Source: Mesorhizobium sp. AR07 (lineage in GTDB: Bacteria > Pseudomonadota > Alphaproteobacteria > Rhizobiales > Rhizobiaceae). From it: a stretch of DNA of 64,000 bases. Under the pieces are notes generated by a model. It saw nothing but the letters and a program-made list of their open reading frames with translations. It was not told where the DNA came from and made no database searches. Both the position numbers and the translations under genes were made by a program. Positions 1 through 64,000 of the stretch are shown piece after piece. The stretch spans positions 5,326,501-5,390,500 of the forward strand of contig NZ_CP080525.1 in the NCBI RefSeq assembly GCF_024746815.1. Direction: 5' to 3'. How positions within the stretch are numbered: position 1 is the first letter of the stretch; each line of letters starts with the position of its first letter.

Positions 1-101
1 AAACTAGGTCTTTTGCTGCGGCGTTGCAACACCTATAAGGGCGCTTCCAGTGAGACCTTTTGCCACTTTCCCTTCCCCTTTTGAGACGCCTTGCAACGAG
101 C

Positions 102-830
102 ATGTCCACGCTGATCCTGATCCCGGCCCGCATGGCCTCGACCCGCCTGCCGGGCAAGCCGCTGGCCGACATCGCCGGCGCGCCGATGATCGTCCATGTC
201 GCTCGCCGCGCGACCGAGGCCGGCCTTGGCCGAGTGGTGGTGGCGACCGACACGCAAAGCGTGGCGGAAGCGGTACGCGCGCATGGTTTCGAGGCCGTGA
301 TGACCCGCATGGATCATGAATCCGGCTCCGATCGCATCCACGAGGCGCTGGTCGCGCTCGATCCCGGGCGCAAGGTCGAAACGATCGTCAATGTGCAGGG
401 CGATCTGCCGACGATCGATCCGCAAATCATCGTCGCATCGCTCAGGCCTTTCGAGAATGCCGCGGTGGATATCGCCACGCTCGGCGTCGAGATCGTCCGC
501 GATGAGGAAAAGACCAATCCGAACGTCGTCAAGATCGTCGGCTCGCCGCTGTCCGGCACCCGGCTGCGGGCGCTCTATTTCACCCGCGCCACCGCACCGT
601 GGGGCGAGGGCGCGCTCTATCACCACATAGGCCTCTATGCCTATCGTCGCGCGGCACTCGAGCGCTTCGTCGCGCTGAAGCCGTCGCCGCTCGAACGGCG
701 CGAACGGTTGGAACAGTTGCGGGCGCTGGAAGCCGGCATGCGCATCGACGCCGAGATCGTGCACTCGCTGCCGCTTGGCGTCGACACGCCGGAAGATCTC
801 GAACGCGCCAGAACCATCCTTTCAAACTGA
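102..830 (+). CDS. kdsB: 3-deoxy-manno-octulosonate cytidylyltransferase (CMP-Kdo synthetase)
   Basis: This cytoplasmic enzyme couples Kdo to CMP from CTP, which activates the sugar for the lipid A inner core. The 242-residue product has the family N-terminus [16 protein letters not shown] (nucleotide-binding loop, residues about 5-20), an NVQGDLP segment near residue 103 where the family usually has NVQGDEP, and the downstream [11 protein letters not shown] stretch. Length is normal. I chose ATG 102 because the family begins with M-(S)-x-LILIPAR; an in-frame TTG at 60 would add 14 atypical residues. pheA follows 41 bp downstream on the same strand, so the two may be co-transcribed. The first 100 bases of the window hold no gene I can recognise. 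Confidence 0.96.
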
Positions 831-871
831 GAAATTCCTTCCAACAGAGACATTTGAATCGAGACTTGGGC

Positions 872-1735
872 ATGCCTGAAAAGACCAACAGAATATCCTT
901 CCAGGGCGAGCCGGGCGCCAATTCCGACACCGCCAGCCGCAACGTCTATCCCTCGATGGAGCCGTTGCCGTGTCCGACCTTCGAGGACGCGTTCAACGCC
1001 GTCGAGACGGGCAAGGCCGATCTCGCCATGATCCCGATCGAGAACACCATCGCCGGGCGCGTCGCCGACATCCATCATCTGTTGCCGGAATCGAAGCTGC
1101 ACATCGTAGGCGAATATTTCCTGCCGATCCATTTCCAGCTGATGGTTCTGCCCGGCGTCAAACGCGACGAGATCAAGACCGTGCACAGCCACATCCACGC
1201 GCTTGGCCAGTGCCGCAAATACATCCGCAAGAACGGCTGGAAGGCGGTGGTCGCTGGCGATACTGCGGGCGCCGCCAAGCTGGTCTCCGAGATCAAGGAT
1301 CGCACGATGGCCGCGCTGGCGCCGGCGCTGGCCGCGACGCTCTATGGGCTCGACATCATCGAGGAGAATGTCGAGGACACCGATTCCAACGTCACCCGCT
1401 TTGTCGTTCTGACCAAGAACAAGCAGTGGGCAGAACGTCCGTCAGCCGACACCAAGATGATGACGACCTTCATCTTCCGCGTCCGCAACGTGCCGGCAGC
1501 GCTCTACAAGGCCATGGGCGGCTTCGCCACCAACGGCATCAACATGACCAAGCTGGAAAGCTACCAGTTGGGGGCTTTCACGGCGACGCTGTTTTACGCC
1601 GACATCGAGGGCCATCCCGACGATCCGCTGGTCAAGCTGGCGCTGGACGAACTTCGCTTTTTCTCCCGCGAGGTGCGGATTCTGGGTGTTTATCCAGCCA
1701 GCGAATCACGCGAGCAGTGGAAAGTGGCGGACTAA
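872..1735 (+). CDS. pheA: Prephenate dehydratase with C-terminal ACT domain
   Basis: It converts prephenate to phenylpyruvate in phenylalanine synthesis. The 287-residue product starts with ISFQGEPGANSDTA, the usual dehydratase opening, and carries the catalytic TRF motif in DSNVTRFVVL near residue 180. A C-terminal ACT domain from about residue 200 would give feedback inhibition by phenylalanine; its ESRP-like motif reads ESYQ. There is no chorismate mutase domain, so this is the monofunctional form. ATG 872 is used because the upstream in-frame extension overlaps kdsB and is not dehydratase-like. Its TAA stop overlaps the stop codon of the convergent Dabb gene by two bases. Confidence 0.95.
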   Translation: MPEKTNRISFQGEPGANSDTASRNVYPSMEPLPCPTFEDAFNAVETGKADLAMIPIENTIAGRVADIHHLLPESKLHIVGEYFLPIHFQLMVLPGVKRDEIKTVHSHIHALGQCRKYIRKNGWKAVVAGDTAGAAKLVSEIKDRTMAALAPALAATLYGLDIIEENVEDTDSNVTRFVVLTKNKQWAERPSADTKMMTTFIFRVRNVPAALYKAMGGFATNGINMTKLESYQLGAFTATLFYADIEGHPDDPLVKLALDELRFFSREVRILGVYPASESREQWKVAD

Positions 1736-2037
1736 ACCACCGAGCCCAGCGGCACATAGTCGATTTCAAGGAAGGTCTCGACTTCCGGGACCCAGCGGTC
1801 GCGCACGAAAGCGACATGGTCGGGATGGTCGTTGTACCTCGTATAGGCGGCCTGGTCGGCGAACTCCATCGAGAAGCCGAAATGATAATCGTTCTTGGGG
1901 CTGATCTGCCGCAATTGCTCGAAATGCGTGACGCCCCTGATCGCGGTGAGGATTTTCTTGGCGTCGACCAGGAACCTCTTTTCCTCCAGCGAATGAGGCG
2001 GATGCTTCAGCGTGAAGACGACGGTGTGACGGATCAT
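1732..2037 (-). CDS. Dabb (stress-responsive alpha/beta barrel) domain protein
   Basis: A 101-residue protein made of one Dabb domain: MIRHTVVFTLK at the start, the middle FGFSMEFADQAAYTRYNDHPDH and the end VETFLEIDYVPLGS. The Dabb fold is a small dimeric ferredoxin-like barrel found in plant stress proteins and in some bacterial enzymes; the substrate cannot be told from sequence. ATG 2037 is preceded by AGGAG seven bases upstream, which argues against the in-frame TTG at 2052. It is the last gene of a leftward group (HIT protein, NADH pyrophosphatase, this gene), 37 bp after the pyrophosphatase, and its stop codon interlocks with that of pheA. Confidence 0.85.
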   Translation of the reverse strand: MIRHTVVFTLKHPPHSLEEKRFLVDAKKILTAIRGVTHFEQLRQISPKNDYHFGFSMEFADQAAYTRYNDHPDHVAFVRDRWVPEVETFLEIDYVPLGSVV

Positions 2038-2074
2038 TTTCTGCTCCTGCAATGTCTTTCAATGTTCGCGGCCA

Positions 2075-3019
2075 TCATTCGCCGTCGACCCAGGCGCGAA
2101 TGAGGTGGTGTGCGATGGCGCCTTTCGGTGGCGTGATCAAATTGTCGGGATGCTCCCGCGACAGCATCAGACGCACCTCGTCGCGGCCAAACCAGCGGCA
2201 GTCTTCGAGCTCGTTGAGGTCGGCCTGGATGTCGTCGTTGAGCGGCTCGCCGAAGCAGCCGATCATCAGCGAATAGGGAAACGGCCAGGGCTGGCTGGCA
2301 TGGTAGACGACGCGGCCGAGCCTGATGCCGGCCTCCTCCAGCGTTTCGCGGCGTACCGCCGCCTCGATCGTCTCGCCCGGCTCGATGAAACCGGCAAGCG
2401 CCGAATACATGCCCGGCGCGAAATGCCGGCCGCGCCCCAGCAGGCATTTCTCCGGCGTCGCGGTCAGCATGATCGCCACCGGGTCGGTGCGCGGAAAATG
2501 CTCGGTGCCGCAATTCGGGCAGTGGCGCTTGTAGCCGCCGGCCCGCATCTGTGATTCGCTGCCGCATTTGCTGCAAAAACGATGGCTTGCATGCCAGGCG
2601 AGCAGGGCAGCGCCCTGCGCCATGGCGCCGGCGGCCGCCTCGTCGATCAGCCCTTGCATATAGACCGAGCGGTAGTCGATCGCCTTGACGGTCTCGGGCA
2701 GATGTTCGGCGTCGAGGCCGGCTGGCATTGCCAGCACGGGTCCCTGTTCGGAAAAGCCGAGCAGGACGCCGTCGGCAAGGGAAAGCTTGAAAGGCTGGCT
2801 TTCGGCGACACCGAACCAGGGGTCGAGGCCGCCGCCACCGCCGAGCTTCAGATAGAGCCGGCCGTCACTCATCAAAAGCAGCCTCGTCGTCGGATCGGCG
2901 AGCGCCTTGTCCACCGAGTCATCGGCGCGGTTCTCGGACTGTCGGTCGATGGTGTTGCCGGCAAAGCCGACGAACTGGCTCGGCTCGCGCAGCGGCGCGT
3001 CAAACAGGCGGAAGCTCAT
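2075..3019 (-). CDS. nudC: NADH pyrophosphatase (Nudix family, NudC type)
   Basis: It hydrolyses NAD(H) to NMN(H) and AMP; members of this family can also remove NAD caps from RNA. The 314-residue product has a four-cysteine zinc ribbon (CSKCG then CPNCG, about residues 150-175), a complete Nudix box starting GFIEPGETIEAAVRRETLEE near residue 220, and the SQPWPFPYS signature that marks NADH pyrophosphatases downstream of the box. ATG 3019 gives the usual MSFRLFDAPLRE-type start; the open frame continues upstream to 3151 but overlaps the HIT gene. It is in the same leftward group as the HIT and Dabb genes. Confidence 0.94.
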   Translation of the reverse strand: MSFRLFDAPLREPSQFVGFAGNTIDRQSENRADDSVDKALADPTTRLLLMSDGRLYLKLGGGGGLDPWFGVAESQPFKLSLADGVLLGFSEQGPVLAMPAGLDAEHLPETVKAIDYRSVYMQGLIDEAAAGAMAQGAALLAWHASHRFCSKCGSESQMRAGGYKRHCPNCGTEHFPRTDPVAIMLTATPEKCLLGRGRHFAPGMYSALAGFIEPGETIEAAVRRETLEEAGIRLGRVVYHASQPWPFPYSLMIGCFGEPLNDDIQADLNELEDCRWFGRDEVRLMLSREHPDNLITPPKGAIAHHLIRAWVDGE

Positions 3020-3072
3020 GCGGACTCTGATGCTTTGGGATGAACATGTTTGGGATGAACACAGGGGAAGGC

Positions 3073-3492
3073 TTATAGCGCCGCCCTTATCGTTTCGGCA
3101 AACTGGCGCAGGTCGGAACGCTGATAGGGCTCGCGCAGGCCATGTCCCCACACCGGGCCGGGCCAGCCGGGATCGCCTTCCGAACGCGCGATAACGTGGA
3201 CATGCAGCTGGCGCACCATGTTGCCGAGCGCACCGGTGTTGATCTTGGTGCAGCCGGTCGCCTTCTTCAGCGCCTGCGCCACCATATTGGTCTCGAAGGT
3301 CAGCATCGCCTGGTCAAGCGGCGTCATGTCGTGGATTTCCTCCGCGCCCGGCCGCTGCGGCACCAACAGCAGCCATGGCCAGCGACGGTCGTTCATCACC
3401 CGCAATTCGCACAGCCCAAGCCACATCAATTGCTCGCTGTCCGCCTCCAGCCGGGCGTCCAGCGTGAATCCGGCCTTCAGGCCCGGCAGCAT
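3073..3492 (-). CDS. HIT-family protein (nucleotide hydrolase/transferase fold)
   Basis: A 139-residue histidine-triad superfamily protein. The signature appears as QLHVHVIARSEGD near residue 100, with Gln in place of the first His of the triad, a variant seen in a rhizobial HIT subgroup. The KINTGALGNMVRQLHVHVIA context and the short length fit Ap4A-hydrolase-like or HINT-like enzymes; the substrate is unknown. ATG 3492 has AAGGG about eight bases upstream, whereas the alternative ATG at 3531 has no ribosome-binding site. The nudC start lies 53 bp downstream, and both act on nucleotide pyrophosphates, which suggests a small nucleotide clean-up operon. Confidence 0.86.
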   Translation of the reverse strand: MLPGLKAGFTLDARLEADSEQLMWLGLCELRVMNDRRWPWLLLVPQRPGAEEIHDMTPLDQAMLTFETNMVAQALKKATGCTKINTGALGNMVRQLHVHVIARSEGDPGWPGPVWGHGLREPYQRSDLRQFAETIRAAL

Positions 3493-3642
3493 CGGCGTTT
3501 CCCTTGCTTTTCCTGGTTTCCTCAAACGCATGAACGCTAGAGCGGCGGCAACAGGGCTGCAAGCGAATCATTCATCCCCAGCGGTTCGTGATGGCGATTC
3601 GCCTGCGCACTTGCATTTCATCGCCGAATTGCCGATATGGAC

Positions 3643-3743
3643 AGCGGGAGGTTGGTGGTGGACGATCCACTCGCCAACCGGGTCAGGTCCGGAAGGAAGC
3701 AGCCCTAACGAGCCCGGAACGGGTCATTGTTCCAGCCTCCCAC
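3643..3743 (+). ncRNA. ffs: Signal recognition particle RNA, small bacterial (4.5S) type
   Basis: The apical domain is unmistakable: GTCCGGAAGGAAGCAGCC at about 3687-3704 forms the Ffh-binding loop and GGAA tetraloop. The outer arms GCGGGAGGTTGG (from 3644) and CCAGCCTCC (to 3740) pair to close a single long hairpin of about 100 nt. It lies about 100 bp upstream of dnaX, the conserved place for ffs in many proteobacteria. The exact ends are estimated from pairing. This RNA occupies most of the otherwise gene-free 3493-3849 interval. Confidence 0.93.
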
Positions 3744-3849
3744 CTCATTGGGCCCTTCTCGCGACATTGACGACGCATTGCAGCGCGGGCGAGACTATGC
3801 GCAGGAATAGGCCGCCTTCGGGCGCGGTCATTTGGAGCTTCAAGGGCGA

Positions 3850-5652
3850 ATGAGCGAAGCCGGAAATTCGGGAACGGACAAGGCCGCCGCCTATCGCGTG
3901 CTGGCGCGCAAATACCGTCCTTCGAACTTTTCAGAGCTGGTCGGCCAGGAGCCGATGGTGCGCACGCTCACCAACGCCTTTGCCACCGGCCGCATTGCCC
4001 AGGCCTGGATGCTGACCGGCGTACGCGGCGTCGGCAAGACCACGACGGCGCGCATACTGGCGCGGGCCCTGAACTATAAAACCCCTGATATCGACCAGCC
4101 TTCGGTCGACCTTGCCGTGCTCGGCGAGCATTGCCAGGCGATCATGGAAGGCCGCCATGTCGACGTCATCGAGATGGATGCCGCCTCGCACACCGGCATC
4201 GACGACATCAGGGACATCATCGAGCGCGTGCGCTACGCGCCGGTCTCGGCCCGTTACAAGGTCTACATCATCGACGAAGTGCACATGCTGTCCACGCAGG
4301 CCTTCAACGGCCTGCTGAAGACGCTGGAAGAGCCGCCGCCGCACGTCAAGTTCATCTTCGCCACCACCGAAATCCGCAAGGTTCCGATCACCGTTTTGTC
4401 GCGCTGCCAGCGCTTTGATCTCAGGCGCATCGATGCCAGCGCGCTGGTCGCGCATCTCTCCTCGATATCGGCCAAGGAAGGCATTTCGGTCGACGACGAC
4501 GCGCTAGCGATGATCGCGCGCGCGGCCGAAGGCTCGGCCCGCGATTCGCTCTCCATCCTCGACCAGGCGATCGCCCACGGCGCGGGCTCCGTCAGTGCCG
4601 ACGCGGTGCGGGCGATGCTGGGGCTCGCCGACCGCGCCCGCATCGTCGACCTGTTCGAACATGTGATGAAGGGCGATGTCGCGGCCGCACTTGGCGAATT
4701 CCGCGCGCAGTACGACACCGGCGCCGATCCGGCCGCGGTGCTGACCGATCTTGCCGAGTTCAACCACCTCGTCACCCGGCTGCGTTTCGTGCCGACGGCT
4801 GTCGACGACGCGGCGCTGTCGCAGGACGAGCGCCAACGCGGCGCCGATTTCGCCGGGACGCTGTCGGTCAGGGTGCTGTCGCGGACATGGCAGATGCTGC
4901 TCAAGGGCATTCCCGAGGTGCAGTCCTCCAACCGGCCGGTCAGTGCCGCCGAGATGGTGCTGATCCGGCTGGCGCACGCCGCCGACCTGCCGACGCTGGA
5001 CGAGGCGTTGAGATCGCTGGAGGGCGCGGCACCCGTTCAAAATGGCGCGCCGCGCCCGAATGGCGCGCCCGCGGGTTCCGGCAATGGCGGCGGCGCCAGC
5101 GCGGTGGCGCAGGCCCGGATGCCGTCCGGACCGGGTGGCGCGCAGACCATGCGGCTGGTCGAGGCCGCACCCGCTCCCGTCGCCTTCGTCGCGCCCCCGC
5201 AACCGGTGCTGGAGACGCAGCAGGTACCGCTGAAATCGCTGGCCGACATCATTGCCCTTGCCGACGCGCAGCGTGACATCGCCTTCAAGGTCTTGGTCAA
5301 GAGCTGCATCCGCCTCGTGCGTATCGAGCCCGGCCGCATCGACGTCGGCCTGACCAGCGACGCGCCCAAGATGCTGCTCAACGACCTGACCACGAAGCTG
5401 CGCGCCTGGACCGGCCGCAGCTGGCTGGTGTCGCTGTCGAAGGAAGAGGGCGGCCAGACACTCGCCGAAATGGAATCGACCAAGCGCGAGAATGCCTTCC
5501 TCGATGCCAAGAGCGACCCGACCGTGGCCGCCATTCTGGCGCGCTTTCCCGGCGCCAAGATCATCGACGTTCGCATTCCCGACGCGCCGGAAGCCGATAC
5601 GACCGAGGCCGAAGTGCCGGTCGAGCCGCCGGCGGACGACGACGAGACCTAA
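3850..5652 (+). CDS. dnaX: DNA polymerase III subunit gamma/tau
   Basis: Clamp-loader ATPase of the replicative polymerase, 600 residues. The Walker A motif GVRGVGKTTTAR is near residue 57, the DExx-type Walker B is IIDEVHML, and the SRC sensor-1 region reads TVLSRCQRFDLRR. Domain III and a Pro/Ala-rich linker (about 400-460) lead into a tau-specific C-terminal domain. Oddly, the zinc module between Walker A and B keeps only one of the four cysteines found in E. coli DnaX (GEHC), so zinc is probably not bound. ATG 3850 (MSEAGNSGTDKA) is preferred to TTG 3832. A MITE-like element begins directly after the TAA stop. Confidence 0.96.
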   Translation: MSEAGNSGTDKAAAYRVLARKYRPSNFSELVGQEPMVRTLTNAFATGRIAQAWMLTGVRGVGKTTTARILARALNYKTPDIDQPSVDLAVLGEHCQAIMEGRHVDVIEMDAASHTGIDDIRDIIERVRYAPVSARYKVYIIDEVHMLSTQAFNGLLKTLEEPPPHVKFIFATTEIRKVPITVLSRCQRFDLRRIDASALVAHLSSISAKEGISVDDDALAMIARAAEGSARDSLSILDQAIAHGAGSVSADAVRAMLGLADRARIVDLFEHVMKGDVAAALGEFRAQYDTGADPAAVLTDLAEFNHLVTRLRFVPTAVDDAALSQDERQRGADFAGTLSVRVLSRTWQMLLKGIPEVQSSNRPVSAAEMVLIRLAHAADLPTLDEALRSLEGAAPVQNGAPRPNGAPAGSGNGGGASAVAQARMPSGPGGAQTMRLVEAAPAPVAFVAPPQPVLETQQVPLKSLADIIALADAQRDIAFKVLVKSCIRLVRIEPGRIDVGLTSDAPKMLLNDLTTKLRAWTGRSWLVSLSKEEGGQTLAEMESTKRENAFLDAKSDPTVAAILARFPGAKIIDVRIPDAPEADTTEAEVPVEPPADDDET

Positions 5653-5794
5653 GAGACTGTTTCGAAATTCGCTCTGGTGAGTCATATGGTGGTGGTTTCG
5701 AGAACCGTAGCGCAGCGGACATTCGGTCCGTGAGCAACGGAAGCGCAGAAAACGCCATCAGATGGCCGCCAGAGTAGAGTTTCCAAACAGTCTC
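5653..5794. mobile_element. MITE-like element with terminal inverted repeats and TAA direct repeats
   Basis: This 142-bp non-coding element opens with GAGACTGTTT and closes with its exact complement AAACAGTCTC. The pairing continues imperfectly for about 27 bases at each end (CTCTGG and CCAGAG are also matched). It is flanked by TAA on both sides (5650-5652 and 5795-5797), consistent with a short target duplication. The left TAA is the dnaX stop codon. There is no open frame for a transposase, so any movement would need a transposase elsewhere. It separates dnaX from ybaB, which are normally nearly adjacent. Confidence 0.7.
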
Positions 5795-5827
5795 TAACAA
5801 CGGCACGAATCCGCAAAGGACCCGACC

Positions 5828-6151
5828 ATGAAAGATCTTCTCGGCCTGATGGGCAAGGCGAAGGAAATGCAGGCCAAGTTCCAGGCCATGCAGGACGAGA
5901 TCGCCACGCTGGAAGCGTCCGGCCAGGCCGGCGGCGGCCTGGTCAACGTGACGCTGACCGGAAAATTCGAGATGAAGTCTCTGAAGATCGATCCGTCCCT
6001 GTTCAAGGAGGACGATGTCGAGATCCTGGAAGACCTGGTGCTCGCCGCCCATAACGACGCCAAGGCCAAGGTCGAGCAGATCATGCAGGAAAAGACCAAG
6101 GCGTTGACCGCCGGCCTGCCGATCCCGCCAGGAATGAAACTGCCCTTCTAG
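5828..6151 (+). CDS. ybaB: YbaB/EbfC family nucleoid-associated protein
   Basis: A 107-residue DNA-binding protein that forms tweezer-like dimers. The N-terminal helix [22 protein letters not shown], the glycine-rich turn [11 protein letters not shown] and the C-terminal PPGMKLPF are all typical, as is the length. AAAGGA lies about eight bases upstream of ATG 5828. In most bacteria this gene sits directly between dnaX and recR and is co-transcribed with them. Here it follows a MITE-like insertion, and recR lies 1.7 kb further on. Confidence 0.95.
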
Positions 6152-6171
6152 CGTTCGGTGGCGCTACGCCC

Positions 6172-6579
6172 ATGATCGAAGAGCCCTCCGAAAGACTGAT
6201 CGAGCAGCGTGTCCGCAACAGGATCTACGAGCTCCTGGAAATCCTCGCCGATTGCGACGCCGGTGTCGATCTTGTCGGCATCAGGGGCTACTTCGACCTG
6301 TTCGAGGATTTCGTGCATCGCCCGTCGATCGAGGCCGGCACGTCGGCGCTGTCGAAGGACGAACGCGTGATCGTGCTGGAGATCGCCGAATTCCTGGAGG
6401 CGGCCAGCGAGACAAATCCGGACTTCACCAAGGCCGAATTCATCGAAAGCGACTGGCCGGCAAAGATCGCGCCAACGGCCAGGGAGGCACTGGCGCTGTT
6501 CCTCAGGCGCGGCCTGTTTTCGGAGAAGGTCGAAGAGGGTGAACCTGGCCAGTCGGCTGTACTCGCGGCCGGGCGGTAA
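6172..6579 (+). CDS. Hypothetical protein, 135 aa, acidic and helical
   Basis: I do not recognise this family. The product is acidic, has no signal peptide or membrane segment, and looks largely alpha-helical (LIEQRVRNRIYELLEILADC, VIVLEIAEFLEAASE, REALALFLRRGLFSEKVEE). Codon use resembles that of its neighbours. It starts 20 bp after ybaB on the same strand, so it is probably co-transcribed with it. A short palindromic repeat begins one base after its TAA stop. A role linked to DNA processing would be only a guess from position. Confidence 0.7.
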   Translation: MIEEPSERLIEQRVRNRIYELLEILADCDAGVDLVGIRGYFDLFEDFVHRPSIEAGTSALSKDERVIVLEIAEFLEAASETNPDFTKAEFIESDWPAKIAPTAREALALFLRRGLFSEKVEEGEPGQSAVLAAGR

Positions 6580-6580
6580 A

Positions 6581-6624
6581 GCAATTCCAGGAAAAGTGTG
6601 AAACGCTTTTCCGTCCGCAATTGC
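6581..6624. repeat. Short palindromic repeat, family A, copy 1
   Basis: An imperfect hairpin with outer arms GCAATTCC / GCAATTGC and inner arms GGAAAA / TTTTCC. It starts one base after the stop codon of the upstream gene. Copies 2 and 3 are at 33561-33604 and 51009-51052. In this copy the 3-prime arm is followed directly by a second partial version (about 6625-6651, CGTCCGGAATTGCGTTAAA). Its 3-prime-UTR position suggests it ends up at transcript ends. The rest of the gap up to 6841 shows nothing else recognisable. Confidence 0.75.
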
Positions 6625-6841
6625 GTTAAAACGTCCGGAATTGCGTTAAAGCAAGAGATAGAGCGGTTCGGTGTTTCCAGGAAACGAGGAGCTGCTTTAG
6701 CCAGGATAAAGCCACGCAACTGTGCCAGTTTGGCAACAGTGCCTTGTTAATAACCTTTTGGCCATCATTTTGCCTGAAAGTGTCTCATTCTTGCCGCAGC
6801 CTGGGGGCGGGCACTGGAATGAGGGTTACCTGTTGATTGCC

Positions 6842-7765
6842 ATGCGATGGAAGACGCCGCTGTTGCTCGGCGCCGTCATTTCACCCCTGTTTTTGGCTGC
6901 CTGCAGCCAGACCACCTCGCACGGCATGTCCGTCGCCAGCCTGACTGACGCCATCACGCCGAGTTTCCTGAGCTCCCGGTCCTACAGCCACACGCCGAAG
7001 GACAAGGAATGCCTGGAACGGGCGATGTTCTTCGAGTCCAACCGGTCGAGCCGTGACGGCATGATCGCGGTCGGCACTGTGGTCATGAACCGGTTGCGCT
7101 CCGGCAACCACGGCAGCACCATCTGCGAGGTCGTGGGCGAGCCCGGACAGTTCGCGCCCGGCGTCATGACCCGGTCGATGAATTCGCGGGCAATGCCCGA
7201 TGTCGAGGAAGCCGCCGACGCGGTGCTCAAGGGCGAGCGCAAGGCCAAGCTCAAGAACACGATGTATTTCCATACCGCTGGCTTGCGTTTCCCCTACAAG
7301 AACATGCACTACACCATGGTTGCCGGCGGCAATGCCTTCTACGAGAAGCGTGGCCGCAACGGGCAGCCGCTGCCGGATGAACCGCAGGTCGCCATTGCGT
7401 CAGTGGCGCCCGAAATGGTGAAACCAGCCGCGCCAGTGACGCTGGTCGCTTCCGCCGGGCAGCCGCGTCCGGCCAAGCCGGCAACCGTTCGGTCCGCGCC
7501 TGCCCAGCAGATCTATGTGACCGCCGCGGTGGCGCCGACCGCGAAATCCGCGCGCGCCTCTGCAAAGCCGATAATGGTCGCGATGCAGGAACCGATGGAA
7601 GAACCGGATGCCGCCCGTTTTGGTGGAACTCTGGCCAAGCCGGTCATTTCCTCGGTTCAGAACGCGCCACAAGAGGCGGCAATGGGGTTCCAGCCGACGC
7701 CTGAGAACACCGACGCCATTGGCGCGATGATCGCCAGCCAGAGCCGGCCGCTCGAAGCCGACTGA
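6842..7765 (+). CDS. Cell-wall hydrolase lipoprotein (SleB/CwlJ-like, Hydrolase_2 domain)
   Basis: The 307-residue product starts with a lipoprotein signal peptide (MRWKTPLLLGAVISPLFLAA with Cys in the lipobox LAAC, residue about 20). The catalytic-type domain spans about residues 55-160: CLERAMFFESN, GMIAVGTVVMNRL, TICEVV, GEPGQF and KNTMYFHTAG are typical of SleB/CwlJ hydrolases, which act on peptidoglycan. The C-terminal half is low-complexity and rich in Ala, Pro and Val. ATG 6842 is chosen because it gives the signal peptide; the frame is open further upstream. It lies between the hypothetical gene and recR. Confidence 0.88.
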   Translation: MRWKTPLLLGAVISPLFLAACSQTTSHGMSVASLTDAITPSFLSSRSYSHTPKDKECLERAMFFESNRSSRDGMIAVGTVVMNRLRSGNHGSTICEVVGEPGQFAPGVMTRSMNSRAMPDVEEAADAVLKGERKAKLKNTMYFHTAGLRFPYKNMHYTMVAGGNAFYEKRGRNGQPLPDEPQVAIASVAPEMVKPAAPVTLVASAGQPRPAKPATVRSAPAQQIYVTAAVAPTAKSARASAKPIMVAMQEPMEEPDAARFGGTLAKPVISSVQNAPQEAAMGFQPTPENTDAIGAMIASQSRPLEAD

Positions 7766-7871
7766 TCTGCATTCCCGACTGATCCGCACTCGATGGTCCG
7801 CCAAGGCAATATGGCGGGTCATGCGGACGTGGGATGTTCCAAAGCGCTCTGAAAAATCCTAGATCAGAGCG

Positions 7872-8477
7872 ATGTCCAAGCGAATCGCCGGTCCCGAGAT
7901 CGAACGCCTGATCCAGCTCCTGGCCAAGGTGCCTGGCCTGGGTCCCCGTTCGGCTAGGCGCGCCGCACTCCATCTGATCAAGAAGAAGGAGCAGCTGTTG
8001 TCGCCGCTCGCCGCCGCCATGGCCGAGGCGGCCGACAAGGTGCGCATCTGCTCGACCTGCGGCAATGTCGATACGGCGGATCCGTGCATGATCTGCACCG
8101 ATCCGCGCCGTGACGCCGGCACCATCATCATCGTCGAGGACGTCTCCGACCTGTGGGCGCTGGAGCGGGCGGCGGCGATGAATGTGCGCTATCACGTGCT
8201 CGGCGGCACGTTGTCGCCGCTCGATGGCGTCGGCCCCGACCAGCTCAATATCCGCTCGCTGATCGACCGTGTCGCCGGTGGTGAGGTCAAGGAGATCATC
8301 CTCGCCGTCAATGCCACGGTCGAGGGCCAGACCACCGCGCATTACCTCACCGACCAGCTGTCCGGCCTCGACCTCAAGGTGACACGGCTGGCGCATGGCG
8401 TGCCGGTCGGCGGCGAGCTCGACTATCTCGACGAAGGCACGCTGGCCGCCGCACTGCGCTCGCGGACGGCGTTTTGA
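7872..8477 (+). CDS. recR: Recombination protein RecR
   Basis: This is a toroidal DNA-clamp subunit of the RecFOR pathway, which loads RecA on gapped DNA. The 201-residue product has the helix-hairpin-helix [12 protein letters not shown] (about 19-30), the four-cysteine zinc finger [16 protein letters not shown] (about 58-73), a Toprim domain with [15 protein letters not shown], and the C-terminal Walker-like stretch [20 protein letters not shown]. Length is normal. The start [20 protein letters not shown] is canonical. It is one member of the dnaX-ybaB-recR group, here split by two extra genes. Confidence 0.97.
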
Positions 8478-8521
8478 CGCAATTGGCGGAGAGGGATGCT
8501 TCCTGAGATGACTGCATTCTT

Positions 8522-8685
8522 TCGCGCCCCCCTCTGTCCTACCGGACATCTCCCCCTCAAGGGGGGAGATTGGCAGCTTCGACCTCCCTGCCGACCTAGT
8601 GCATTTGAAAATTAGCGAAAGCAGGAGTGAAGGCCAATCTCCCCCCTTGAGGGGGAGATGTCCGGTAGGACAGAGGGGGGCGCGA
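8522..8685. repeat. Inverted-repeat element with perfect 53-bp arms (family B, copy 1)
   Basis: The arm at 8522-8574 is the exact reverse complement of 8633-8685, separated by a 58-bp spacer. The arms are rich in runs of C and G (ACATCTCCCCCTCAAGGGGG is part of the left one). The transcript could fold into a very long stem. The right arm extends into the murein transglycosylase gene and contains its start codon. A diverged relative lies at 15436-15597 with a different spacer, so the arms rather than the spacer are the conserved part. Confidence 0.85.
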
Positions 8686-9935
8686 GCGAACGCAAACCTT
8701 TCGGACTGAGCATCATTGTTTTCGTGGCAGCACTCGTCGCCCTCCTCCTCACCACCCCCGCCTCAGCCGCCAAGATCGACGATCAATTCCGCGCCTGGCT
8801 GCAGACAGATCTGTGGCCAGAGGCCCAGACAAAAGGCATTTCCAAAAAGACCTTCGATGCCGCCTTTGACGGCATCAAGCCCAATCTGAAGCTGCCCGAT
8901 CTGGTGAAGCCTGGCGAGAAGGCGACGACGCCGCAGAAGCAGCATCAGGCCGAGTTCGGCTCGCCCGGCGCCTATTTCGCCGAGAAGACCATCGGCGCCG
9001 TCACAGCGGGCGGCCGGGCGCGCGAAGCCACCAATGCCCGCACGCTGGCGGCCATCGAGAAGCGCTATGGCGTGCCGGGCGAGGTTCTGCTGGCGATCTG
9101 GGGTCGCGAGACGGGTTTTGGCGCGGCGAAAATGCCGTACGACGCCTTCGAGGTGCTGGGCACCAAGGCATTCATGTCGACCAAGAAGGATTTCTTCCGC
9201 ACCGAGCTCTTGGCGGCACTCGAGATCGTCGAACGCGGGCTGGCCCCGGTCGGCGCGATGAAATCATCCTGGGCCGGCGCGCTCGGCCAGCCGCAATTCA
9301 TGCCGACCTCGTTCCTGAAGCATGCCGTCGATTTCGACGGCGACGGCCGTGCCGACATCTGGAACTCGACGCCGGACGTGCTGGCCTCGATCGCCAACTA
9401 TCTCGTCCACTATGGCTGGGTGAGGGGGCGTGGCTGGGGGTTTGAGGTGACCGTGCCGGAGACGGTCTCCTGTTCGCTGGAAGGTCCGGACCAGGGCAAG
9501 ACAATTTCGCAATGGGCTGACATGGGCATCAAGCGTGTCGGGGGAAAAGCATTTCCGGCGAGCGAGCTGAAGGCCGAGGGCTTTCTGCTGATGCCGGCCG
9601 GGCGCAGCGGGCCTGCCTTCATCGCCACCCCCAATTTCTACGTGCTGAAGGAATACAACACCAGCGACCTCTACGCGCTGTTCATTGGCCATGGCGCTGA
9701 TCGCATCGCCCATGGCGACAGCAATTTTACGGCCAGCTGGGGTGCGGTCGGCGGGCTCTACCGGTCCGACATCGCCGCCTTGCAGCGGGCGCTGGAAGCC
9801 AAGGGCTATGATGTCGGCAGTGCCGACGGCCTGCCCGGCTTCAAGACCCGTCGCTCGATCGGCAAGTGGCAGACAAAGAATGGTCAGGCCGCCACCTGCT
9901 TTCCCGACGCCGGGCTGGTCGCTGCCCTCAAGTAG
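8658..9935 (+). CDS. Lytic murein transglycosylase (MltB-like) with peptidoglycan-binding domain
   Basis: The 425-residue exported enzyme cleaves the glycan strand of peptidoglycan to give anhydro ends. A signal peptide (hydrophobic LSIIVFVAALVALLL, cleavage after ASA near residue 37) is followed by an SLT_2 domain with the catalytic Glu in WGRETGFG and the family stretch GALGQPQFMPTSF. A PG_binding_1 domain fills the last 65 residues (LYRSDIAALQRALEAKGYD). ATG 8658 lies inside the right arm of the inverted repeat, and the arm also supplies GAGGGGGAG directly upstream, so the first nine or so residues (MSGRTEGGA) are repeat-encoded. A GTG further in would give a poorer signal peptide. Confidence 0.9.
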   Translation: MSGRTEGGASERKPFGLSIIVFVAALVALLLTTPASAAKIDDQFRAWLQTDLWPEAQTKGISKKTFDAAFDGIKPNLKLPDLVKPGEKATTPQKQHQAEFGSPGAYFAEKTIGAVTAGGRAREATNARTLAAIEKRYGVPGEVLLAIWGRETGFGAAKMPYDAFEVLGTKAFMSTKKDFFRTELLAALEIVERGLAPVGAMKSSWAGALGQPQFMPTSFLKHAVDFDGDGRADIWNSTPDVLASIANYLVHYGWVRGRGWGFEVTVPETVSCSLEGPDQGKTISQWADMGIKRVGGKAFPASELKAEGFLLMPAGRSGPAFIATPNFYVLKEYNTSDLYALFIGHGADRIAHGDSNFTASWGAVGGLYRSDIAALQRALEAKGYDVGSADGLPGFKTRRSIGKWQTKNGQAATCFPDAGLVAALK

Positions 9936-10197
9936 CTCCGAAATTAGCAGATTTTTCCCAATTGGCGGCCTCAATTGGCTGGCGGATGCATCGACTCGCC
10001 ACAGTTTATTCTGGTCCAATGTGCTGTCTTGCAAATGCTCGTTTGCCGGCTTGGAAGCCGCCGGATATGGTGTTGACCAACTGGACAAAAACCACGACGG
10101 TAAGTGGGCAGAGGGCCATTGCCGGTCCCGAAAAAGAACGCCGCAATCCTGAGCCGGGAACTCAGGTCAACAAACAACAAAACAGGGAACAATCATC

Positions 10198-11841
10198 ATG
10201 ATGATGGAAAAGTTTGCTCTACGCTCCCGCCTCCTGCTCGCGGGTGCGGCCATGTCGGCGCTGCTTCTGGCCGGCGCCCCAGCCGGCGCGGTCACGCCCG
10301 CCGACACGCTGGTCGAAGGTTTCGCGATCGACGACATCATCTCCATGGATCCGGGCGAGGCGTTCGAGCTGTCGACCGCGGAGGTTACCGGCAACACCTA
10401 CGATCTGCTTGTCCGTCTCGACCTCGGCGACACCTCCAAGGTCAAAGGCGACCTCGCCGAGAGCTGGACCGTCTCCGACGATGGCCTGACCTACACCTTC
10501 AAGCTCAAGCCCGGCCTGAAATTCGCCTCGGGCAATCCGATCACCGCGGCAGACGTCGCCTATTCCTTCGAGCGCGCCATCAAGCTGGACAAGAGCCCGG
10601 CCTTCATCATTGGCCAATTCGGCATCAGCGGCGACAATGTCACCGCCAAGGCCAAGGCCGTCGACGACACCACCTTCCAGTTCACCGTCGACAAGGCCTA
10701 CGCGCCGAGCTTCGTGCTGAACTGTCTGTCGGCAACGGTGGCCTCGGTCGTCGACGCCAAGCTGGTCAAGGAACATGTCGTTGCGGCAGCACCCACCGCT
10801 GACTACAAATGGGACAACGACTTCGGCAATGCCTGGCTGAAGACCGGCTATGCCGGCTCCGGCGTCTACAAGCTGCGCGAATGGCGCGCCAACGAGGCCG
10901 TGGTTTTGGAGCGCAACGACAATTACCATGGTGAGAAGGCCAAGCTCGCCCGCGTCATCTACCGCAACATGAAGGAAAGCTCAGGTCAGCGCCTGGCGCT
11001 CGAAGCCGGCGACATCGACGTTGCCCGCAATCTCGAGCCGAACGACCTCGACGCCATCGCCAAGAAGGCCGATCTGACCACCACCAGCGCGCCGAAGGGC
11101 ACGGTCTATTACATCAGCCTCAACCAGAAGAACCCGAACCTCGCCAAGCCCGAGGTACGCCAGGCGTTCAAATATCTGGTCGACTATGACGCATTGAGCT
11201 CGACGATCCTCAAGGGCATCGGCGAAATCCATCAGTCCTTCCTGCCCAAGGGCGACCTCGGCGCCGTGGATGACAACCCGTTCAAGCTCGACGTCGCCAA
11301 GGCCAAGGAATTGCTGGCCAAGGCCGGCCTGCCCGACGGCTTCAGCGTGACCATGGACGTACGCACGGGCCAGCCGACCACTGGCATGGCGGAATCGATC
11401 CAGCAGACGCTGGGCCAGGCCGGCATCAAGCTCGAGATCATCCCCGGCGACGGCAAGCAGACGCTGACCAAATACCGCGCCCGCAACCACGACATCTATA
11501 TCGGCCAGTGGGGCCAGGACTATTTCGATCCGAACTCCAACGCCCAGACCTTTGCCTCGAACCCGGACAATTCGGACGCGGGCAAGTCCAAGACGCTCGC
11601 CTGGCGCAACGCCTGGGACATCCCGGACCTGACAAAGCAGACGGAAGCAGCCCTGCTGGAGAAGGACGCAGGCAAACGTGCCGATATGTACAAGGACCTG
11701 CAGCAGAAGATCCTCGACACAAGCCCCTTCGTCGTTATCCACCAGCAGCTGGAAGTGGCCGGCCTGCGCAAGAACCTCAAGGGCTTCGCGCTCGGCCCGA
11801 GCTTCGACAGCAACTTCGTCGGCCCGGTCTCGAAAGAGTAA
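10198..11841 (+). CDS. Peptide-type ABC transporter, periplasmic solute-binding protein (family 5)
   Basis: The 547-residue product has a Sec signal peptide (RLLLAGAAMSALLLAGAPAGA, cleavage near residue 30) and a full SBP_bac_5 domain. Family signposts are LAESWTVSDDGLTYTFKLK, PITAADVAYSFERA and the C-terminal YKDLQQKILDTSPFVVIHQQ. This fold binds oligopeptides, dipeptides, glutathione, opines or similar ligands, and the ligand cannot be named from sequence. AGGGA lies upstream of the ATG cluster at 10198. It is the first gene of a five-gene importer operon running to 15411. The 9936-10197 gap upstream probably holds its promoter, but I see no convincing hexamers. Confidence 0.92.
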   Translation: MMMEKFALRSRLLLAGAAMSALLLAGAPAGAVTPADTLVEGFAIDDIISMDPGEAFELSTAEVTGNTYDLLVRLDLGDTSKVKGDLAESWTVSDDGLTYTFKLKPGLKFASGNPITAADVAYSFERAIKLDKSPAFIIGQFGISGDNVTAKAKAVDDTTFQFTVDKAYAPSFVLNCLSATVASVVDAKLVKEHVVAAAPTADYKWDNDFGNAWLKTGYAGSGVYKLREWRANEAVVLERNDNYHGEKAKLARVIYRNMKESSGQRLALEAGDIDVARNLEPNDLDAIAKKADLTTTSAPKGTVYYISLNQKNPNLAKPEVRQAFKYLVDYDALSSTILKGIGEIHQSFLPKGDLGAVDDNPFKLDVAKAKELLAKAGLPDGFSVTMDVRTGQPTTGMAESIQQTLGQAGIKLEIIPGDGKQTLTKYRARNHDIYIGQWGQDYFDPNSNAQTFASNPDNSDAGKSKTLAWRNAWDIPDLTKQTEAALLEKDAGKRADMYKDLQQKILDTSPFVVIHQQLEVAGLRKNLKGFALGPSFDSNFVGPVSKE

Positions 11842-11859
11842 AGCCCACGGACGCGCCGC

Positions 11860-12921
11860 ATGAGCGCTGTTGAAAACGAAAGCGGGCGCGGCAGCGCCCG
11901 CGCCGTCGCCTTTGCATCATCGCTCGGCCGGTTCCTGGTCATCGCGGTCACGACCTATCTTGGTCTGCTCGCGGTCACCTTCTTCATCGGCCGTGTCATC
12001 CCGATCGACCCGGTCCTGGCGGTGCTCGGCGACCGGGCGCCGGCCAATGTCGTCGAGCGCACGCGCCGCGAGATGGGCCTCGACCTGCCGCTGGTCGAGC
12101 AGTTCTACATCTATGTGAAAAGTGCGCTGCATGGCGATTTCGGCACCTCGGTGCTGACCACCAATCCTGTCATGACCGACATTCGCCGCGCGCTTCCCGC
12201 AACGACGGAACTGGCGACGCTGGGAACACTGATCGGTGCGCTGCTCGGCGTGCCGCTCGGCGTACTGGCGGCGGTCAGGCGCGGCAGCATCATCGATCAG
12301 ATCGTGCGTATCATTGGCCTGATCGGCTATTCCGTGCCGATCTTCTGGCTCGGACTGCTGGCCCTGGTGCTGTTCTACGCCAAGCTGCAATGGGTCGCCT
12401 TCCCGGCGCGGCTCGACGTCGTCTACGAATACACCTTCACGCCGATCACAGGTTTCTACCTTCTCGACTCCGCCATGCAGGGGCAGTGGGACGTCTTTTA
12501 CGACGCCTTCCGGCACATCATCCTGCCGGCCTCGCTGCTTGGCTATTTCTCGCTCGCCTATATCAGCCGCATGACGCGCTCGTTCATGCTCAACGAGCTG
12601 GCGCAGGAATACATCGTCGCGGCGCGCGCCAAGGGCCTGTCGGAAACCCGCATCATCTGGGGCCACGCGCTACGCAACGCGGCGGTGCCGATGGTGACGG
12701 TGATCGCGCTGTCCTATGCCGGGCTGCTCGAAGGTTCGGTGCTGACCGAGACCGTGTTCTCGTGGCCGGGCATCGGCCTCTACATCACCAACTCGCTGCA
12801 GAACGCCGACATGAACGCGGTGCTCGGCGGCACCATCGTCATCGGCTCGGTGTTCATCGCCATCAACCTTCTCTCCGACCTGCTCTACCGCGTGCTCGAT
12901 CCGAGGACAAAGACAGGATGA
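11860..12921 (+). CDS. Peptide-type ABC transporter permease 1 (DppB-like)
   Basis: A 353-residue inner-membrane permease with an N-terminal membrane segment (LVIAVTTYLGLLAVTFFIGRV), the DppB-type periplasmic loop ERTRREMGLDLPLVEQF, and five further membrane spans. The EAA loop that contacts the ATPase is visible as EYIVAARAKGLSETRIIWGH near residue 250. It follows the binding-protein gene by 18 bp and overlaps the next permease by four bases (ATGA), which indicates translational coupling. Confidence 0.93.
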   Translation: MSAVENESGRGSARAVAFASSLGRFLVIAVTTYLGLLAVTFFIGRVIPIDPVLAVLGDRAPANVVERTRREMGLDLPLVEQFYIYVKSALHGDFGTSVLTTNPVMTDIRRALPATTELATLGTLIGALLGVPLGVLAAVRRGSIIDQIVRIIGLIGYSVPIFWLGLLALVLFYAKLQWVAFPARLDVVYEYTFTPITGFYLLDSAMQGQWDVFYDAFRHIILPASLLGYFSLAYISRMTRSFMLNELAQEYIVAARAKGLSETRIIWGHALRNAAVPMVTVIALSYAGLLEGSVLTETVFSWPGIGLYITNSLQNADMNAVLGGTIVIGSVFIAINLLSDLLYRVLDPRTKTG

Positions 12922-13838
12922 GCGTCGAGACCATCCAGAGCCGTCGCGACTGGCTGCTCAGCGAGCGGCCGGCGTCGCGCATGCAGGCGAGACTCGGCCG
13001 CGCCTATGTCGCGTGGCGGCGCTTTTCCGCCAACCGGCTGGCGTTTCTCGGCCTGCTGATCATCATTGCCTTGCTGGTCATTGCCGCCCTTGCCGGCGTG
13101 TTGGCGCCCTATTCCCCGACATTCGGCGACCTCAAGGGCTCGCGCCTGCTGGCGCCGAGCGCCGAGCATTGGTTCGGCACCGACGACCTTGGCCGCGATA
13201 TCCTGTCGCGCATTCTCTACGGCTCGCGCTGGACGCTCTATGTGGTCATCCTGGTCGCCATCATCGCCGCACCGATCGGCCTTTTGGTCGGCACCGTCGC
13301 CGGCTATGCCGGCGGCTGGACAGATGCCATCCTGATGCGCATCACCGACATCTTCCTCGCTTTCCCCAAGCTGATCCTGGCGCTGGCGTTTGTCGCAGCC
13401 CTTGGCCCCGGTATCGAGAACGCGGTGCTCGCCATCGCCATCACCTCATGGCCGCCTTACGCCCGCATCGCGCGCGCTGAAACACTGACCGTGCGCAATT
13501 CCGATTATATCAAGGCGGTGCAACTGATGGGCGCCTCGCCCTTCCGCATCGTGCTGCGCCATATCATGCCGCTCTGCATCTCCTCGCTGATCGTCCGGGT
13601 GACGCTCGATATGGCAGGCATCATCCTGACCGCCGCCGGCCTCGGTTTCCTTGGCCTCGGCGCGCAGCCGCCGCTGCCGGAATGGGGCACGATGATCGCT
13701 TCCGGCCGTCGCTTCGTGCTCGATCAGTGGTGGGTGGCCGGTGCGCCCGGCTTCGCCATCCTCATCGTCAGCCTCGGCTTCAACTTGCTCGGCGACGGCC
13801 TGCGCGACGCGCTCGATCCCCGGAGTGGTGACCAATGA
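12918..13838 (+). CDS. Peptide-type ABC transporter permease 2 (DppC-like)
   Basis: A 306-residue permease of the DppC/OppC type. It has a cytoplasmic N-terminus of about 40 residues, a first membrane span (LAFLGLLIIIALLVIAALAGV), the hallmark HWFGTDDLGRDILSRILYG segment, and an EAA loop at about residues 185-215 (ARIARAETLTVRNSDYIKAV). It starts at ATG 12918, overlapping the stop of permease 1, and ends overlapping the start of the first ATPase by four bases. Confidence 0.93.
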   Translation: MSVETIQSRRDWLLSERPASRMQARLGRAYVAWRRFSANRLAFLGLLIIIALLVIAALAGVLAPYSPTFGDLKGSRLLAPSAEHWFGTDDLGRDILSRILYGSRWTLYVVILVAIIAAPIGLLVGTVAGYAGGWTDAILMRITDIFLAFPKLILALAFVAALGPGIENAVLAIAITSWPPYARIARAETLTVRNSDYIKAVQLMGASPFRIVLRHIMPLCISSLIVRVTLDMAGIILTAAGLGFLGLGAQPPLPEWGTMIASGRRFVLDQWWVAGAPGFAILIVSLGFNLLGDGLRDALDPRSGDQ

Positions 13839-14668
13839 GCACGCTTCTCGATGTCGACGATCTGCGCGTCACCTTCCCGACCCGCACCGGGCTGATCGAG
13901 GCGGTGCGGGGCGTCTCCTTTTCGCTCGGCCGCGAACGGCTCGGCATTGTCGGCGAGTCCGGCTCGGGCAAATCGCAGACCGGCCGCGCCATCATGGGCC
14001 TGACGCCGCCGCAGGCCAGGATATCGGCCAACAAGCTGACCTTCGACGGCATCGACCTGCTGTCGGTGTCGCCACGCGAACGCCGGGCGCTGCGCGGCAA
14101 ACGCATCGCCATGATCCTTCAGGATCCGAAATATTCGCTCGACCCTGTGATGAGCATCGGCCGCCAGATCGCCGAGACGCTGCGCACCCACGAAAAGGTC
14201 GGCAAGGCCGAGGCGCGCGACCGCGCGATGGCGATGCTGGAGGCGGTGCAGATCCGCGACCCGGCTCGTGTCTTCGACCTGCATCCGCATGAGGTTTCCG
14301 GCGGCATGGGCCAGCGCGCCATGATCGCCATGATGCTGATCGCCGGGCCGGAAATGATGATCGCCGACGAGCCGACCTCAGCGCTCGACGTCACCGTGCA
14401 GCTCGATGTGCTCGGTATTCTCGACCGGCTGGTCAGCGAGCGTGGCATGGGGCTGATCTTCATCTCGCACGACCTTCGCCTGGTCTCGTCCTTCTGCGAC
14501 CGCGTCATCGTCATGTATGCCGGCAAGGTGGTCGAACAGCTCAAGGCGTCCGAACTCGGCCGCGCCCAGCATCCCTATACGCGCGGCCTGCTCAATTGCA
14601 TGCCCAAGATCGGCGCCGACCGTCACCCGCTGCCGGTGCTCGACCGCAAGCCGGAGTGGGCGGCATGA
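13835..14668 (+). CDS. Peptide-type ABC transporter ATP-binding protein 1 (DppD-like)
   Basis: A 277-residue ATPase that energises the importer from the cytoplasmic face. The Walker A motif GESGSGKSQTG is near residue 40, the Q-loop is MILQDPKYSLDPVMSIG, the signature is VSGGMGQRAM (the family usually has SGGxxQR), and Walker B is MMIADEPTSALD. The C-terminal extension includes HPYTRGLLNCMPKI, the OppD/DppD oligopeptide-transporter motif. Its start overlaps the upstream permease by four bases and its end overlaps the second ATPase by four bases. Confidence 0.93.
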   Translation: MSTLLDVDDLRVTFPTRTGLIEAVRGVSFSLGRERLGIVGESGSGKSQTGRAIMGLTPPQARISANKLTFDGIDLLSVSPRERRALRGKRIAMILQDPKYSLDPVMSIGRQIAETLRTHEKVGKAEARDRAMAMLEAVQIRDPARVFDLHPHEVSGGMGQRAMIAMMLIAGPEMMIADEPTSALDVTVQLDVLGILDRLVSERGMGLIFISHDLRLVSSFCDRVIVMYAGKVVEQLKASELGRAQHPYTRGLLNCMPKIGADRHPLPVLDRKPEWAA

Positions 14669-15411
14669 CAGCAGCGATTGCCGTCGACAGGCTGGAAGTG
14701 ATCTTCGATCGCTTTCGCGCGCTGAAGGGCGTCAGTCTCGACGTGCAGCCGGGCGAATCCTTCGGATTGGTCGGCGAATCCGGCTCCGGCAAATCGACGC
14801 TGCTACGGGCCATCGCCGGTCTCGCCCCGGTCGCCTCTGGCAGCATCACCGTCAATGGCAAGAAGCTCGGCGCGCGCCGCGACAAGGCCTTTTACCGCGA
14901 AGTGCAGATGGTTTTTCAGGATCCGTACGGCTCGCTGCATCCGCGCCAGACGGTAGACCGCCTGCTGCAGGAACCGCTCGCCATCCATGGTTTTGCCGAT
15001 GGCGAAAAACGCATCCAGCGGGCGCTCGACGAGGTTGGCCTCGGCAACGGCTTTCGCTTCCGCTACTCGCATCAACTGTCGGGCGGCCAGCGCCAGCGCG
15101 TGGCAATCGCACGCGCGCTCATCCTCGAACCGTCGATCCTGCTGCTCGACGAGCCGACCTCGGCGCTCGACGCCTCGGTGCAGGCGGAAGTGCTCAACCT
15201 TCTGGAAGAGGTCCGCCGGCGCCGCAAGCTGACCTTCCTGATGGTCAGCCACGACCTCGCCATCATCACTCATATGTGCGAGCGGCTGATGGTGATGCAG
15301 AGCGGCGAGGCGGTGGAGAATCTGGCGGCAAGCGACCTTGTCGAGCGCCGCGTGACGAAGGACTATACGCGCAATCTGCTGAGAGCGAGCGACGGGTTTG
15401 TAAGGGCGTAG
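14665..15411 (+). CDS. Peptide-type ABC transporter ATP-binding protein 2 (DppF-like)
   Basis: A 248-residue ATPase, the second nucleotide-binding subunit. It carries Walker A GESGSGKSTLL, Q-loop MVFQDPYGSLHPRQ, signature LSGGQRQRVAIA and Walker B ILLLDEPTSALD followed by the H-loop SHD. The DPYGSLHPRQT stretch is typical of DppF/OppF. ATG 14665 overlaps the previous stop codon and gives a normal N-terminus; the frame is open 69 bases further upstream but overlaps the first ATPase. It is the last gene of the operon. A family-B inverted repeat follows 24 bp later and may mark the transcript end. Confidence 0.93.
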   Translation: MTAAIAVDRLEVIFDRFRALKGVSLDVQPGESFGLVGESGSGKSTLLRAIAGLAPVASGSITVNGKKLGARRDKAFYREVQMVFQDPYGSLHPRQTVDRLLQEPLAIHGFADGEKRIQRALDEVGLGNGFRFRYSHQLSGGQRQRVAIARALILEPSILLLDEPTSALDASVQAEVLNLLEEVRRRRKLTFLMVSHDLAIITHMCERLMVMQSGEAVENLAASDLVERRVTKDYTRNLLRASDGFVRA

Positions 15412-15435
15412 CTGAATTTTCTACGTCGAGTTCTG

Positions 15436-15597
15436 TCGCGCCCCCCTCTGGCCTGCCGGCCATCTCCCCCTCAAGGGGGGAGATTACTCGCGCAACCGCT
15501 TTTGCCAATTACAAACGGCGGAAGGTTGGCGAGGCAACTGAAACTGCCAATCTCCCCCCTTGAGGGGGAGATGCCCGGCAGGGCAGAGGGGGCGTGA
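15436..15597. repeat. Inverted-repeat element (family B, copy 2)
   Basis: The arms at about 15436-15485 and 15549-15597 are near-perfect reverse complements with a few changes in the outer part. The inner 25 bases, including CATCTCCCCCTCAAGGGGGG, are identical to those of copy 1 at 8522-8685. The 63-bp spacer is unrelated to the spacer of copy 1. It fills the gap between two convergent operons, the ABC importer and the RND pump, where a bidirectional terminator would be useful. Confidence 0.8.
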
Positions 15598-15625
15598 AGG
15601 AACGCAACGCTACTCGCAATTGCCC

Positions 15626-18600
15626 TCAGGCGGCCCCACCTTCCGGCACTGTTTCTCCGTGCACGCCTTCGCTTTCCTGCCCCTCCTTCGGCTCCTTGAT
15701 CCTGAACCACGCCACATAAAGCGCCGGCAGGAACAGCAGCGTGATCGCCGTGCCGGCGATGATGCCGCCCATCATGGCGTATGCCATCGGCGCCCAGAAC
15801 ACCTCGCGCGCGATCGGGATCAGCGCCAGGCTGGCGGCTGCGGCCGTCAGCGCGATCGGCCGCATGCGATGTTCTGTGGCTTCGATCACCGCCGCCCAGC
15901 GGTCCTTGCCTTCGGCGACGAGGTCCTCGATCTGCACGATCAGGATGACCGAGTTGCGGATCAGGATACCGATCAGCGCCAGCACGCCCAAAATGGCGAC
16001 GAAACCGAGCGGCGCACCGCTCGGCAGCAGTGCCGCGACCACGCCGATCAGTCCGAGTGGTGCTACGGCCACGACCAGGAACAGGCGCTGGAAGCTCTGC
16101 AGCTGGATCATCAGGATCGTCGCCATGATGAACAGCATCAGCGGCACCACGGCGGCGATCGGCCCCTGGCTGTTGGCGCTTTCCTCTACCGAGCCGGCCG
16201 TGGCGATGGCGTAGCCGACCGGCAGCTTGGCGATGAAGGCATCGACGGACGGTTTCAGCTCCTTGACCACGGTAGCGGGAAGCGCGTCGCCGACCAACCC
16301 GGCGCGCACGATGATCGTCGGCACGCGGCTGCGCCGCCAGACCGTCGGCTGCTCCAGCTCGTAGTGGAAGTTGGCGACGGCGGCGAGCGGGATGGATTCC
16401 CCGTTGCCGGTCGGCAATTGCATGTTGCGCAGCGTCTCGATCGAGCCGCGCTCAGCCTCACGCGAGCGCACCACGACATTGATGAGATAGGTGGCGTCGC
16501 GGACCTGGGTGATGGTGACGCCGCCGACCACGCTGTTGAGCGCATTGGAAATGTCAGAGGAGGTGACGCCGAGCTGGCGCGCCTTGTCCTGCAGCACGTC
16601 GACTTTCAGCACCCGCGACGGTTCGTTCCAGTCGAAGGTCGGCGCGCCGAGCTTCGGATTGGCCGAGATGACGCCGGCCAGCTGTTGCGACAGTGCGCGC
16701 ACCATCTGGGTGTCGGGGCCGCTGACGCGATACTGCACCGGCCGGCCGACGGGGGGCCCGAGCTCGAGCGTCTTGACGAAGGCATCGGTGCCGACGAAAT
16801 CCTCGCGCAGCATCTTCTCGATGGCCGTCTTGACCCTGTCGCGGGCCTCGACGTTCTTGGTGACGATGATGGTCTGGCCGAAATAGGGATTGGCCGGCTG
16901 CACGTCATAGGCCAGCACGAAGCGCACCGCGCCCTGACCGATATAGGAACTCCAGTGGTCGATATCAGGATTTCCGGCAAGGGCTGCCTTCTCGAAGCGC
17001 TCCATCTGGTCGCGCGTCTCGGCGATCGAAGAGTTCTGCGGCAGGTTCCAGTCGACGATCAGTTCCGGCCGGTCGGAGGACGGGAAGAACTGCTGCTGGA
17101 CAAAGCCCATGCCGACGATCGAGGCGGCGAACAACAGCACCGTCGCGATGATGGTCAGCCAATGGCGGCGCACCGACCCGATGAGCACGCTGCGGAACAG
17201 CGAGGTGAAGCGGCCGGGTTTGTCATGATGCTTCTGTTTCATCGTCGCCGGCAGGATGGTGATGCCGAGCAGCGGCGCAAACAGCACCGCCACGATCCAT
17301 GACACCAGCAGCGACACGGCGATGACGACGAACAGCGTGTAGGTGTATTCGCCGGCGGCGCTGTTGTTGAGGCCGATCGGAATGAAGCCGGTCACCGTCA
17401 CCAGCGTTCCGGTCAGCATCGGGAACGCGGTCGAGGTGTAGACATAGGTCGCCGCCTTGCGCAGTGTGTCGCCTGCCTCAAGTCGTGCCACCATCATCTC
17501 GACGGCGATCATGGCGTCGTCGACCAATAGGCCAAGCGCGATGATCAGCGCGCCCAGCGAAATCCGCTGCAGCGAGATGCCGAGATAGTCCATGAACAGG
17601 AAGGTGATGGCCAGCACCAGCGGGATCGACAGCGCCACCACGAAACCGGCGCGCATGCCGAGGCTGATGAAGGAGACGGCAAGCACGATGGCGACCGCCT
17701 CGAACAAGGCGCGGGTGAAGCCCGAAACCGCTTGCTCGACGATCACCGGCTGGTCGGCGACCAGATGCACGCCGACGCCGATCGGCAGGTCGGCGACGAT
17801 CTTGTCCATCTCGACCTTCAGCGCCTTGCCGAAATCGAGCAGATTGGCGTTGGGCTTCATGCCGATGGCGAGCCCGATCGCATCCTCGCCGTTGAAACGG
17901 AACAATGCCGTCGGCGGATCGACATAGCCGCGCGTGATCGTCGCCACATCGCTCAGCCGGAAGAAGCGGTCGTTGACGCGCAGATTGATGGCGCGCAGGC
18001 TTTCCTCCGAAGTGAACTGGCCCGAGACACGCACGCTGACGCGTTCGGGGCCGGTCTCGATGACGCCCGAGGGTGCAATGGCATTCTGCGCCTGCAGGCT
18101 GGCCACGATCGCTTGCTGGTTCAGGCCAAGCGCCGCGATTTGGCGGGTCGAGAATTCGAGATAGATCGCCTCGTCCTGGGCGCCGATCAGGTCGACCTTG
18201 CCGGCATTGGGCACCGCCAGGATTCTGGTGCGCGCCTCCTCGACATAATCACGCAGCTGGCGCGACGTCAGCCCGTCCGATGTGAAGGCGTAGACATTGC
18301 CATAGACGTCGCCAAAACAGTCGTTGAAGAACGGCCCTTGCACGCCAGCGGGAAACTGCGAGCGGAAGTCGTTGATCATGTTGCGGATGCGCACCCATGT
18401 CGGGGCCACGTCGCGCGCCTTGGTCGACGGCTTCAGGTTGACGAAGACGACGGTCTTGCCAGCCGTGGTGACGGATTTGCTGTAGTCGAGGCTGTCGAGC
18501 TCCTCCAGTTTCTTCTCGATGCGATCGGTCACTTGCCGGACCGTTTCATTGACCGAGGCGCCCGGCCAGTTGGCCTGGATCAGCATGGTCTTGATGGTGA

Positions 18601-18727
18601 AGGCGGGGTCTTCCTCGCGGCCGAGATTGAGATAGGCCGAGACGCCGGCGACGACGAACACCAGCATGAAATACCAGACCAGCGAACGGTGGCTGAGCGC
18701 CCAGTCGGAGAGGTTGAAGCCTTTCAC
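15626..18727 (-). CDS. RND-family efflux transporter, inner-membrane pump subunit
   Basis: A 1033-residue AcrB/HAE1-like pump that exports compounds using the proton gradient. It has the twelve-helix, two-repeat layout: a first span near residue 15-35, two large periplasmic porter domains (about 40-330 and 555-860), and the paired acidic proton-relay residues in GLLVDDAMIAVE near residue 405. The N-terminus lacks the DRPIFA-type start of AcrB and reads SHRSLVWYFMLVFV with GREEDPAFTIKTMLI, typical of the MdtB/VexF-like rhizobial branch with paired adaptors. It is the last gene of the leftward operon and overlaps the upstream adaptor by four bases. The substrate is unknown. Confidence 0.93.
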   Translation of the reverse strand: MKGFNLSDWALSHRSLVWYFMLVFVVAGVSAYLNLGREEDPAFTIKTMLIQANWPGASVNETVRQVTDRIEKKLEELDSLDYSKSVTTAGKTVVFVNLKPSTKARDVAPTWVRIRNMINDFRSQFPAGVQGPFFNDCFGDVYGNVYAFTSDGLTSRQLRDYVEEARTRILAVPNAGKVDLIGAQDEAIYLEFSTRQIAALGLNQQAIVASLQAQNAIAPSGVIETGPERVSVRVSGQFTSEESLRAINLRVNDRFFRLSDVATITRGYVDPPTALFRFNGEDAIGLAIGMKPNANLLDFGKALKVEMDKIVADLPIGVGVHLVADQPVIVEQAVSGFTRALFEAVAIVLAVSFISLGMRAGFVVALSIPLVLAITFLFMDYLGISLQRISLGALIIALGLLVDDAMIAVEMMVARLEAGDTLRKAATYVYTSTAFPMLTGTLVTVTGFIPIGLNNSAAGEYTYTLFVVIAVSLLVSWIVAVLFAPLLGITILPATMKQKHHDKPGRFTSLFRSVLIGSVRRHWLTIIATVLLFAASIVGMGFVQQQFFPSSDRPELIVDWNLPQNSSIAETRDQMERFEKAALAGNPDIDHWSSYIGQGAVRFVLAYDVQPANPYFGQTIIVTKNVEARDRVKTAIEKMLREDFVGTDAFVKTLELGPPVGRPVQYRVSGPDTQMVRALSQQLAGVISANPKLGAPTFDWNEPSRVLKVDVLQDKARQLGVTSSDISNALNSVVGGVTITQVRDATYLINVVVRSREAERGSIETLRNMQLPTGNGESIPLAAVANFHYELEQPTVWRRSRVPTIIVRAGLVGDALPATVVKELKPSVDAFIAKLPVGYAIATAGSVEESANSQGPIAAVVPLMLFIMATILMIQLQSFQRLFLVVAVAPLGLIGVVAALLPSGAPLGFVAILGVLALIGILIRNSVILIVQIEDLVAEGKDRWAAVIEATEHRMRPIALTAAAASLALIPIAREVFWAPMAYAMMGGIIAGTAITLLFLPALYVAWFRIKEPKEGQESEGVHGETVPEGGAA

Positions 18728-19797
18728 TTGGCGGCTCCTTGGGGGATATTGACCGTCTCGCCCGGTGTCAGGCTGTGGACGCCGGCGGTGACGACGCGCA
18801 TGCCAGCATCGAGCCCCTCGGCGACGGTGAAGGAACCGGCGCGTTTGGCGCCGACGCGGATGTCGTGCAAGGCGACCTTCGATTGTGCGTCGACGGTCCA
18901 GACTTGCTGGTTGCCGTCCTTTTCGAGCAGCGCCGACAGCGGCAGTTCGATCGTCGGGTCGATCGCCGTCACCCGCGTCGCCGTCACCGTCGAGCCGAGC
19001 CGGAACGCCGTCGGCGCGTTGAGCAGCGTCAGGCGCACGCGGCGTGTGCGGGTCGAACTGTCGGACTGCGGCGCGATCTCGCGCAGCTTGGCCTCGGTGC
19101 GGATCGACGGCAGTGACTGCAGGATGACGTCGAAGCCGGTTCCGACCGCCAGGTCGCCGGTCAACTGGTCGGGAATGTCGACGACGGCTTCGCGCACGTC
19201 CGAACGCGCCACCGTCACCACGGTCTGGCCGGCCGACACGGTCTGCCCGACTTCGGCGCCGGTGGCGGTGACGACGCCGTCGAAATCCGAAAACAGCCGG
19301 GCATAGCCGAGCTGTTCCTGCGATTTGGCAAGCGCGGCCTTGGCGCGCTCGACATTGGCTTGTGCTGCCTGGCGTGCCTGCTGCGCGGCGTCATAGGTCG
19401 CCTGCGAGGTCTTCTTGTCGGCCAGCAGCGCGCGCTGGCGCTCCTCGCTGGCGGCGGCATTGGTGAACTCCGCCTGCGCGTTGGAGAGGCCGGCCTTGGC
19501 CGCTTGCACGGCCAGTTCCAGCGCCGTGGGATCGAGCGTGGCGATCGTCGTGCCCTTGGTGACGAGGTCGCCGACATTGACGTCGCGGCTGACGACGCGG
19601 CCGAGCAGGCGGAAGGCGAGGTCGGCGCTGAATTCCGGTTCGACGACGCCTGCGAAGCCAAGTGTCTGGCTGGTGCGTGGCTCGACCACCACCGAAAGCA
19701 CCGGCCGGACGATCTCGGGCGCCTTTTCCGGCTCGGCCGAACAGGCGCCGACAAGGACCAGCGCCGACAGGGCGATCACGCATGCTGGCCGGTTCAT
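18724..19797 (-). CDS. RND efflux periplasmic adaptor, lipoprotein (second)
   Basis: A 357-residue membrane-fusion protein that bridges the RND pump and an outer-membrane channel. The lipoprotein signal MNRPACVIALSALVLVGAC has its acylated Cys at residue 19. A barrel-sandwich (VNVGDLVTKGTTIATLDP), a long coiled-coil hairpin rich in Ala and Gln (about 90-160) and the returning lipoyl half follow in the usual order. It overlaps the pump gene and the first adaptor gene by four bases each (ATGA), so the three are translationally coupled. No outer-membrane factor is encoded nearby. Confidence 0.92.
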   Translation of the reverse strand: MNRPACVIALSALVLVGACSAEPEKAPEIVRPVLSVVVEPRTSQTLGFAGVVEPEFSADLAFRLLGRVVSRDVNVGDLVTKGTTIATLDPTALELAVQAAKAGLSNAQAEFTNAAASEERQRALLADKKTSQATYDAAQQARQAAQANVERAKAALAKSQEQLGYARLFSDFDGVVTATGAEVGQTVSAGQTVVTVARSDVREAVVDIPDQLTGDLAVGTGFDVILQSLPSIRTEAKLREIAPQSDSSTRTRRVRLTLLNAPTAFRLGSTVTATRVTAIDPTIELPLSALLEKDGNQQVWTVDAQSKVALHDIRVGAKRAGSFTVAEGLDAGMRVVTAGVHSLTPGETVNIPQGAAK

Positions 19798-20969
19798 TGC
19801 GTTGCCCCTCCGGCGATCTCTACCGTCTGGCCGGGGCTGAGCAACTGGCCACCGGCGGTGATGACGTGCTGGCCGGCCGCCAGCCCCTTGTCGACGACGA
19901 ACACGCCGGAATCATAGGCAAGGATATCCACTGGCGCGATCGTGACCGCCTTGGAGGCCGGGTCGACGAGCCAGACCGCCGGCTTGCCGTCGCTGGAGGT
20001 GAGCGCCTGCCAGGGCAGGATCACGGCTTGCACCGGCCTGGCGCTGACCGTGCCGGTGACGGCCGCACCCAGCGGCATGGCGGCGGGCGTATCGGGAATG
20101 GCGACCTTGACCCGCACCGAGGCCGAGGCGGCATCGACCACCGGCGAGATCTCGCGCACCTTGCCGGTCGCCTTGACTGCGGGGTCAGACACCAGGGTGA
20201 TCGCCACTGGCGGCGCCGGCGAACTGCCGGCGACCAGCGTTTCATGAACATTGAAGACCGCGTCGCGGTCGCCGTCCTCGGCAATGGTGAAAACGGTCTG
20301 TGCGGCTTGCACCACCTGGCCGGCTTCGACCGCGCGCGCGGTGACGACGCCTGGCGCGCCGGCCCGCAATTCGGTGAAGGTAAGGCTCTCGCGGGCATTG
20401 TCCAACGCGCTCTGCGCCTGCTGGACGCTGCCTTGCGCCACGCTCTGCGCCTGCGCGGCCTGATCATAGTCGCGCCGCGTGGTGAAGCCTTGCGCGAGCA
20501 GCGTCTTCTGGCGCTCGAAGGCGGCCGAGGCTTGCGTCAGTTGCGCCTGTGCTGCGTCAAGATCGGCCTGCGCCGAGCGCAGATCCGATTCCTGTTCCTG
20601 GGGATCGATGCGGGCCAGAAGCATGCCCTTGTCGACATGCTGGCCGATTTCCACAAGCCGCTCGGCGACACGGCCGCCGACCCGGAAGGCGAGATTGTTC
20701 AGCGTGCGCGCGGCGATGACCCCGGTCAGCGACGTTGTCGGTGCGTAGCTGGAGATTTCGACCTCGGCGGTGCGCACCATGATCGGCAGCTTGTGTTCGG
20801 CCGCTTGCTTCTGGCAACCGGCGACAAGCAGGCTTGCCATCGCGCAGGCAAGGATCGAGGCGTTTCGAAACGGCGAAAGACTTGGTCGAAACGGCAAAAG
20901 GCTGGGTCGAAACGGAAAAAGACTGGGGGGCGATGGTTGCAAGGCGGACGATGTCGCGTTCCTGCTCAT
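19794..20969 (-). CDS. RND efflux periplasmic adaptor, lipoprotein (first), with repeat-extended N-terminus
   Basis: A 391-residue membrane-fusion protein and the first gene of the pump operon. The adaptor core is standard: FRVGGRVAERLVEIGQHVDKG, an Ala/Gln-rich hairpin (DLDAAQAQLTQASAAFERQ) and AVEAGQVVQAAQTVF. The N-terminus is odd: about 40 residues precede the lipoprotein signal (ILACAMASLLVAGC), including three copies of a seven-residue unit resembling SLxPFRP, encoded by a 21-bp tandem repeat. ATG 20969 has GGGGAAG upstream; no start nearer the signal sequence leaves a long enough hydrophobic stretch. Two adaptors with one pump is a known rhizobial arrangement. Confidence 0.88.
   Translation of the reverse strand: MSRNATSSALQPSPPSLFPFRPSLLPFRPSLSPFRNASILACAMASLLVAGCQKQAAEHKLPIMVRTAEVEISSYAPTTSLTGVIAARTLNNLAFRVGGRVAERLVEIGQHVDKGMLLARIDPQEQESDLRSAQADLDAAQAQLTQASAAFERQKTLLAQGFTTRRDYDQAAQAQSVAQGSVQQAQSALDNARESLTFTELRAGAPGVVTARAVEAGQVVQAAQTVFTIAEDGDRDAVFNVHETLVAGSSPAPPVAITLVSDPAVKATGKVREISPVVDAASASVRVKVAIPDTPAAMPLGAAVTGTVSARPVQAVILPWQALTSSDGKPAVWLVDPASKAVTIAPVDILAYDSGVFVVDKGLAAGQHVITAGGQLLSPGQTVEIAGGATQ
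20865..20927. repeat. 21-bp tandem repeat, three units, within the first adaptor gene
   Basis: The units at 20865-20885, 20886-20906 and 20907-20927 all begin TCGAAACGG and differ at only a few positions. The length is a multiple of three, so the reading frame is kept. The array encodes repeats of a Pro-Phe-Arg-Pro-Ser-Leu type in the segment ahead of the lipoprotein signal. Slippage could change the copy number without breaking the gene. Confidence 0.85.
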
Positions 20970-21202
20970 GGCTTCCCCTGCCTGCGTGGAACGCTCCCCA
21001 TCGCGGAGCATCGCAGACAGTTCGAAGATAATCGATCCCGAGGAAAAGGAAACCTCTCTCGTACATGTATCGGTCGACTGGTTAAGGTCGCATCGGGCAC
21101 AGGCCCAATCGCCTGCCGGTGGTGCCGACTTGAGGAAAACATGAAATAAGGTCAGAAGACATTGATCAAACGAGAACGGGCGCTGGCCCGATGAGGGATA
21201 TC

Positions 21203-22480
21203 ATGAAGAATTCAGCCATTTCCGAACGCAAGAACCAGTCGATCTCGCGCGGCGTCGGCATGACCACGCAGATCTACGCCGACCGGGCTGAAAACTCAGA
21301 GATCTGGGATGTCGAAGGCCGCCGCTATATCGACTTCTCGTCAGGCATCGCCGTCGTCAACACCGGTCATCGCCATCCCAGGGTGATCGAGGCGGTCAAG
21401 GCGCAGCTCGACCGCTTCACCCACACCTGCCATCAGGTGGTGCCCTATGAGAGCTATGTGCGGCTGGCCGAACGGCTGAACGCCATGCTGCCCGGCAAGT
21501 TCGAGAAGAAGACGATCTTCGTCACCACCGGCGCCGAGGCGGTCGAGAACGCCATCAAGATCGCCCGCAACGCCACCGGCCGTCAGGCGGTCATCGCCTT
21601 TGCCGGCGGCTTTCACGGCCGCACCTTCATGGGCATGGCGCTGACCGGCAAGGTCGTGCCCTACAAAGTCGGCTTCGGCGCCATGCCCGGCGACGTCTAC
21701 CACGCGCCGTTCCCGGTGCCGCTGCACGGCGTGTCCACAGCCGATTCGCTGGCCGCACTCGACCGGCTGTTCAAGGCCGATGTCGATCCGGCCCGCGTCG
21801 CCGCCATCATCATCGAGCCGGTTCAGGGCGAGGGTGGCTTCTACGACGCGCCGCGCGAGTTCCTGATCGCGCTGCGCAAGCTCTGCGACCAGCACGGCAT
21901 GCTTTTGATTGCCGACGAAGTGCAGACCGGCTTTGCCCGCACCGGCAAGATGTTCGCCATGGATCACCATGAGGTGGCGGCCGACATCACCACCATGGCC
22001 AAGAGCCTGGCCGGCGGCTTTCCGCTGGCCGCGGTCACCGGCCGCGCCGAAATCATGGATGCGCCCGGTCCCGGCGGCCTCGGCGGCACCTATGGCGGCA
22101 GCCCGATCGGCGTCGCCGCCGCCCATGCGGTTCTCGACGTGATCGACGACGAGAAGCTCTGCGACCGCGCCAATACGCTGGGTGCAAGGCTGAAGCAGCG
22201 GCTCCAGTCGATCCGTGACGACGTGCCCGAGATCGTCGATATCAGAGGCCTCGGCTTCATGAACGCGGTCGAGTTCAACGACGTCAAGAAGGGCCTGCCG
22301 TCGGCCGAGATCGCCAATGCGATCAGGCTGAAGGCGCTCGACAAGGGGCTGATCCTGCTGACCTGCGGCGTCTATGGCAACGTCATCCGCTTCCTGGCGC
22401 CGATCACCATCCAGGACAGCGTCATGAACGAGGCGCTCGACATTCTGGAAAGCTCGATCCGCGAAGTCTGCGCCGCCTGA
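21203..22480 (+). CDS. gabT: 4-aminobutyrate aminotransferase (class-III PLP aminotransferase)
   Basis: A 425-residue PLP enzyme that transaminates GABA with 2-oxoglutarate to give succinate semialdehyde. It shows FSSGIAVVNTGHRHP, VTTGAEAVENAIKIAR, GFHGRTFMGMALTG, EPVQGEGGFY, the PLP-binding aspartate in LIADEVQTGFARTG, and the catalytic Lys in TMAKSLAGGFPL. These fit GabT better than ArgD or LysN, although substrate choice is an inference. ATG 21203 has GAGGG seven bases upstream; the ATG at 21191 does not. It is divergent from the RND operon across a 233-bp gap in which I see no certain operator. An insertion sequence lies 21 bp downstream. Confidence 0.88.
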   Translation: MKNSAISERKNQSISRGVGMTTQIYADRAENSEIWDVEGRRYIDFSSGIAVVNTGHRHPRVIEAVKAQLDRFTHTCHQVVPYESYVRLAERLNAMLPGKFEKKTIFVTTGAEAVENAIKIARNATGRQAVIAFAGGFHGRTFMGMALTGKVVPYKVGFGAMPGDVYHAPFPVPLHGVSTADSLAALDRLFKADVDPARVAAIIIEPVQGEGGFYDAPREFLIALRKLCDQHGMLLIADEVQTGFARTGKMFAMDHHEVAADITTMAKSLAGGFPLAAVTGRAEIMDAPGPGGLGGTYGGSPIGVAAAHAVLDVIDDEKLCDRANTLGARLKQRLQSIRDDVPEIVDIRGLGFMNAVEFNDVKKGLPSAEIANAIRLKALDKGLILLTCGVYGNVIRFLAPITIQDSVMNEALDILESSIREVCAA

Positions 22481-22484
22481 GCCT

Positions 22485-22501
22485 ACCTCCCCCTTGTGGG
22501 G
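22485..22501. repeat. Left fragment of a palindromic repeat (family C) split by an insertion sequence
   Basis: The sequence CCTCCCCCTTGTGGGG just after the gabT stop matches, in reverse complement, the far end of the palindrome at 23697-23795. The insertion sequence separates it from the rest of that element. Its last 11 bases, CCCTTGTGGGG (22491-22501), are repeated at 23697-23707, as expected for a target duplication. Confidence 0.65.
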
Positions 22502-23696
22502 AGGGGAATCGCATATGAGTAGAATTGGTCTCTTGTGCGATCTGTGGAAATCGATTCTGACGGACCTTCTGACAACAGGAGGTCGCGATGGTGTTTCTGG
22601 ATGTATTCGGCGAGGTTCCGGACCCGCGAGACTTCACGGCGCAGCACCCCTTGCCGGAGGTTTTGTTCGTGGCGTTTGCCGCGGTACTTTGCGGGGCGAC
22701 GCATTGCACGGAAATGGCGTTGTTTGCCAAGAGCCGGCTCGATTTGTTGCAGCAGTTCATCGCGCTCGATCGTGGCGCGCCCAGCCACGACACCTTCAGC
22801 CGCGTGCTGGCGGCAGTCGATCCTGTCGCCCTCAACGATGCCTTCATGCGCTTCATGGCCGCTTTCGGCGAGCGGGCACGCATCGATGTGCCGAAAGGTC
22901 AGGTCGCCATCGACGGCAAGAGCCTCAGGCGCGCCTACGCCAAGGGCTGCTCCCATATGCCACCGCTGGTGGTCACGGTCTTTGGCTGCGACACCTTCAT
23001 GAGCTTGGCCCAGACCGTGGCGCGGGAGGGCGGCGAGGTGCAGGCCGCGATCGCGGCGCTCGAGCTGTTGTCGCTCAAGGGGTTGACCGTCACCGCCGAC
23101 GCCTTGCACTGCCATCGCCGCATGACCAAGACCGTGCGCGACGGCGGCGGCCACTACGTGATCGCCATCAAAGGCAACCAGTCGAAACTGGTCAACGAAG
23201 CCAGCGCCGTACTCGACAAGGCGGCGGCGAGCAAAGCGACCAGGTTCCATCAGACCCAAGAGGATGCGCATGGTCGTCACGAGGTACGGCGTGCCTTCGT
23301 CGTTCCCTTCGCCCAGACACCAGGCAAGAATGCACTCGTCGACCTTTGCGCCGTCGGCCGTGTCGAAAGCTGGCGCACCGTCGAGGGCAAGACCACACAC
23401 AAGGTTCGCTGCTATGCGCTGTCGCGCAAAATGCCGGCACAGGAACTGCTCGCCACAGTACGTCGCCACTGGAGCATCGAGAATGACCTGCACTGGCAAC
23501 TCGACGTCCTGCTCGGCGAAGATCAGATCAGAGGGCGCAAGAACAACACAGCCGCCAACCACGCTATACTTCGACGCCTCACGCTCAATGTTCTCAGAGC
23601 CGATCCCGAAAACATTCCTCTCAGCCACAAACGACTCAAAGCTCGATGGGCCGATCAAGACCTGCTCAGCCTCTTCACTCATATGCGATAGCCCTA
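22502..23696 (+). mobile_element. ISAs1-family insertion sequence
   Basis: A complete element of about 1.2 kb. Its ends carry imperfect inverted repeats of about 18 bp: AGGGGAATCGCATATGAG at 22502-22519 and the complement of CTCATATGCGATAGCCCT at 23678-23695. It holds one transposase gene and is flanked by an 11-bp direct repeat (CCCTTGTGGGG at 22491-22501 and 23697-23707), near the 8-10 bp usual for this family. Because the flanks are themselves part of a palindrome, the exact boundary is uncertain by one to three bases. The element looks intact. Confidence 0.85.
22588..23691 (+). CDS. ISAs1-family transposase
   Basis: A 367-residue DDE transposase that would move the surrounding element. 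Family features are an N-terminal DVFGEVPDPRD, the first Asp in VAIDGKSLRRA, VTADALHCHRRM with the second Asp, the YVIAIKGNQ strand, and the Glu in HWSIENDLHWQLDVLL, followed by NHAILRRLTLNVLR. The frame is intact and the length is normal for the family. AGGAGGT is eight bases upstream of ATG 22588. The C-terminus runs into the right inverted repeat. Base composition is close to that of the host. Confidence 0.94.
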   Translation: MVFLDVFGEVPDPRDFTAQHPLPEVLFVAFAAVLCGATHCTEMALFAKSRLDLLQQFIALDRGAPSHDTFSRVLAAVDPVALNDAFMRFMAAFGERARIDVPKGQVAIDGKSLRRAYAKGCSHMPPLVVTVFGCDTFMSLAQTVAREGGEVQAAIAALELLSLKGLTVTADALHCHRRMTKTVRDGGGHYVIAIKGNQSKLVNEASAVLDKAAASKATRFHQTQEDAHGRHEVRRAFVVPFAQTPGKNALVDLCAVGRVESWRTVEGKTTHKVRCYALSRKMPAQELLATVRRHWSIENDLHWQLDVLLGEDQIRGRKNNTAANHAILRRLTLNVLRADPENIPLSHKRLKARWADQDLLSLFTHMR

Positions 23697-23795
23697 CCCT
23701 TGTGGGGAGGTCGGACCGAAGGTCCGGGTGGGGGGCCTGGCGCCGACCCCCACCCGCTGCTTCGCAGCGACCCTCCCCACAAGGGGGAGGGTAAG
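23697..23795. repeat. Palindromic repeat (family C), main part, interrupted by the insertion sequence
   Basis: The outer arms CCCTTGTGGGGAGG and CCTCCCCACAAGGG pair, with inner self-complementary pieces GGACCGAAGGTCC and GCTGCTTCGCAGC, so the 99-bp stretch can fold into a branched hairpin. The 14 bases upstream of the insertion sequence complete the far left arm. It sits 7 bp from the stop codon of the convergent ferredoxin-reductase gene, a plausible terminator position. Confidence 0.7.
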
Positions 23796-23801
23796 CGCCT
23801 G

Positions 23802-25055
23802 CTAACCCGCGGCGCGGGCAGGCTCGGCTTGCTGGAAAGCGGCCAGCGCCGCTTTCAGGCCCTCGGGGCCAGCCGCGATCGTCTGCGGCGTCGGCGAGAA
23901 GCCGGCCCCGAGCATCTTGCGGCCAAGCATGTGGTCGCCGGGGCGGTTGACCGATTCGATACCCAGCAGCCGGTCGCCGGCATAGTGGTAGATCGAAAAC
24001 TTGTTGTCGGGTAGGTCGCCCAGCACGACATGGCTGTCGCCGCCTGATGTCAGGCCGACCATCTGCAGCTTCATGTCGCCGATGTCGGACCAGAACCACG
24101 GCACCGCCGAATAGGCGTCGGCGTGGCCGGTGATCGTACGTGCGGCAAGCCGCGCCTGGTCGGTGGCGTTCTGCACCGATTCTAGCCGCACGTCGCCGCC
24201 GGTGAACCAGTGCCGGTAAGAGGCAGCGTCGCCGATGGCGAGAATATCAGGCACCGAACTGCGCATCTGGTGATCGACGCGGATGCCGTTGGCGACGGTG
24301 AGACCGGCTTCTTGAGCCAGTTCGACATTCGGCACGGCGCCGATGCCGACGATGACCACGCGCGCCGGCAACTTTTCGCCTGACGAGGTGATCGCGGCCA
24401 CCACATGGCCGTTTTCGCCTTCCAGCCTAGCAATGCTGGTGCCGGTGAGGATGCGCACGCCAGTCGCTTCCAGCCTTTGCCGGACATGGCTCGCCACGAC
24501 AGGTGCCACGGCGCGGCCGAGCAGCCGGTCGACCGCTTCGACCACAGTCACCGTACGGCCGGCCGCCCGCAGCGTGGCGGCGATCTCCAGCCCGATGAAG
24601 CCGCCGCCGAGGATGACGATTTCGTCGCTTTGCGCGCTCAGTGCGCGGATCAGCCGTGCATCGGCCAGCGAGCGCAGCGACAGAACGCCGGACAGATCAG
24701 AGCCTGGCAGCGGGAGGACGCGCGGCCGCGACCCGGTCGCCAGGATCAGATGATCGAAGGCAAGCGCGCCGCCGCCTGATATCTCCAGGCTGCGACGGCC
24801 GGCATCGATACGCTCGATCCGAATGCCCGGCCGATAGTCGATGGCGCTGCCGGTGTAAAAGGCCTCGCCGCGCAGCGGCTGCGGTTTGGCCTCGGCATCC
24901 TTGATGAAGGTCTTCGACAGGGGCGGCTTGTGGTAAGGCAGCTCGTTCTCGTCACTGATGAGGATCACCGGCCCGTCATAGCCGTCCTCGCGCAGACTGG
25001 CGGCCGCTTGCACGCCCGCATGACCCGCACCGACAATGACCACGCCGTTCTTCAT
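23802..25055 (-). CDS. Ferredoxin/rubredoxin reductase-like FAD/NAD-dependent oxidoreductase
   Basis: A 417-residue flavoprotein that would move electrons from NAD(P)H to a ferredoxin-type partner. The FAD-binding VIVGAGHAGVQAA is at about residues 5-17, the NAD-binding VILGGGFIGLEIA near 147, and ILAIGDAA near 270, followed by a Reductase_C domain (VPWFWSDIGDMKLQMVG). This is the layout of aromatic-dioxygenase and P450-type ferredoxin reductases. ATG 25055 gives a clean start (MKNGVVIVG). It is divergent from the iron operon, and the shared 450-bp gap holds an Irr box, so iron control of this gene is possible but unproven. A Bfd ferredoxin encoded 1.8 kb away is a conceivable partner. Confidence 0.88.
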   Translation of the reverse strand: MKNGVVIVGAGHAGVQAAASLREDGYDGPVILISDENELPYHKPPLSKTFIKDAEAKPQPLRGEAFYTGSAIDYRPGIRIERIDAGRRSLEISGGGALAFDHLILATGSRPRVLPLPGSDLSGVLSLRSLADARLIRALSAQSDEIVILGGGFIGLEIAATLRAAGRTVTVVEAVDRLLGRAVAPVVASHVRQRLEATGVRILTGTSIARLEGENGHVVAAITSSGEKLPARVVIVGIGAVPNVELAQEAGLTVANGIRVDHQMRSSVPDILAIGDAASYRHWFTGGDVRLESVQNATDQARLAARTITGHADAYSAVPWFWSDIGDMKLQMVGLTSGGDSHVVLGDLPDNKFSIYHYAGDRLLGIESVNRPGDHMLGRKMLGAGFSPTPQTIAAGPEGLKAALAAFQQAEPARAAG

Positions 25056-25205
25056 CGCATTCCAATCCCGTTTCGAGTCTAGGATGTCTCGCCAAGTGGC
25101 GATTGTCTGGCGCCGCCGCAAGAAAGCTTTTGCGGGTCGCACCCGGAATGGCGGCTGTCAATCGGACAGTTCAGCGGCAAGACCGGTGCAGGCTGGTGCA
25201 TAAAG

Positions 25206-25211
25206 TTGACA
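25206..25211 (+). promoter_or_regulatory. Candidate -35 hexamer next to the Irr box
   Basis: A perfect TTGACA lies seven bases upstream of the Irr box and points towards the imelysin operon. With usual spacing the -10 region would fall inside the box, although no good TATAAT match is present there, so this is a weak promoter call. Irr bound here would cover the -10 region. Confidence 0.4.
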
Positions 25212-25217
25212 TTCGTA

Positions 25218-25236
25218 GTTTAGAATAGTTCTAAAC
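25218..25236. promoter_or_regulatory. Irr box (iron control element, ICE)
   Basis: The sequence GTTTAGAATAGTTCTAAAC is a perfect palindrome around a three-base centre and matches the published Irr consensus TTTAGAA-N3-TTCTAAA at every fixed base. Irr acts in Rhizobiales when iron or haem is low, repressing iron-storage and haem genes and activating some uptake genes. The box lies 270 bp upstream of the first imelysin gene and 163 bp upstream of the divergent reductase. I saw no second copy in the window. The content of the downstream operon, including bfr and bfd, fits an Irr target. Confidence 0.85.
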
Positions 25237-25366
25237 TGTTGTTTCAATTGATTTTTCTTGCCAATCTCCATTGACATCCGGCGATGTCGAAGCTTTATGG
25301 AGGCTCGCGCATTGGCGCATCCCTTTGATGTCTGGGCCTTGAACCCTTTCGATTGGAGGCATTTCG

Positions 25367-25492
25367 GTGTCTGTCTTCCGCAAACCACGCCGTGTCGTGG
25401 CTGTTTTTTTGCCCGATGGCATGTGCCTGGCTGACTTGGCGCAGGTCGCCTGTTGCCGCGCCTTTGGCGCCCCTGTTTCAGTGAATTCCTGA
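25367..25492 (+). CDS. Possible 41-codon leader ORF ahead of the imelysin operon
   Basis: A GTG-initiated frame of 41 codons with GGAGG seven bases upstream. The product would be VSVFRKPRRVVAVFLPDGMC followed by a Cys/Ala-rich end, with no similarity I recognise. Its TGA stop overlaps the GAGGAG ribosome-binding site of the imelysin gene, as expected for a coupled leader peptide. A terminator-like hairpin lies inside it. It could equally be chance: it is short, and no homologues were checked. Confidence 0.3.
   Translation: MSVFRKPRRVVAVFLPDGMCLADLAQVACCRAFGAPVSVNS
25385..25410 (+). terminator. Terminator-like hairpin in the leader of the iron operon
   Basis: The stem CCACG / CGTGG (25385-25389 with 25396-25400) encloses a six-base loop and is followed after three bases by seven consecutive T residues (25404-25410). 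This looks like an intrinsic terminator but lies about 95 bp upstream of the first structural gene and downstream of the Irr box, so it may act as an attenuator. The stem is short, so its efficiency is uncertain. Confidence 0.45.
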
Positions 25493-25505
25493 GGAGATGA
25501 CAGTC

Positions 25506-26807
25506 ATGAGAGCGATGATGACAGCACGGTATGGCGGCAGGCTTGCGGCGGTCGGCGCCACGGCCCTGCTGACGGCGGCGGTGTTCGTGCTGCCTGCCAA
25601 GGCGCAAACCGATGCCAAGGCGGTCATCAAGACCTACGCCGATATCGGGCTCGCCAAATATGGGGATACGCTGACCACGGCGCAGGCCCTCGACAAGGCG
25701 GTCGATGCCCTGCTCGCTACGCCCTCGGCGGAAACGCTCAATGCCGCGCGCGACGCCTGGAAGGCGGCGCGTGTTTTCTATCCGCAAACCGAAGTCTATC
25801 GGTTCGGCAACAAGATCGTCGACGACTGGGAAGGCGAGGTGAATTCCTGGCCGTTGGACGAAGGCCTGATCGACTATGTCGCCAAGAGCTACGGCACCGA
25901 ATCGGATGCGAATGCGCTCTATACGGCCAATGTGATCGCCAACAAGGAGATCGAGATCAACGGCAAGAAGGTCGATGCCACCAACCTGACGCCGGAATTT
26001 CTCTCCGGCACGCTGCAGCAAGCCGGCGGTATCGAGGCCAATGTCGCCACCGGCTATCACGCCATCGAGTTCCTGCTCTGGGGCCAGGACCTGCACGGCA
26101 CCGGTCCGGGCGCTGGCGAGCGCCCCTACACCGACTACGACCTCAAGAACTGTACCGGCGGCAATTGCGACCGCCGTGCCCAGTATCTGAAGTCGGCGAG
26201 CGACCTTCTGGTCTCCGACCTGCAGAAGATGGTCAACGACTGGAAGGACGACGGCGCTGCCCGCAAGAACCTCGTCGATGGCGAACCGAACACCGCCATC
26301 TCGATCATCTTCACCGGCATGGGCTCGCTGTCCTATGGCGAACTGGCCGGTGAGCGTATGAAGCTCGGCCTGCTGCTGCATGATCCGGAAGAGGAGCAGG
26401 ACTGCTTCTCCGACAACACCTACAACTCGCATCTCTATGACGCCATCGGCATCCGCTCTGCCTATCACGCCAACTACACCAGGCTTGACGGCACCGTCGT
26501 TTCGGGGCCTTCGGTGGCCGATATGGTGAAGGCCGCCGATCCGGCGATCGACAAGGAACTGTCGGACAAGCTCGATGTCAGTGTCGCCAAGATGGAGGCG
26601 ATCAAGGCGCGGGCGCTGGCCGGCGAGGCCTATGACCAGCAGATCGCCGAGGGCGACACGCAAGGCAATGCCGCCGTGCAGGCGGCGATCGACGCACTGA
26701 TCGACCAGACCAAGTCGATCGAACGCGCCGTAGACACGCTGAAGCTCAATGCCATCGCCTTCGAGGGTTCCGACAGTCTCGACGCGCCGGACAAGGTGTT
26801 CAAGTAA
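25506..26807 (+). CDS. irpA: Imelysin-family iron-regulated periplasmic protein (IrpA-like)
   Basis: A 433-residue exported protein with a signal peptide (LAAVGATALLTAAVFVLPAKA, cleavage near residue 33) and a peptidase M75/imelysin domain. The family GxHxxE motif is intact as GYHAIEFLLWGQD at about residues 183-195. Imelysins are all-helical two-bundle proteins thought to bind iron or take part in its uptake; a protease role is doubtful. ATG 25506 is chosen because GAGGAG ends nine bases upstream; ATG 25497 is too close to it. It is the first structural gene behind the Irr box, with bfd starting 84 bp downstream. Confidence 0.92.
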   Translation: MRAMMTARYGGRLAAVGATALLTAAVFVLPAKAQTDAKAVIKTYADIGLAKYGDTLTTAQALDKAVDALLATPSAETLNAARDAWKAARVFYPQTEVYRFGNKIVDDWEGEVNSWPLDEGLIDYVAKSYGTESDANALYTANVIANKEIEINGKKVDATNLTPEFLSGTLQQAGGIEANVATGYHAIEFLLWGQDLHGTGPGAGERPYTDYDLKNCTGGNCDRRAQYLKSASDLLVSDLQKMVNDWKDDGAARKNLVDGEPNTAISIIFTGMGSLSYGELAGERMKLGLLLHDPEEEQDCFSDNTYNSHLYDAIGIRSAYHANYTRLDGTVVSGPSVADMVKAADPAIDKELSDKLDVSVAKMEAIKARALAGEAYDQQIAEGDTQGNAAVQAAIDALIDQTKSIERAVDTLKLNAIAFEGSDSLDAPDKVFK

Positions 26808-26891
26808 GGGTCGAAAGCCTGGAGCCTGGGGCTCCAGCAAGACATCAAGCCACACGGCGCGGGAGGCGCCGTCAGCCATCCGAGCAAATGA

Positions 26892-27203
26892 ATGCTGATC
26901 TGCCATTGCAACATCATCACCGAGAGGGAAATCGAGCAGACGATCATCGGGCTGCTGGACCAGGATCCCTGGCAGCTGATCGTGCCGGCCAAGGTCTATC
27001 ATGCCATGCAGAAGCGCGGTCGCTGTTGCGGGTGCTTCCCAAATGTGGTCGAAACGATCATTCGGGTCACCGAAAATTACCACGCCCGTTCGGAGGCGAG
27101 CGGCGTGGATATCGTTTCACACCTGGATCGCGTCAGAGGCCTGCGCGTCCAATACGGGAGCAGAACCCATGAAAGGCGAAAAGCAGATCATCGAGCGGCT
27201 TAA
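26892..27203 (+). CDS. bfd: Bacterioferritin-associated ferredoxin (Bfd-like), C-terminally extended
   Basis: Bfd binds bacterioferritin and feeds electrons to its haem so that stored Fe(III) is released as Fe(II). The 103-residue product has the four cluster ligands Cys4, Cys6, Cys45 and Cys48 (MLICHC and RCCGCFPNV), a [2Fe-2S] pattern of Bfd type. Classical Bfd is about 64 residues. The last 35 or so residues here are basic and not family-like, and their codons overlap the start of bfr by 35 bases in another frame. The ribosome-binding site is weak, so expression may depend on coupling. Confidence 0.88.
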
Positions 27204-27654
27204 CGAGGCTCTTTTTCTGGAGCTTGGCGCCGTCAATCAGTATTGGGTGCATTTCCGCCTGCTGGAGGATTGGGGATACGCCAAGCTGGCAAAGAAGGAG
27301 CGGGCGGAATCGATCGAGGAGATGCACCATGCCGACCGGCTCGTGGCCCGCATCATCTTCCTTGAAGGCCATCCCAACCTGCAATCCGTGGCGCCGCTGC
27401 GCATCGGCCAGAACGTCAAGGAAGTGCTCGAATCCGACCTTGCCGGCGAATATGACGCGCGTACCGCCTACAAGCGCTCGCGTGAGATCTGCGAGGAAGC
27501 GGGCGATTACGTGACGATGAAGCTGTTCGAGGAATTGCTGGCTGACGAGGAAGGTCACATCGACTTCCTCGAGACGCAGCTCGACCTGCTTGCTTCGATC
27601 GGCGAGGAAAAATACGGCCAGCTCAACGCCGCATCGGCGGACGAGGCGGACTAA
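27169..27654 (+). CDS. bfr: Bacterioferritin
   Basis: A 161-residue subunit of the 24-mer haem-containing iron-storage shell. All ferroxidase ligands are in their standard positions (Glu18, Glu51, His54, Glu94, Glu127, His130), and Met52, the axial ligand of the inter-subunit haem, is present in EEMHHADR. The start [15 protein letters not shown] is canonical. ATG 27169 lies within the 3-prime end of bfd, which implies tight co-expression with its partner ferredoxin. In other rhizobia bfr is a known type of Irr target, in keeping with the Irr box at 25218. Confidence 0.97.
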
Positions 27655-27666
27655 GGACATGCGGGA

Positions 27667-29268
27667 ATGCGGCGCCTGCTAGACTTCTTGCGCCGCTTGC
27701 GGCGAGCCAACGGCTCGCCGCCCCTCCAGAAAACGCCAGTCGGATTGGCGCAGAGGTGCTTTGTCATCCTCGCGGTGGCGCTCTCCTCTTCCGCGATGGC
27801 CGGAGACCTTCAGCCCGGCGCTTTCGCCACCACGCGTTCCGACCTCAACCCGAAGGATCAGGCGCGCGTCACCGCCATCACCAGGCCGACGTCGGATTTC
27901 TCCAGGCCCGAGCCGTTCGAACTGATGCAAGGTGGTGCCGGCACGTCCAGGAAGGACGTCAGCCGCGATTCCTTCTTGCAATCCTCGGCCAACATCACAT
28001 TCGAGGAGGAGGGCACCTTCAAGCTCGGCAACGCCCTTTTTCGCAAGAACTGGGTGTCGTCGCCCTCCTCGACACAGGCTTCGGACGGGCTTGGGCCGCT
28101 GTTCAACGAACGCGCCTGCCAGAACTGCCATCTGAAGGACGGCCGCGGCCGTCCGCCGCAAGGTGACGCCGGCACCACCTCGATGTTCCTGCGGCTGGCC
28201 CGCGACGCCAGCACCGCGGAAGAGAAAGCAGCACTTGCCGACCACCGGGTGCTCAACTTCCCCGACCCGGTCTACGGCACGCAATTGCAGGAACTGGCCG
28301 TGCCCGGCCTGCGCGGCGAAGGCAGGATGCATGTCGACTATCAGGAACGACAGATGACGCTGGCGGACGGCGCCGTGATTTCGCTACGCAAGCCGAGCTA
28401 CTCGGTCGTCGATCCTGCCTATGGCCCGCTTGATCCGCGCACCACGCTGTCGCCGCGCCTGACGCCACCGATGATCGGCCTTGGCTTGATCGAAGAGATC
28501 GCGCCGGCGGATATCCTTGGCCATGCCGATCCGGACGACAGCAACGGCGACGGCATTTCCGGCAGGCCCAACATCGTGCGCGACGGCCAGAGCGGAGAGC
28601 TGACGCTTGGCCGTTTCGGCTGGAAGGCGCAGACCGCGTCGATCCGCCAGCAGGCAGCGGATGCCTTTGCCGGCGACATCGGCATCTCGACGCCGGAAGA
28701 GCCGAAACATTGGGGCGATTGCACTGCGGCGCAGACAAAATGCCTGGCCATGCCGAATGGCGTGCAGCAGCGCCTCGGTCCGGTCGAGGCGCCGCCGCCG
28801 GTGATGGATCTGGTCACCTTCTATTCGCGCAACCTGGCCGTGCCGGCGCGCCGCGACCTCGACCGGCTAGATGTGCTTGCCGGCAAGAAAATCTTCTATG
28901 AGATCGGCTGCATCGCCTGTCACACGCCGAAATTCGTCACCCGTCGCGACACGCCCAACAAGGCGCAGGCCTTCCAGCTGATCTGGCCGTACTCCGACTT
29001 CCTGCTGCACGACATGGGGCCTGACCTGGCTGATGGCCAGGCCGTGGGCGAGGCGACGGGCAATGAATGGCGCACCCCGCCACTGTGGGGCATCGGCCTC
29101 ACCGAAACCGTCAACGGCAATTCTTTTTTCCTGCATGATGGGCGGGCGCGCACCCTGACCGAGGCGATCCTGTGGCATGGCGGCGAGGCGCGGAAAGCGC
29201 GCGACCGCTTTGCCGCCGCCAGCGCCGCCGACCGCGATGCACTGCTCAAATTCCTGGAGTCACTGTGA
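27667..29268 (+). CDS. Di-haem thiol oxidoreductase-like protein (DUF1111)
   Basis: A 533-residue exported c-type cytochrome with two haem-binding motifs, CQNCH (about 151-155) and CIACH (about 415-419), in a DUF1111 frame related to di-haem peroxidases. Other family stretches are FTEEG-like TFEEEGTFKLGNALF, DGLGPLFNERACQNCH and FLLHDMGPDLADG. It is predicted to be periplasmic (signal FVILAVALSSSAMAG). The start is uncertain: ATG 27667 has AAGGA nine bases upstream but gives a 30-residue basic lead, while TTG 27745 would give a shorter signal. A 10-bp perfect palindrome (27699-27721) lies in that lead. It overlaps the next imelysin gene by one base. Confidence 0.88.
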   Translation: MRRLLDFLRRLRRANGSPPLQKTPVGLAQRCFVILAVALSSSAMAGDLQPGAFATTRSDLNPKDQARVTAITRPTSDFSRPEPFELMQGGAGTSRKDVSRDSFLQSSANITFEEEGTFKLGNALFRKNWVSSPSSTQASDGLGPLFNERACQNCHLKDGRGRPPQGDAGTTSMFLRLARDASTAEEKAALADHRVLNFPDPVYGTQLQELAVPGLRGEGRMHVDYQERQMTLADGAVISLRKPSYSVVDPAYGPLDPRTTLSPRLTPPMIGLGLIEEIAPADILGHADPDDSNGDGISGRPNIVRDGQSGELTLGRFGWKAQTASIRQQAADAFAGDIGISTPEEPKHWGDCTAAQTKCLAMPNGVQQRLGPVEAPPPVMDLVTFYSRNLAVPARRDLDRLDVLAGKKIFYEIGCIACHTPKFVTRRDTPNKAQAFQLIWPYSDFLLHDMGPDLADGQAVGEATGNEWRTPPLWGIGLTETVNGNSFFLHDGRARTLTEAILWHGGEARKARDRFAAASAADRDALLKFLESL

Positions 29269-30347
29269 TGCTGAAGCGTTCCGTACTGGTTCTTGTTCTG
29301 CCGCTGGCTTTGCTGTGCGCCGTCCCGGCGTCGGCGGCGGTGAAGGCCTCCGAAATCATCCAGCGGGCGATCGACGGCTTTGTCCGCCCGGCCTATGCCA
29401 GCCTGCACGACCATGCGGAAATCTTGACGAAAGCGATGCACAGGCTGTGCGAAGCGCCCTCGCAGGGGGAGCTCGATGCCGCGCGTGCCGAATTTTCGGC
29501 GACGGTCTATGCCTGGTCGTCGGCCGAAATCATCGGGTTCGGGCCGATCAAGGAGAACAACCGCCTGGAGCGCATGCTGTTCTGGCCGGATCGCAAGAGC
29601 ATCGGGCTGAAACAGGTGCAGGCGGCTCTGTCGGACAAGGATCCGACCGCCACCGATCCGGCACAGCTGGCCGGCAAGAGCGTTGCCATGCAAGGGCTGG
29701 GCGCACTGGAATTCGTTCTGTACGGCGATGGCGCCGAGGCGCTGAGCGGCAAAGCCGAGCCCTATCGCTGCGCCTACGGCGCGGCGGTTGCCGGCAACAT
29801 CGAAACGATGGCTGGCGATGTCAGCGCCGCGTGGAACAAACCGGACGGCTTCGCCGCGCTTTGGGCCAATCCGGGGCCGCAAAACGCGCTTTACCGCGAC
29901 GGCAACGAAGCCGTGACTGAACTGGTCGGCGTCTTCATCAACGAACTGGAGATGGTACGCGATGTCCGCCTGAAGGGCTTTTTCGGCGGCAAGCCGGGAG
30001 CCGACAAGCCAAGACAGGCAATCTACTGGCGTTCGCAAAACACCACCAATTCGCTGGCCGGCAATCTGTCGGGGATAGACGCGCTGTTCCAGGCCTCGAG
30101 GCTCGGCGATGCCCTGCCGCCCGATGCGCGCTGGATGGCGCAATCGATCCATATCCAGCTGGTCAATGGCGTCGCCACCGCCAAGGCGGTCAGCGGTCCG
30201 ATCGACAAGGCGCTTGTCGATCCGGCACTGCGTGAAAAGCTCGATCACCTCGCGCTCATTACCTCCAGCCTGTCGACCCTGATCGGCACCAGGCTGACTG
30301 CCGAATTCGGCCTGACCGCCGGCTTTTCGTCGCTGGATGGGGACTGA
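29268..30347 (+). CDS. Second imelysin-family protein, degenerate GxHxxE motif
   Basis: A 359-residue exported protein with a clear signal peptide (LVLVLPLALLCAVPASA, cleavage near residue 23) and an imelysin domain only distantly like that of the first gene. At the motif position it reads GLGALEFVLYG, so the His of GxHxxE is replaced by Gly while the Glu stays. The same pairing of a canonical and a His-less imelysin around a DUF1111 gene is known in other proteobacteria. Its ATG overlaps the DUF1111 stop (TGATG), and the DUF1513 gene follows within 9 bp, so all three are coupled. Confidence 0.88.
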   Translation: MLKRSVLVLVLPLALLCAVPASAAVKASEIIQRAIDGFVRPAYASLHDHAEILTKAMHRLCEAPSQGELDAARAEFSATVYAWSSAEIIGFGPIKENNRLERMLFWPDRKSIGLKQVQAALSDKDPTATDPAQLAGKSVAMQGLGALEFVLYGDGAEALSGKAEPYRCAYGAAVAGNIETMAGDVSAAWNKPDGFAALWANPGPQNALYRDGNEAVTELVGVFINELEMVRDVRLKGFFGGKPGADKPRQAIYWRSQNTTNSLAGNLSGIDALFQASRLGDALPPDARWMAQSIHIQLVNGVATAKAVSGPIDKALVDPALREKLDHLALITSSLSTLIGTRLTAEFGLTAGFSSLDGD

Positions 30348-30355
30348 ACTTGAAG

Positions 30356-31456
30356 ATGCCGCTCATCGATCGTCGCGATTTCCTCAGGGCCGCCGGCGTT
30401 GGCTATGCTGCCGCCATAGTGCCATCGGCCTGGGCGAGCACGCTTGCGGCCGACGCCGTCTTCGCCACCGCCTTCGTCAAGCGCGACGGCAGCTATGGCG
30501 CCGCCGTCCTGTCCGAGGCCGGCAAGCTCCTGCATGCGATCGACCTGCCCGACCGTGGCCATGACGTCACCTACGATCCGGTGTCGAAGCGTTCGGTGGT
30601 CTTCGCCCGCCAGCCCGGCACCTTCGCCGTGGTCTTCGATCATTCAGGCCGTGACGCACCGCTGACCATCGCCAGCATCGGCGGCCGGCATTTCTTCGGC
30701 CACGGCGTGTTTTCCCCCGACGGGGCGCTGCTCTACGCCACCGAGAACGACTTCGACAATGCCGCCGGCGTGGTCGGCATCTATGACGCGCGGGCGAAAT
30801 TCAGCCGCGTCGGTGAATTCCCGACCCATGGCATGGGTCCGCACGAGCTTCTGCTGCTTGGCGACGGCAGGACGATCGCGGTCGCCAATGGCGGCATCGA
30901 GACCCATCCGGACTACGGCCGCGCCGAGCTCAACATCGCCACCATGAAGCCGTCCTACGTGCTGATCGATCGCGTCACCGGCGACCTCATCGAGAGGCAC
31001 GAATTGCCGGCATCGCTGCACCAGCTGTCGATCCGTCACATGGATACCGATCGGTCCGGCACGGTCTGGTTCGGCTGCCAGTACCGCGGGCCGGGCACCG
31101 ATCGTCCGCTGCTGGTCGGCCGCGCCGCGCGCGGCAAGGATTTGCAACTGCTCGACATGCCGCAGGACGTGCTGTCCGGCTTTCGCAACTACATCGGTTC
31201 GGTCGCGGCCAATCCGCTTGTCGGCACCGTCGCCGTCTCTTCACCGGAAGGCAATTCGCTTGTCGTGATCGATGCGGTGAGCGGCCAGGTCGTCTCGAAC
31301 AGCGCGCTGGTCGCGGTTTGCGGCGTGGCGCCCGACGGAGCCGGCTTCATGGCGACGACGGGCGCCGGCGAGATCATCGACGGCAGCGGTGCGACACGCT
31401 CCGAACCGGACTATGTCTGGGACAACCACATGCTGCGCATCGAACAGGCCGCATAG
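30356..31456 (+). CDS. DUF1513 protein, Tat-exported, beta-propeller-like
   Basis: A 366-residue protein with a twin-arginine signal (DRRDFLRAAGVGYAAAIVPS), so it is probably folded, perhaps with a cofactor, before export. The body shows repeated beta-propeller-like blades such as HDVTYDPVSKRSVVFARQPG and FGHGVFSPDGALLYATEND. DUF1513 genes habitually sit next to imelysin and DUF1111 genes; no biochemical role is established that I know of. ATG 30356 follows GGGGA; TTG 30350 is an alternative. It is the last gene of the iron operon, and I see no clear terminator before tsaB, 110 bp on. Confidence 0.85.
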   Translation: MPLIDRRDFLRAAGVGYAAAIVPSAWASTLAADAVFATAFVKRDGSYGAAVLSEAGKLLHAIDLPDRGHDVTYDPVSKRSVVFARQPGTFAVVFDHSGRDAPLTIASIGGRHFFGHGVFSPDGALLYATENDFDNAAGVVGIYDARAKFSRVGEFPTHGMGPHELLLLGDGRTIAVANGGIETHPDYGRAELNIATMKPSYVLIDRVTGDLIERHELPASLHQLSIRHMDTDRSGTVWFGCQYRGPGTDRPLLVGRAARGKDLQLLDMPQDVLSGFRNYIGSVAANPLVGTVAVSSPEGNSLVVIDAVSGQVVSNSALVAVCGVAPDGAGFMATTGAGEIIDGSGATRSEPDYVWDNHMLRIEQAA

Positions 31457-31566
31457 GTACTTTTCCCGCCGGGCCGAAGCGAAGCCGCTTAACAAATTAT
31501 ACACTATCCCCTTGCGGTGGCGGGCCGTGGCGGGCACAGGGAATTGTTTCTCGAACCGGTCGTTTC

Positions 31567-32244
31567 ATGAAATTGCTTGCCATCGACTGTGCCGCCAACC
31601 TCTGCGCCGCCTGCGTCTATGACGAAGCGACGAAGCAGGAGCTCGGCCGCTCGGTGCTCGATCTCGGCAAGGGCCATGCCGAGCGGCTGATGGCCGTCAT
31701 CGCCGAAGCGCTGACGGCAAGCGCAACCGACTATGCAGGTCTGGGCGCCATCGCGGTCTCCGTCGGTCCCGGCTCCTTCACTGGCCTGCGTGTCGGCGTC
31801 TCGACGGCGCGCGGTCTGGCGCTGGCACTGAAGGTTCCGGCGATCGGGGTGACGACGCTCGAGGCGCTGGCGGCTGAAGCAGCAGCGGCATTTCCCGGCC
31901 GCGCCGTGCTGGCGGCGCTCGATGCCGGGCGCGAGGAAATCCATGCCGCACTTTATGATGAAATGTCGGTTTTGGCTTACGGTCCGGCTGTGACCACACT
32001 GGCTGCTGCCGTGACCATGGCGACGGAAAGCGCTTCGGTGCTCGCCGGCACCGCGGCGGCGCAAATCGCCGCATCGGCCGGGCGCGCCTTCGATATCGGT
32101 CCCGAGACGGCCACCGCAGACATTGCCACTTACGCCCGGCTGGCGGCAGCCAAGGGTGAGGGTGAAAGGCCGAAACCGCTCTATCTGCGCGGCGCCGATG
32201 CCAAGCCGCAGGCTGGTTTCATGCTATCAAGGCAACAAAACTAA
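31567..32244 (+). CDS. tsaB: tRNA threonylcarbamoyladenosine biosynthesis protein TsaB
   Basis: A 225-residue partner of TsaD in forming the t6A modification at position 37 of ANN-decoding tRNAs. It shows the ASKHA fold signposts LLAIDCAANLCAACVYD, the HAERL stretch, and SVGPGSFTGLRVGVSTARGLA near residue 70, which is diagnostic. Length is normal for the alphaproteobacterial form. ATG 31567 is the only start that gives the LLAID N-terminus. Its TAA stop overlaps the rimI ATG by one base. Confidence 0.94.
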   Translation: MKLLAIDCAANLCAACVYDEATKQELGRSVLDLGKGHAERLMAVIAEALTASATDYAGLGAIAVSVGPGSFTGLRVGVSTARGLALALKVPAIGVTTLEALAAEAAAAFPGRAVLAALDAGREEIHAALYDEMSVLAYGPAVTTLAAAVTMATESASVLAGTAAAQIAASAGRAFDIGPETATADIATYARLAAAKGEGERPKPLYLRGADAKPQAGFMLSRQQN

Positions 32245-32738
32245 TGCGCATACCTTTTCTCCAACCACGCCGCCGGGACTATGCGCTCGAGCCGCTGAAG
32301 ATCGCCGACAGCCCGGCGGTCTCGCTGCTGCACCGCGAGGACTTCGTCCGCCCCTGGACCGATGGCGAATTCGCCGCTTTGCTCGAACAGGACACCGTGT
32401 TCGGCTATGCCGCACGCGAAACCGGGCAGGGCGCCAAGCCGCCGGTCGGCTTCGTTCTGGCCCGGCTGGCGGCCGGCGAGGGCGAGATTCTGACCGTTGC
32501 GGTGGCGCGATCGCATCGCCGGCAAGGGTTGGGCTGGCAGTTGATGGATGCAGTGCTGCGCGAACTGCATGCGCAGCGTGCCGAAGCACTGTTCCTCGAG
32601 GTCGACGAGACCAATGTTGCGGCGATCGCGCTTTACCGGCGGCTGGGCTTCCGTGAGGTCGGCAAACGTCCGAATTACTATAAGTCGCCCGAACACGGAC
32701 CGACCGGGGCGCTTGTCATGCGCCGCGATCTTCGCTAG
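32244..32738 (+). CDS. rimI: Ribosomal-protein-alanine N-acetyltransferase RimI-like
   Basis: A 164-residue GNAT enzyme. The acetyl-CoA loop is VARSHRRQGLGWQLMDAV near residue 95, followed by FLEVDETNVAAIALYRRLGFREVGKRPNYY, the RimI signature. RimI acetylates the N-terminus of ribosomal protein S18 and perhaps other proteins. It is coupled to tsaB by a one-base overlap, the usual gene pair. The N-terminal 25 residues are somewhat longer than in E. coli RimI. Confidence 0.93.
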   Translation: MRIPFLQPRRRDYALEPLKIADSPAVSLLHREDFVRPWTDGEFAALLEQDTVFGYAARETGQGAKPPVGFVLARLAAGEGEILTVAVARSHRRQGLGWQLMDAVLRELHAQRAEALFLEVDETNVAAIALYRRLGFREVGKRPNYYKSPEHGPTGALVMRRDLR

Positions 32739-32758
32739 CCAGAGGCCGGGGTAGGGCG

Positions 32759-33559
32759 ATGATCAAGAAAATCAGGATTTTCCTGGCGCTGGGCCTCGTC
32801 GTCGCCGGCTCATTGATCCTTGTGCCGTTGCAGATCCTGTCGATGAAAACCGGCTGGTGGCCGGAAACAATCATCCTCAAGATCTGGCACAGGCTGATCA
32901 TCCGTGCGCTGGGCATGCGCATCCATGTCAAGGGTACGCTCTCGACCAAGCGTCCGTTGCTGGTTGCGTCCAACCACATCTCCTGGACCGACATCATGGT
33001 GCTCGGCTCCATGGTCGATGTGAAGTTCATCGCCAGAGCCGATATGGAAGGCTGGCCGCTGATCGGCATGCTGTCGAAACTGCAGCGCACCGTGTTCATC
33101 GAGCGCGAGCGCAAGCGTTCGTCGGGCGACCAGGCCAGCGAGATCGCCAGCCGCATGGCCAAGGGCGACGCCATGGTGCTGTTCGCCGAGGGCTCGACCG
33201 GCGACGGCAACATGATCCTGCCCTTCAAGAGCACGCTGTTCGGCGCCGCTTCGATGGCGATTTCGGAAGGTGCGGCGGAGCAGGTGTTCATCCAGCCGGT
33301 GGCAATCGTCTACACGCGCCTGCATGGGGTGCCGCTCGGCCGCCGACATCGGCCGCTTGCCGCCTGGATAGGCGACGAGGACCTCATGCCGCATCTCAAG
33401 GCGCTGCTCGCGGAAGGGGCTCTCGACGTCGAGGTGCATTTCGGCGAGCCGATCGCCTTTTCCAAGGGCTCGAACCGCAAGGAAACGTCGAAGCTGATGG
33501 AAAGCCAGGTGCGCGCGATGATGCAGGCGGCACTCGCCGATCCACGCCCGAGCCGCTAA
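32759..33559 (+). CDS. plsC: 1-acyl-sn-glycerol-3-phosphate acyltransferase (PlsC/OlsA-like)
   Basis: A 266-residue membrane-associated acyltransferase with an N-terminal hydrophobic anchor (IFLALGLVVAGSLILVPLQIL), the catalytic NHISWTD (HX4D) at about residues 71-77, and the substrate motifs FIERERKR and FAEGSTG. In phospholipid synthesis it would add the second acyl chain to lysophosphatidate. Rhizobia also have OlsA, a related enzyme that makes ornithine lipids, and sequence reading alone does not separate the two. It follows rimI by 20 bp. A family-A palindromic repeat begins one base after its stop. Confidence 0.85.
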   Translation: MIKKIRIFLALGLVVAGSLILVPLQILSMKTGWWPETIILKIWHRLIIRALGMRIHVKGTLSTKRPLLVASNHISWTDIMVLGSMVDVKFIARADMEGWPLIGMLSKLQRTVFIERERKRSSGDQASEIASRMAKGDAMVLFAEGSTGDGNMILPFKSTLFGAASMAISEGAAEQVFIQPVAIVYTRLHGVPLGRRHRPLAAWIGDEDLMPHLKALLAEGALDVEVHFGEPIAFSKGSNRKETSKLMESQVRAMMQAALADPRPSR

Positions 33560-33560
33560 A

Positions 33561-33604
33561 GCAATTCCAGGAAAAGTGTGAAACGGTTTTCCGTCCGGAA
33601 TTGC
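33561..33604. repeat. Short palindromic repeat, family A, copy 2
   Basis: Outer arms GCAATTCC / GGAATTGC are perfectly paired and the inner arms GGAAAA / TTTTCC form a second stem. It starts one base after the plsC stop, the same relation to the upstream gene as in copy 1. It may serve as a transcript 3-prime end before miaB. Confidence 0.8.
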
Positions 33605-33701
33605 GTCAAAACAAAAAGAGCAGCGCGTCCGCCGGAACGCATGACGATGACAGCGGAGAATCGTCTGTTTTTTGTCACGGAAAGGCGTTAGAAGCCGCCG
33701 G

Positions 33702-35111
33702 ATGGACTTGAATACGATAGAGCGTGACGACATCGCCGCTGCGGCCAACGAGATGGCCGCGCCGGTTGCTGCAACCAGGAAGGTCTTCATCAAGACCTAT
33801 GGCTGCCAGATGAACGTCTATGATTCACAGCGCATGGCCGATGCGCTGGCCGCCGACGGCTATGCGGCCACCGATGCCATCGGCGAGGCCGATCTGGTGC
33901 TACTCAACACCTGCCACATCAGGGAAAAAGCGGCCGAAAAGGTCTATTCCGAGCTCGGCCGCATCCGCGATATGAAGGCAGAACGTGCTTTGGCCGGGCG
34001 CGAGATGCTGGTCGGCGTCGCCGGCTGCGTGGCGCAGGCCGAAGGCGCCGAGATCATCCGCCGCTCGCCGGCCGTCGATCTGGTCATCGGCCCGCAGACC
34101 TATCACCGGCTGCCCGATGTGCTGGCGCGGGTGCGCGGCGGCGAAAAGATCGTCGAGACCGACTACGCCATCGAGGACAAGTTCGAACACCTGCCGCAGC
34201 CCAAGCGCGCCGAGGTCATCAAGCGCGGCGTCACCGCCTTCCTCACCGTGCAGGAAGGCTGCGACAAGTTCTGCACCTTCTGCGTCGTGCCTTATACAAG
34301 GGGCTCCGAAGTGTCGCGGCCGGTGGCGCAGATCGTCGCGGAGGCGCAGCGTCTGGCCGAAGCCGGCGTGCGCGAGGTGACGCTGCTCGGCCAGAACGTC
34401 AATGCCTGGCACGGCCAGGGCGAAAATGGCGAGGAGTGGGGCCTTGGCCGACTGCTGTTCAGGCTGGCCGAAATCCCCGGATTGGCGCGGCTGCGCTACA
34501 CCACCAGCCACCCGCGCGACATGGATGACGAACTCATCGACGCCCACCGCGATCTGCCGGCGCTGATGCCTTATCTGCATCTGCCGGTGCAATCGGGGTC
34601 CGACCGCATCCTCAAGGCGATGAACCGCCGGCATTCGGCGAAGGACTATCTGGCGCTGCTCGACCGCATTCGTGCCGCCCGGCCCGACATCGCGCTTTCC
34701 GGCGACTTCATCGTCGGCTTCCCCGGCGAGACCGAGGCGGATTTCGAGGCGACCCTGGAACTGGTGCGCCAGGTGAACTACGCCTCGGCCTTCTCGTTCA
34801 AATATTCGCCGCGTCCCGGCACGCCGGGCGCGGAGATGGCCGACCATGTGCCCGAAACGGTCAAGGATGAGCGCCTGCAGCGGCTCCAGGCCCTGCTTCT
34901 GAAGCAGCAGCAGGATTTCGGCACAAGCCTGGTCGGCAGCACCATCGACACGCTGATCGAGAAGCCCGGCCGCCAGGCTGGGCAGAAGGTCGGACGCTCA
35001 CCTTGGCTGCAGCCGGTTATTGTTGATGAAAAGGCCGGCGAAATCGGTGACATTATCCAGGTGCGAATCACGAAGACGGGCTATAACAGCCTGTTCGCCG
35101 AATTGGCCTGA
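33702..35111 (+). CDS. miaB: tRNA-2-methylthio-N6-dimethylallyladenosine synthase
   Basis: A 469-residue radical-SAM methylthiotransferase acting on A37 of tRNAs that read UNN codons. The N-terminal UPF0004 domain starts [16 protein letters not shown], with cluster cysteines also in NTCHIREKA and VGVAGCVAQ. The radical-SAM motif is CDKFCTFC near residue 185, and a TRAM domain ends the protein. The start ATG 33702 follows a short lead; an in-frame ATG-less extension upstream is open but unsupported. phoH begins 27 bp after its stop, part of the conserved miaB-phoH-ybeY-corC-lnt order. Confidence 0.96.
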
Positions 35112-35137
35112 GGGTCTTGGCAGATGAGGAGAGACGG

Positions 35138-36187
35138 TTGAGCGCAGCAGAGCTGAAGAACCTGCCCCCGGTACCGGCGTCTGGGGCTTCTGACATGGCG
35201 CACATCGTTCTGACTTTCGACAACAACAAGCTTGCCAGCGCCCTTTACGGCCAGTTCGACGAGAATCTGGCCAGGCTCGAGCAGAAGCTCGGCGTCGACA
35301 TCCGCTCGCGCGGCAACCAGCTGACCATCAAGGGCTCGGCGTCGGCCGCCGAGCAGGCGCGCCGCGCCCTGGATAATCTCTACGGCATTCTGCAGAAGGG
35401 CGTCGATATCGGCCAGTCCGACGTCGACGGCGCCGTGCGCATGGCGATCGCCGCCGACGATCAGCTGACCTTGCCGACGCTGGAGCGCAAGGGCAAGGTC
35501 TCGGCCGCCCAGATCGCCACCCGCAAGAAGACGATCTATGCCCGATCGCTCAACCAGGACGCCTATATGCGGGCGCTGGAGCGGTCGGAACTGGTGTTCG
35601 GCATCGGCCCGGCCGGCACCGGCAAGACCTATCTGGCGGTGGCGCATGCGGCGATGCTGCTCGAGCGCGGCATGGTCGAGCGCATCATTCTGTCGCGGCC
35701 GGCGGTCGAGGCCGGCGAACGGCTCGGCTTCCTGCCGGGTGACATGAAGGAGAAGGTCGATCCCTATCTGCGTCCTCTCTATGACGCGCTTTACGACATG
35801 ATGCCGGCCGACAAGGTCGAGCGCGCCATTGCCGCCGAAGTGATCGAGATCGCGCCGCTCGCCTTCATGCGCGGCCGCACGCTGGCGCATGCCGCCGTCA
35901 TCCTCGACGAGGCGCAGAACACCACGCCGATGCAGATGAAGATGTTCCTGACCCGTCTTGGCGAGAATTCGCGCATGATCGTCACCGGCGATCCGACGCA
36001 GATCGACCTGCCCTCGAACACCAAATCGGGCCTGGTCGAAGCCTTGCGTGTGCTGGACGGCGTGGCGGGCGCGGTGACCGTGCGCTTCAACGATGGCGAT
36101 GTCGTTCGCCATCCGCTGGTGGCGGAAATCGTCAGGGCCTACGACCGGGATGCCAAGCTGGCGCGCGGCCTCGGCGCCGAGAATTGA
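35138..36187 (+). CDS. phoH: PhoH-like ATPase (YbeZ family)
   Basis: A 349-residue P-loop ATPase with an N-terminal KH-like region (LGVDIRSRGNQLTIKGSASA), Walker A GIGPAGTGKTYLA near residue 155 and Walker B AAVILDEAQNTTPMQ. It is thought to work with YbeY in RNA metabolism; the exact role is not settled. No ATG fits the start: TTG 35138 is preferred because GAGGAG lies six bases upstream, with TTG 35117 as an alternative. The ybeY gene begins 18 bp after its stop. Confidence 0.93.
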   Translation: MSAAELKNLPPVPASGASDMAHIVLTFDNNKLASALYGQFDENLARLEQKLGVDIRSRGNQLTIKGSASAAEQARRALDNLYGILQKGVDIGQSDVDGAVRMAIAADDQLTLPTLERKGKVSAAQIATRKKTIYARSLNQDAYMRALERSELVFGIGPAGTGKTYLAVAHAAMLLERGMVERIILSRPAVEAGERLGFLPGDMKEKVDPYLRPLYDALYDMMPADKVERAIAAEVIEIAPLAFMRGRTLAHAAVILDEAQNTTPMQMKMFLTRLGENSRMIVTGDPTQIDLPSNTKSGLVEALRVLDGVAGAVTVRFNDGDVVRHPLVAEIVRAYDRDAKLARGLGAEN

Positions 36188-36205
36188 TCTTGACGATGCG
36201 GCCTC

Positions 36206-36712
36206 ATGCCTGAGGACAACATATCCGGCGGCGAGGCACTTGCCGTTCCCGTCGACATCGATATTTCGGTCGAAGCCGGCGACTGGCCTGATGAGGCAAG
36301 CCTGACGCGGCTGGTCGATCGCGCCGTCGCGGCTGCTTTCGCCGAAACCGGCGTGACGGGACGTTCCGAACTCAGCCTCGTTTTTTCCGACGACGCCCAT
36401 ATCCGTACTCTCAACGCCGGCTGGCGCGGCAAGGACAAACCGACCAACGTCTTGTCTTTCCCGGCTTTTCCGCTTGTGCAAGGCGGCCCGCTGCCGCCGA
36501 TGCTGGGCGATATCGTGCTGGCCGCCGAGACCGTTGCGCGCGAAGCGGCACTGGAAAACAAGCCTGTCGAGAACCATATCACCCATCTCGTCATCCACGG
36601 CCTGCTGCACCTGTTGGGCTACGATCACGAGACCGACGCCGAGGCCGAGGCGATGGAAGCCATCGAGCGCGCAGCGCTTGCAAGGCTTGCCATTCCCGAT
36701 CCCTACGCGTAA
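36206..36712 (+). CDS. ybeY: Endoribonuclease YbeY (rRNA maturation factor)
   Basis: A 168-residue metal-dependent RNase needed for 16S rRNA 3-prime maturation and ribosome quality control; in rhizobia it also affects small-RNA regulation. The zinc motif H-x3-H-x5-H is seen in [12 protein letters not shown] near residue 132, and the arginine-containing [18 protein letters not shown] loop is canonical. The spacing to phoH (18 bp) and corC (28 bp) indicates one operon. Confidence 0.96.
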
Positions 36713-36740
36713 CTACGTCTGACCAATTGACCGGACGACG

Positions 36741-37832
36741 ATGAACGACAAACCAGAGACTGCCGCCCGCCCCGACGCCGGCAGTGCAACCAAGGCTTCC
36801 GATACGTCGGAAGAGGGATCAAGTCCGAGTACCGTTACCTCTGGTGCTGCCAGCGCCGGCAGCGCCGGCAGCGAAACATCGCCTGCCGGTCCCTCCCTGT
36901 TCGACCGCGTGCTGGGCCTGTTCCGGCAACGCAACGGAACCAGCCTGCGCGAGGAAATCGCCGGCGCGCTTGCCGAAACGACTAGCGACGCCGGCGCCTT
37001 CTCGCCCGGCGAACGCGCCATGCTCAACAACATCCTGCGCTTGCGCGAGGTGCGCGTCGAGGACGTCATGGTACCGCGCGCCGACATCCAAGGGGTCGAG
37101 ATCACGACGACGCTCGGCGACCTCCTGGGTACCTTCGAACAATCCGGCCATTCGCGCATGCCGGTCTATTCCGAGACGCTCGATGATCCGCGCGGCATGG
37201 TCCATATTCGCGACGTGCTGGCCCACATCACCAAGATCGCGCGCGTCAAGAAGGGCCGTGCGACAAGGAAAACCCCCGTCGCAACGGTTCTCGATCTTGC
37301 CCAGGTTGACCTCGCGCGCACCATTGGCGACCTCAACCTGATCCGCCCGGTGCTGTTCGTGCCGCCGTCCATGCTCGCCTCCGACCTGATGGGCCGCATG
37401 CAGACGACGCGCACGCAGATGGCGCTGGTCATCGATGAATATGGCGGCACCGACGGTCTAGCCTCGCTCGAGGACATCGTCGAGATGGTGGTCGGCGACA
37501 TCGAGGACGAGCATGACGACGATGAGCCGATGATCGTCCAGAGCGGTGACGGCGTCTTCATCGTCGACGGCAAGGCCGAGATCGACGACGTCGCCAAGAT
37601 GATCGGCGAGGATTTCGCGGCCGGCGAACACGGCGAATATGTCGACACCATCGGCGGCATGATCTTCAACACGCTCGGCCGGGTGCCAGCACGCGGCGAA
37701 GTGGTGCAGGCCATCCCTGGCTTCGAGTTCCATGTGCTCGATGCGGATCCGCGCCGCGTCAAGCGCGTGCGCATCGTTCAGAGCCAGAAGGCCGAGCGCC
37801 GCCGGCGCGCCGCACGCACCGAGCAGGCTTAA
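36741..37832 (+). CDS. corC: CBS-domain hemolysin-like protein (CorC/TlyC family)
   Basis: A 363-residue soluble member of the CorC/YbeX family, linked to Mg/Co efflux or to ribosome function depending on the species. After a low-complexity Ser/Ala/Gly lead (about 1-50) come the conserved REVRVEDVMVPRADI entry, two CBS domains (about 100-235) and a CorC_HlyC domain (VIDEYGGTDGLASLEDIVE, then GEYVDTIGGMIFNTLG). It has no DUF21 membrane domain. It is the third gene of the phoH-ybeY-corC-lnt set. Two family-D palindromic repeats follow directly. Confidence 0.93.
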   Translation: MNDKPETAARPDAGSATKASDTSEEGSSPSTVTSGAASAGSAGSETSPAGPSLFDRVLGLFRQRNGTSLREEIAGALAETTSDAGAFSPGERAMLNNILRLREVRVEDVMVPRADIQGVEITTTLGDLLGTFEQSGHSRMPVYSETLDDPRGMVHIRDVLAHITKIARVKKGRATRKTPVATVLDLAQVDLARTIGDLNLIRPVLFVPPSMLASDLMGRMQTTRTQMALVIDEYGGTDGLASLEDIVEMVVGDIEDEHDDDEPMIVQSGDGVFIVDGKAEIDDVAKMIGEDFAAGEHGEYVDTIGGMIFNTLGRVPARGEVVQAIPGFEFHVLDADPRRVKRVRIVQSQKAERRRRAARTEQA

Positions 37833-37933
37833 GCATGATGCCCGAAAAGTTGCAGACTTTTCGGACAAACATCATGCGACAACACCAGAGCATGATGCCG
37901 AAAAGTTGCAGACTTTTCGGATAGACATCATGC
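37833..37933. repeat. Tandem pair of palindromic repeats, family D (copies 1 and 2)
   Basis: The copies at 37833-37877 and 37890-37933 are almost identical. Each has outer arms GCATGATG / CATCATGC and inner arms CCGAAAAGT / ACTTTTCGG. They start at the corC stop codon and end about 30 bp before the VOC gene. A diverged third copy is at 63339-63387. The double hairpin probably stops or stabilises the corC transcript. Confidence 0.85.
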
Positions 37934-37961
37934 GACAAAACAAGAATCTAAGCGCTCGCGG

Positions 37962-38432
37962 ATGACGGTCGAAGACCCCTTCAAGCATTCCACCCTGGGG
38001 TCCGGGGTGTTCTGCCGGGATCCATGGGCCGCGCTGGACTGGCTTGAGGCGGCCTTCGGTTTCGAGCGCAGCATGGTGGTCAGCGATGCCGAGGGCAGGC
38101 TCGTCCACGCCGAGATGCGGTTCGGCGACGGCTACATCATCGTCGATTCCGAATGGACCGACCACGTCGCCAGCCCGGCTTCGATCGCGGGCAAGAACAC
38201 GCAATCGGTCTATATCAGGCTGAAGCATGGCCTGGACGCTCATTGTGAACACGCCAGGGCGAAGGGCGCCGAGATCATCCAGGAGCCTGCCGACCAGTTC
38301 TACGGCGAGCGCCAGTATCGCGCGCGTGATCCCGAGGGCCATGTCTGGACCTTCACCCAGACCATCCGCGCCGTTTCCCGTGAAGAGGCCGAGCAACTGA
38401 GCGGCCTGCGCATCGAGGGCTGGCACCGGTAG
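37962..38432 (+). CDS. VOC (glyoxalase/bleomycin-resistance) superfamily protein
   Basis: A 156-residue protein with the paired beta-alpha-beta-beta-beta modules of the vicinal-oxygen-chelate fold: WAALDWLEAAFGFERSMVV, VHAEMRFGDGYIIVDSE, then HARAKGAEIIQEPADQFYGERQYRARDPEGHVWTF. The function is unknown; glyoxalases, dioxygenases and resistance proteins share the fold. It lies between corC and lnt, two genes that usually adjoin, so it looks like a passenger within the ybe operon region. Confidence 0.87.
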   Translation: MTVEDPFKHSTLGSGVFCRDPWAALDWLEAAFGFERSMVVSDAEGRLVHAEMRFGDGYIIVDSEWTDHVASPASIAGKNTQSVYIRLKHGLDAHCEHARAKGAEIIQEPADQFYGERQYRARDPEGHVWTFTQTIRAVSREEAEQLSGLRIEGWHR

Positions 38433-38535
38433 GGCGCTGGCAGCAGCTTGCATCACGGCCATCCATCCGGCGTTTGGAGCGCGGACCGCGGCCTGTTAAA
38501 TCTTGCGTCCTGATTCGCGCGACTCGGAAGTATGC

Positions 38536-40128
38536 ATGGAGCGCCTGGCCGGCCGGATAATTCTGCTTTGGGGTTGGCGGCGCGCGCTGGTGGCGTTTCT
38601 AGCTGGGGCGTTTGCCGTGCTTGGCCAGGCGCCTTACGACTTCTTCGCGGCCTGTTTCATTTCATTTCCCCTGCTGGTCTGGCTGCTCGACGGCGCAACC
38701 GGCGAAGCCACCGGCAGCCTGTTTCGGCGCCTGAGGCCGGCCTTCGCCATCGGCTGGTGGTTCGGCTTCGGCTATTTCCTCGCCGGCCTGTGGTGGATCG
38801 GCTCGGCGCTGCTGGTCGAGGCCGACAGCTTTGCCTGGGCGCTCCCCTTCGCTGTGGTCGGCATCCCCTTCGCGCTCGCCTTCTTTTACGGCTTTGCCGC
38901 AATGGTCGCCCGGCTGCTGTGGAGCAGCGACATCGGCCGCATCGCCGCCCTTGCCTTCGGCTTCGGGCTGGCGGAGTGGCTGCGAGGCTTCCTGTTCACC
39001 GGTTTTCCCTGGAATGCCGTCGGCTACGCGGCCATGCCCGTGCCGTTGCTGATGCAGAGCGTTTCGGTGACCGGCATGATCGGCATGAACGCGCTCGCGG
39101 TGTTCGTCTTCGCGCTGCCGGCGCTGCTGGCGGCGCGCCGGCATCTGCGCCTCGGCGCGGCGCTGTTCGTCATCCTCGCCGCCGCCCATGTCGGTTTCGG
39201 CTATGTCAGGCTTGCCGCTCCCGAAAAGCCGGCGACGCGCAGCCTGGATGTCCGCATCGTCCAGCCGGCCGTGGATCTGTCGGAAAAGTGGGACGCTTCG
39301 GTGCGCGACCGCATCTTCGCCACCTTGATGGGTCTATCGGCCAAGGCGCCGGTGTCAGGTCATGACAAGCCGCAACTGATCCTGTGGCCGGAAACCTCGG
39401 TGCCGTTCCTCTTCACCGAGCGCCCGGATGCGTTGACGGCGCTGGGCGACATGCTCGCACCCGGCCAGATGCTGATCGCCGGCGTCGTCCGCGAGGAGGG
39501 CGGCTCGACCGCGACTGCCGGCAGCCGCGACTACAACTCCGTGGTGGCGATCGACGACAAGGGCGAAATCGCTGACGCCGTCGACAAGGTTCATCTGGTG
39601 CCGTTCGGCGAGTATCTGCCTTTCGCCGATCTGCTCGGGCGTTTCGGCATCGGCCAGCTGGTTGCCGGGCCGATGAATTTTGCGGCCGGCAACGACCGGC
39701 ACGCCATCATGCTGCCTGACGGCATCCGAGCGCTGCCATTTATCTGTTATGAGGTGATCTTTCCCGATCTCGTGGCAGTTGACGCAACGTCAGCACAGCT
39801 TATTGTGAACGTTACCAATGATGCATGGTTCGGCGACACGCCGGGCCCGTATCAGCATTTCAGGCAGGCCCAGATCCGTGCGGTGGAAAATGGATTGCCA
39901 TTGTTGCGTGCCGCCAACAACGGCATCTCGGCCGTCGTCGACCCCAAAGGACGCATCGTCGATGCGCTGGCGATCGACTCACGCGGCGCCATCGATGCCC
40001 GTGTGCCGATTTCCGAAGAGGCGGTCATATCCCCCGGCCAGCGGCGCGTTAACGGAATGCTGATCATGTTGCTGTTTGCCATCGCCTCCGCACTCTTGAA
40101 CGTAAGGCAAAGGCTACGGGTGAATTGA
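38536..40128 (+). CDS. lnt: Apolipoprotein N-acyltransferase
   Basis: A 530-residue inner-membrane enzyme that adds the third acyl chain to lipoproteins. Six or seven membrane spans (about residues 10-210) lead into a nitrilase-type periplasmic domain. The catalytic triad is visible as Glu in WPETSVPF (about 286), Lys in [13 protein letters not shown] (about 351) and Cys in FICYEVIFP (about 404). In Sinorhizobium this gene was first described as actA for acid tolerance. ATG 38536 is preceded by GGAAG. It ends 148 bp before the HTH regulator. Confidence 0.95.
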
Positions 40129-40276
40129 CAGCCCGCACATTAGAAACTCATACTGTAAGCGCCTGAAATTTCTCGAAGTCGGTGGATCGTTCTGTTGGGG
40201 CAGTTGCCTCCGGCTTCGTTTGGGCAGGAAAAAAATAAAAAGCAGAGAAAAGCCGAAAAAATTCGGCGAGGAAAAA

Positions 40277-40696
40277 ATGACAGAAGACAACAAGAAGAAA
40301 CCGAATCCGATCGATATCCACGTCGGCAGTCGCATCCGGCTTCGCCGCAACATGCTGGGAATGAGCCAGGAGAAGCTGGGCGAAAATCTCGGCATCACAT
40401 TTCAACAGATTCAGAAATATGAAAAGGGCACCAACCGTGTCGGTGCCAGCCGGCTGCAGGCGATCGCGTCCATACTCGGCGTGCCGGTCGCCTTCTTTTT
40501 CGAGGATGCGCCCGGCCAGGAGGCCGTGGCCGGCCGTGGCTTTGCCGAGGATGCGTCGATGGCTTTCGCCGTCGAATTCTGCGGCAGTCCCGAAGGTCTT
40601 CAGCTCAATCGGGCCTTTGTCAAGATCGCCGACGCCAAGGTGCGCCGCAGGATCATAGACCTCGTCAAGGCGCTCTCCGCCGACGATCCCGACTGA
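40277..40696 (+). CDS. phrR: Cro/CI-type HTH transcriptional regulator (PhrR/PraR-like)
   Basis: A 139-residue regulator with one HTH_3 domain: [20 protein letters not shown], then [20 protein letters not shown] as the recognition region, followed by [12 protein letters not shown] second small domain ([20 protein letters not shown]) completes it. Its position beside lnt matches the Sinorhizobium actA-phrR pair (pH- and copper-responsive) and its sequence resembles PraR of Rhizobium, a regulator of quorum sensing and biofilm genes. The symbol is therefore based on neighbourhood plus resemblance. ATG 40277 has GGCGAGGA upstream; an earlier in-frame ATG at 40220 would add 19 basic residues. Confidence 0.85.
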
Positions 40697-40713
40697 TCCG
40701 CAATCCCGCTCGA

Positions 40714-40736
40714 ACCGGCGGCACCCTGCCGCCGGT
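40714..40736 (+). terminator. Strong GC hairpin after phrR
   Basis: ACCGGCGGC (40714-40722) and GCCGCCGGT (40728-40736) form a perfect nine-base-pair stem around a five-base loop, 17 bp after the phrR stop. There is no T run, so it is either a processing or stability element, a Rho-independent terminator of the U-poor type, or part of the metK leader. Confidence 0.5.
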
Positions 40737-40835
40737 GGCACAAGATACCCAAGATAACTGCATCGACATTCATGCCAGAGCAGTGGCAACGCTTGACGAG
40801 CGGCGCTCTGCCCCGCTAACACGTGGCGCGCCAAA

Positions 40836-40860
40836 ATCGGCAGCCTGCCGATCGTTTTTT
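40836..40860 (+). terminator. Intrinsic-terminator-like hairpin directly upstream of metK
   Basis: The stem ATCGGCA / TGCCGAT closes a three-base loop (40836-40852) and is followed by CG and six T residues (40855-40860). It ends only 15 bases before the metK GTG start and just ahead of its GAGGGGA ribosome-binding site. This is where an attenuator controlled by a riboswitch or a small RNA would sit. The upstream 40740-40835 stretch could be the sensor, but I do not recognise any known SAM aptamer in it. Confidence 0.6.
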
Positions 40861-40875
40861 CAAGAGGGGACACCC

Positions 40876-42141
40876 GTGACGCGGCAGAACTACTTCTTTA
40901 CCTCGGAATCCGTTGCCGAGGGCCATCCCGACAAAGTCTGCGACCGGATCTCCGACGAGGTCGTCGATCTGGTCTATCGCGAGGCCAAGAAGACAGGCAT
41001 GGACCCGTGGAAGGTCCGCGTCGCCTGCGAGACGCTGGCCACCACCAACCGCGTCGTCATCGCCGGCGAAGTGCGTGTTCCCGACACCCTGCTCAAGAAG
41101 GACAAGGCCGGCAACATTCTCAAGGATGCGGCCGGGCATTCGATCGTCAATCCGGCGAAGTTCAAGTCGGTCGCCCGCAAGGCGATCCGCGAAATCGGCT
41201 ATGAGCAGGCCGGCTTCCACTGGAAGACGGCGAAGATCGAGGTCCTGCTGCACGGCCAGTCGCCCGATATCGGCCAGGGCGTCGACAACGCCTCCGACCG
41301 TCAGGGCGAGGAAGGTGCCGGCGACCAGGGCATCATGTTCGGCTATGCCTGCCGCGAGACGCCCGATCTGATGCCGGCGCCGATCTACTACAGCCACAAG
41401 ATCCTCGAACTGCTGGCTGCCGCCCGTCACGAAGGCAGCGGCGAGGCCGGCAAGCTCGGACCGGACGCCAAGAGCCAGGTCACGGTCCGCTATATCGATG
41501 GCAAGGCCGCCGAAGCGACGCAGATCGTGCTGTCGACACAGCATCTCGATGCGAACTGGGATTCGAAGAAGGTCCGCAAGGTCGTCGAACCCTATATCCG
41601 CGAAGCGCTGGGCGACCTCAAGATCGCCGACAACTGCATGTGGTACATCAACCCGACCGGCAAGTTCGTCATCGGCGGGCCGGATGGCGACGCCGGGCTG
41701 ACCGGACGCAAGATCATCGTCGACACCTATGGCGGTGCCGCACCCCATGGCGGCGGCGCCTTCTCCGGCAAGGACACGACCAAGGTCGACCGTTCGGCGG
41801 CCTATGCGGCGCGCTATCTCGCCAAGAACGTCGTGGCGGCGAAGCTCGCCGACCGCTGCACCATCCAGCTCTCCTACGCCATCGGCGTTGCCCAGCCGCT
41901 GTCGGTCTATGTCGACCTGCACGGCACCGGCAAGGTCGACGAGGCCAAGCTCGAGGAGGCGCTGCGCACCGTGATGGACCTGTCGCCGTCGGGCATCCGC
42001 CGCCATCTCGATCTCAACAAGCCGATCTACGCCAAGACGTCGTCCTACGGCCATTTCGGCCGCAAGGCCGGCCGGGACGGATCTTTCTCGTGGGAGAAGA
42101 CCGATCTCGCCAAGGCGCTCAAGGACGCGGTCGCCGCCTGA
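40876..42141 (+). CDS. metK: S-adenosylmethionine synthetase
   Basis: A 421-residue enzyme that makes S-adenosylmethionine from methionine and ATP. It shows [72 protein letters not shown] and [19 protein letters not shown], covering the ATP, Mg and K sites. The alphaproteobacterial form is longer than the 384 residues of E. coli MetK, as here. The start is GTG 40876, with GAGGGGA eight bases upstream. trmB starts 24 bp after its stop and is probably co-transcribed. Confidence 0.96.
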
Positions 42142-42165
42142 CAGCGGCGTCGCAAAGTCCGGCCC

Positions 42166-42867
42166 ATGGACCCGAAGGACAGACCAAGCCGCGCGACCGA
42201 AGCATTCTTCGGTCGCCGGCGCGGCAAGACCATACGTCCGCAGCAGGCGGCCGCACTGGAAAGCGGTTTCGGGACATATCGGCTCGATCTGACGGCTGAA
42301 CCGCCGGCGGATTTGAGCACGCTGTTTGAAGCGGATGTTTCGGCGGTTCGCCTGGAGATTGGCTTCGGCGGCGGCGAACATCTCCTGCATCGCGCGACCG
42401 AAGCGCCCTCGGTCGGCTTTATCGGCGTCGAGCCCTTCGTCAACGGCATGGCCAAGATGATGATGGCGGTGAGGGAGAAGCCACTCGCCAATCTCAGGGT
42501 CTATGACGACGACGCCACGCGGCTGCTCGACTGGCTGCCGCAAGCCTCGCTTGACGGCATCGATCTTCTCTATCCGGATCCCTGGCCAAAGAAGAAGCAC
42601 TGGAAGCGGCGTTTCGTCAGCCCGGTCAATCTCGACCGTTTCGCGCGTGTGCTGAAGCCGGGTTCAAAATTCCGCTTCGCCTCCGACATCGACACCTATG
42701 TCAACTGGACCTTACTGCATTGCCATGCGCATGGCGCGTTCGCGTGGCAGGCCGCGGAGGCGGCGGACTGGCATCGACCTTACGACGGCTGGCCGGGCAC
42801 GCGTTACGAGGCGAAAGCCATGCGTGAGGGACGGCGGCCGGCCTATCTCACCTTCATCAGAGCGTAA
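42166..42867 (+). CDS. trmB: tRNA (guanine-N7-)-methyltransferase
   Basis: A 233-residue SAM-dependent enzyme that makes m7G46 in the tRNA variable loop. The SAM-binding [15 protein letters not shown] is at about residues 63-77, [15 protein letters not shown] gives the acidic loop, and [15 protein letters not shown] is the diagnostic catalytic motif. The start [21 protein letters not shown] is typical for alphaproteobacteria. Co-localisation with metK, which supplies its methyl donor, is conserved in the order. Confidence 0.95.
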
Positions 42868-42930
42868 GCGCTCCCCGCTGCCTCCGGCATTGGCCGTGGC
42901 AACGGCGAGCGTCATCCGCTCGCCAAATTC

Positions 42931-43101
42931 TCAGAAACGGCCGATTCTGTTGAAGACGGCCGGATCCATGCCGAGCTTGCGCAGGTCGTCAGCGCGCGGC
43001 CTGCGGCTGGCTTCCACCGCACGCGAGGCGGCGACCGCGCTGCCAAACGTCGTGAAGAGATCGCCTATGGCGGATAAAATCCTGCGGTTGGTCATGGTCA
43101 T
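42931..43101 (-). CDS. Small conserved-looking protein, 56 aa
   Basis: A short gene on the minus strand in the otherwise empty 42868-43363 gap. The product begins MTMTNRRILSAIGDLFTTFG, has an Ala-rich helical middle and ends with LRKLGMDPAVFNRIGRF. It resembles short rhizobial proteins ending in a D-x2-F-x-x-I-x-R-F pattern, which I recall only loosely. AAAGGG precedes the first ATG by three bases; the second ATG at 43095 would be better spaced (nine bases). The function is unknown. Codon use is good and the frame is clean to a TGA. Confidence 0.6.
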   Translation of the reverse strand: MTMTNRRILSAIGDLFTTFGSAVAASRAVEASRRPRADDLRKLGMDPAVFNRIGRF

Positions 43102-43243
43102 GCCCTTTCGTAATCATCTTTGTGCAACGCAACATAGATGGGGATGCAATGTTGAGGCTCACAGAGGTGCCGTCGCATGGAGGCCATGCGCCTGGTGCAA
43201 CGCTGGCGTGGCCACGGCTTTTGTCCGCTCAGGCAACGCGGGC

Positions 43244-43272
43244 TTGAAACACAGGCCGGGATCGTTTATATC
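43244..43272 (+). promoter_or_regulatory. Candidate promoter of the rimP-nusA-infB operon
   Basis: TTGAAA (43244-43249) and TATATC (43267-43272) are separated by 17 bases, a sigma-70-type match for alphaproteobacteria. It lies 92 bp upstream of the rimP start, and the rimP leader hairpin follows it. Confidence 0.45.
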
Positions 43273-43301
43273 AGCCTCAAATTCTTGGTCGGTATGACGA
43301 A

Positions 43302-43331
43302 GAGTGGGTCCACCCGGTCCCGCTCTTTTTT
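43302..43331 (+). terminator. Attenuator-like hairpin in the rimP leader
   Basis: GAGTGGG (43302-43308) pairs with CCCGCTC (43319-43325), with one G-T pair, around a ten-base loop, and is followed by six T residues (43326-43331). It lies 33 bp upstream of the rimP start and downstream of the candidate promoter. Its place at the head of an operon encoding NusA, which itself acts on hairpin pausing and termination, suggests a feedback attenuator. Confidence 0.55.
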
Positions 43332-43363
43332 ATTACCTGCCGATAGCTTCGAACAGGGATTCA

Positions 43364-44023
43364 ATGACTGCAACGGCAAGCGAGGGCGACGACCGCATCA
43401 TCCGCGAAAGCGGCATCGATGCGCGCATCGCGCTGATCGTCCAGCCGGTTCTGCGCGGCATCGGCTTCCGCCTTGTGCGGGTGCATCTGTCGGGCCAGAA
43501 CGGGCTGACGCTGCAGATCATGGCCGAGCGCGAAGACGGCACCATGACCGTCGAGGATTGCGAAGAGGTCAGCCGCGCGGTGTCGCCGGCGCTCGACGTC
43601 GATGACCCGATCGAAAAGGCCTATCACCTCGAGGTCTCGTCGCCCGGCATCGACCGGCCGCTGGTCCGCAAATCTGATTTCGAGACCTGGACCGGCCATT
43701 TGGTCAAGATGGAGACATCGATCATCGTCGCCGACCGCAAGCGGTTCAAGGGCAAGATTGCCGAGGCCGGCGAACATGACGTGCTGATCGAGCGCGAAAA
43801 GGCTGCCTATGGCGAGGAGCCCACGGTGCGGGTCCCCTATGACGCGATTTCCGAAACGCGCCTGATCCTGACCGACGATCTCATTCGCGATGCCCTGTCG
43901 AAAGACAACAGGGCGCGCAAGGAAGCCAAGAAACGCCGCGGCGAACCCGACGACGATGCGCCAGAGGGTGCTGAAGAGGGTGCGGAAGCCGGCGCGGAAA
44001 ACGAAACCGAACAGGAACTATGA
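43364..44023 (+). CDS. rimP: Ribosome maturation factor RimP
   Basis: A 219-residue factor for 30S subunit assembly. The N-terminal domain ([20 protein letters not shown], then [20 protein letters not shown]) and the signature [19 protein letters not shown] are clear, followed by an SH3-like C-terminal domain and an acidic Glu/Ala tail (about 190-219). ATG 43364 has AGGGA seven bases upstream. It is the first gene of the rimP-nusA-ylxR-infB operon, with nusA 49 bp downstream. Confidence 0.95.
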
Positions 44024-44072
44024 TTGAGCTGCCGGGCGCAAAGGTCCGGCAAACAGGCTCGGGAGAAAAACG

Positions 44073-45668
44073 ATGGTTGTAAGCGCCAACAGGCTTGAAC
44101 TGCTGCAGATCGCCGATGCGGTCGCGCGTGAAAAGTCGATCGACAAGTCGATCGTCATCGCTGCCATGGCTGATGCGATCCAGAAGGCGGCGCGCTCGCG
44201 TTACGGCCAGGAGACCAACATCCGCGCCGACATCAACCCGAACACCGGTGAGATGAAGCTGCAGCGGCTGATGGAAGTGGTCGAGAAGGTCGATGACTAC
44301 GCCACGCAGATCGCCATTTCCTCGGCGCGCGAGCGCAATCCCGACGCCCAGCTCGGCGACTTCATCGCCGAACAGCTGCCGCCGATGGATTTCGGCCGCA
44401 TCGCCGCCCAGTCGGCCAAGCAGGTCATCGTGCAGAAGGTGCGCGAGGCCGAGCGCGACCGCCAGTATGACGAGTACAAGGACCGCATCGGCGAGATCGT
44501 CAACGGCACCGTCAAGCGTGTCGAATACGGCAATGTCATCGTCGATCTCGGCCGTGGCGAAGCAATCATCCGTCGCGACGAACTGATCCCGCGCGAGAAC
44601 TACAAATACGGCGACCGTGTCCGCGCCTACGTCTACGACGTGCGCCGCGAGCAGCGCGGCCCGCAGATATTCCTGTCGCGCACCCATCCGCAGTTCATGG
44701 CCAAGCTGTTCACCATGGAAGTGCCGGAAATCTATGACGGCATCATCGAGATCAAGGCGGTCGCCCGCGACCCGGGTTCGCGCGCCAAGATCGCCGTCAT
44801 CTCGCGTGACAGTTCCATCGATCCGGTCGGCGCCTGCGTCGGCATGCGCGGCAGCCGCGTCCAGGCCGTCGTCGGCGAACTGCAGGGCGAGAAGATCGAC
44901 ATCATTCCGTGGTCGCCTTCGGCCGCCTCCTTCATCGTCAACGCGCTGCAGCCGGCGGAAGTCGCCAAGGTCGTGCTCGACGAGGATGCCGAACGCATCG
45001 AAGTCGTGGTTCCCGACGACCAGCTGTCGCTGGCCATCGGCCGCCGCGGCCAGAACGTGCGGCTTGCTTCGCAGCTGACCGGCTGGGATATCGACATCCT
45101 GACCGAAGCCGAAGAATCCGAGCGTCGCCAGAAGGAATTCGTCGAGCGTTCGTCGCTGTTCATGGAAGCCCTCGATGTCGACGAGATGGTCGGCCAGGTG
45201 CTGGCCTCGGAAGGCTTCACCAGCGTCGAGGAAGTCGCCTATGTCGATTCCGGCGAGATCGCCTCGATCGACGGCTTCGACGAGGATACCGCTTCGGAAA
45301 TCCAGACCCGCGCCCGCGAGTATCTGGAGAAGATCGAAGCCGAGCACGACGACAAGCGCAAGGCGCTTGGCGTCTCGGACGAGCTGCGCGAAATCCCCGG
45401 CATCACCACCGCCATGATGGTGACGCTCGGCGAGGACGGCGTGAAGACGATCGAGGATTTCGCCGGCTATGCCGCCGACGACCTGACCGGCTGGAAGGAA
45501 CGCAAGGACGGCGAGACCAAGGTATTCCCAGGCGTGCTGGCCAATCACGGCGTCGCACGCGCCGATGCCGAGCAGATGGTTCTGGCTGCCCGCCTCAAGG
45601 CCGGCTGGATCACCGAAGACGAGCTTGCGGCCGAAGAAGTCTCGGCTGACGAAGCCGTTGGTGCGTGA
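44073..45668 (+). CDS. nusA: Transcription termination/antitermination protein NusA
   Basis: A 531-residue RNA-polymerase-binding factor. In order: N-terminal domain ([20 protein letters not shown]), S1 domain (about 135-200, [20 protein letters not shown]), two KH domains ([19 protein letters not shown], then [16 protein letters not shown]), and two acidic C-terminal helix-hairpin-helix repeats (from about 370). It modulates pausing, termination and antitermination, and in other bacteria it controls its own operon. Its normal place is between rimP and ylxR. Confidence 0.97.
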
Positions 45669-45706
45669 GGTGAAACCGCATCGCACCGAACCCGCCCCTG
45701 GACGAG

Positions 45707-46353
45707 ATGAACGATCGCACCTGCATCGTTACACGCAAACAAGCCGAACCGGATGAACTGATCCGTTTCGTCGTCGGCCCGGATTCGGCCGTCGTTCCCG
45801 ACATCAAGAGAAATCTGCCCGGCCGTGGTTGCTGGGTGAGCGCCGACCGCCTACATATCGACAAGGCTGCGGCGAAGAACCTTTTTGCCCGCGCCTTCAA
45901 GGCACAGGTGATCGTGCCGCCCGATCTCGGCGGCATGGTTGACGGGCTGCTTTCCAGATACGCTCTGGGCATGCTTGGTCTTTCCCGCAAGGCAGGCGCG
46001 ATTGCGCTGGGCGCCACCAAGGTAGAGAGCGCGGTGCGCGGTGGATTGGCGCTTTTCGTGCTTCACGCGACCGAGGCGTCCGACGACGGCGTGCGCAAGA
46101 TCAGCCAGGCGCGGCGGGCGACAGTCCATCTCGGCGGCCCCGCTATCCTTGCCTACAAACTTTTCTCCGAGGCCGAGTTGAGCTTGGCATTGGGGGGTAC
46201 AAATGTGATACATGCTGCCGTTCTCGCGGGAGACGCGGGCAGGGCGGTCCAGAAGCGCATGGTTGCGCTCGACCGGTATCGGGGCGGTTCCCCGGACGAT
46301 CTGGCAATGCTTGCGGCTGTTGCTGACGAAGATGATGCCGCAGAGGATATGGA

Positions 46354-46357
<4 letters not shown>
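45707..46357 (+). CDS. YlxR-L7Ae fusion RNA-binding protein
   Basis: A 216-residue protein with two parts. An N-terminal YlxR/DUF448 domain ([20 protein letters not shown], then [14 protein letters not shown]) is fused to a C-terminal L7Ae-like domain ([30 protein letters not shown]). The fused form is typical of alphaproteobacteria and is taken to bind RNA in the nusA-infB operon. Its end overlaps the infB start by four bases. The start may lie slightly upstream, but ATG 45707 gives the standard [10 protein letters not shown] entry. Confidence 0.92.
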
Positions 46358-48930
<2,573 letters not shown>

Positions 48931-48939
48931 CGTTGGCAT

Positions 48940-49494
48940 ATGGAGCAAGAACGGAGCCTTGAGTTCAGCTTTGTTCTGTCTCCCGCCGATTTTTCGGCTG
49001 CCCACTCAAGGGCGCAGAGCGAACGTCGTCTCCGCGCCATGAGGAGCTTGAGTTACCATTTTCTCGTCGGCATTCCGCTCATGCTGGCCACAAATATTCT
49101 CGACGGTTCCGGTGCTCTGGCCGGAATCCTGGGAGTTGTTGGCATGATGATTATCGTCACAGGCATCATGACCAATCTCAGTCCCATTCTGGCGAGAAAG
49201 GGAGAGGTTGCTGATTTCGAGCCCGAGCCCACCTTGATCCGAGTGAGCACCACCGGCATATCAAAGCATGTCGCAGATTCAGAAACCCGCATTGGCTGGA
49301 GATCCGTAGACAAAATTACCCTGACCGAATTCGGCATCGGCTTCCTGATGCAAGAAGGCGGCTGGCTTATTCCGATGAGCGCGTTTGGGTCCGAGTCCAG
49401 TATGAAAGCCGGGTACGACAAGATCGTGTCAGTCATGGCCTCTGGACAGGCTGACCAAGATACAGAGCATTCCGAGCCACGGACGTTGCATTAG
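48940..49494 (+). CDS. YcxB-like membrane protein, unusual passenger between infB and rbfA
   Basis: A 184-residue protein with two adjacent membrane spans (YHFLVGIPLMLATNI and LAGILGVVGMMIIVTGIM, about residues 40-80) and a C-terminal soluble part. The end has the YcxB-type pattern IGWRSVDKITLTEFGIGFLM then WLIPMSAFGSESSMKAGYDK. The function of YcxB proteins is unknown. Base composition and codon use are visibly less GC-rich than in infB and rbfA, which suggests later acquisition. It starts 10 bp after the infB stop with no clear ribosome-binding site, and it interrupts a gene order that is normally contiguous. Confidence 0.75.
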   Translation: MEQERSLEFSFVLSPADFSAAHSRAQSERRLRAMRSLSYHFLVGIPLMLATNILDGSGALAGILGVVGMMIIVTGIMTNLSPILARKGEVADFEPEPTLIRVSTTGISKHVADSETRIGWRSVDKITLTEFGIGFLMQEGGWLIPMSAFGSESSMKAGYDKIVSVMASGQADQDTEHSEPRTLH

Positions 49495-49597
49495 TGGCAA
49501 ACCCGCGATCTTGGCTCCTAGTGGGTAGCCAAGCCGGGTCAACAGCGTTAAGTGGACGATTTATGGCGGTTCGATCCCGCGCGAAGGAAGAGTTTTC

Positions 49598-50023
49598 ATG
49601 CCAAGATCAACAACTGCTGGTCCAACCCAGCGCATGCTGCGCGTCGGCGAACAGGTGCGCCATGCGCTTTCTGAAACCCTGCAGCGCGGCGACATCATCG
49701 ATCCGTTGATAGAGAACGCCGTGGTTTCGGTTTCGGAAGTGCGCATGTCTACCGATCTGAGGGTCGCCACCGCTTTCGTCTCGCCACTCGGCGCCAAGGA
49801 TACCGACGCGGTGGTCGAGGCGCTGAACAAGCATGCGAAATTCATCCGCGGCCGCGTTTCCGGCGCGCTGCGGCAGATGAAGTTCATGCCGGAGTTCCGC
49901 TTCAAGCTCGACACCTCCTTCGACAATTTCGCCAGGATCAACGACCTCTTGAAATCGCCCGAAGTGGCGCGCGATCTAGGCCCTGAAGATCAAAGCAAAG
50001 ACGACAACAAGGACACCGAATAG
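49598..50023 (+). CDS. rbfA: 30S ribosome-binding factor RbfA
   Basis: A 141-residue cold-shock and 16S-maturation factor with a type-II KH fold. It reads [40 protein letters not shown] and [20 protein letters not shown], followed by an acidic tail. ATG 49598 gives the standard start with AGGAAGAG upstream. The TAG stop overlaps the GTG start of truB by one base. Confidence 0.96.
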
Positions 50024-51000
50024 TGGCGCGTCGCGGCAAGAAGAAAGGCCGGCCGATCTCGGGCTGGCTGGTCCTGGACAAGCCGGTCGGCATGGGCTCG
50101 ACCGAAGCCGTCTCCAAGATCAAATGGCTGTTCCAGGCCGACAAGGCCGGCCATGCCGGCACGCTCGACCCGCTCGCCTCCGGCATGCTGCCGATCGCGC
50201 TTGGCGAGGCCACCAAGACCGTGCCCTACGTGCAGGACGGCGCCAAGATCTATCGCTTCATCGTTGCCTGGGGGCAGGAGCGTTCGACCGACGACCTCGA
50301 AGGTCCGGTGACGAAGGAGTCCGGCCTGCGTCCGTCGCAAGCCGAGGTGCTGGCGCTGCTGCCGAAATACACCGGCGTCATCATGCAGACGCCGCCGCAA
50401 TTTTCGGCCATCAAGATCGCGGGCGAACGCGCCTACGACCTTGCACGCGACGGCGCGACGGTCGACATACCCCCGCGCGAGGTCGAGATCGGCCGGCTCG
50501 ATATTGTCGAGCACAACGCCGACCATACGGTTTTCGAGGTCGAGTGCGGCAAGGGCACCTATGTGCGCTCGCTGGCCCGCGACATGGGCCGCGATCTCGG
50601 CTGCTTCGGTCACATTTCCGAACTGCGCCGGATCGAGGTCGAGCCGTTCACACCGGAGGATTTCGTCACCATCGCCGAGCTGGAAGCCGCTCGCTTCGGC
50701 GCGCCGGGTGAAGCCGACCCAGACGCGACGGACGCCGCTGAAGCGATAGAAGCGCCGATCGACTTCGACGCCATCGATGCGCTTCTGGTCGATACATCGG
50801 CGGCCCTCGACTGCCTGCCGCAGATCGCCATCAGCGACGATGCGGCGACGAAGATTCGCCTCGGCAATCCGGTCATCATTCGCGGCCGTGACGCACCGGT
50901 GGAAGCCGAAGAAGCCTGCGCCACGGCACGCGGCAAGCTGGTTGCCATCGGTGCCATCGAGCAAGGCATGTTCAAGCCCAAGCGGGTCTTTGCCGGGTGA
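50023..51000 (+). CDS. truB: tRNA pseudouridine(55) synthase
   Basis: A 325-residue enzyme that makes pseudouridine 55 in the T-loop of tRNAs. The catalytic Asp is in [19 protein letters not shown] at about residue 48, with the family stretch [18 protein letters not shown] at the start and [21 protein letters not shown] and [12 protein letters not shown] later. The start is GTG 50023, overlapping the rbfA stop. An acidic low-complexity insertion (about 230-250) precedes the C-terminal PUA-like region. A family-A palindromic repeat follows 8 bp after the stop. Confidence 0.96.
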
Positions 51001-51008
51001 CGGCCAAA

Positions 51009-51052
51009 GCAATTGCAGGAAAAGTGAGAAACGGTTTTCCGTCCGGAATTGC
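51009..51052. repeat. Short palindromic repeat, family A, copy 3
   Basis: It has the same layout as copies 1 and 2, with outer arms GCAATTGC / GGAATTGC (one mismatch) and inner arms GGAAAA / TTTTCC. It begins 8 bp after the truB stop and separates the truB end from the corA passenger gene. Confidence 0.8.
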
Positions 51053-51100
51053 GACAACGCAAGGTTCTAACCTCACGTCGACTTTACGCTTGAGGGGCAT

Positions 51101-52195
51101 ATGGCAAAGGCCGAGGCGGTGAAAAAGCGGGCGCCGGTGAAGACACGGCGGCCGCCGGTAGGCGCGTCGCCCGGCACGCTGATCGCCGACCCGACGGCGC
51201 GACGCTCGGAACTGCGGCTGACCCTGATCTCGCCGCAGAAGTTCAAGACCATCGAAAATGCCAGCATCGACGACCTCAACACCCATTGCGACAAGTGGCC
51301 GGTCATCTGGCTCGACTGCACCGGTCTCGCCAACATTTCGCTGATCGAGGAGATCGGCCGCATTTTCAGCCTGCATCCGCTGGCGCTGGAGGACGTCGTC
51401 AACACCGGCCAGCGGCCGAAGGTCGACTTCTTCGAGGACCATGCCTTCGTCGTCGTCAGGATGATCGACGATGTCACGTCACACCGCTATGAGCAGATCG
51501 CCGTCTTCTTCGGCAAGAACTTCGTCGTCACCTTCCAGGAACGTGAAGGCGATCCGTTCGATCCCGTGCGCAAGCGCATCGAAAGCTCGGCGCCCAACCG
51601 GCTGCGCGCGCGCGGCGCCGACTATCTCGCCTACGCGCTGATCGACGCCATCGTCGACAGCTATTTTCCGCCGATCGAAGCCGCCGGCGACGTGGTCGAC
51701 GGCATCGAGGACGAAATGCTGCACACGACGCACAAGCATCAGATGCGGCAGCTGCATGAATTGCGTCGCGACACCAATGTGCTGAAGGGAGCGCTGTGGC
51801 CGATGCGCGATGCGCTGGCGACGCTGATCCGCAACGACGTGCCCTATGTGAAGGCCGAGACCAAGGTCTTCCTCAACGACACGCTCGACCATTCGCTCAG
51901 GTTGATCGAACTGGTCGAAACCCAGCGCGACATGCTGACCGGCCTGATCGAGATGCATCTGTCGCTGAGCCAGGCGCGTACCAACGAGGTCATCAGCTAT
52001 CTCACCATCGTCTCGGTCATCTTCATGCCGCTCACCTTTCTGGTCGGTGTGTGGGGCATGAATTTCGACCCCGGGAGCTCACCATGGAACATGCCGGAGC
52101 TGAAGGCCTACTATGGCTATCCGGCATCGTTGCTGTTCATGGCGCTTGTCGCATTTGGGCTGATCGCCTTCTTCAAAGGGAAGAAATGGCTTTAA
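51101..52195 (+). CDS. corA: CorA-type magnesium/cobalt transporter
   Basis: A 364-residue pentameric inner-membrane channel for Mg2+ (and Co2+ or Ni2+). The long cytoplasmic domain includes HPLALEDVVNTGQRPKVDFF and the helix LIELVETQRDMLTGLIEMHL. The two C-terminal spans flank the selectivity motif in VGVWGMNFDPGS (GMN, about residue 328), and the protein ends with the basic KGKKWL. It lies between truB and rpsO, which are usually adjacent, and is preceded by a palindromic repeat, so it probably has its own promoter. Confidence 0.94.
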   Translation: MAKAEAVKKRAPVKTRRPPVGASPGTLIADPTARRSELRLTLISPQKFKTIENASIDDLNTHCDKWPVIWLDCTGLANISLIEEIGRIFSLHPLALEDVVNTGQRPKVDFFEDHAFVVVRMIDDVTSHRYEQIAVFFGKNFVVTFQEREGDPFDPVRKRIESSAPNRLRARGADYLAYALIDAIVDSYFPPIEAAGDVVDGIEDEMLHTTHKHQMRQLHELRRDTNVLKGALWPMRDALATLIRNDVPYVKAETKVFLNDTLDHSLRLIELVETQRDMLTGLIEMHLSLSQARTNEVISYLTIVSVIFMPLTFLVGVWGMNFDPGSSPWNMPELKAYYGYPASLLFMALVAFGLIAFFKGKKWL

Positions 52196-52377
52196 CTGGG
52201 ATAAAACCGGCCATTTCGACCTGAAAAGCCGGCTTGTGAATTGGGCTGGTGTTTTCCGGGGAATTGCACTATATGCGCCGCAGCATAGCGCTCAGACGCT
52301 TTGCTTGCACCGGCCCCTGCTGGACGACATCCCGGCTGAGGGCGACCCGTTTCCTCAAACAGATAAGGAAAAACACG

Positions 52378-52647
52378 ATGTCGATTACTGCCGAGCGTAA
52401 ACAGGAATTGATGGGTGAATTCGCAACCGCCAAGGGCGATACCGGGTCTCCGGAAGTCCAGGTGGCCATCCTTTCCGAGCGCATCAAGAACCTGACCGAC
52501 CATTTCAAGGACCACAAGAAGGATAACCATTCCCGCCGTGGTCTACTCGCTCTCGTCTCTCAGCGCCGCAGCCTGCTTGATTATCTCAAGCGCAAGGACG
52601 ACGCGCGCTACCAGACGTTGATCGAGAAGCTCGGTCTGCGCCGTTGA
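52378..52647 (+). CDS. rpsO: 30S ribosomal protein S15
   Basis: An 89-residue primary 16S-binding protein. Typical stretches are [36 protein letters not shown] and the C-terminal [13 protein letters not shown]. Length is exactly that of the family. AAGGAAA lies upstream of ATG 52378. In E. coli S15 represses its own translation through a pseudoknot in the leader; the 180-bp leader here could do the same, but I cannot define the fold. A strong hairpin follows seven bases after the stop, before pnp. Confidence 0.97.
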
Positions 52648-52653
52648 CGAATT

Positions 52654-52687
52654 GACCGGCGGGCTTTCTTCGGAAGGCCCGCCGGTC
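52654..52687 (+). terminator. rpsO-pnp intergenic hairpin with TTCG tetraloop
   Basis: A 15-base-pair stem (one G-T pair) is closed by a TTCG loop: GACCGGCGGGCTTTC at 52654-52668 and GAAGGCCCGCCGGTC at 52673-52687. It begins seven bases after the rpsO stop. There is no following T run, so it may be a 3-prime stabiliser or partial terminator. In E. coli the same gene pair also has a terminator at this place. Confidence 0.7.
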
Positions 52688-52864
52688 GCGCATTCTGCCA
52701 GTCGTATCGACTGGCCAGACCCGGTTTCGAGCGTGCAGAGGGCCACTCGAAACCGCCCATGGACGGTCATGGGGCAGGATTGCAGGACGCTCGCGCGCTC
52801 GCCGCGCTGAAATCACCCGAGCTTCCCGTTGTCTTGCCCGTGGCTGCCCGAGAAAGGAAGCCAG

Positions 52865-52906
52865 GGAAAGGGCATCCGCGCACCGTGAAACGGCGCGGCC
52901 CTTTCC
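52865..52906 (+). promoter_or_regulatory. Long hairpin in the pnp leader, possible autoregulatory RNase III-type site
   Basis: GGAAAGGG (52865-52872) pairs with CCCTTTCC (52899-52906). The stem continues through a bulge into CCGCG / CGCGG and CCG / CGG around a TGAAA loop. It ends 18 bases before the pnp ATG, just upstream of its AAGGA site. In E. coli a leader stem of pnp is cut by RNase III and PNPase then destabilises its own mRNA; the position here is equivalent. Confidence 0.55.
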
Positions 52907-52924
52907 GCTTATTAAGGACAAGAC

Positions 52925-55072
<2,148 letters not shown>

Positions 55073-55093
55073 TCGGTCCGGGATCATAAATCG

Positions 55094-55126
55094 AAGCGGG
55101 CGCGACGTATGTCGCGCCCGCTTTCA
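55094..55126 (+). terminator. Intrinsic terminator after pnp
   Basis: AGCGGGCGCGAC and GTCGCGCCCGCT form a perfect 12-base-pair stem around a GTAT loop (55095-55122), followed by a T-rich stretch. It lies 22 bp after the pnp stop and probably ends the rimP-to-pnp transcription region. Confidence 0.75.
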
Positions 55127-55179
55127 TTTGTCGCCCGTTTTCATTTTCAGATTGTCAAGACAGGCCTCGAGATCGAACA

Positions 55180-56199
55180 ATGTCCACCGAGCCGCTGAAG
55201 ACGCTTTTTCATCCCTTTGAGGCCGAGGCTGTTCCTTTGCCGGGAAAGGGCGCGCGCGCCCTGTTTCTCGGCGCCGAACCGGGTTTTCGCCTGTCCGAAG
55301 GCTTTGAAGCCGCGCTGCACCTCGCGCAAGGCTTCAGGCCGTCTTTTCGGGCGCTGCAGGCGTCTGGCTTCATCGTCACCGCGCAAGCGGAAGGCGACGA
55401 CTTCGATATGGCACTCGTGCTTGCCGGTCGGCATCGCGGCTTGAACGAATTGCGCATCGCCGAGGCGCTCGAGCGCGTGGCTCCGGGTGGATTGGTCGTC
55501 GTTGCCGGCGGTAAGGATGAAGGCATCGCCAGCCTGCGCAAGCGCATTGACGAGCTTGTGCAGCTCGAGGGCCACCTGCCGAAATATCACGGCATCGCCT
55601 TCTGGTTTCGCCGTCCTGCCGATCTGGCCGCCGCGCAAGACCTGCGCGCCGCCAATCCCGATCTGCTGGTTGAAGGCCGGTTCCGCACCGCGCCCGGCAT
55701 GTTTTCCTTCGACCGGATCGATACCGGCTCGAAATTGCTGGTCGAGAACCTGCCCAATGATCTGCGCGGCAGCGTTGCCGATTTCTGCGCCGGCTGGGGC
55801 TATGTGGCCGCCGAGATCGCGGCCCGATCACCGGGCATTTCGGCGCTTGACCTCCATGAGGCCGATTTCGCCTCGCTCGAAGCCGCGAAGCTCAATCTGG
55901 CGGGGGGTAGACAGTCGATCGCCAGGGACTACTTCTGGACTGACCTGCTGAAGGAACCGGTCGAGAAGCGCTACGACGCGATCGCCATGAACCCGCCCTT
56001 TCACCGCAGCCGCGCGGCCGAGCCCGAGATCGGCGCAGGCATGATCCGCGCGGCGGCCAAGGCGCTGAAACCCGGTGGGCGGCTGTTCATGGTGGCCAAC
56101 CGCCAGCTTCCTTACGAGCCGGTGCTGTCGGCCGCTTTTTCGAGCCATGCCGAGTTCGCCCGCGACGGCATGTTCAAGGTGCTTGTCGCGCGCCGTTAA
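55180..56199 (+). CDS. Class I SAM-dependent methyltransferase, RsmC-like
   Basis: A 339-residue protein in the RsmC/RlmG two-domain layout: a degenerate N-terminal methyltransferase-like half and a catalytic C-terminal half. The C-terminal half has VADFCAGWGYVAAEIAARSP (SAM site) and AIAMNPPFHRSR (NPPF), the motif of enzymes that methylate the exocyclic amine of guanine in rRNA. RsmC makes m2G1207 in 16S rRNA; assigning that exact target here is an inference. It lies behind the pnp terminator and converges on the EAL gene, 17 bp away. Confidence 0.85.
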   Translation: MSTEPLKTLFHPFEAEAVPLPGKGARALFLGAEPGFRLSEGFEAALHLAQGFRPSFRALQASGFIVTAQAEGDDFDMALVLAGRHRGLNELRIAEALERVAPGGLVVVAGGKDEGIASLRKRIDELVQLEGHLPKYHGIAFWFRRPADLAAAQDLRAANPDLLVEGRFRTAPGMFSFDRIDTGSKLLVENLPNDLRGSVADFCAGWGYVAAEIAARSPGISALDLHEADFASLEAAKLNLAGGRQSIARDYFWTDLLKEPVEKRYDAIAMNPPFHRSRAAEPEIGAGMIRAAAKALKPGGRLFMVANRQLPYEPVLSAAFSSHAEFARDGMFKVLVARR

Positions 56200-56216
56200 A
56201 CCACTCGGCAGCGCGT

Positions 56217-57761
56217 TCAATGCAGATTGGCGACGCGTCGGACCTCGTCGGTGACATGCGCGTCGCCAACCCTGATCTTGAGCGGCGCTGGCCGGCCGAA
56301 CAGGTAGCCCTGCACCACTTCGCAGCCGGCTGCCCGAAGCAGCGTCGCCTGGCTTTCGGTCTCGACGCCTTCGGCAATGATGCTGACGCCGAGCGCGCGC
56401 GAAAGCCCGACGATGGTCGAGACGACCGCGCCGGAACTGGAGTCTGTATCGAGGCGGCTGACGAAGGAGCGGTCGATCTTCAGCTTGCCGAACGAGAAGT
56501 CGATCAGATAGCTCAGATTGGAATAGCCGGTGCCGAAATCGTCGACGGCGACCGAGATGCCCATCTCCGCGAGCTGCTTCAGGATGGTGGCGGCGCGGTC
56601 GCGGTCCTGCATCATCGCCGTCTCGGTCACCTCCAGCTCCAGCCTCGACGGCTTGATGCCGGTGCTCGTCATGGTGTCGCGCACGATGCCGACGAAGTCC
56701 TTGGTCATGAACTGCACGGGCGAGATGTTGACGGCGACGAAGCAATCGTCGGGCAGATGGCGGGCGTCGCTGCAGGCCTTGCGCAACACCCATTCGCCGA
56801 TCGGCCCGATCATGCCGGTTTCCTCGGCGATCGGGATGAACTCCATCGGCGGGATCATGCCGCGTTCGGGATGGCGCCAGCGGATCAGGGCTTCGTAGCC
56901 AACGATGCGGCCGGTCGGGAGATCGAGCTGCGGCTGGTAGTGAAGGTCGAAGTCACCGCGCTCGAAGGCGACGTGCAGCTCGGACTCGACCCACTGGCGG
57001 TGGTCGGCGACCCTGCCCATTTCGGCGTGGAAGACCGACCAGTTGCCGACGCCGCTGGCGCGCGCATTCTGCAGTGCCAGATTGGAGCGGCGCAGGATGA
57101 GGACGGGATCGATGCCGTCCTTTGGCATCGCCACGATGCCCACCGACAGGCTGACCGATTGCAGGCGCGTGCTGAGCTCATAGGGCTCCATCATCTCGTC
57201 GATGAGCCTCTCGATGGCGCTTTCCAGCGACCCGGGCACCTGATTGTCGGGGAGCAGAATCGCGAATTCGCCGGCGCCGATGCGTCCGATCATCGCGCGC
57301 TGCGGCACGCAAGTCTTCAACCGCTTGGTGAAGGCGCGGATCAGCTCGTCACCCTGGCTGTAGCCGATGGCGTCGTTGATCTGCTTGAACCGATCGATGT
57401 CGATGTCGATGAGGAACATCGGTTCGCCGGTCCGGCCGGTCGCGCATGCCGCCTCGGCAATCTTGCCGACCATCGCCGGGCGTGCCAGCAGGCCGGTCAG
57501 CTTGTCGAAATGGGTCTCCGTGTAGACGAAATCCGCCGATTCATCGACGCCGGCGAAGAAGGACATCGCGGCCAGCGACGCCGCCAGCGCGCAAAGGGCT
57601 GCCATCACCGCAGCCATCATGTCGATCGGTATGCCGGCAAAACCATCGCCGAGACCGTGCTTCAGGCCCCAGAGTCCGAGGACGAAACTGCCAAGGCCCG
57701 AGCTTGCTATGGTGAGCAGCCGGAACACCGGTGTTCGCTTCGGGTTGCTGACGGCGGGCAT
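56217..57761 (-). CDS. Membrane EAL-domain c-di-GMP phosphodiesterase with degenerate GGDEF domain
   Basis: A 514-residue signalling protein with two N-terminal membrane spans (about 15-70), a GGDEF-like domain (about 80-245) and an EAL domain (about 255-505). The GGDEF site reads GAGEF in MIGRIGAGEFAILLPD, so cyclase activity is unlikely. The EAL site is intact: YEALIRWRHP, AVNISPVQF, ELEVTETAMM, DDFGTGYSNLSYL, KIDRSFVSRL and AEGVETE. It should therefore lower c-di-GMP and favour motility over adhesion. It is on the minus strand after the fab genes, but starts 104 bp past fabI and reads as a separate unit. Confidence 0.92.
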   Translation of the reverse strand: MPAVSNPKRTPVFRLLTIASSGLGSFVLGLWGLKHGLGDGFAGIPIDMMAAVMAALCALAASLAAMSFFAGVDESADFVYTETHFDKLTGLLARPAMVGKIAEAACATGRTGEPMFLIDIDIDRFKQINDAIGYSQGDELIRAFTKRLKTCVPQRAMIGRIGAGEFAILLPDNQVPGSLESAIERLIDEMMEPYELSTRLQSVSLSVGIVAMPKDGIDPVLILRRSNLALQNARASGVGNWSVFHAEMGRVADHRQWVESELHVAFERGDFDLHYQPQLDLPTGRIVGYEALIRWRHPERGMIPPMEFIPIAEETGMIGPIGEWVLRKACSDARHLPDDCFVAVNISPVQFMTKDFVGIVRDTMTSTGIKPSRLELEVTETAMMQDRDRAATILKQLAEMGISVAVDDFGTGYSNLSYLIDFSFGKLKIDRSFVSRLDTDSSSGAVVSTIVGLSRALGVSIIAEGVETESQATLLRAAGCEVVQGYLFGRPAPLKIRVGDAHVTDEVRRVANLH

Positions 57762-57864
57762 GGAAAGGTCCCCAGAGTACAGGGCCTTCTAACGGACATG
57801 TCCTTAAAATGCGTTTCCGTGAATGCGTCTAATTTTATGGGAAGGAAAGTATTTCTTGAGCTGA

Positions 57865-58677
57865 CTACTCTCGCCCGCCATCGGTCTGCTTCAATTCATC
57901 AAGCGTCGGCATGGAAACGATGTGATAGCCGGAATCGACATAGTGGATTTCGCCGGTAACGCCGGAAGACAGATCGGACAACAGATAAAGCGCTGAGCCG
58001 CCGACCTCGTCGATGGTCACGGTGCGGCGCAGCGGCGAGTTGCGCTGCTGGTAGGAGAACATGTGACGCGCGTCGGAAATCCCGGCGCCGGCGAGCGTGC
58101 GCACCGGTCCCGCCGATATGCCGTTGACCCGGATGCCGCGTGGACCGTAGTCGTTGGCGAGGTAACGCACGCTGGCCTCCAGCCCGGCCTTGGCGACGCC
58201 CATGACATTGTAGTTCGGCATGACGCGGACCGACCCCGCATAGGTCAGCGTGATCATCGACCCGCCGTCCTGCATCAGGGCGGCAGCGTGGCGGGCGACC
58301 TCGGTGAAGGAATAGCAGGAGATCACCATGGTGCGGACGAAATTGTCCCGGCTGGTGTCGGCGTAGAGGCCTTTCAGCTCGTTCTTGTCGGAAAAGCCGA
58401 TGGCGTGGACGATGAAGTCCAGTCCGCCCCAGGCGTTGCCCAGCGTCTCGAAGATGGCGGCGACCGAAGCACTGTCCTCGACGTCGCACGGCACGACCAG
58501 CGAGGCGCCGAGCTTGTCGGCGAGCGGCTTGACCCGGCGCCCGAAGGCGTCGCCCTGATAGGTGAAGGCGAGCTCCGCCCCATGTTCGGACAATTTCCGG
58601 GCGATGCCCCAGGCGATCGAATGGTCGTTGGCGACCCCCATGACAAGCCCGCGCTTGCCCTTCATCAATCCGTCCAT
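57865..58677 (-). CDS. fabI: Enoyl-[acyl-carrier-protein] reductase (NADH)
   Basis: A 270-residue short-chain-dehydrogenase-type enzyme that reduces trans-2-enoyl-ACP in the last step of fatty-acid elongation. It shows KGKRGLVMGVANDHSIAWGI (NAD site), the catalytic Tyr-x6-Lys in YNVMGVAKAGLEASVRYLA, and AGPVRTLAGAGI. ATG 58677 follows GGGGG; the TTG at 58686 is less likely. In rhizobia the gene beside fabA-fabB is often called fabI2. It is the last gene of the fabA-fabB-fabI operon. It would be the triclosan target if that drug acts on this organism. Confidence 0.94.
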   Translation of the reverse strand: MDGLMKGKRGLVMGVANDHSIAWGIARKLSEHGAELAFTYQGDAFGRRVKPLADKLGASLVVPCDVEDSASVAAIFETLGNAWGGLDFIVHAIGFSDKNELKGLYADTSRDNFVRTMVISCYSFTEVARHAAALMQDGGSMITLTYAGSVRVMPNYNVMGVAKAGLEASVRYLANDYGPRGIRVNGISAGPVRTLAGAGISDARHMFSYQQRNSPLRRTVTIDEVGGSALYLLSDLSSGVTGEIHYVDSGYHIVSMPTLDELKQTDGGRE

Positions 58678-58715
58678 GGCCCCCAATCCTTATGCAAAAT
58701 ACAAAAACGCTGGCC

Positions 58716-59936
58716 TTATGCGGAATAGCGCTGGAAAACGAGCGTTGCGTTGGTGCCGCCGAAACCGAACGAATTTGATAAAACAGTGTCGATCTTGGCG
58801 TTGTCGATGCGCTTTCGCACGATCGGCATGCCCTCGAATTCGGGGTCTAGGGTCTCGATATGGGCGCTTTCGCCGATGAAGCCGCCCTGCATCATCAGGA
58901 TCGAGTAGATGGATTCCTGCACGCCGGCAGCACCCAGCGAATGGCCGGTCAGCGATTTCGTCGACGTGATGTAGGGCATCTTCTCGCCGAACACCTCGCG
59001 GATCGCGCCCATTTCCTTGGAATCGCCCACTGGCGTCGACGTGCCATGGGTGTTGATGTAGTCGACCGGCGTGGAAACCGTGGCCATCGCCTGGCGCATG
59101 CAGCGGACCGCGCCTTCGCCGGATGGCGCCACCATGTCATGGCCGTCCGAGGTTGCGCCGTAGCCGACGATCTCGGCGTAGATCTTGGCGCCGCGCGCCT
59201 TGGCATGCTCCAGCTCTTCCAGCACCAGCACGCCGGCGCCGCCGGCGATGACGAAGCCGTCGCGATTGGCGTCATACGCGCGGGAAGCTGTCGATGCCTT
59301 GTCGTTGAACTTCGACGACATGGCGCCCATGGCGTCGAACAGGTCCGACATCGTCCAGTCGAGGTCCTCGTGGCCGCCGGCAAAGACCATGTCCTGCTTG
59401 CCCCACTGGATCAGTTCGTAGCCATTGCCGATGCAATGCGCCGAGGTCGAGCAGGCCGACGAGATCGAGTAATTGACGCCGTGGATCTTGAACCAGGTGG
59501 CAAGCGTTGCCGATGCCGTCGACGACATCGCCTTCGGCACCGCGAACGGACCGATGCGCTTGGGACTGCCGTTCTTCAGCGTGATTTCGGCGGCTTCGAC
59601 GATGGTGCGGGTGGATGGTCCGCCCGATCCCATGACGATGCCGGTGCGTTCATTGGTGATGTCGCTCTCGCCCAGCCCCGCATCCGCGATCGCCTGATCC
59701 ATGGCGACGTGGTTCCAGGCCGCACCTTGCGATAGGAAGCGCATCGCACGGCGATCGATCATGGCGGAGGGATCGAGCGTCGGCGCGCCCCAGACCTGGC
59801 AGCGGAAGCCATGTTCGGCGAAGGAATCGGAGAAGCTGATGCCGGATCTGGCGTCATGCAGCGAGGTCTGCACCTCGTTGGCATTGTTGCCGATCGACGA
59901 CACGATGCCGAGGCCTGTGACTACGACACGTCTCAT
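58716..59936 (-). CDS. fabB: Beta-ketoacyl-[acyl-carrier-protein] synthase I
   Basis: A 406-residue condensing enzyme needed with FabA for unsaturated fatty acids. The Cys-His-His triad is clear: Cys162 in [12 protein letters not shown], His in [11 protein letters not shown] and His in [17 protein letters not shown] 59936 has AAGGAG eight bases upstream, which fixes the start against the TTG two codons earlier. It is the middle gene of fabA-fabB-fabI, with gaps of 36 and 38 bp. Co-occurrence with fabA points to KAS I rather than FabF. Confidence 0.95.
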
Positions 59937-59972
59937 TCGCAACTCCTTCCAGGGGGCCGCCGGGGATGCCGG

Positions 59973-60491
59973 TCAGCTGACCGCCGACTGCTTGGACAGA
60001 CCGACCTTCAAATCCGTTGCCGCGTATATGGGTTCACCGTCCGCCTTCAGCCAGCCATCGGCGATGCCGAGCACCAGCCGGCCACGCATCACGCGTTTGA
60101 AGTCGATACCGTATTCCACTTTCTTTACCGCCGGCGTGACCATACCCTTGAATTTGACCTCACCGGTCGACAGAGCCATTCCCTTGCCGGGTTCGCCGAG
60201 CCAGCCAAGATAGAATCCCGTCAACTGCCACATGGCGTCGAGGCCGAGGCACCCCGGCATGATCGGATTGCCGATGAAATGGCAGGCAAAGAACCACAGG
60301 TCCGGCTTGATGTCGAATTCCGCGCGGATGAAGCCCTTGCCGTGGGCGCCGCCCGTCTCGCTGATCTCTGTGATGCGGTCGAACATCAGCATGGGCGGAT
60401 AGGGCAGCTGCGCATTGCCCGGTCCGAACAGTTCGCCGCGGGCGCAGGCCAGCAATTCGTCGTAGTCGTAGCTGGATTTCGAACCCGCCAT
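59973..60491 (-). CDS. fabA: 3-hydroxydecanoyl-[acyl-carrier-protein] dehydratase/isomerase
   Basis: A 172-residue enzyme that makes and isomerises trans-2-decenoyl-ACP, the branch point to unsaturated fatty acids. The catalytic His71 and Asp85 lie in [20 protein letters not shown], which is diagnostic for FabA. ATG 60491 has GGGGA eight bases upstream and gives the exact family length; the ATG at 60506 has no ribosome-binding site. It is the first gene of the leftward fab operon and is divergent from irr, an arrangement conserved in Rhizobiales. Confidence 0.96.
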
Positions 60492-60619
60492 CAATCTCGT
60501 CCCCATATTGTCGCGGGCTATCGGGCGCCCTTGTCGTTGGTTTCCTAACACAATCTGTTTCAGGCCGGAAACCGGCGTTTGCGCTTAACCTGCCCGTCCG
60601 CCTGGGTCAATGCGCGCTA

Positions 60620-60648
60620 TTGATCGCTTTCGGCCGACAGAATATATG
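60620..60648 (+). promoter_or_regulatory. Candidate irr promoter
   Basis: TTGATC (60620-60625) and TATATG (60643-60648) are spaced by 17 bases in the 243-bp gap between the divergent fabA and irr genes and face irr. I see no Irr box or RirA-type box in this gap, so any feedback would have to act through another site. Confidence 0.4.
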
Positions 60649-60734
60649 TCGTTTGAGGTCCGGTTTCGGCAGACGTCCATTTTTTTGCCATTCTGGGCGT
60701 GTCTTGGGGCGGAACTGTGGGGTTCGACGAGAAG

Positions 60735-61166
60735 ATGGACCTGGACGGCCGGAAGGAAAATGTCGCTGTGGACAAGCGGGTTCGTGAAGCCGGCCTGAGG
60801 CCGACGCGCCAGCGCATTGCGCTGGCCGACCTGCTTTTCGCCAAGGGCGACCGTCATCTGTCGGCCGAGGAACTGCACGAGGAGGCGGTCGCCGCCGGTG
60901 TGCCGGTGTCGCTCGCCACCGTCTACAATGCCCTTCACCAGTTCACCCAGGCGGGACTGCTGCGCATCCTCGCCGTCGAGGGTTCCAAGACCTACTTCGA
61001 CACCAACACGTCCGATCACCACCATTTCTACATCGAAGGCGAAAACCGCATATTCGACATCGCCAGCGGTCCGGTGACGGTTGCCAACCTGCCGGAGCCG
61101 CCGGAGGGGATGGAGATCGCCAATGTCGACATCGTGGTGAGGCTGCGCCCCAAACGCCGCGAATGA
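60735..61166 (+). CDS. irr: Iron response regulator Irr (Fur superfamily)
   Basis: A 143-residue Fur-family regulator that is active when haem or iron is low. The winged-helix region reads RVREAGLRPTRQRIALADLL, then SLATVYNALHQFTQAGLLR for recognition. The rhizobial Irr hallmark is the three-His stretch TSDHHHFYIEGENRIFDI, where ordinary Fur has HHDH. The Bradyrhizobium haem motif GCPWH is absent, as in Rhizobium-type Irr. ATG 60735 is likely; GTG 60699 would add 12 residues. Its operator type (ICE) is present at 25218-25236 in this window. Confidence 0.94.
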   Translation: MDLDGRKENVAVDKRVREAGLRPTRQRIALADLLFAKGDRHLSAEELHEEAVAAGVPVSLATVYNALHQFTQAGLLRILAVEGSKTYFDTNTSDHHHFYIEGENRIFDIASGPVTVANLPEPPEGMEIANVDIVVRLRPKRRE

Positions 61167-61172
61167 CCGGCG

Positions 61173-61208
61173 AGGCCAGAATAAACGGCAAGGCCAGAAT
61201 AAACGGCA
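61173..61208. repeat. 18-bp tandem duplication at the DUF4260 ribosome-binding site
   Basis: Two perfect copies of AGGCCAGAATAAACGGCA (61173-61190 and 61191-61208) run directly into AAGGG and the next start codon. The duplication adds distance between the irr stop and the next gene and may be recent, because the copies are identical. Confidence 0.8.
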
Positions 61209-61212
61209 AGGG

Positions 61213-61572
61213 ATGAAGCCCCTCGAACTGACAATCCGGCTCGAATGGGTCGTCGTGGCGGTGGCTGCCGTCGTCTTCTACGCCTCAACCGGCATCTCCT
61301 GGTGGCTCTTCGGATTGCTTATCCTGGCGCCGGACCTGTCGATGTCAGGCTATCTGGCGAGGCCGCGCGTCGGCGCCATTGCCTACAACGCCCTGCACAT
61401 CCTGATCGTACCCGTGCTGCTGCTGCTCGCCGGACACCTGTCCGGCAACGCGACCGCGATGGCGGTTGCGTTGATCTGGATCGCCCACATCGCCATCGAT
61501 CGTGCACTGGGCTACGGCCTGAAGCTGTCAACCGGCTTTCAGGATACCCATCTCGGCCGCATCGGGCGCTGA
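61213..61572 (+). CDS. DUF4260 small membrane protein
   Basis: A 119-residue protein with three or four predicted membrane segments (WVVVAVAAVVFYAS, WWLFGLLILAPDLSM, LHILIVPVLLLLAG, AMAVALIWIAHIAI). The C-terminal DRALGYGLKLSTGFQDTHLG is the DUF4260 signature. The function is unknown. AAGGG precedes ATG 61213. It follows irr by 46 bp on the same strand and could share its transcript, but no link to iron is evident. Confidence 0.85.
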   Translation: MKPLELTIRLEWVVVAVAAVVFYASTGISWWLFGLLILAPDLSMSGYLARPRVGAIAYNALHILIVPVLLLLAGHLSGNATAMAVALIWIAHIAIDRALGYGLKLSTGFQDTHLGRIGR

Positions 61573-61632
61573 ATTGCGACAGCCAATCTTGGACGGATCG
61601 CGGTCAAAAGGCTAAAAGACCAGTCCCAAAAA

Positions 61633-62193
61633 TCAGTCCTTGACCCGTTCGCCGGGATAGGCGCCCCAGACAAGAGACTGGGCAAGCCAGCCGGTGTGGC
61701 CATCGAACGTCATTTCACACCACTGGCCGTCGCAGGATTTGATCGTGCCCATGACGCCGGGCTCGACCATCGCGATCACCCTTGCGTCCTTGTCAGGGCT
61801 GTAGAGGACATCGACCTGGGCGCCCTTGCCGCGCTGCCACGGTGCGACGATTGCCGTGCGCCGGCCCGACAGCAGCGACTGGTTGATCCAGCCTTCCGAA
61901 CCGTCGGCATCGCGCACGCGGCGCCATGTGTCGAATTCCTGGATGACCTCCATCGGCAGGCCAGCCTTCATGTACATCCAGTCGACCGAATAGTTGGCGC
62001 CGGGGCCGACGCGCGAGTTGACGCGGCCGGATTTCAGGCTGACGAATCGCGGCAACGGCAAACCGCTCGGCCCGAGCGTGACGACGCTCTGGGCAGGTGC
62101 TGCCGCACCCTGCGCCGCGGCAAGCGGAGAATAAAGCAGAGCGCCGAGAAATGCTGCGCTGAGGGTCAGGCGAAGCGACGCGAAACCAGACAC
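61633..62193 (-). CDS. Exported SH3-domain protein
   Basis: A 186-residue protein with a signal peptide (LRLTLSAAFLGALLYSPLAA, cleavage near residue 28) and two bacterial SH3-like domains: SGRVNSRVGPGANYSVDWMY to GWINQSLLSGRR, then DARVIAMVEPGVMGTIKSC to GWLAQSLVWG. Such domains usually bind cell-wall peptides. No ATG fits; GTG 62193 has AAAGGA six bases upstream. It is divergent from the dehydrogenase gene and converges on the DUF4260 gene. Confidence 0.87.
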   Translation of the reverse strand: MSGFASLRLTLSAAFLGALLYSPLAAAQGAAAPAQSVVTLGPSGLPLPRFVSLKSGRVNSRVGPGANYSVDWMYMKAGLPMEVIQEFDTWRRVRDADGSEGWINQSLLSGRRTAIVAPWQRGKGAQVDVLYSPDKDARVIAMVEPGVMGTIKSCDGQWCEMTFDGHTGWLAQSLVWGAYPGERVKD

Positions 62194-62344
62194 TTTCGTT
62201 CCTTTCGGCGCTTGCCTTGGCGCCCCTTTTTCTTTGTCTTCGGCGGCACCGCTTGTTACATGGGGGTATCGACACCGCGACCGGCTTTCAGTTTCGCCGG
62301 TCTTGGTTAAAGAGGTCTCAACGAGATCGGGGTACGAGGAAACA

Positions 62345-63346
62345 ATGGCAGGCAAAAAGAAGCCTCTCGTCGTCATCACGCGAAAGCTGCCCGACCCGGT
62401 CGAGACCCGCATGCGCGAACTGTTCGATGCCCGGCTGAATGTCGAGGACAGGCCGATGACACAGCCGGAACTGGTTGCGGCGGTCAAGGAAGCCGACGTG
62501 CTGGTGCCGACGGTGACCGACCAGATTGATGCGGCGCTGATCGCCCAGGCCGGCGACAATCTCAAGCTGATCGCCAATTTCGGCAATGGCGTCGACAAGA
62601 TCGATGTCGCGGCCGCAGCCAAGAAGGGCATCACTGTCACCAACACGCCCAATGTGCTGACCGAGGATACCGCCGACATGACCATGGCGCTGATGCTGGC
62701 GGTGCCGCGGCGGCTGGTGGAAGGCGCCAATGTGCTTACCGGTGACAAGAAATGGGCCGGCTGGTCGCCGACCTGGATGCTCGGCCGGCGCATCTGGGGC
62801 AAGCGGCTCGGCATTGTCGGCATGGGACGCATCGGCACCGCGGTCGCCAGGCGGGCCAAGGCCTTCGGCCTGTCGATCCACTACCACAACCGCCACCGCG
62901 TGTTGCCGGCGGTGGAAGACGGGCTGGAGGCGACCTACTGGGAAAGCCTCGACCAGATGCTGGCCCGCATGGACATCATTTCGGTCAATTGCCCGTCGAC
63001 GCCGGCGACCTTCCATCTGCTTTCGGCGCGGCGGCTGGCGCTGCTGCAGCCCACGGCCTACGTCGTCAACACGGCGCGCGGCGACATCATCGACGAAGAA
63101 GCGCTGGTCAAGATGATCCAGGACGGCAAGCTCGCCGGCGCCGGCCTCGACGTCTACGAGCACGAGCCGGCACTGAACGGCAAGCTGCTGAAGCTCGCCG
63201 CCAAGGGCAAGGTCGTGCTCCTGCCGCATATGGGCTCGGCGACGCTCGAAGGCCGCATCGACATGGGCGAGAAGGTCATCATCAACATTCGCGCCTTCGT
63301 CGACGGCCATCGCCCGCCGGATCGCGTGCTGCCGTTCAGAGCATGA
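62345..63346 (+). CDS. D-2-hydroxyacid dehydrogenase (glyoxylate/hydroxypyruvate reductase type)
   Basis: A 333-residue NAD(P)-dependent enzyme. The nucleotide-binding KRLGIVGMGRIGTAVARRAK is near residue 155. The catalytic Arg is in VNTARGDIIDEEAL, the Glu in YEHEPALNG and the His in LLPHMGSATLEGR. This set fits the GyaR/GhrB group, which reduces glyoxylate or hydroxypyruvate; phosphoglycerate dehydrogenase is less likely because there is no ACT domain. ATG 62345 is chosen; the upstream extension lacks family features. Its TGA stop lies inside a family-D palindromic repeat. Confidence 0.9.
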   Translation: MAGKKKPLVVITRKLPDPVETRMRELFDARLNVEDRPMTQPELVAAVKEADVLVPTVTDQIDAALIAQAGDNLKLIANFGNGVDKIDVAAAAKKGITVTNTPNVLTEDTADMTMALMLAVPRRLVEGANVLTGDKKWAGWSPTWMLGRRIWGKRLGIVGMGRIGTAVARRAKAFGLSIHYHNRHRVLPAVEDGLEATYWESLDQMLARMDIISVNCPSTPATFHLLSARRLALLQPTAYVVNTARGDIIDEEALVKMIQDGKLAGAGLDVYEHEPALNGKLLKLAAKGKVVLLPHMGSATLEGRIDMGEKVIINIRAFVDGHRPPDRVLPFRA

Positions 63347-63387
63347 TCCCGAAAAGTGGAGACCGGTTTTCGGAAAAGATCATGCTC
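63339..63387. repeat. Palindromic repeat, family D, copy 3
   Basis: Outer arms GAGCATGATC / GATCATGCTC are perfect, with inner CCGAAAAG and TTTTCGG arms. It includes the stop codon of the dehydrogenase gene and so begins within the coding sequence. The 68 bases between it and the convergent GNAT gene show nothing else. Confidence 0.8.
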
Positions 63388-63455
63388 AAACAAGAAATAG
63401 AACCTGACGCCGTCGCGGCGTAACGTTCTGCGGCGTTTCGAATGGAAGACCAGAC

Positions 63456-63944
63456 TTACGCAAGCACCTTGCGCATGGTGATCGAGGTCGGCCTGATATA
63501 GCCCTCATGCGCCGTCCGTTCGGTCTCGTGAAAGCCGAGGCGGGCAAAGGCCGCGTGGTTTCCGGTCAGCTCGATCCGCGTTTGAAGCTCGAGGGCCGCC
63601 TTGCCGCGGCCACGGGCAAGATCTTCGACCGCCCGCATCAGCCGCCGGCCAAGGCCTTGTCCCTGGCAATCCGGCGCGACGGCGAGCTTGCCGACATAGA
63701 ATTCCGCTACCCTTTCAAGGGCAAAGACGCAGCCGACGATCCTGTCGCCCTTGAGCGCAAGGAAACCGGTCTCCCGCAGCACCCTGTCGCGCAGTGTCTC
63801 GGCGGTCAGCAGGTGCGCCGAGGAGGGCGGGTCGATGACGCCGTCCATGGCGGCGAAGGCATCCATGATCAGCGCGAGCACGTCGTTCCAACGGTCGAAA
63901 TCGGCCGGGATCCGCGTGATGGAAACAGCTTCGGTCCGGTCCAC
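63456..63944 (-). CDS. GNAT-family N-acetyltransferase
   Basis: A protein of about 162 residues with a GNAT fold: VGCVFALERVAEFYVGKLAV, the acetyl-CoA loop APDCQGQGLGRRLMRAVEDL near residue 93, then GNHAAFARLGFHETERTAH. The substrate is unknown. GTG 63944 is my start choice because the partial gene upstream ends at 63949, five bases away; the frame stays open to 63998, so a longer form cannot be excluded. It is probably translated together with that upstream gene. Confidence 0.82.
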   Translation of the reverse strand: MDRTEAVSITRIPADFDRWNDVLALIMDAFAAMDGVIDPPSSAHLLTAETLRDRVLRETGFLALKGDRIVGCVFALERVAEFYVGKLAVAPDCQGQGLGRRLMRAVEDLARGRGKAALELQTRIELTGNHAAFARLGFHETERTAHEGYIRPTSITMRKVLA

Positions 63945-63948
63945 GGGA

Positions 63949-64000
63949 TCAGTTTCTCTTGTAGCGGATGGTGTCGAAGCGCGCGGCCAGCGCATCATAG
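63949..64000 (-). CDS. Partial gene, C-terminal end only, at the right window edge
   Basis: The last 16 codons of a minus-strand gene are visible, reading YDALAARFDTIRYKRN followed by TGA. Its start lies beyond the window. The end of 16 residues is too short to name a family. Its stop is five bases before the GNAT start, so the two are probably in one operon. Confidence 0.45.
   Translation of the reverse strand, partial: YDALAARFDTIRYKRN

Follow-up and report, generated by a model that had tools for sequence, protein, structure and literature searches.

The closest described system is the Rhodobacter sphaeroides operon hemP-irpA-bfd-bfr-RSP_1545-1544-1543, which is iron-responsive and for which dRNA-seq suggests co-transcription to RSP_1543 (PMC4618611). 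Iron limitation induces this operon (PMC3413700) and IscR represses it (PMC4618611, PMC3413700); IscR control of its bfd and imelysin genes has also been predicted, the imelysin being irpA, RSP_1548 (PMC4344238). The order is like that of our window, by which we mean the whole 64-kb stretch of DNA analysed: imelysin, bfd, bfr, and then RSP_1545, which has two haem sites of the cytochrome c type. We infer that RSP_1544 and RSP_1543 are the second imelysin and the DUF1513 protein.

Two imelysin-like proteins are also encoded by Pseudomonas aeruginosa PA4370-PA4373 and by Vibrio VC1264-1266, the first carrying GxHxxE and the second GxxxxE, as in the window, and the Pseudomonas operon shares with it a DUF1111-type protein between the imelysins (PMC3143127). 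Both operons are regulated by iron through Fur; that structural paper of 2011 nowhere mentions a bacterioferritin (0 occurrences), which the window has, and the substrate of imelysin and di-haem DUF1111 proteins is given there as still unclear (PMC3143127). Our search of the later literature for this substrate found nothing, and a search for DUF1513 found no paper.

The initial annotation had offered the locus in the window as its best candidate for an undescribed system. That suggestion is not supported, for R. sphaeroides is known to have this gene order, preceded by hemP (PMC4618611): the gene set is already described, and the window holds its Rhizobiaceae version. What is new here is the leader; the operon type is known from another bacterium. 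On this Mesorhizobium chromosome six same-strand genes do follow a perfect Irr box 3', as that annotation had read them, and all but Bfd have family matches. The genes are as follows.

23802..25055, minus strand: divergent NAD(P)H:ferredoxin reductase-like gene (Pyr_redox_2 PF07992, 229 bits; Reductase_C PF14759, 82 bits)
25497..26807, plus strand: imelysin 1, GxHxxE, IcmP-like (PF09375, 290 bits; signal peptide by eye)
26892..27203, plus strand: Bfd-like [2Fe-2S] protein (PF04324 below cut-off, cysteines present)
27169..27654, plus strand: bacterioferritin, bfr (Ferritin, 113 bits; TIGR00754, 179 bits)
27667..29268, plus strand: di-haem oxidoreductase DHOR/DUF1111 (PF06537, 323 bits; two CxxCH; signal peptide by eye)
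29268..30347, plus strand: imelysin 2, GxxxxE type (PF09375, 166 bits; signal peptide by eye)
30356..31456, plus strand: DUF1513 protein with Tat motif RRDFLR (359 bits; start TTG 30350 or ATG 30356)

Imelysin 1, which has four candidate ATGs (25497, 25506, 25515 and 25518), combines its PF09375 match with GxHxxE (GYHAIE at residue 186) and scores 398 bits against the solved structure 7xrx. Imelysin 2 carries GLGALE, i.e. GxxxxE without the His, which places it in the IPPA/PA4372 imelysin-like family; the genome holds these two PF09375 matches and no third. The weakest of the six assignments is Bfd, with 15 bits against PF04324 (cut-off 26) and no meaningful match among solved structures. Its cysteines, CxC...CxxC at positions 4, 6, 45 and 48, have a spacing of 38, which is longer than in the usual pattern, taken by us to be CxC-x31/32-CxxC. 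A hand count in the Bfr translation finds E18, E51, M52, H54, E94, E127 and H130, which are presumably the ferroxidase residues and, for Met52, the haem residue. The di-haem enzyme has a single weak match to solved structures (E 0.09).

With starts read by hand, the gene junctions are in order +84, -35, +12, -1 and +2 to +8 nt, in agreement with their earlier description as mostly overlapping or very close. The layout given in the initial annotation stands, but three of its gene starts had to be corrected: bfr begins at ATG 27169, imelysin 2 at ATG 29268, where it overlaps the DHOR stop within TGATG, and DUF1513 at 30350 or 30356. It was right that no membrane permease is among the operon's genes, and neither an FTR1 permease nor an EfeO with a cupredoxin domain is found in the operon. 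The divergent reductase-like ORF opens at 25142 and has the ATG of MKNGVVIV at 25055 (hand count); its product is a candidate electron donor to Bfd.

The idea, already put forward in the initial annotation, that the bfd-bfr insertion marks one iron pathway gains support from a comparison of loci. The full order imelysin-bfd-bfr-dihaem-imelysin-DUF1513 is found in 96 of the 182 loci examined, window counted, so that the insertion does recur in other genomes, and on the imelysin tree the bfr label takes 4 changes, at least 3 of them forced (gains or losses). A divergent ferredoxin-reductase gene accompanies 100 of 112 loci with bfr against 2 of 100 without, counts in which one genus dominates and some genomes enter twice. 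Because bfd-bfr recurs and co-occurs with this reductase, one iron pathway fits the locus. That bfd-bfr shares only a promoter, with no pathway in common with the exported proteins, seems to us unlikely. Such an arrangement would agree with the imelysin clusters outside the family, which lack bfr in 72 of 74 loci, with the location of bfd-bfr elsewhere in Sinorhizobium, and with the fact that bfr-bearing operons come mostly from one clade; but the insertion is also present in Rhodobacterales (L256, Phaeobacter G2, R. sphaeroides), in L299 and in L143, with those forced changes, and iron or redox genes occupy the slot, or the place just before the di-haem gene, in six loci.

At five other loci a multicopper oxidase fills the bfd-bfr slot, which supports an iron-redox role. 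The same five loci could suggest that the exported module serves copper handling or the repair of oxidative damage, not iron, and peroxide does induce an imelysin-cytochrome-imelysin set in Leptospira (PMC7567364). We consider this very improbable in view of the Irr box, of Bfr, of the induction by iron limitation both in Rhodobacter and in that same Leptospira set (PMC7567364), and of the control of the Pseudomonas operon by Fur (PMC3143127).

The reading we prefer, to which we give an even chance, is an iron operon with a periplasmic and a cytoplasmic half, activated at P2 by Irr in low iron and gated in translation by a hairpin. Imelysin 1, the di-haem enzyme, imelysin 2 and the Tat-exported DUF1513 protein would bind iron and change its redox state in the periplasm, and Bfd and Bfr would load and drain stored iron in the cytoplasm, probably fed by the divergent reductase. 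The features on which the regulatory part of this reading depends are the following.

25206..25211, plus strand: P1 -35-like TTGACA (a 17-nt spacer would place its -10 on the right half of the Irr box)
25219..25235, plus strand: Irr box (ICE), perfect palindrome TTTAGAATAGTTCTAAA, 0 mismatches
25271..25276, plus strand: P2 -35 TTGACA (TTGA[CT] position kept across loci)
25293..25298, plus strand: P2 -10-like CTTTAT
25301..25374, plus strand: leader element, model R1, 84.7 bits
25307..25318, plus strand: variable 5' hairpin of the leader, GCGC-ATTG-GCGC
25322..25361, plus strand: almost invariant core of about 40 nt (predicted hairpin CUUUGAU..GGG..CCC..AUUGGAG)
25367..25492, plus strand: leader ORF of 41 codons with a GTG start; its end lies 4 to 25 nt ahead of the imelysin ATG candidates
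60735..61166, plus strand: irrA, within the window (NF045678, 223 bits, cut-off 150)

The ICE consensus TTTAGAANNNTTCTAAA is present upstream of the operon, and the Irr box is the sole match in the window at up to 2 mismatches, with 0 in 100 shuffles; the 8.73-Mb genome has 2 perfect copies, the operon's included. Co-occurrence of the six genes with the box had been proposed as a check, and all 97 Mesorhizobium loci that have imelysin 1 do carry a perfect box (some loci share one genome). The irrA product is expected to bind it. A candidate IHF site adjoining the box is plausible by eye. Rodionov et al. 2006 reportedly may already list parts of the Irr regulon, and we therefore do not claim that the operon is absent from print.

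In 104 of 106 distinct loci, which come from several genera, the TTGA[CT] of P2 begins 31-36 nt past the box (scan of 28-40 nt), and the 30 loci with the element, in several gene contexts, all have TTGAC at 34-36 nt. Irr activates or represses according to the position of its box, and activation is common (PMC7762939). Here the box would lie at about -78 from the presumed P2 start, an activator-like position, where apo-Irr, in cells low in haem and iron, would most likely activate P2. That Irr is instead a repressor is a possibility we take seriously without thinking it probable: in low iron it would cover the -10 of P1, and the operon would therefore be made in iron-replete cells, for storage and detoxification, with P2 basal. 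In 87 of 106 distinct loci TTGA[CT] starts exactly 13 nt ahead of the box, so that the box covers the P1 -10, but the sequence there, TTCTAA, makes a poor -10, and P1 is missing in 19 of the 106; it is also missing, by eye, in the bfd and CYF contexts L328, L329, L334, L338, L341 and L345, where the spacing of box and P2 is kept. According to a review, bfr in Rhizobiales is repressed by Irr under iron limitation (PMC7762939); the R. sphaeroides counterpart, however, is induced at low iron (PMC3413700).

About 260 nt of leader separate the Irr box from imelysin 1, a stretch that the initial annotation had overlooked. At a threshold of E<1e-5 the leader element is found in 72 of the 247 family genomes, and just 3 of 84 DUF1513 loci, 80 of which come from other families, gave a match; it also precedes bfd-bfr where no imelysin is present, as well as operons that encode an unnamed Cys-rich protein. 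At blastn sensitivity no copy was found on plasmids, and the unnamed Cys-rich protein was likewise not found on plasmids. Box and element are separable, since the box stands near bfr without the element in S. sojae (0 mismatches), Shinella (1) and S. meliloti (2); in Sinorhizobium meliloti Ak57, bfd-bfr and the imelysin cluster lie at separate places, both without the element. None of 4227 Rfam families matched the element's strand (minus-strand matches at 25368-25449 fall below threshold), and searches of the leader, riboswitch and uORF literature found nothing on this element. The leader is strongly conserved, apparently undescribed, and at a fixed distance from the Irr box. An intrinsic terminator within it was rejected: a hairpin after 25383 recurs, and the U-run is not kept (by eye).

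The Shine-Dalgarno GGAGG (25355-25359) lies at the 3' arm of the predicted core hairpin. In the core stem 99.7% of 399 cells pair, against 25-74% in slid controls, and an apical pair is seen as UG, UA, AU, CG and GU; 19 of 40 rows, among them that of the window, lack pairing at the extra apical position. Covariation is thin, because most core pairs are invariant or show a one-sided change in one to three rows, and the window's leader folds no better than shuffles (z +0.95 for 68 nt, +0.07 for 198 nt). This weak thermodynamic support, the invariance of most pairs, and the extension of invariant letters past the stems leave some room, short of an even chance, for a core that is not a folding switch: it might serve as an extended site of ribosome entry, or remain single-stranded and be recognised by an RNA-binding protein or an sRNA. 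Yet the changes in A2 mostly keep pairing (28-59 UG/CG/UA, 29-58 UG/CG, 30-57 GU/AU, 31-56 AU/GU), columns 35-49 of A3 show five pair types, and the 3' arm contains GGAG in 28 of the 30 rows aligned, the exceptions being L303 (GAAG) and L057 (GGAT).

An ATG or GTG follows GATTGGAG or its variants by 4-8 nt in 30 of 30 loci, and all 89 distinct Mesorhizobium loci that contain the core string have one 5-8 nt after GGAGG. Where the leader ORF is out of frame, its stop lies no more than 20 nt from the gene start defined by the Shine-Dalgarno in 11 of 17 cases, against 3 of 17 in a control frame; a coupling test within Mesorhizobium did not discriminate, the control frame falling within 25 nt of the anchor in 57 of 107. 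The leader peptide is poorly conserved across loci, and indels or stops break the core frame in L055, L140, L279 and L303 (by eye). No HemP-like ORF is seen by eye in 25200-25500, and the window stretch scanned has no HemP motif match. On these grounds hemP, or another conserved small protein, was discarded as an account of the leader.

Under the preferred reading, the P2 transcript would open with the small variable hairpin, followed by the nearly invariant core with the Shine-Dalgarno in its predicted stem, and ribosomes entering at the core would translate a leader ORF that either extends into the beginning of the first gene or ends close to it. Opening of the core hairpin would in this way gate translation of the operon. 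Beyond the window, we tentatively propose a new family of cis-acting leader RNAs in the Irr regulon of Hyphomicrobiales, in which a box at a constant distance upstream, a promoter and a variable hairpin would come before a Shine-Dalgarno-holding core hairpin, and a signal linked to iron or haem would gate, through that core, the translation of bfd-bfr, imelysin and CYF operons. In many loci this would be combined with a P1/P2 promoter switch: Irr would block P1 and drive P2, and iron would therefore decide which leader is made.

Imelysins and di-haem DUF1111 proteins occur widely and are regulated by iron, and the operons that link them to Bfd-Bfr, ferredoxin reductase or multicopper oxidase offer concrete genetic tests. 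The unit of Irr box and leader, if it works as proposed, would give haem-sensing iron control a further, translational level in a bacterial group that includes nitrogen-fixing symbionts and pathogens, and the position of the box would become a rule separating Irr-activated from Irr-repressed genes.

Several other known systems resemble parts of this locus. EfeUOB likewise has an imelysin-type domain and an exported haem enzyme acting with iron, but the window's haem enzyme is a di-haem DHOR, its operon has no permease, and there is no third imelysin. The serC-type leader of alpha-proteobacteria is also a short hairpin whose 3' arm contains the ribosome-binding site, adjoining a putative transcription start (PMC1273637), although it heads other genes and the window's element has no Rfam match. 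In the CruR/DUF2946 copper system an upstream ORF controls a metal operon post-transcriptionally (PMC9426467); the window's leader peptide, unlike that one, has neither CXXC nor a C-terminal RAPP. A plasmid of Phaeobacter sp. G2 (CP104104) carries HemP-peptidase-porin-Bfd-Bfr-cytochrome-imelysin-DUF1513, the peptidase being by position an imelysin; it adds HemP and a porin and has no Irr box at up to 3 mismatches and no R1 element. R. sphaeroides, finally, places hemP first, behind an Iron-Rhodo-box bound by IscR, whereas the window has an Irr box and the leader element.

The window lies on a 6.66-Mb contig of an 8.73-Mb genome. As the initial annotation had proposed, a perfect Irr box at 25219-25235 is followed by genes for an imelysin, Bfd, bacterioferritin (Bfr), the di-haem protein DHOR/DUF1111, a second imelysin and DUF1513, with junctions of +84, -35, +12, -1 and +2 to +8 nt (starts assigned by hand). 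Imelysin 1 carries the motif GxHxxE and imelysin 2 a GxxxxE variant; DHOR carries two CxxCH motifs, and the DUF1513 protein a Tat motif, RRDFLR. The Bfd-like protein scores under the Pfam cut-off; its cysteines are retained, at longer spacing. The closest named relatives of the di-haem protein belong to Mesorhizobium (M. sophorae, 93%; M. kowhaii, 91%). Family searches of the same genome return one Bfr, two imelysins and two Fur-family proteins, namely IrrA and one that is nearest to Zur at a score under the Zur model's cut-off. The genome contains one other perfect Irr box, at locus L003 (G000:C1:4418357-4418373). Further features of the window are as follows.

3647-3743, Bacterial small SRP RNA (RF00169)
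22588-23691, ISAs1-family transposase, near the reductase gene
23802-25055, divergent ferredoxin reductase gene, nearly exclusive to bfr loci
60735-61166, irrA, in the same window as the operon

DUF1513 is present in 47 of 61 relatives overall, including 36 of 37 in the genus (a count that takes in the window genome), the one without it being a 3.3-Mb assembly. It is found in 159 of 247 genomes of the family Rhizobiaceae, in 48 of 289 of the class (45 above the family cut-off), and in 60 of 299 of the phylum (55 above the cut-off). The six-gene order recurs in 96 of the 182 loci inspected around DUF1513 (window included, some Mesorhizobium loci being counted twice) and in 15 of 40 loci from other family genera, two of the 40 being without imelysin 1. 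Beyond the family, bfr lies within the cluster in 2 of 74 imelysin-1 loci: L256 (family f48), and L143, where no DHOR match is seen. On an imelysin 1 tree made by a quick method (125 rows, 26 with bfr), the bfr label needs to change four times, at least three of the changes being forced by starred branches; bfr occupies one main group, which contains all Mesorhizobium rows used, as well as L299, L256 and L143, the placement of this last, a short sequence on a long branch, being unsure. Two Mesorhizobium loci (L049, L082) have wholly or mostly lost bfr; bfd, the Irr box and the leader core are retained in both. The iron operon is real, genus-wide, and of a known kind.

The Irr box is perfect in all 97 Mesorhizobium loci. 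Allowing two mismatches, it occurs elsewhere in the family at 15 of 15 loci with bfr versus 5 of 27 without, and outside the family at 0 of 2 with bfr versus 4 of 72 without (nine loci lacking imelysin 1 are left out of this count); a random control yields none in 2000 sequences of 1150 nt. The within-family contrast (p = 1.6e-7) comes mostly from one clade and should not be taken for independent events.

The position of the box bears on how Irr might act. We denote by P1 a -35-like TTGA[CT] before the box, and by P2 the presumed promoter after it. Among 106 distinct, bfd-bearing, boxed loci (L143 and L256 have no box), 104 have the P2 TTGA[CT] beginning 31-36 nt past the box, and in 99 the distance is 34-36 nt; the scan covered 28-40 nt. 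All 30 loci fetched by R1, our model of the leader element, have TTGAC 34-36 nt past the box (0-3 mismatches), including those in bfd-bfr contexts and those with a Cys-rich protein family (CYF), and in most of them CTTTAT or a relative follows 16-17 nt after TTGAC. This geometry would place the centre of the box near -78 from the presumed P2 start, and positions near -78 are where activators act. The P1 TTGA[CT] stands exactly 13 nt upstream of the box in 87 of the 106 loci, with none within 20 nt in the remaining 19; with P1, the box would overlie a poor -10. Because the P2 spacing is the universal feature, we lean towards Irr acting on the operon as an activator. A review (PMC7762939) describes Irr as activator or repressor according to box position, and as repressing bfr of Rhizobiales in low iron. 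Immediately 3' of the box, at 25236-25250, we observe a conserved TATTGTTTCAATTG/TATTGATTT, possibly a site for IHF or another protein.

When 90 distinct Mesorhizobium leaders are aligned, one block is better conserved than its flanks. The leader core, CCTTTGATGTCTGGGCCTTGAACCCTTTCGATTGGAGGCA, is found with at most five mismatches in 106 of the 112 loci where bfd and bfr occur together. Of the 106 loci that lack both genes, 97 were scanned, and among these a match with fewer than 13 mismatches is seen once (L062, 9). R1 matches the window copy at 84.7 bits, with no further copies in the window to E=1 or in the same genome to E=0.1. Across the 247 family genomes it matches 103 at E≤0.1 and 72 at E<1e-5, 11 of these 72 having two copies (E<1e-5); it matches 71 of 297 genomes of the order at E≤0.01, and 3 of 289 of the class at E≤1e-3, namely the window genome and two weak ones. 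Among 84 DUF1513 loci (4 family, 80 elsewhere) there are three matches: L057, L062 and L258 (weak). L057 has a second, weaker core match at 16994-17027, on the strand of the first match and some 1.8 kb away from it. The element also occurs in genomes without a DUF1513 match (for example, G632 and G648), and it directly heads bfd-bfr in L329, L334 and L338, with no imelysin within 1.5 kb. It is absent at the bfr loci of S. meliloti Ak57, Rhizobium NLR16a, Shinella PSBB067 and S. sojae. Box and element are separable, since three of these bfr loci have a box and no leader element: the box shows 0 mismatches in S. sojae, 1 in Shinella and 2 in S. meliloti. At the Sinorhizobium sojae locus (L352, 3910-3926) the perfect box lies about 70 nt ahead of bfr, in a differing layout. 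The leader module is conserved and apparently undescribed.

Several observations support the view that the element acts as RNA. It lies 3' of the -10-like site and finishes in the Shine-Dalgarno (SD) sequence and start codon: an ATG or GTG stands 4-8 nt past GATTGGAG or variants in 30 of 30 loci, and a start codon 5-8 nt past GGAGG in 89 of 89 distinct Mesorhizobium loci, two further loci, in which the core string is not exact, being left out of this count. The 30-sequence alignment A2 shares a predicted hairpin in which the GGAG of the SD is paired; pairing is kept in 99.7% of 399 cells, versus 25-74% in slid controls. An extra apical pair, unpaired in 19 of 40 rows, takes five forms, and with it the covariation score exceeds all 500 shuffles, which ignore relatedness. 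In the variable 5' hairpin the letters change and the stem is often kept (mean z -1.45 over 30 loci, mononucleotide shuffles; z≥+0.5 in 4 of the 30). Against this view, most core pairs are near-invariant, varying in three rows at most, and folding is not clearly better than in shuffles for either the core (mean z -0.7) or the window leader (z +0.95 and +0.07). RNA gating, on which the novelty depends, is an inferred step, and the leader module merits experiments.

The window leader also contains an ORF of 41 codons. Between its stop and the candidate imelysin ATGs there are 4 nt (first ATG) to 25 nt (last ATG). With gene starts set independently by the SD, 11 of 17 out-of-frame leader ORFs (window copy included) end no more than 20 nt from the start of the gene, versus 3 of 17 in a control frame; 8 loci in which no start carries an SD, and 5 in which the leader ORF is in frame with the gene, are excluded from this test. 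At the bfd loci L329 and L338 the leader stop overlaps the only gene start nearby, which lacks an SD of its own. In Mesorhizobium, of 55 loci with an anchorable start (34 are not anchorable), 52 have a leader frame that continues without a stop into imelysin, and so imelysin may in fact begin at the GTG there; the control frame gives no discrimination among Mesorhizobium leader ORFs.

Neighbouring genes also bear on function. The divergent reductase gene (Pyr_redox_2 and Reductase_C) is present at 100 of 112 loci with bfr versus 2 of 100 without, both exceptions being the two Mesorhizobium loci that lost bfr. In 38 imelysin-1 loci from other family genera, it accompanies 7 of 15 with bfr versus 0 of 23 without (Fisher p = 5e-4, shared descent ignored). 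We inspected eight of the wide-gap loci for the contents of the slot between imelysin 1 and DHOR, which bfd-bfr takes in the window. A multicopper oxidase lies there in L197, L209, L214, L270 and L272; L053 has ApbE upstream of DHOR, L057 has Bfd without Bfr in the cluster, and no convincing gene was found inside the gap of L175. CYF, a Cys/His-rich family of about 170 aa with no match in Pfam or NCBIfam, occurs in 60 of 247 family genomes, and many of these have it next to the leader element or an imelysin cluster; it is absent near either in the four Mesorhizobium genomes inspected.

L327, L328, L333, L340, L341, L344, L345: CYF loci headed by the leader element
L054, L056, L057, L062, L281, L283, L299: further CYF loci

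Irr boxes heading CYF loci have 0-3 mismatches and occur together with the leader element. For example, in L328, L341 and L345 a box (2-3 mismatches) and the element precede CYF and then a solute-binding-protein ORF (SBP_bac_11 of Pfam in L345), which we take to resemble a sulfate-binding protein. These loci suggest a possible iron-sulfur link.

The initial annotation regarded the cluster as a candidate undescribed system; for the gene set this does not hold, because a comparable R. sphaeroides operon has been reported and a Phaeobacter plasmid is annotated with a like order. In the former, according to PMC4618611, hemP-irpA-bfd-bfr and RSP_1545, RSP_1544 and RSP_1543 are probably co-transcribed, under IscR, RSP_1545 being a 'thiol oxidoreductase with 2 cytochrome c heme-binding sites'. 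Gene order and description suggest that RSP_1544 would be the second imelysin and RSP_1543 DUF1513. A network paper identifies RSP_1548 as an imelysin and predicts RSP_1548 and bfd to be under IscR (PMC4344238); PMC3413700 gives wild-type increases under iron limitation of 4.05-fold for irpA, 2.71-fold for bfd and 1.99-fold for bfr. The Phaeobacter plasmid is annotated as HemP-peptidase-porin-Bfd-Bfr-cytochrome-imelysin-DUF1513.
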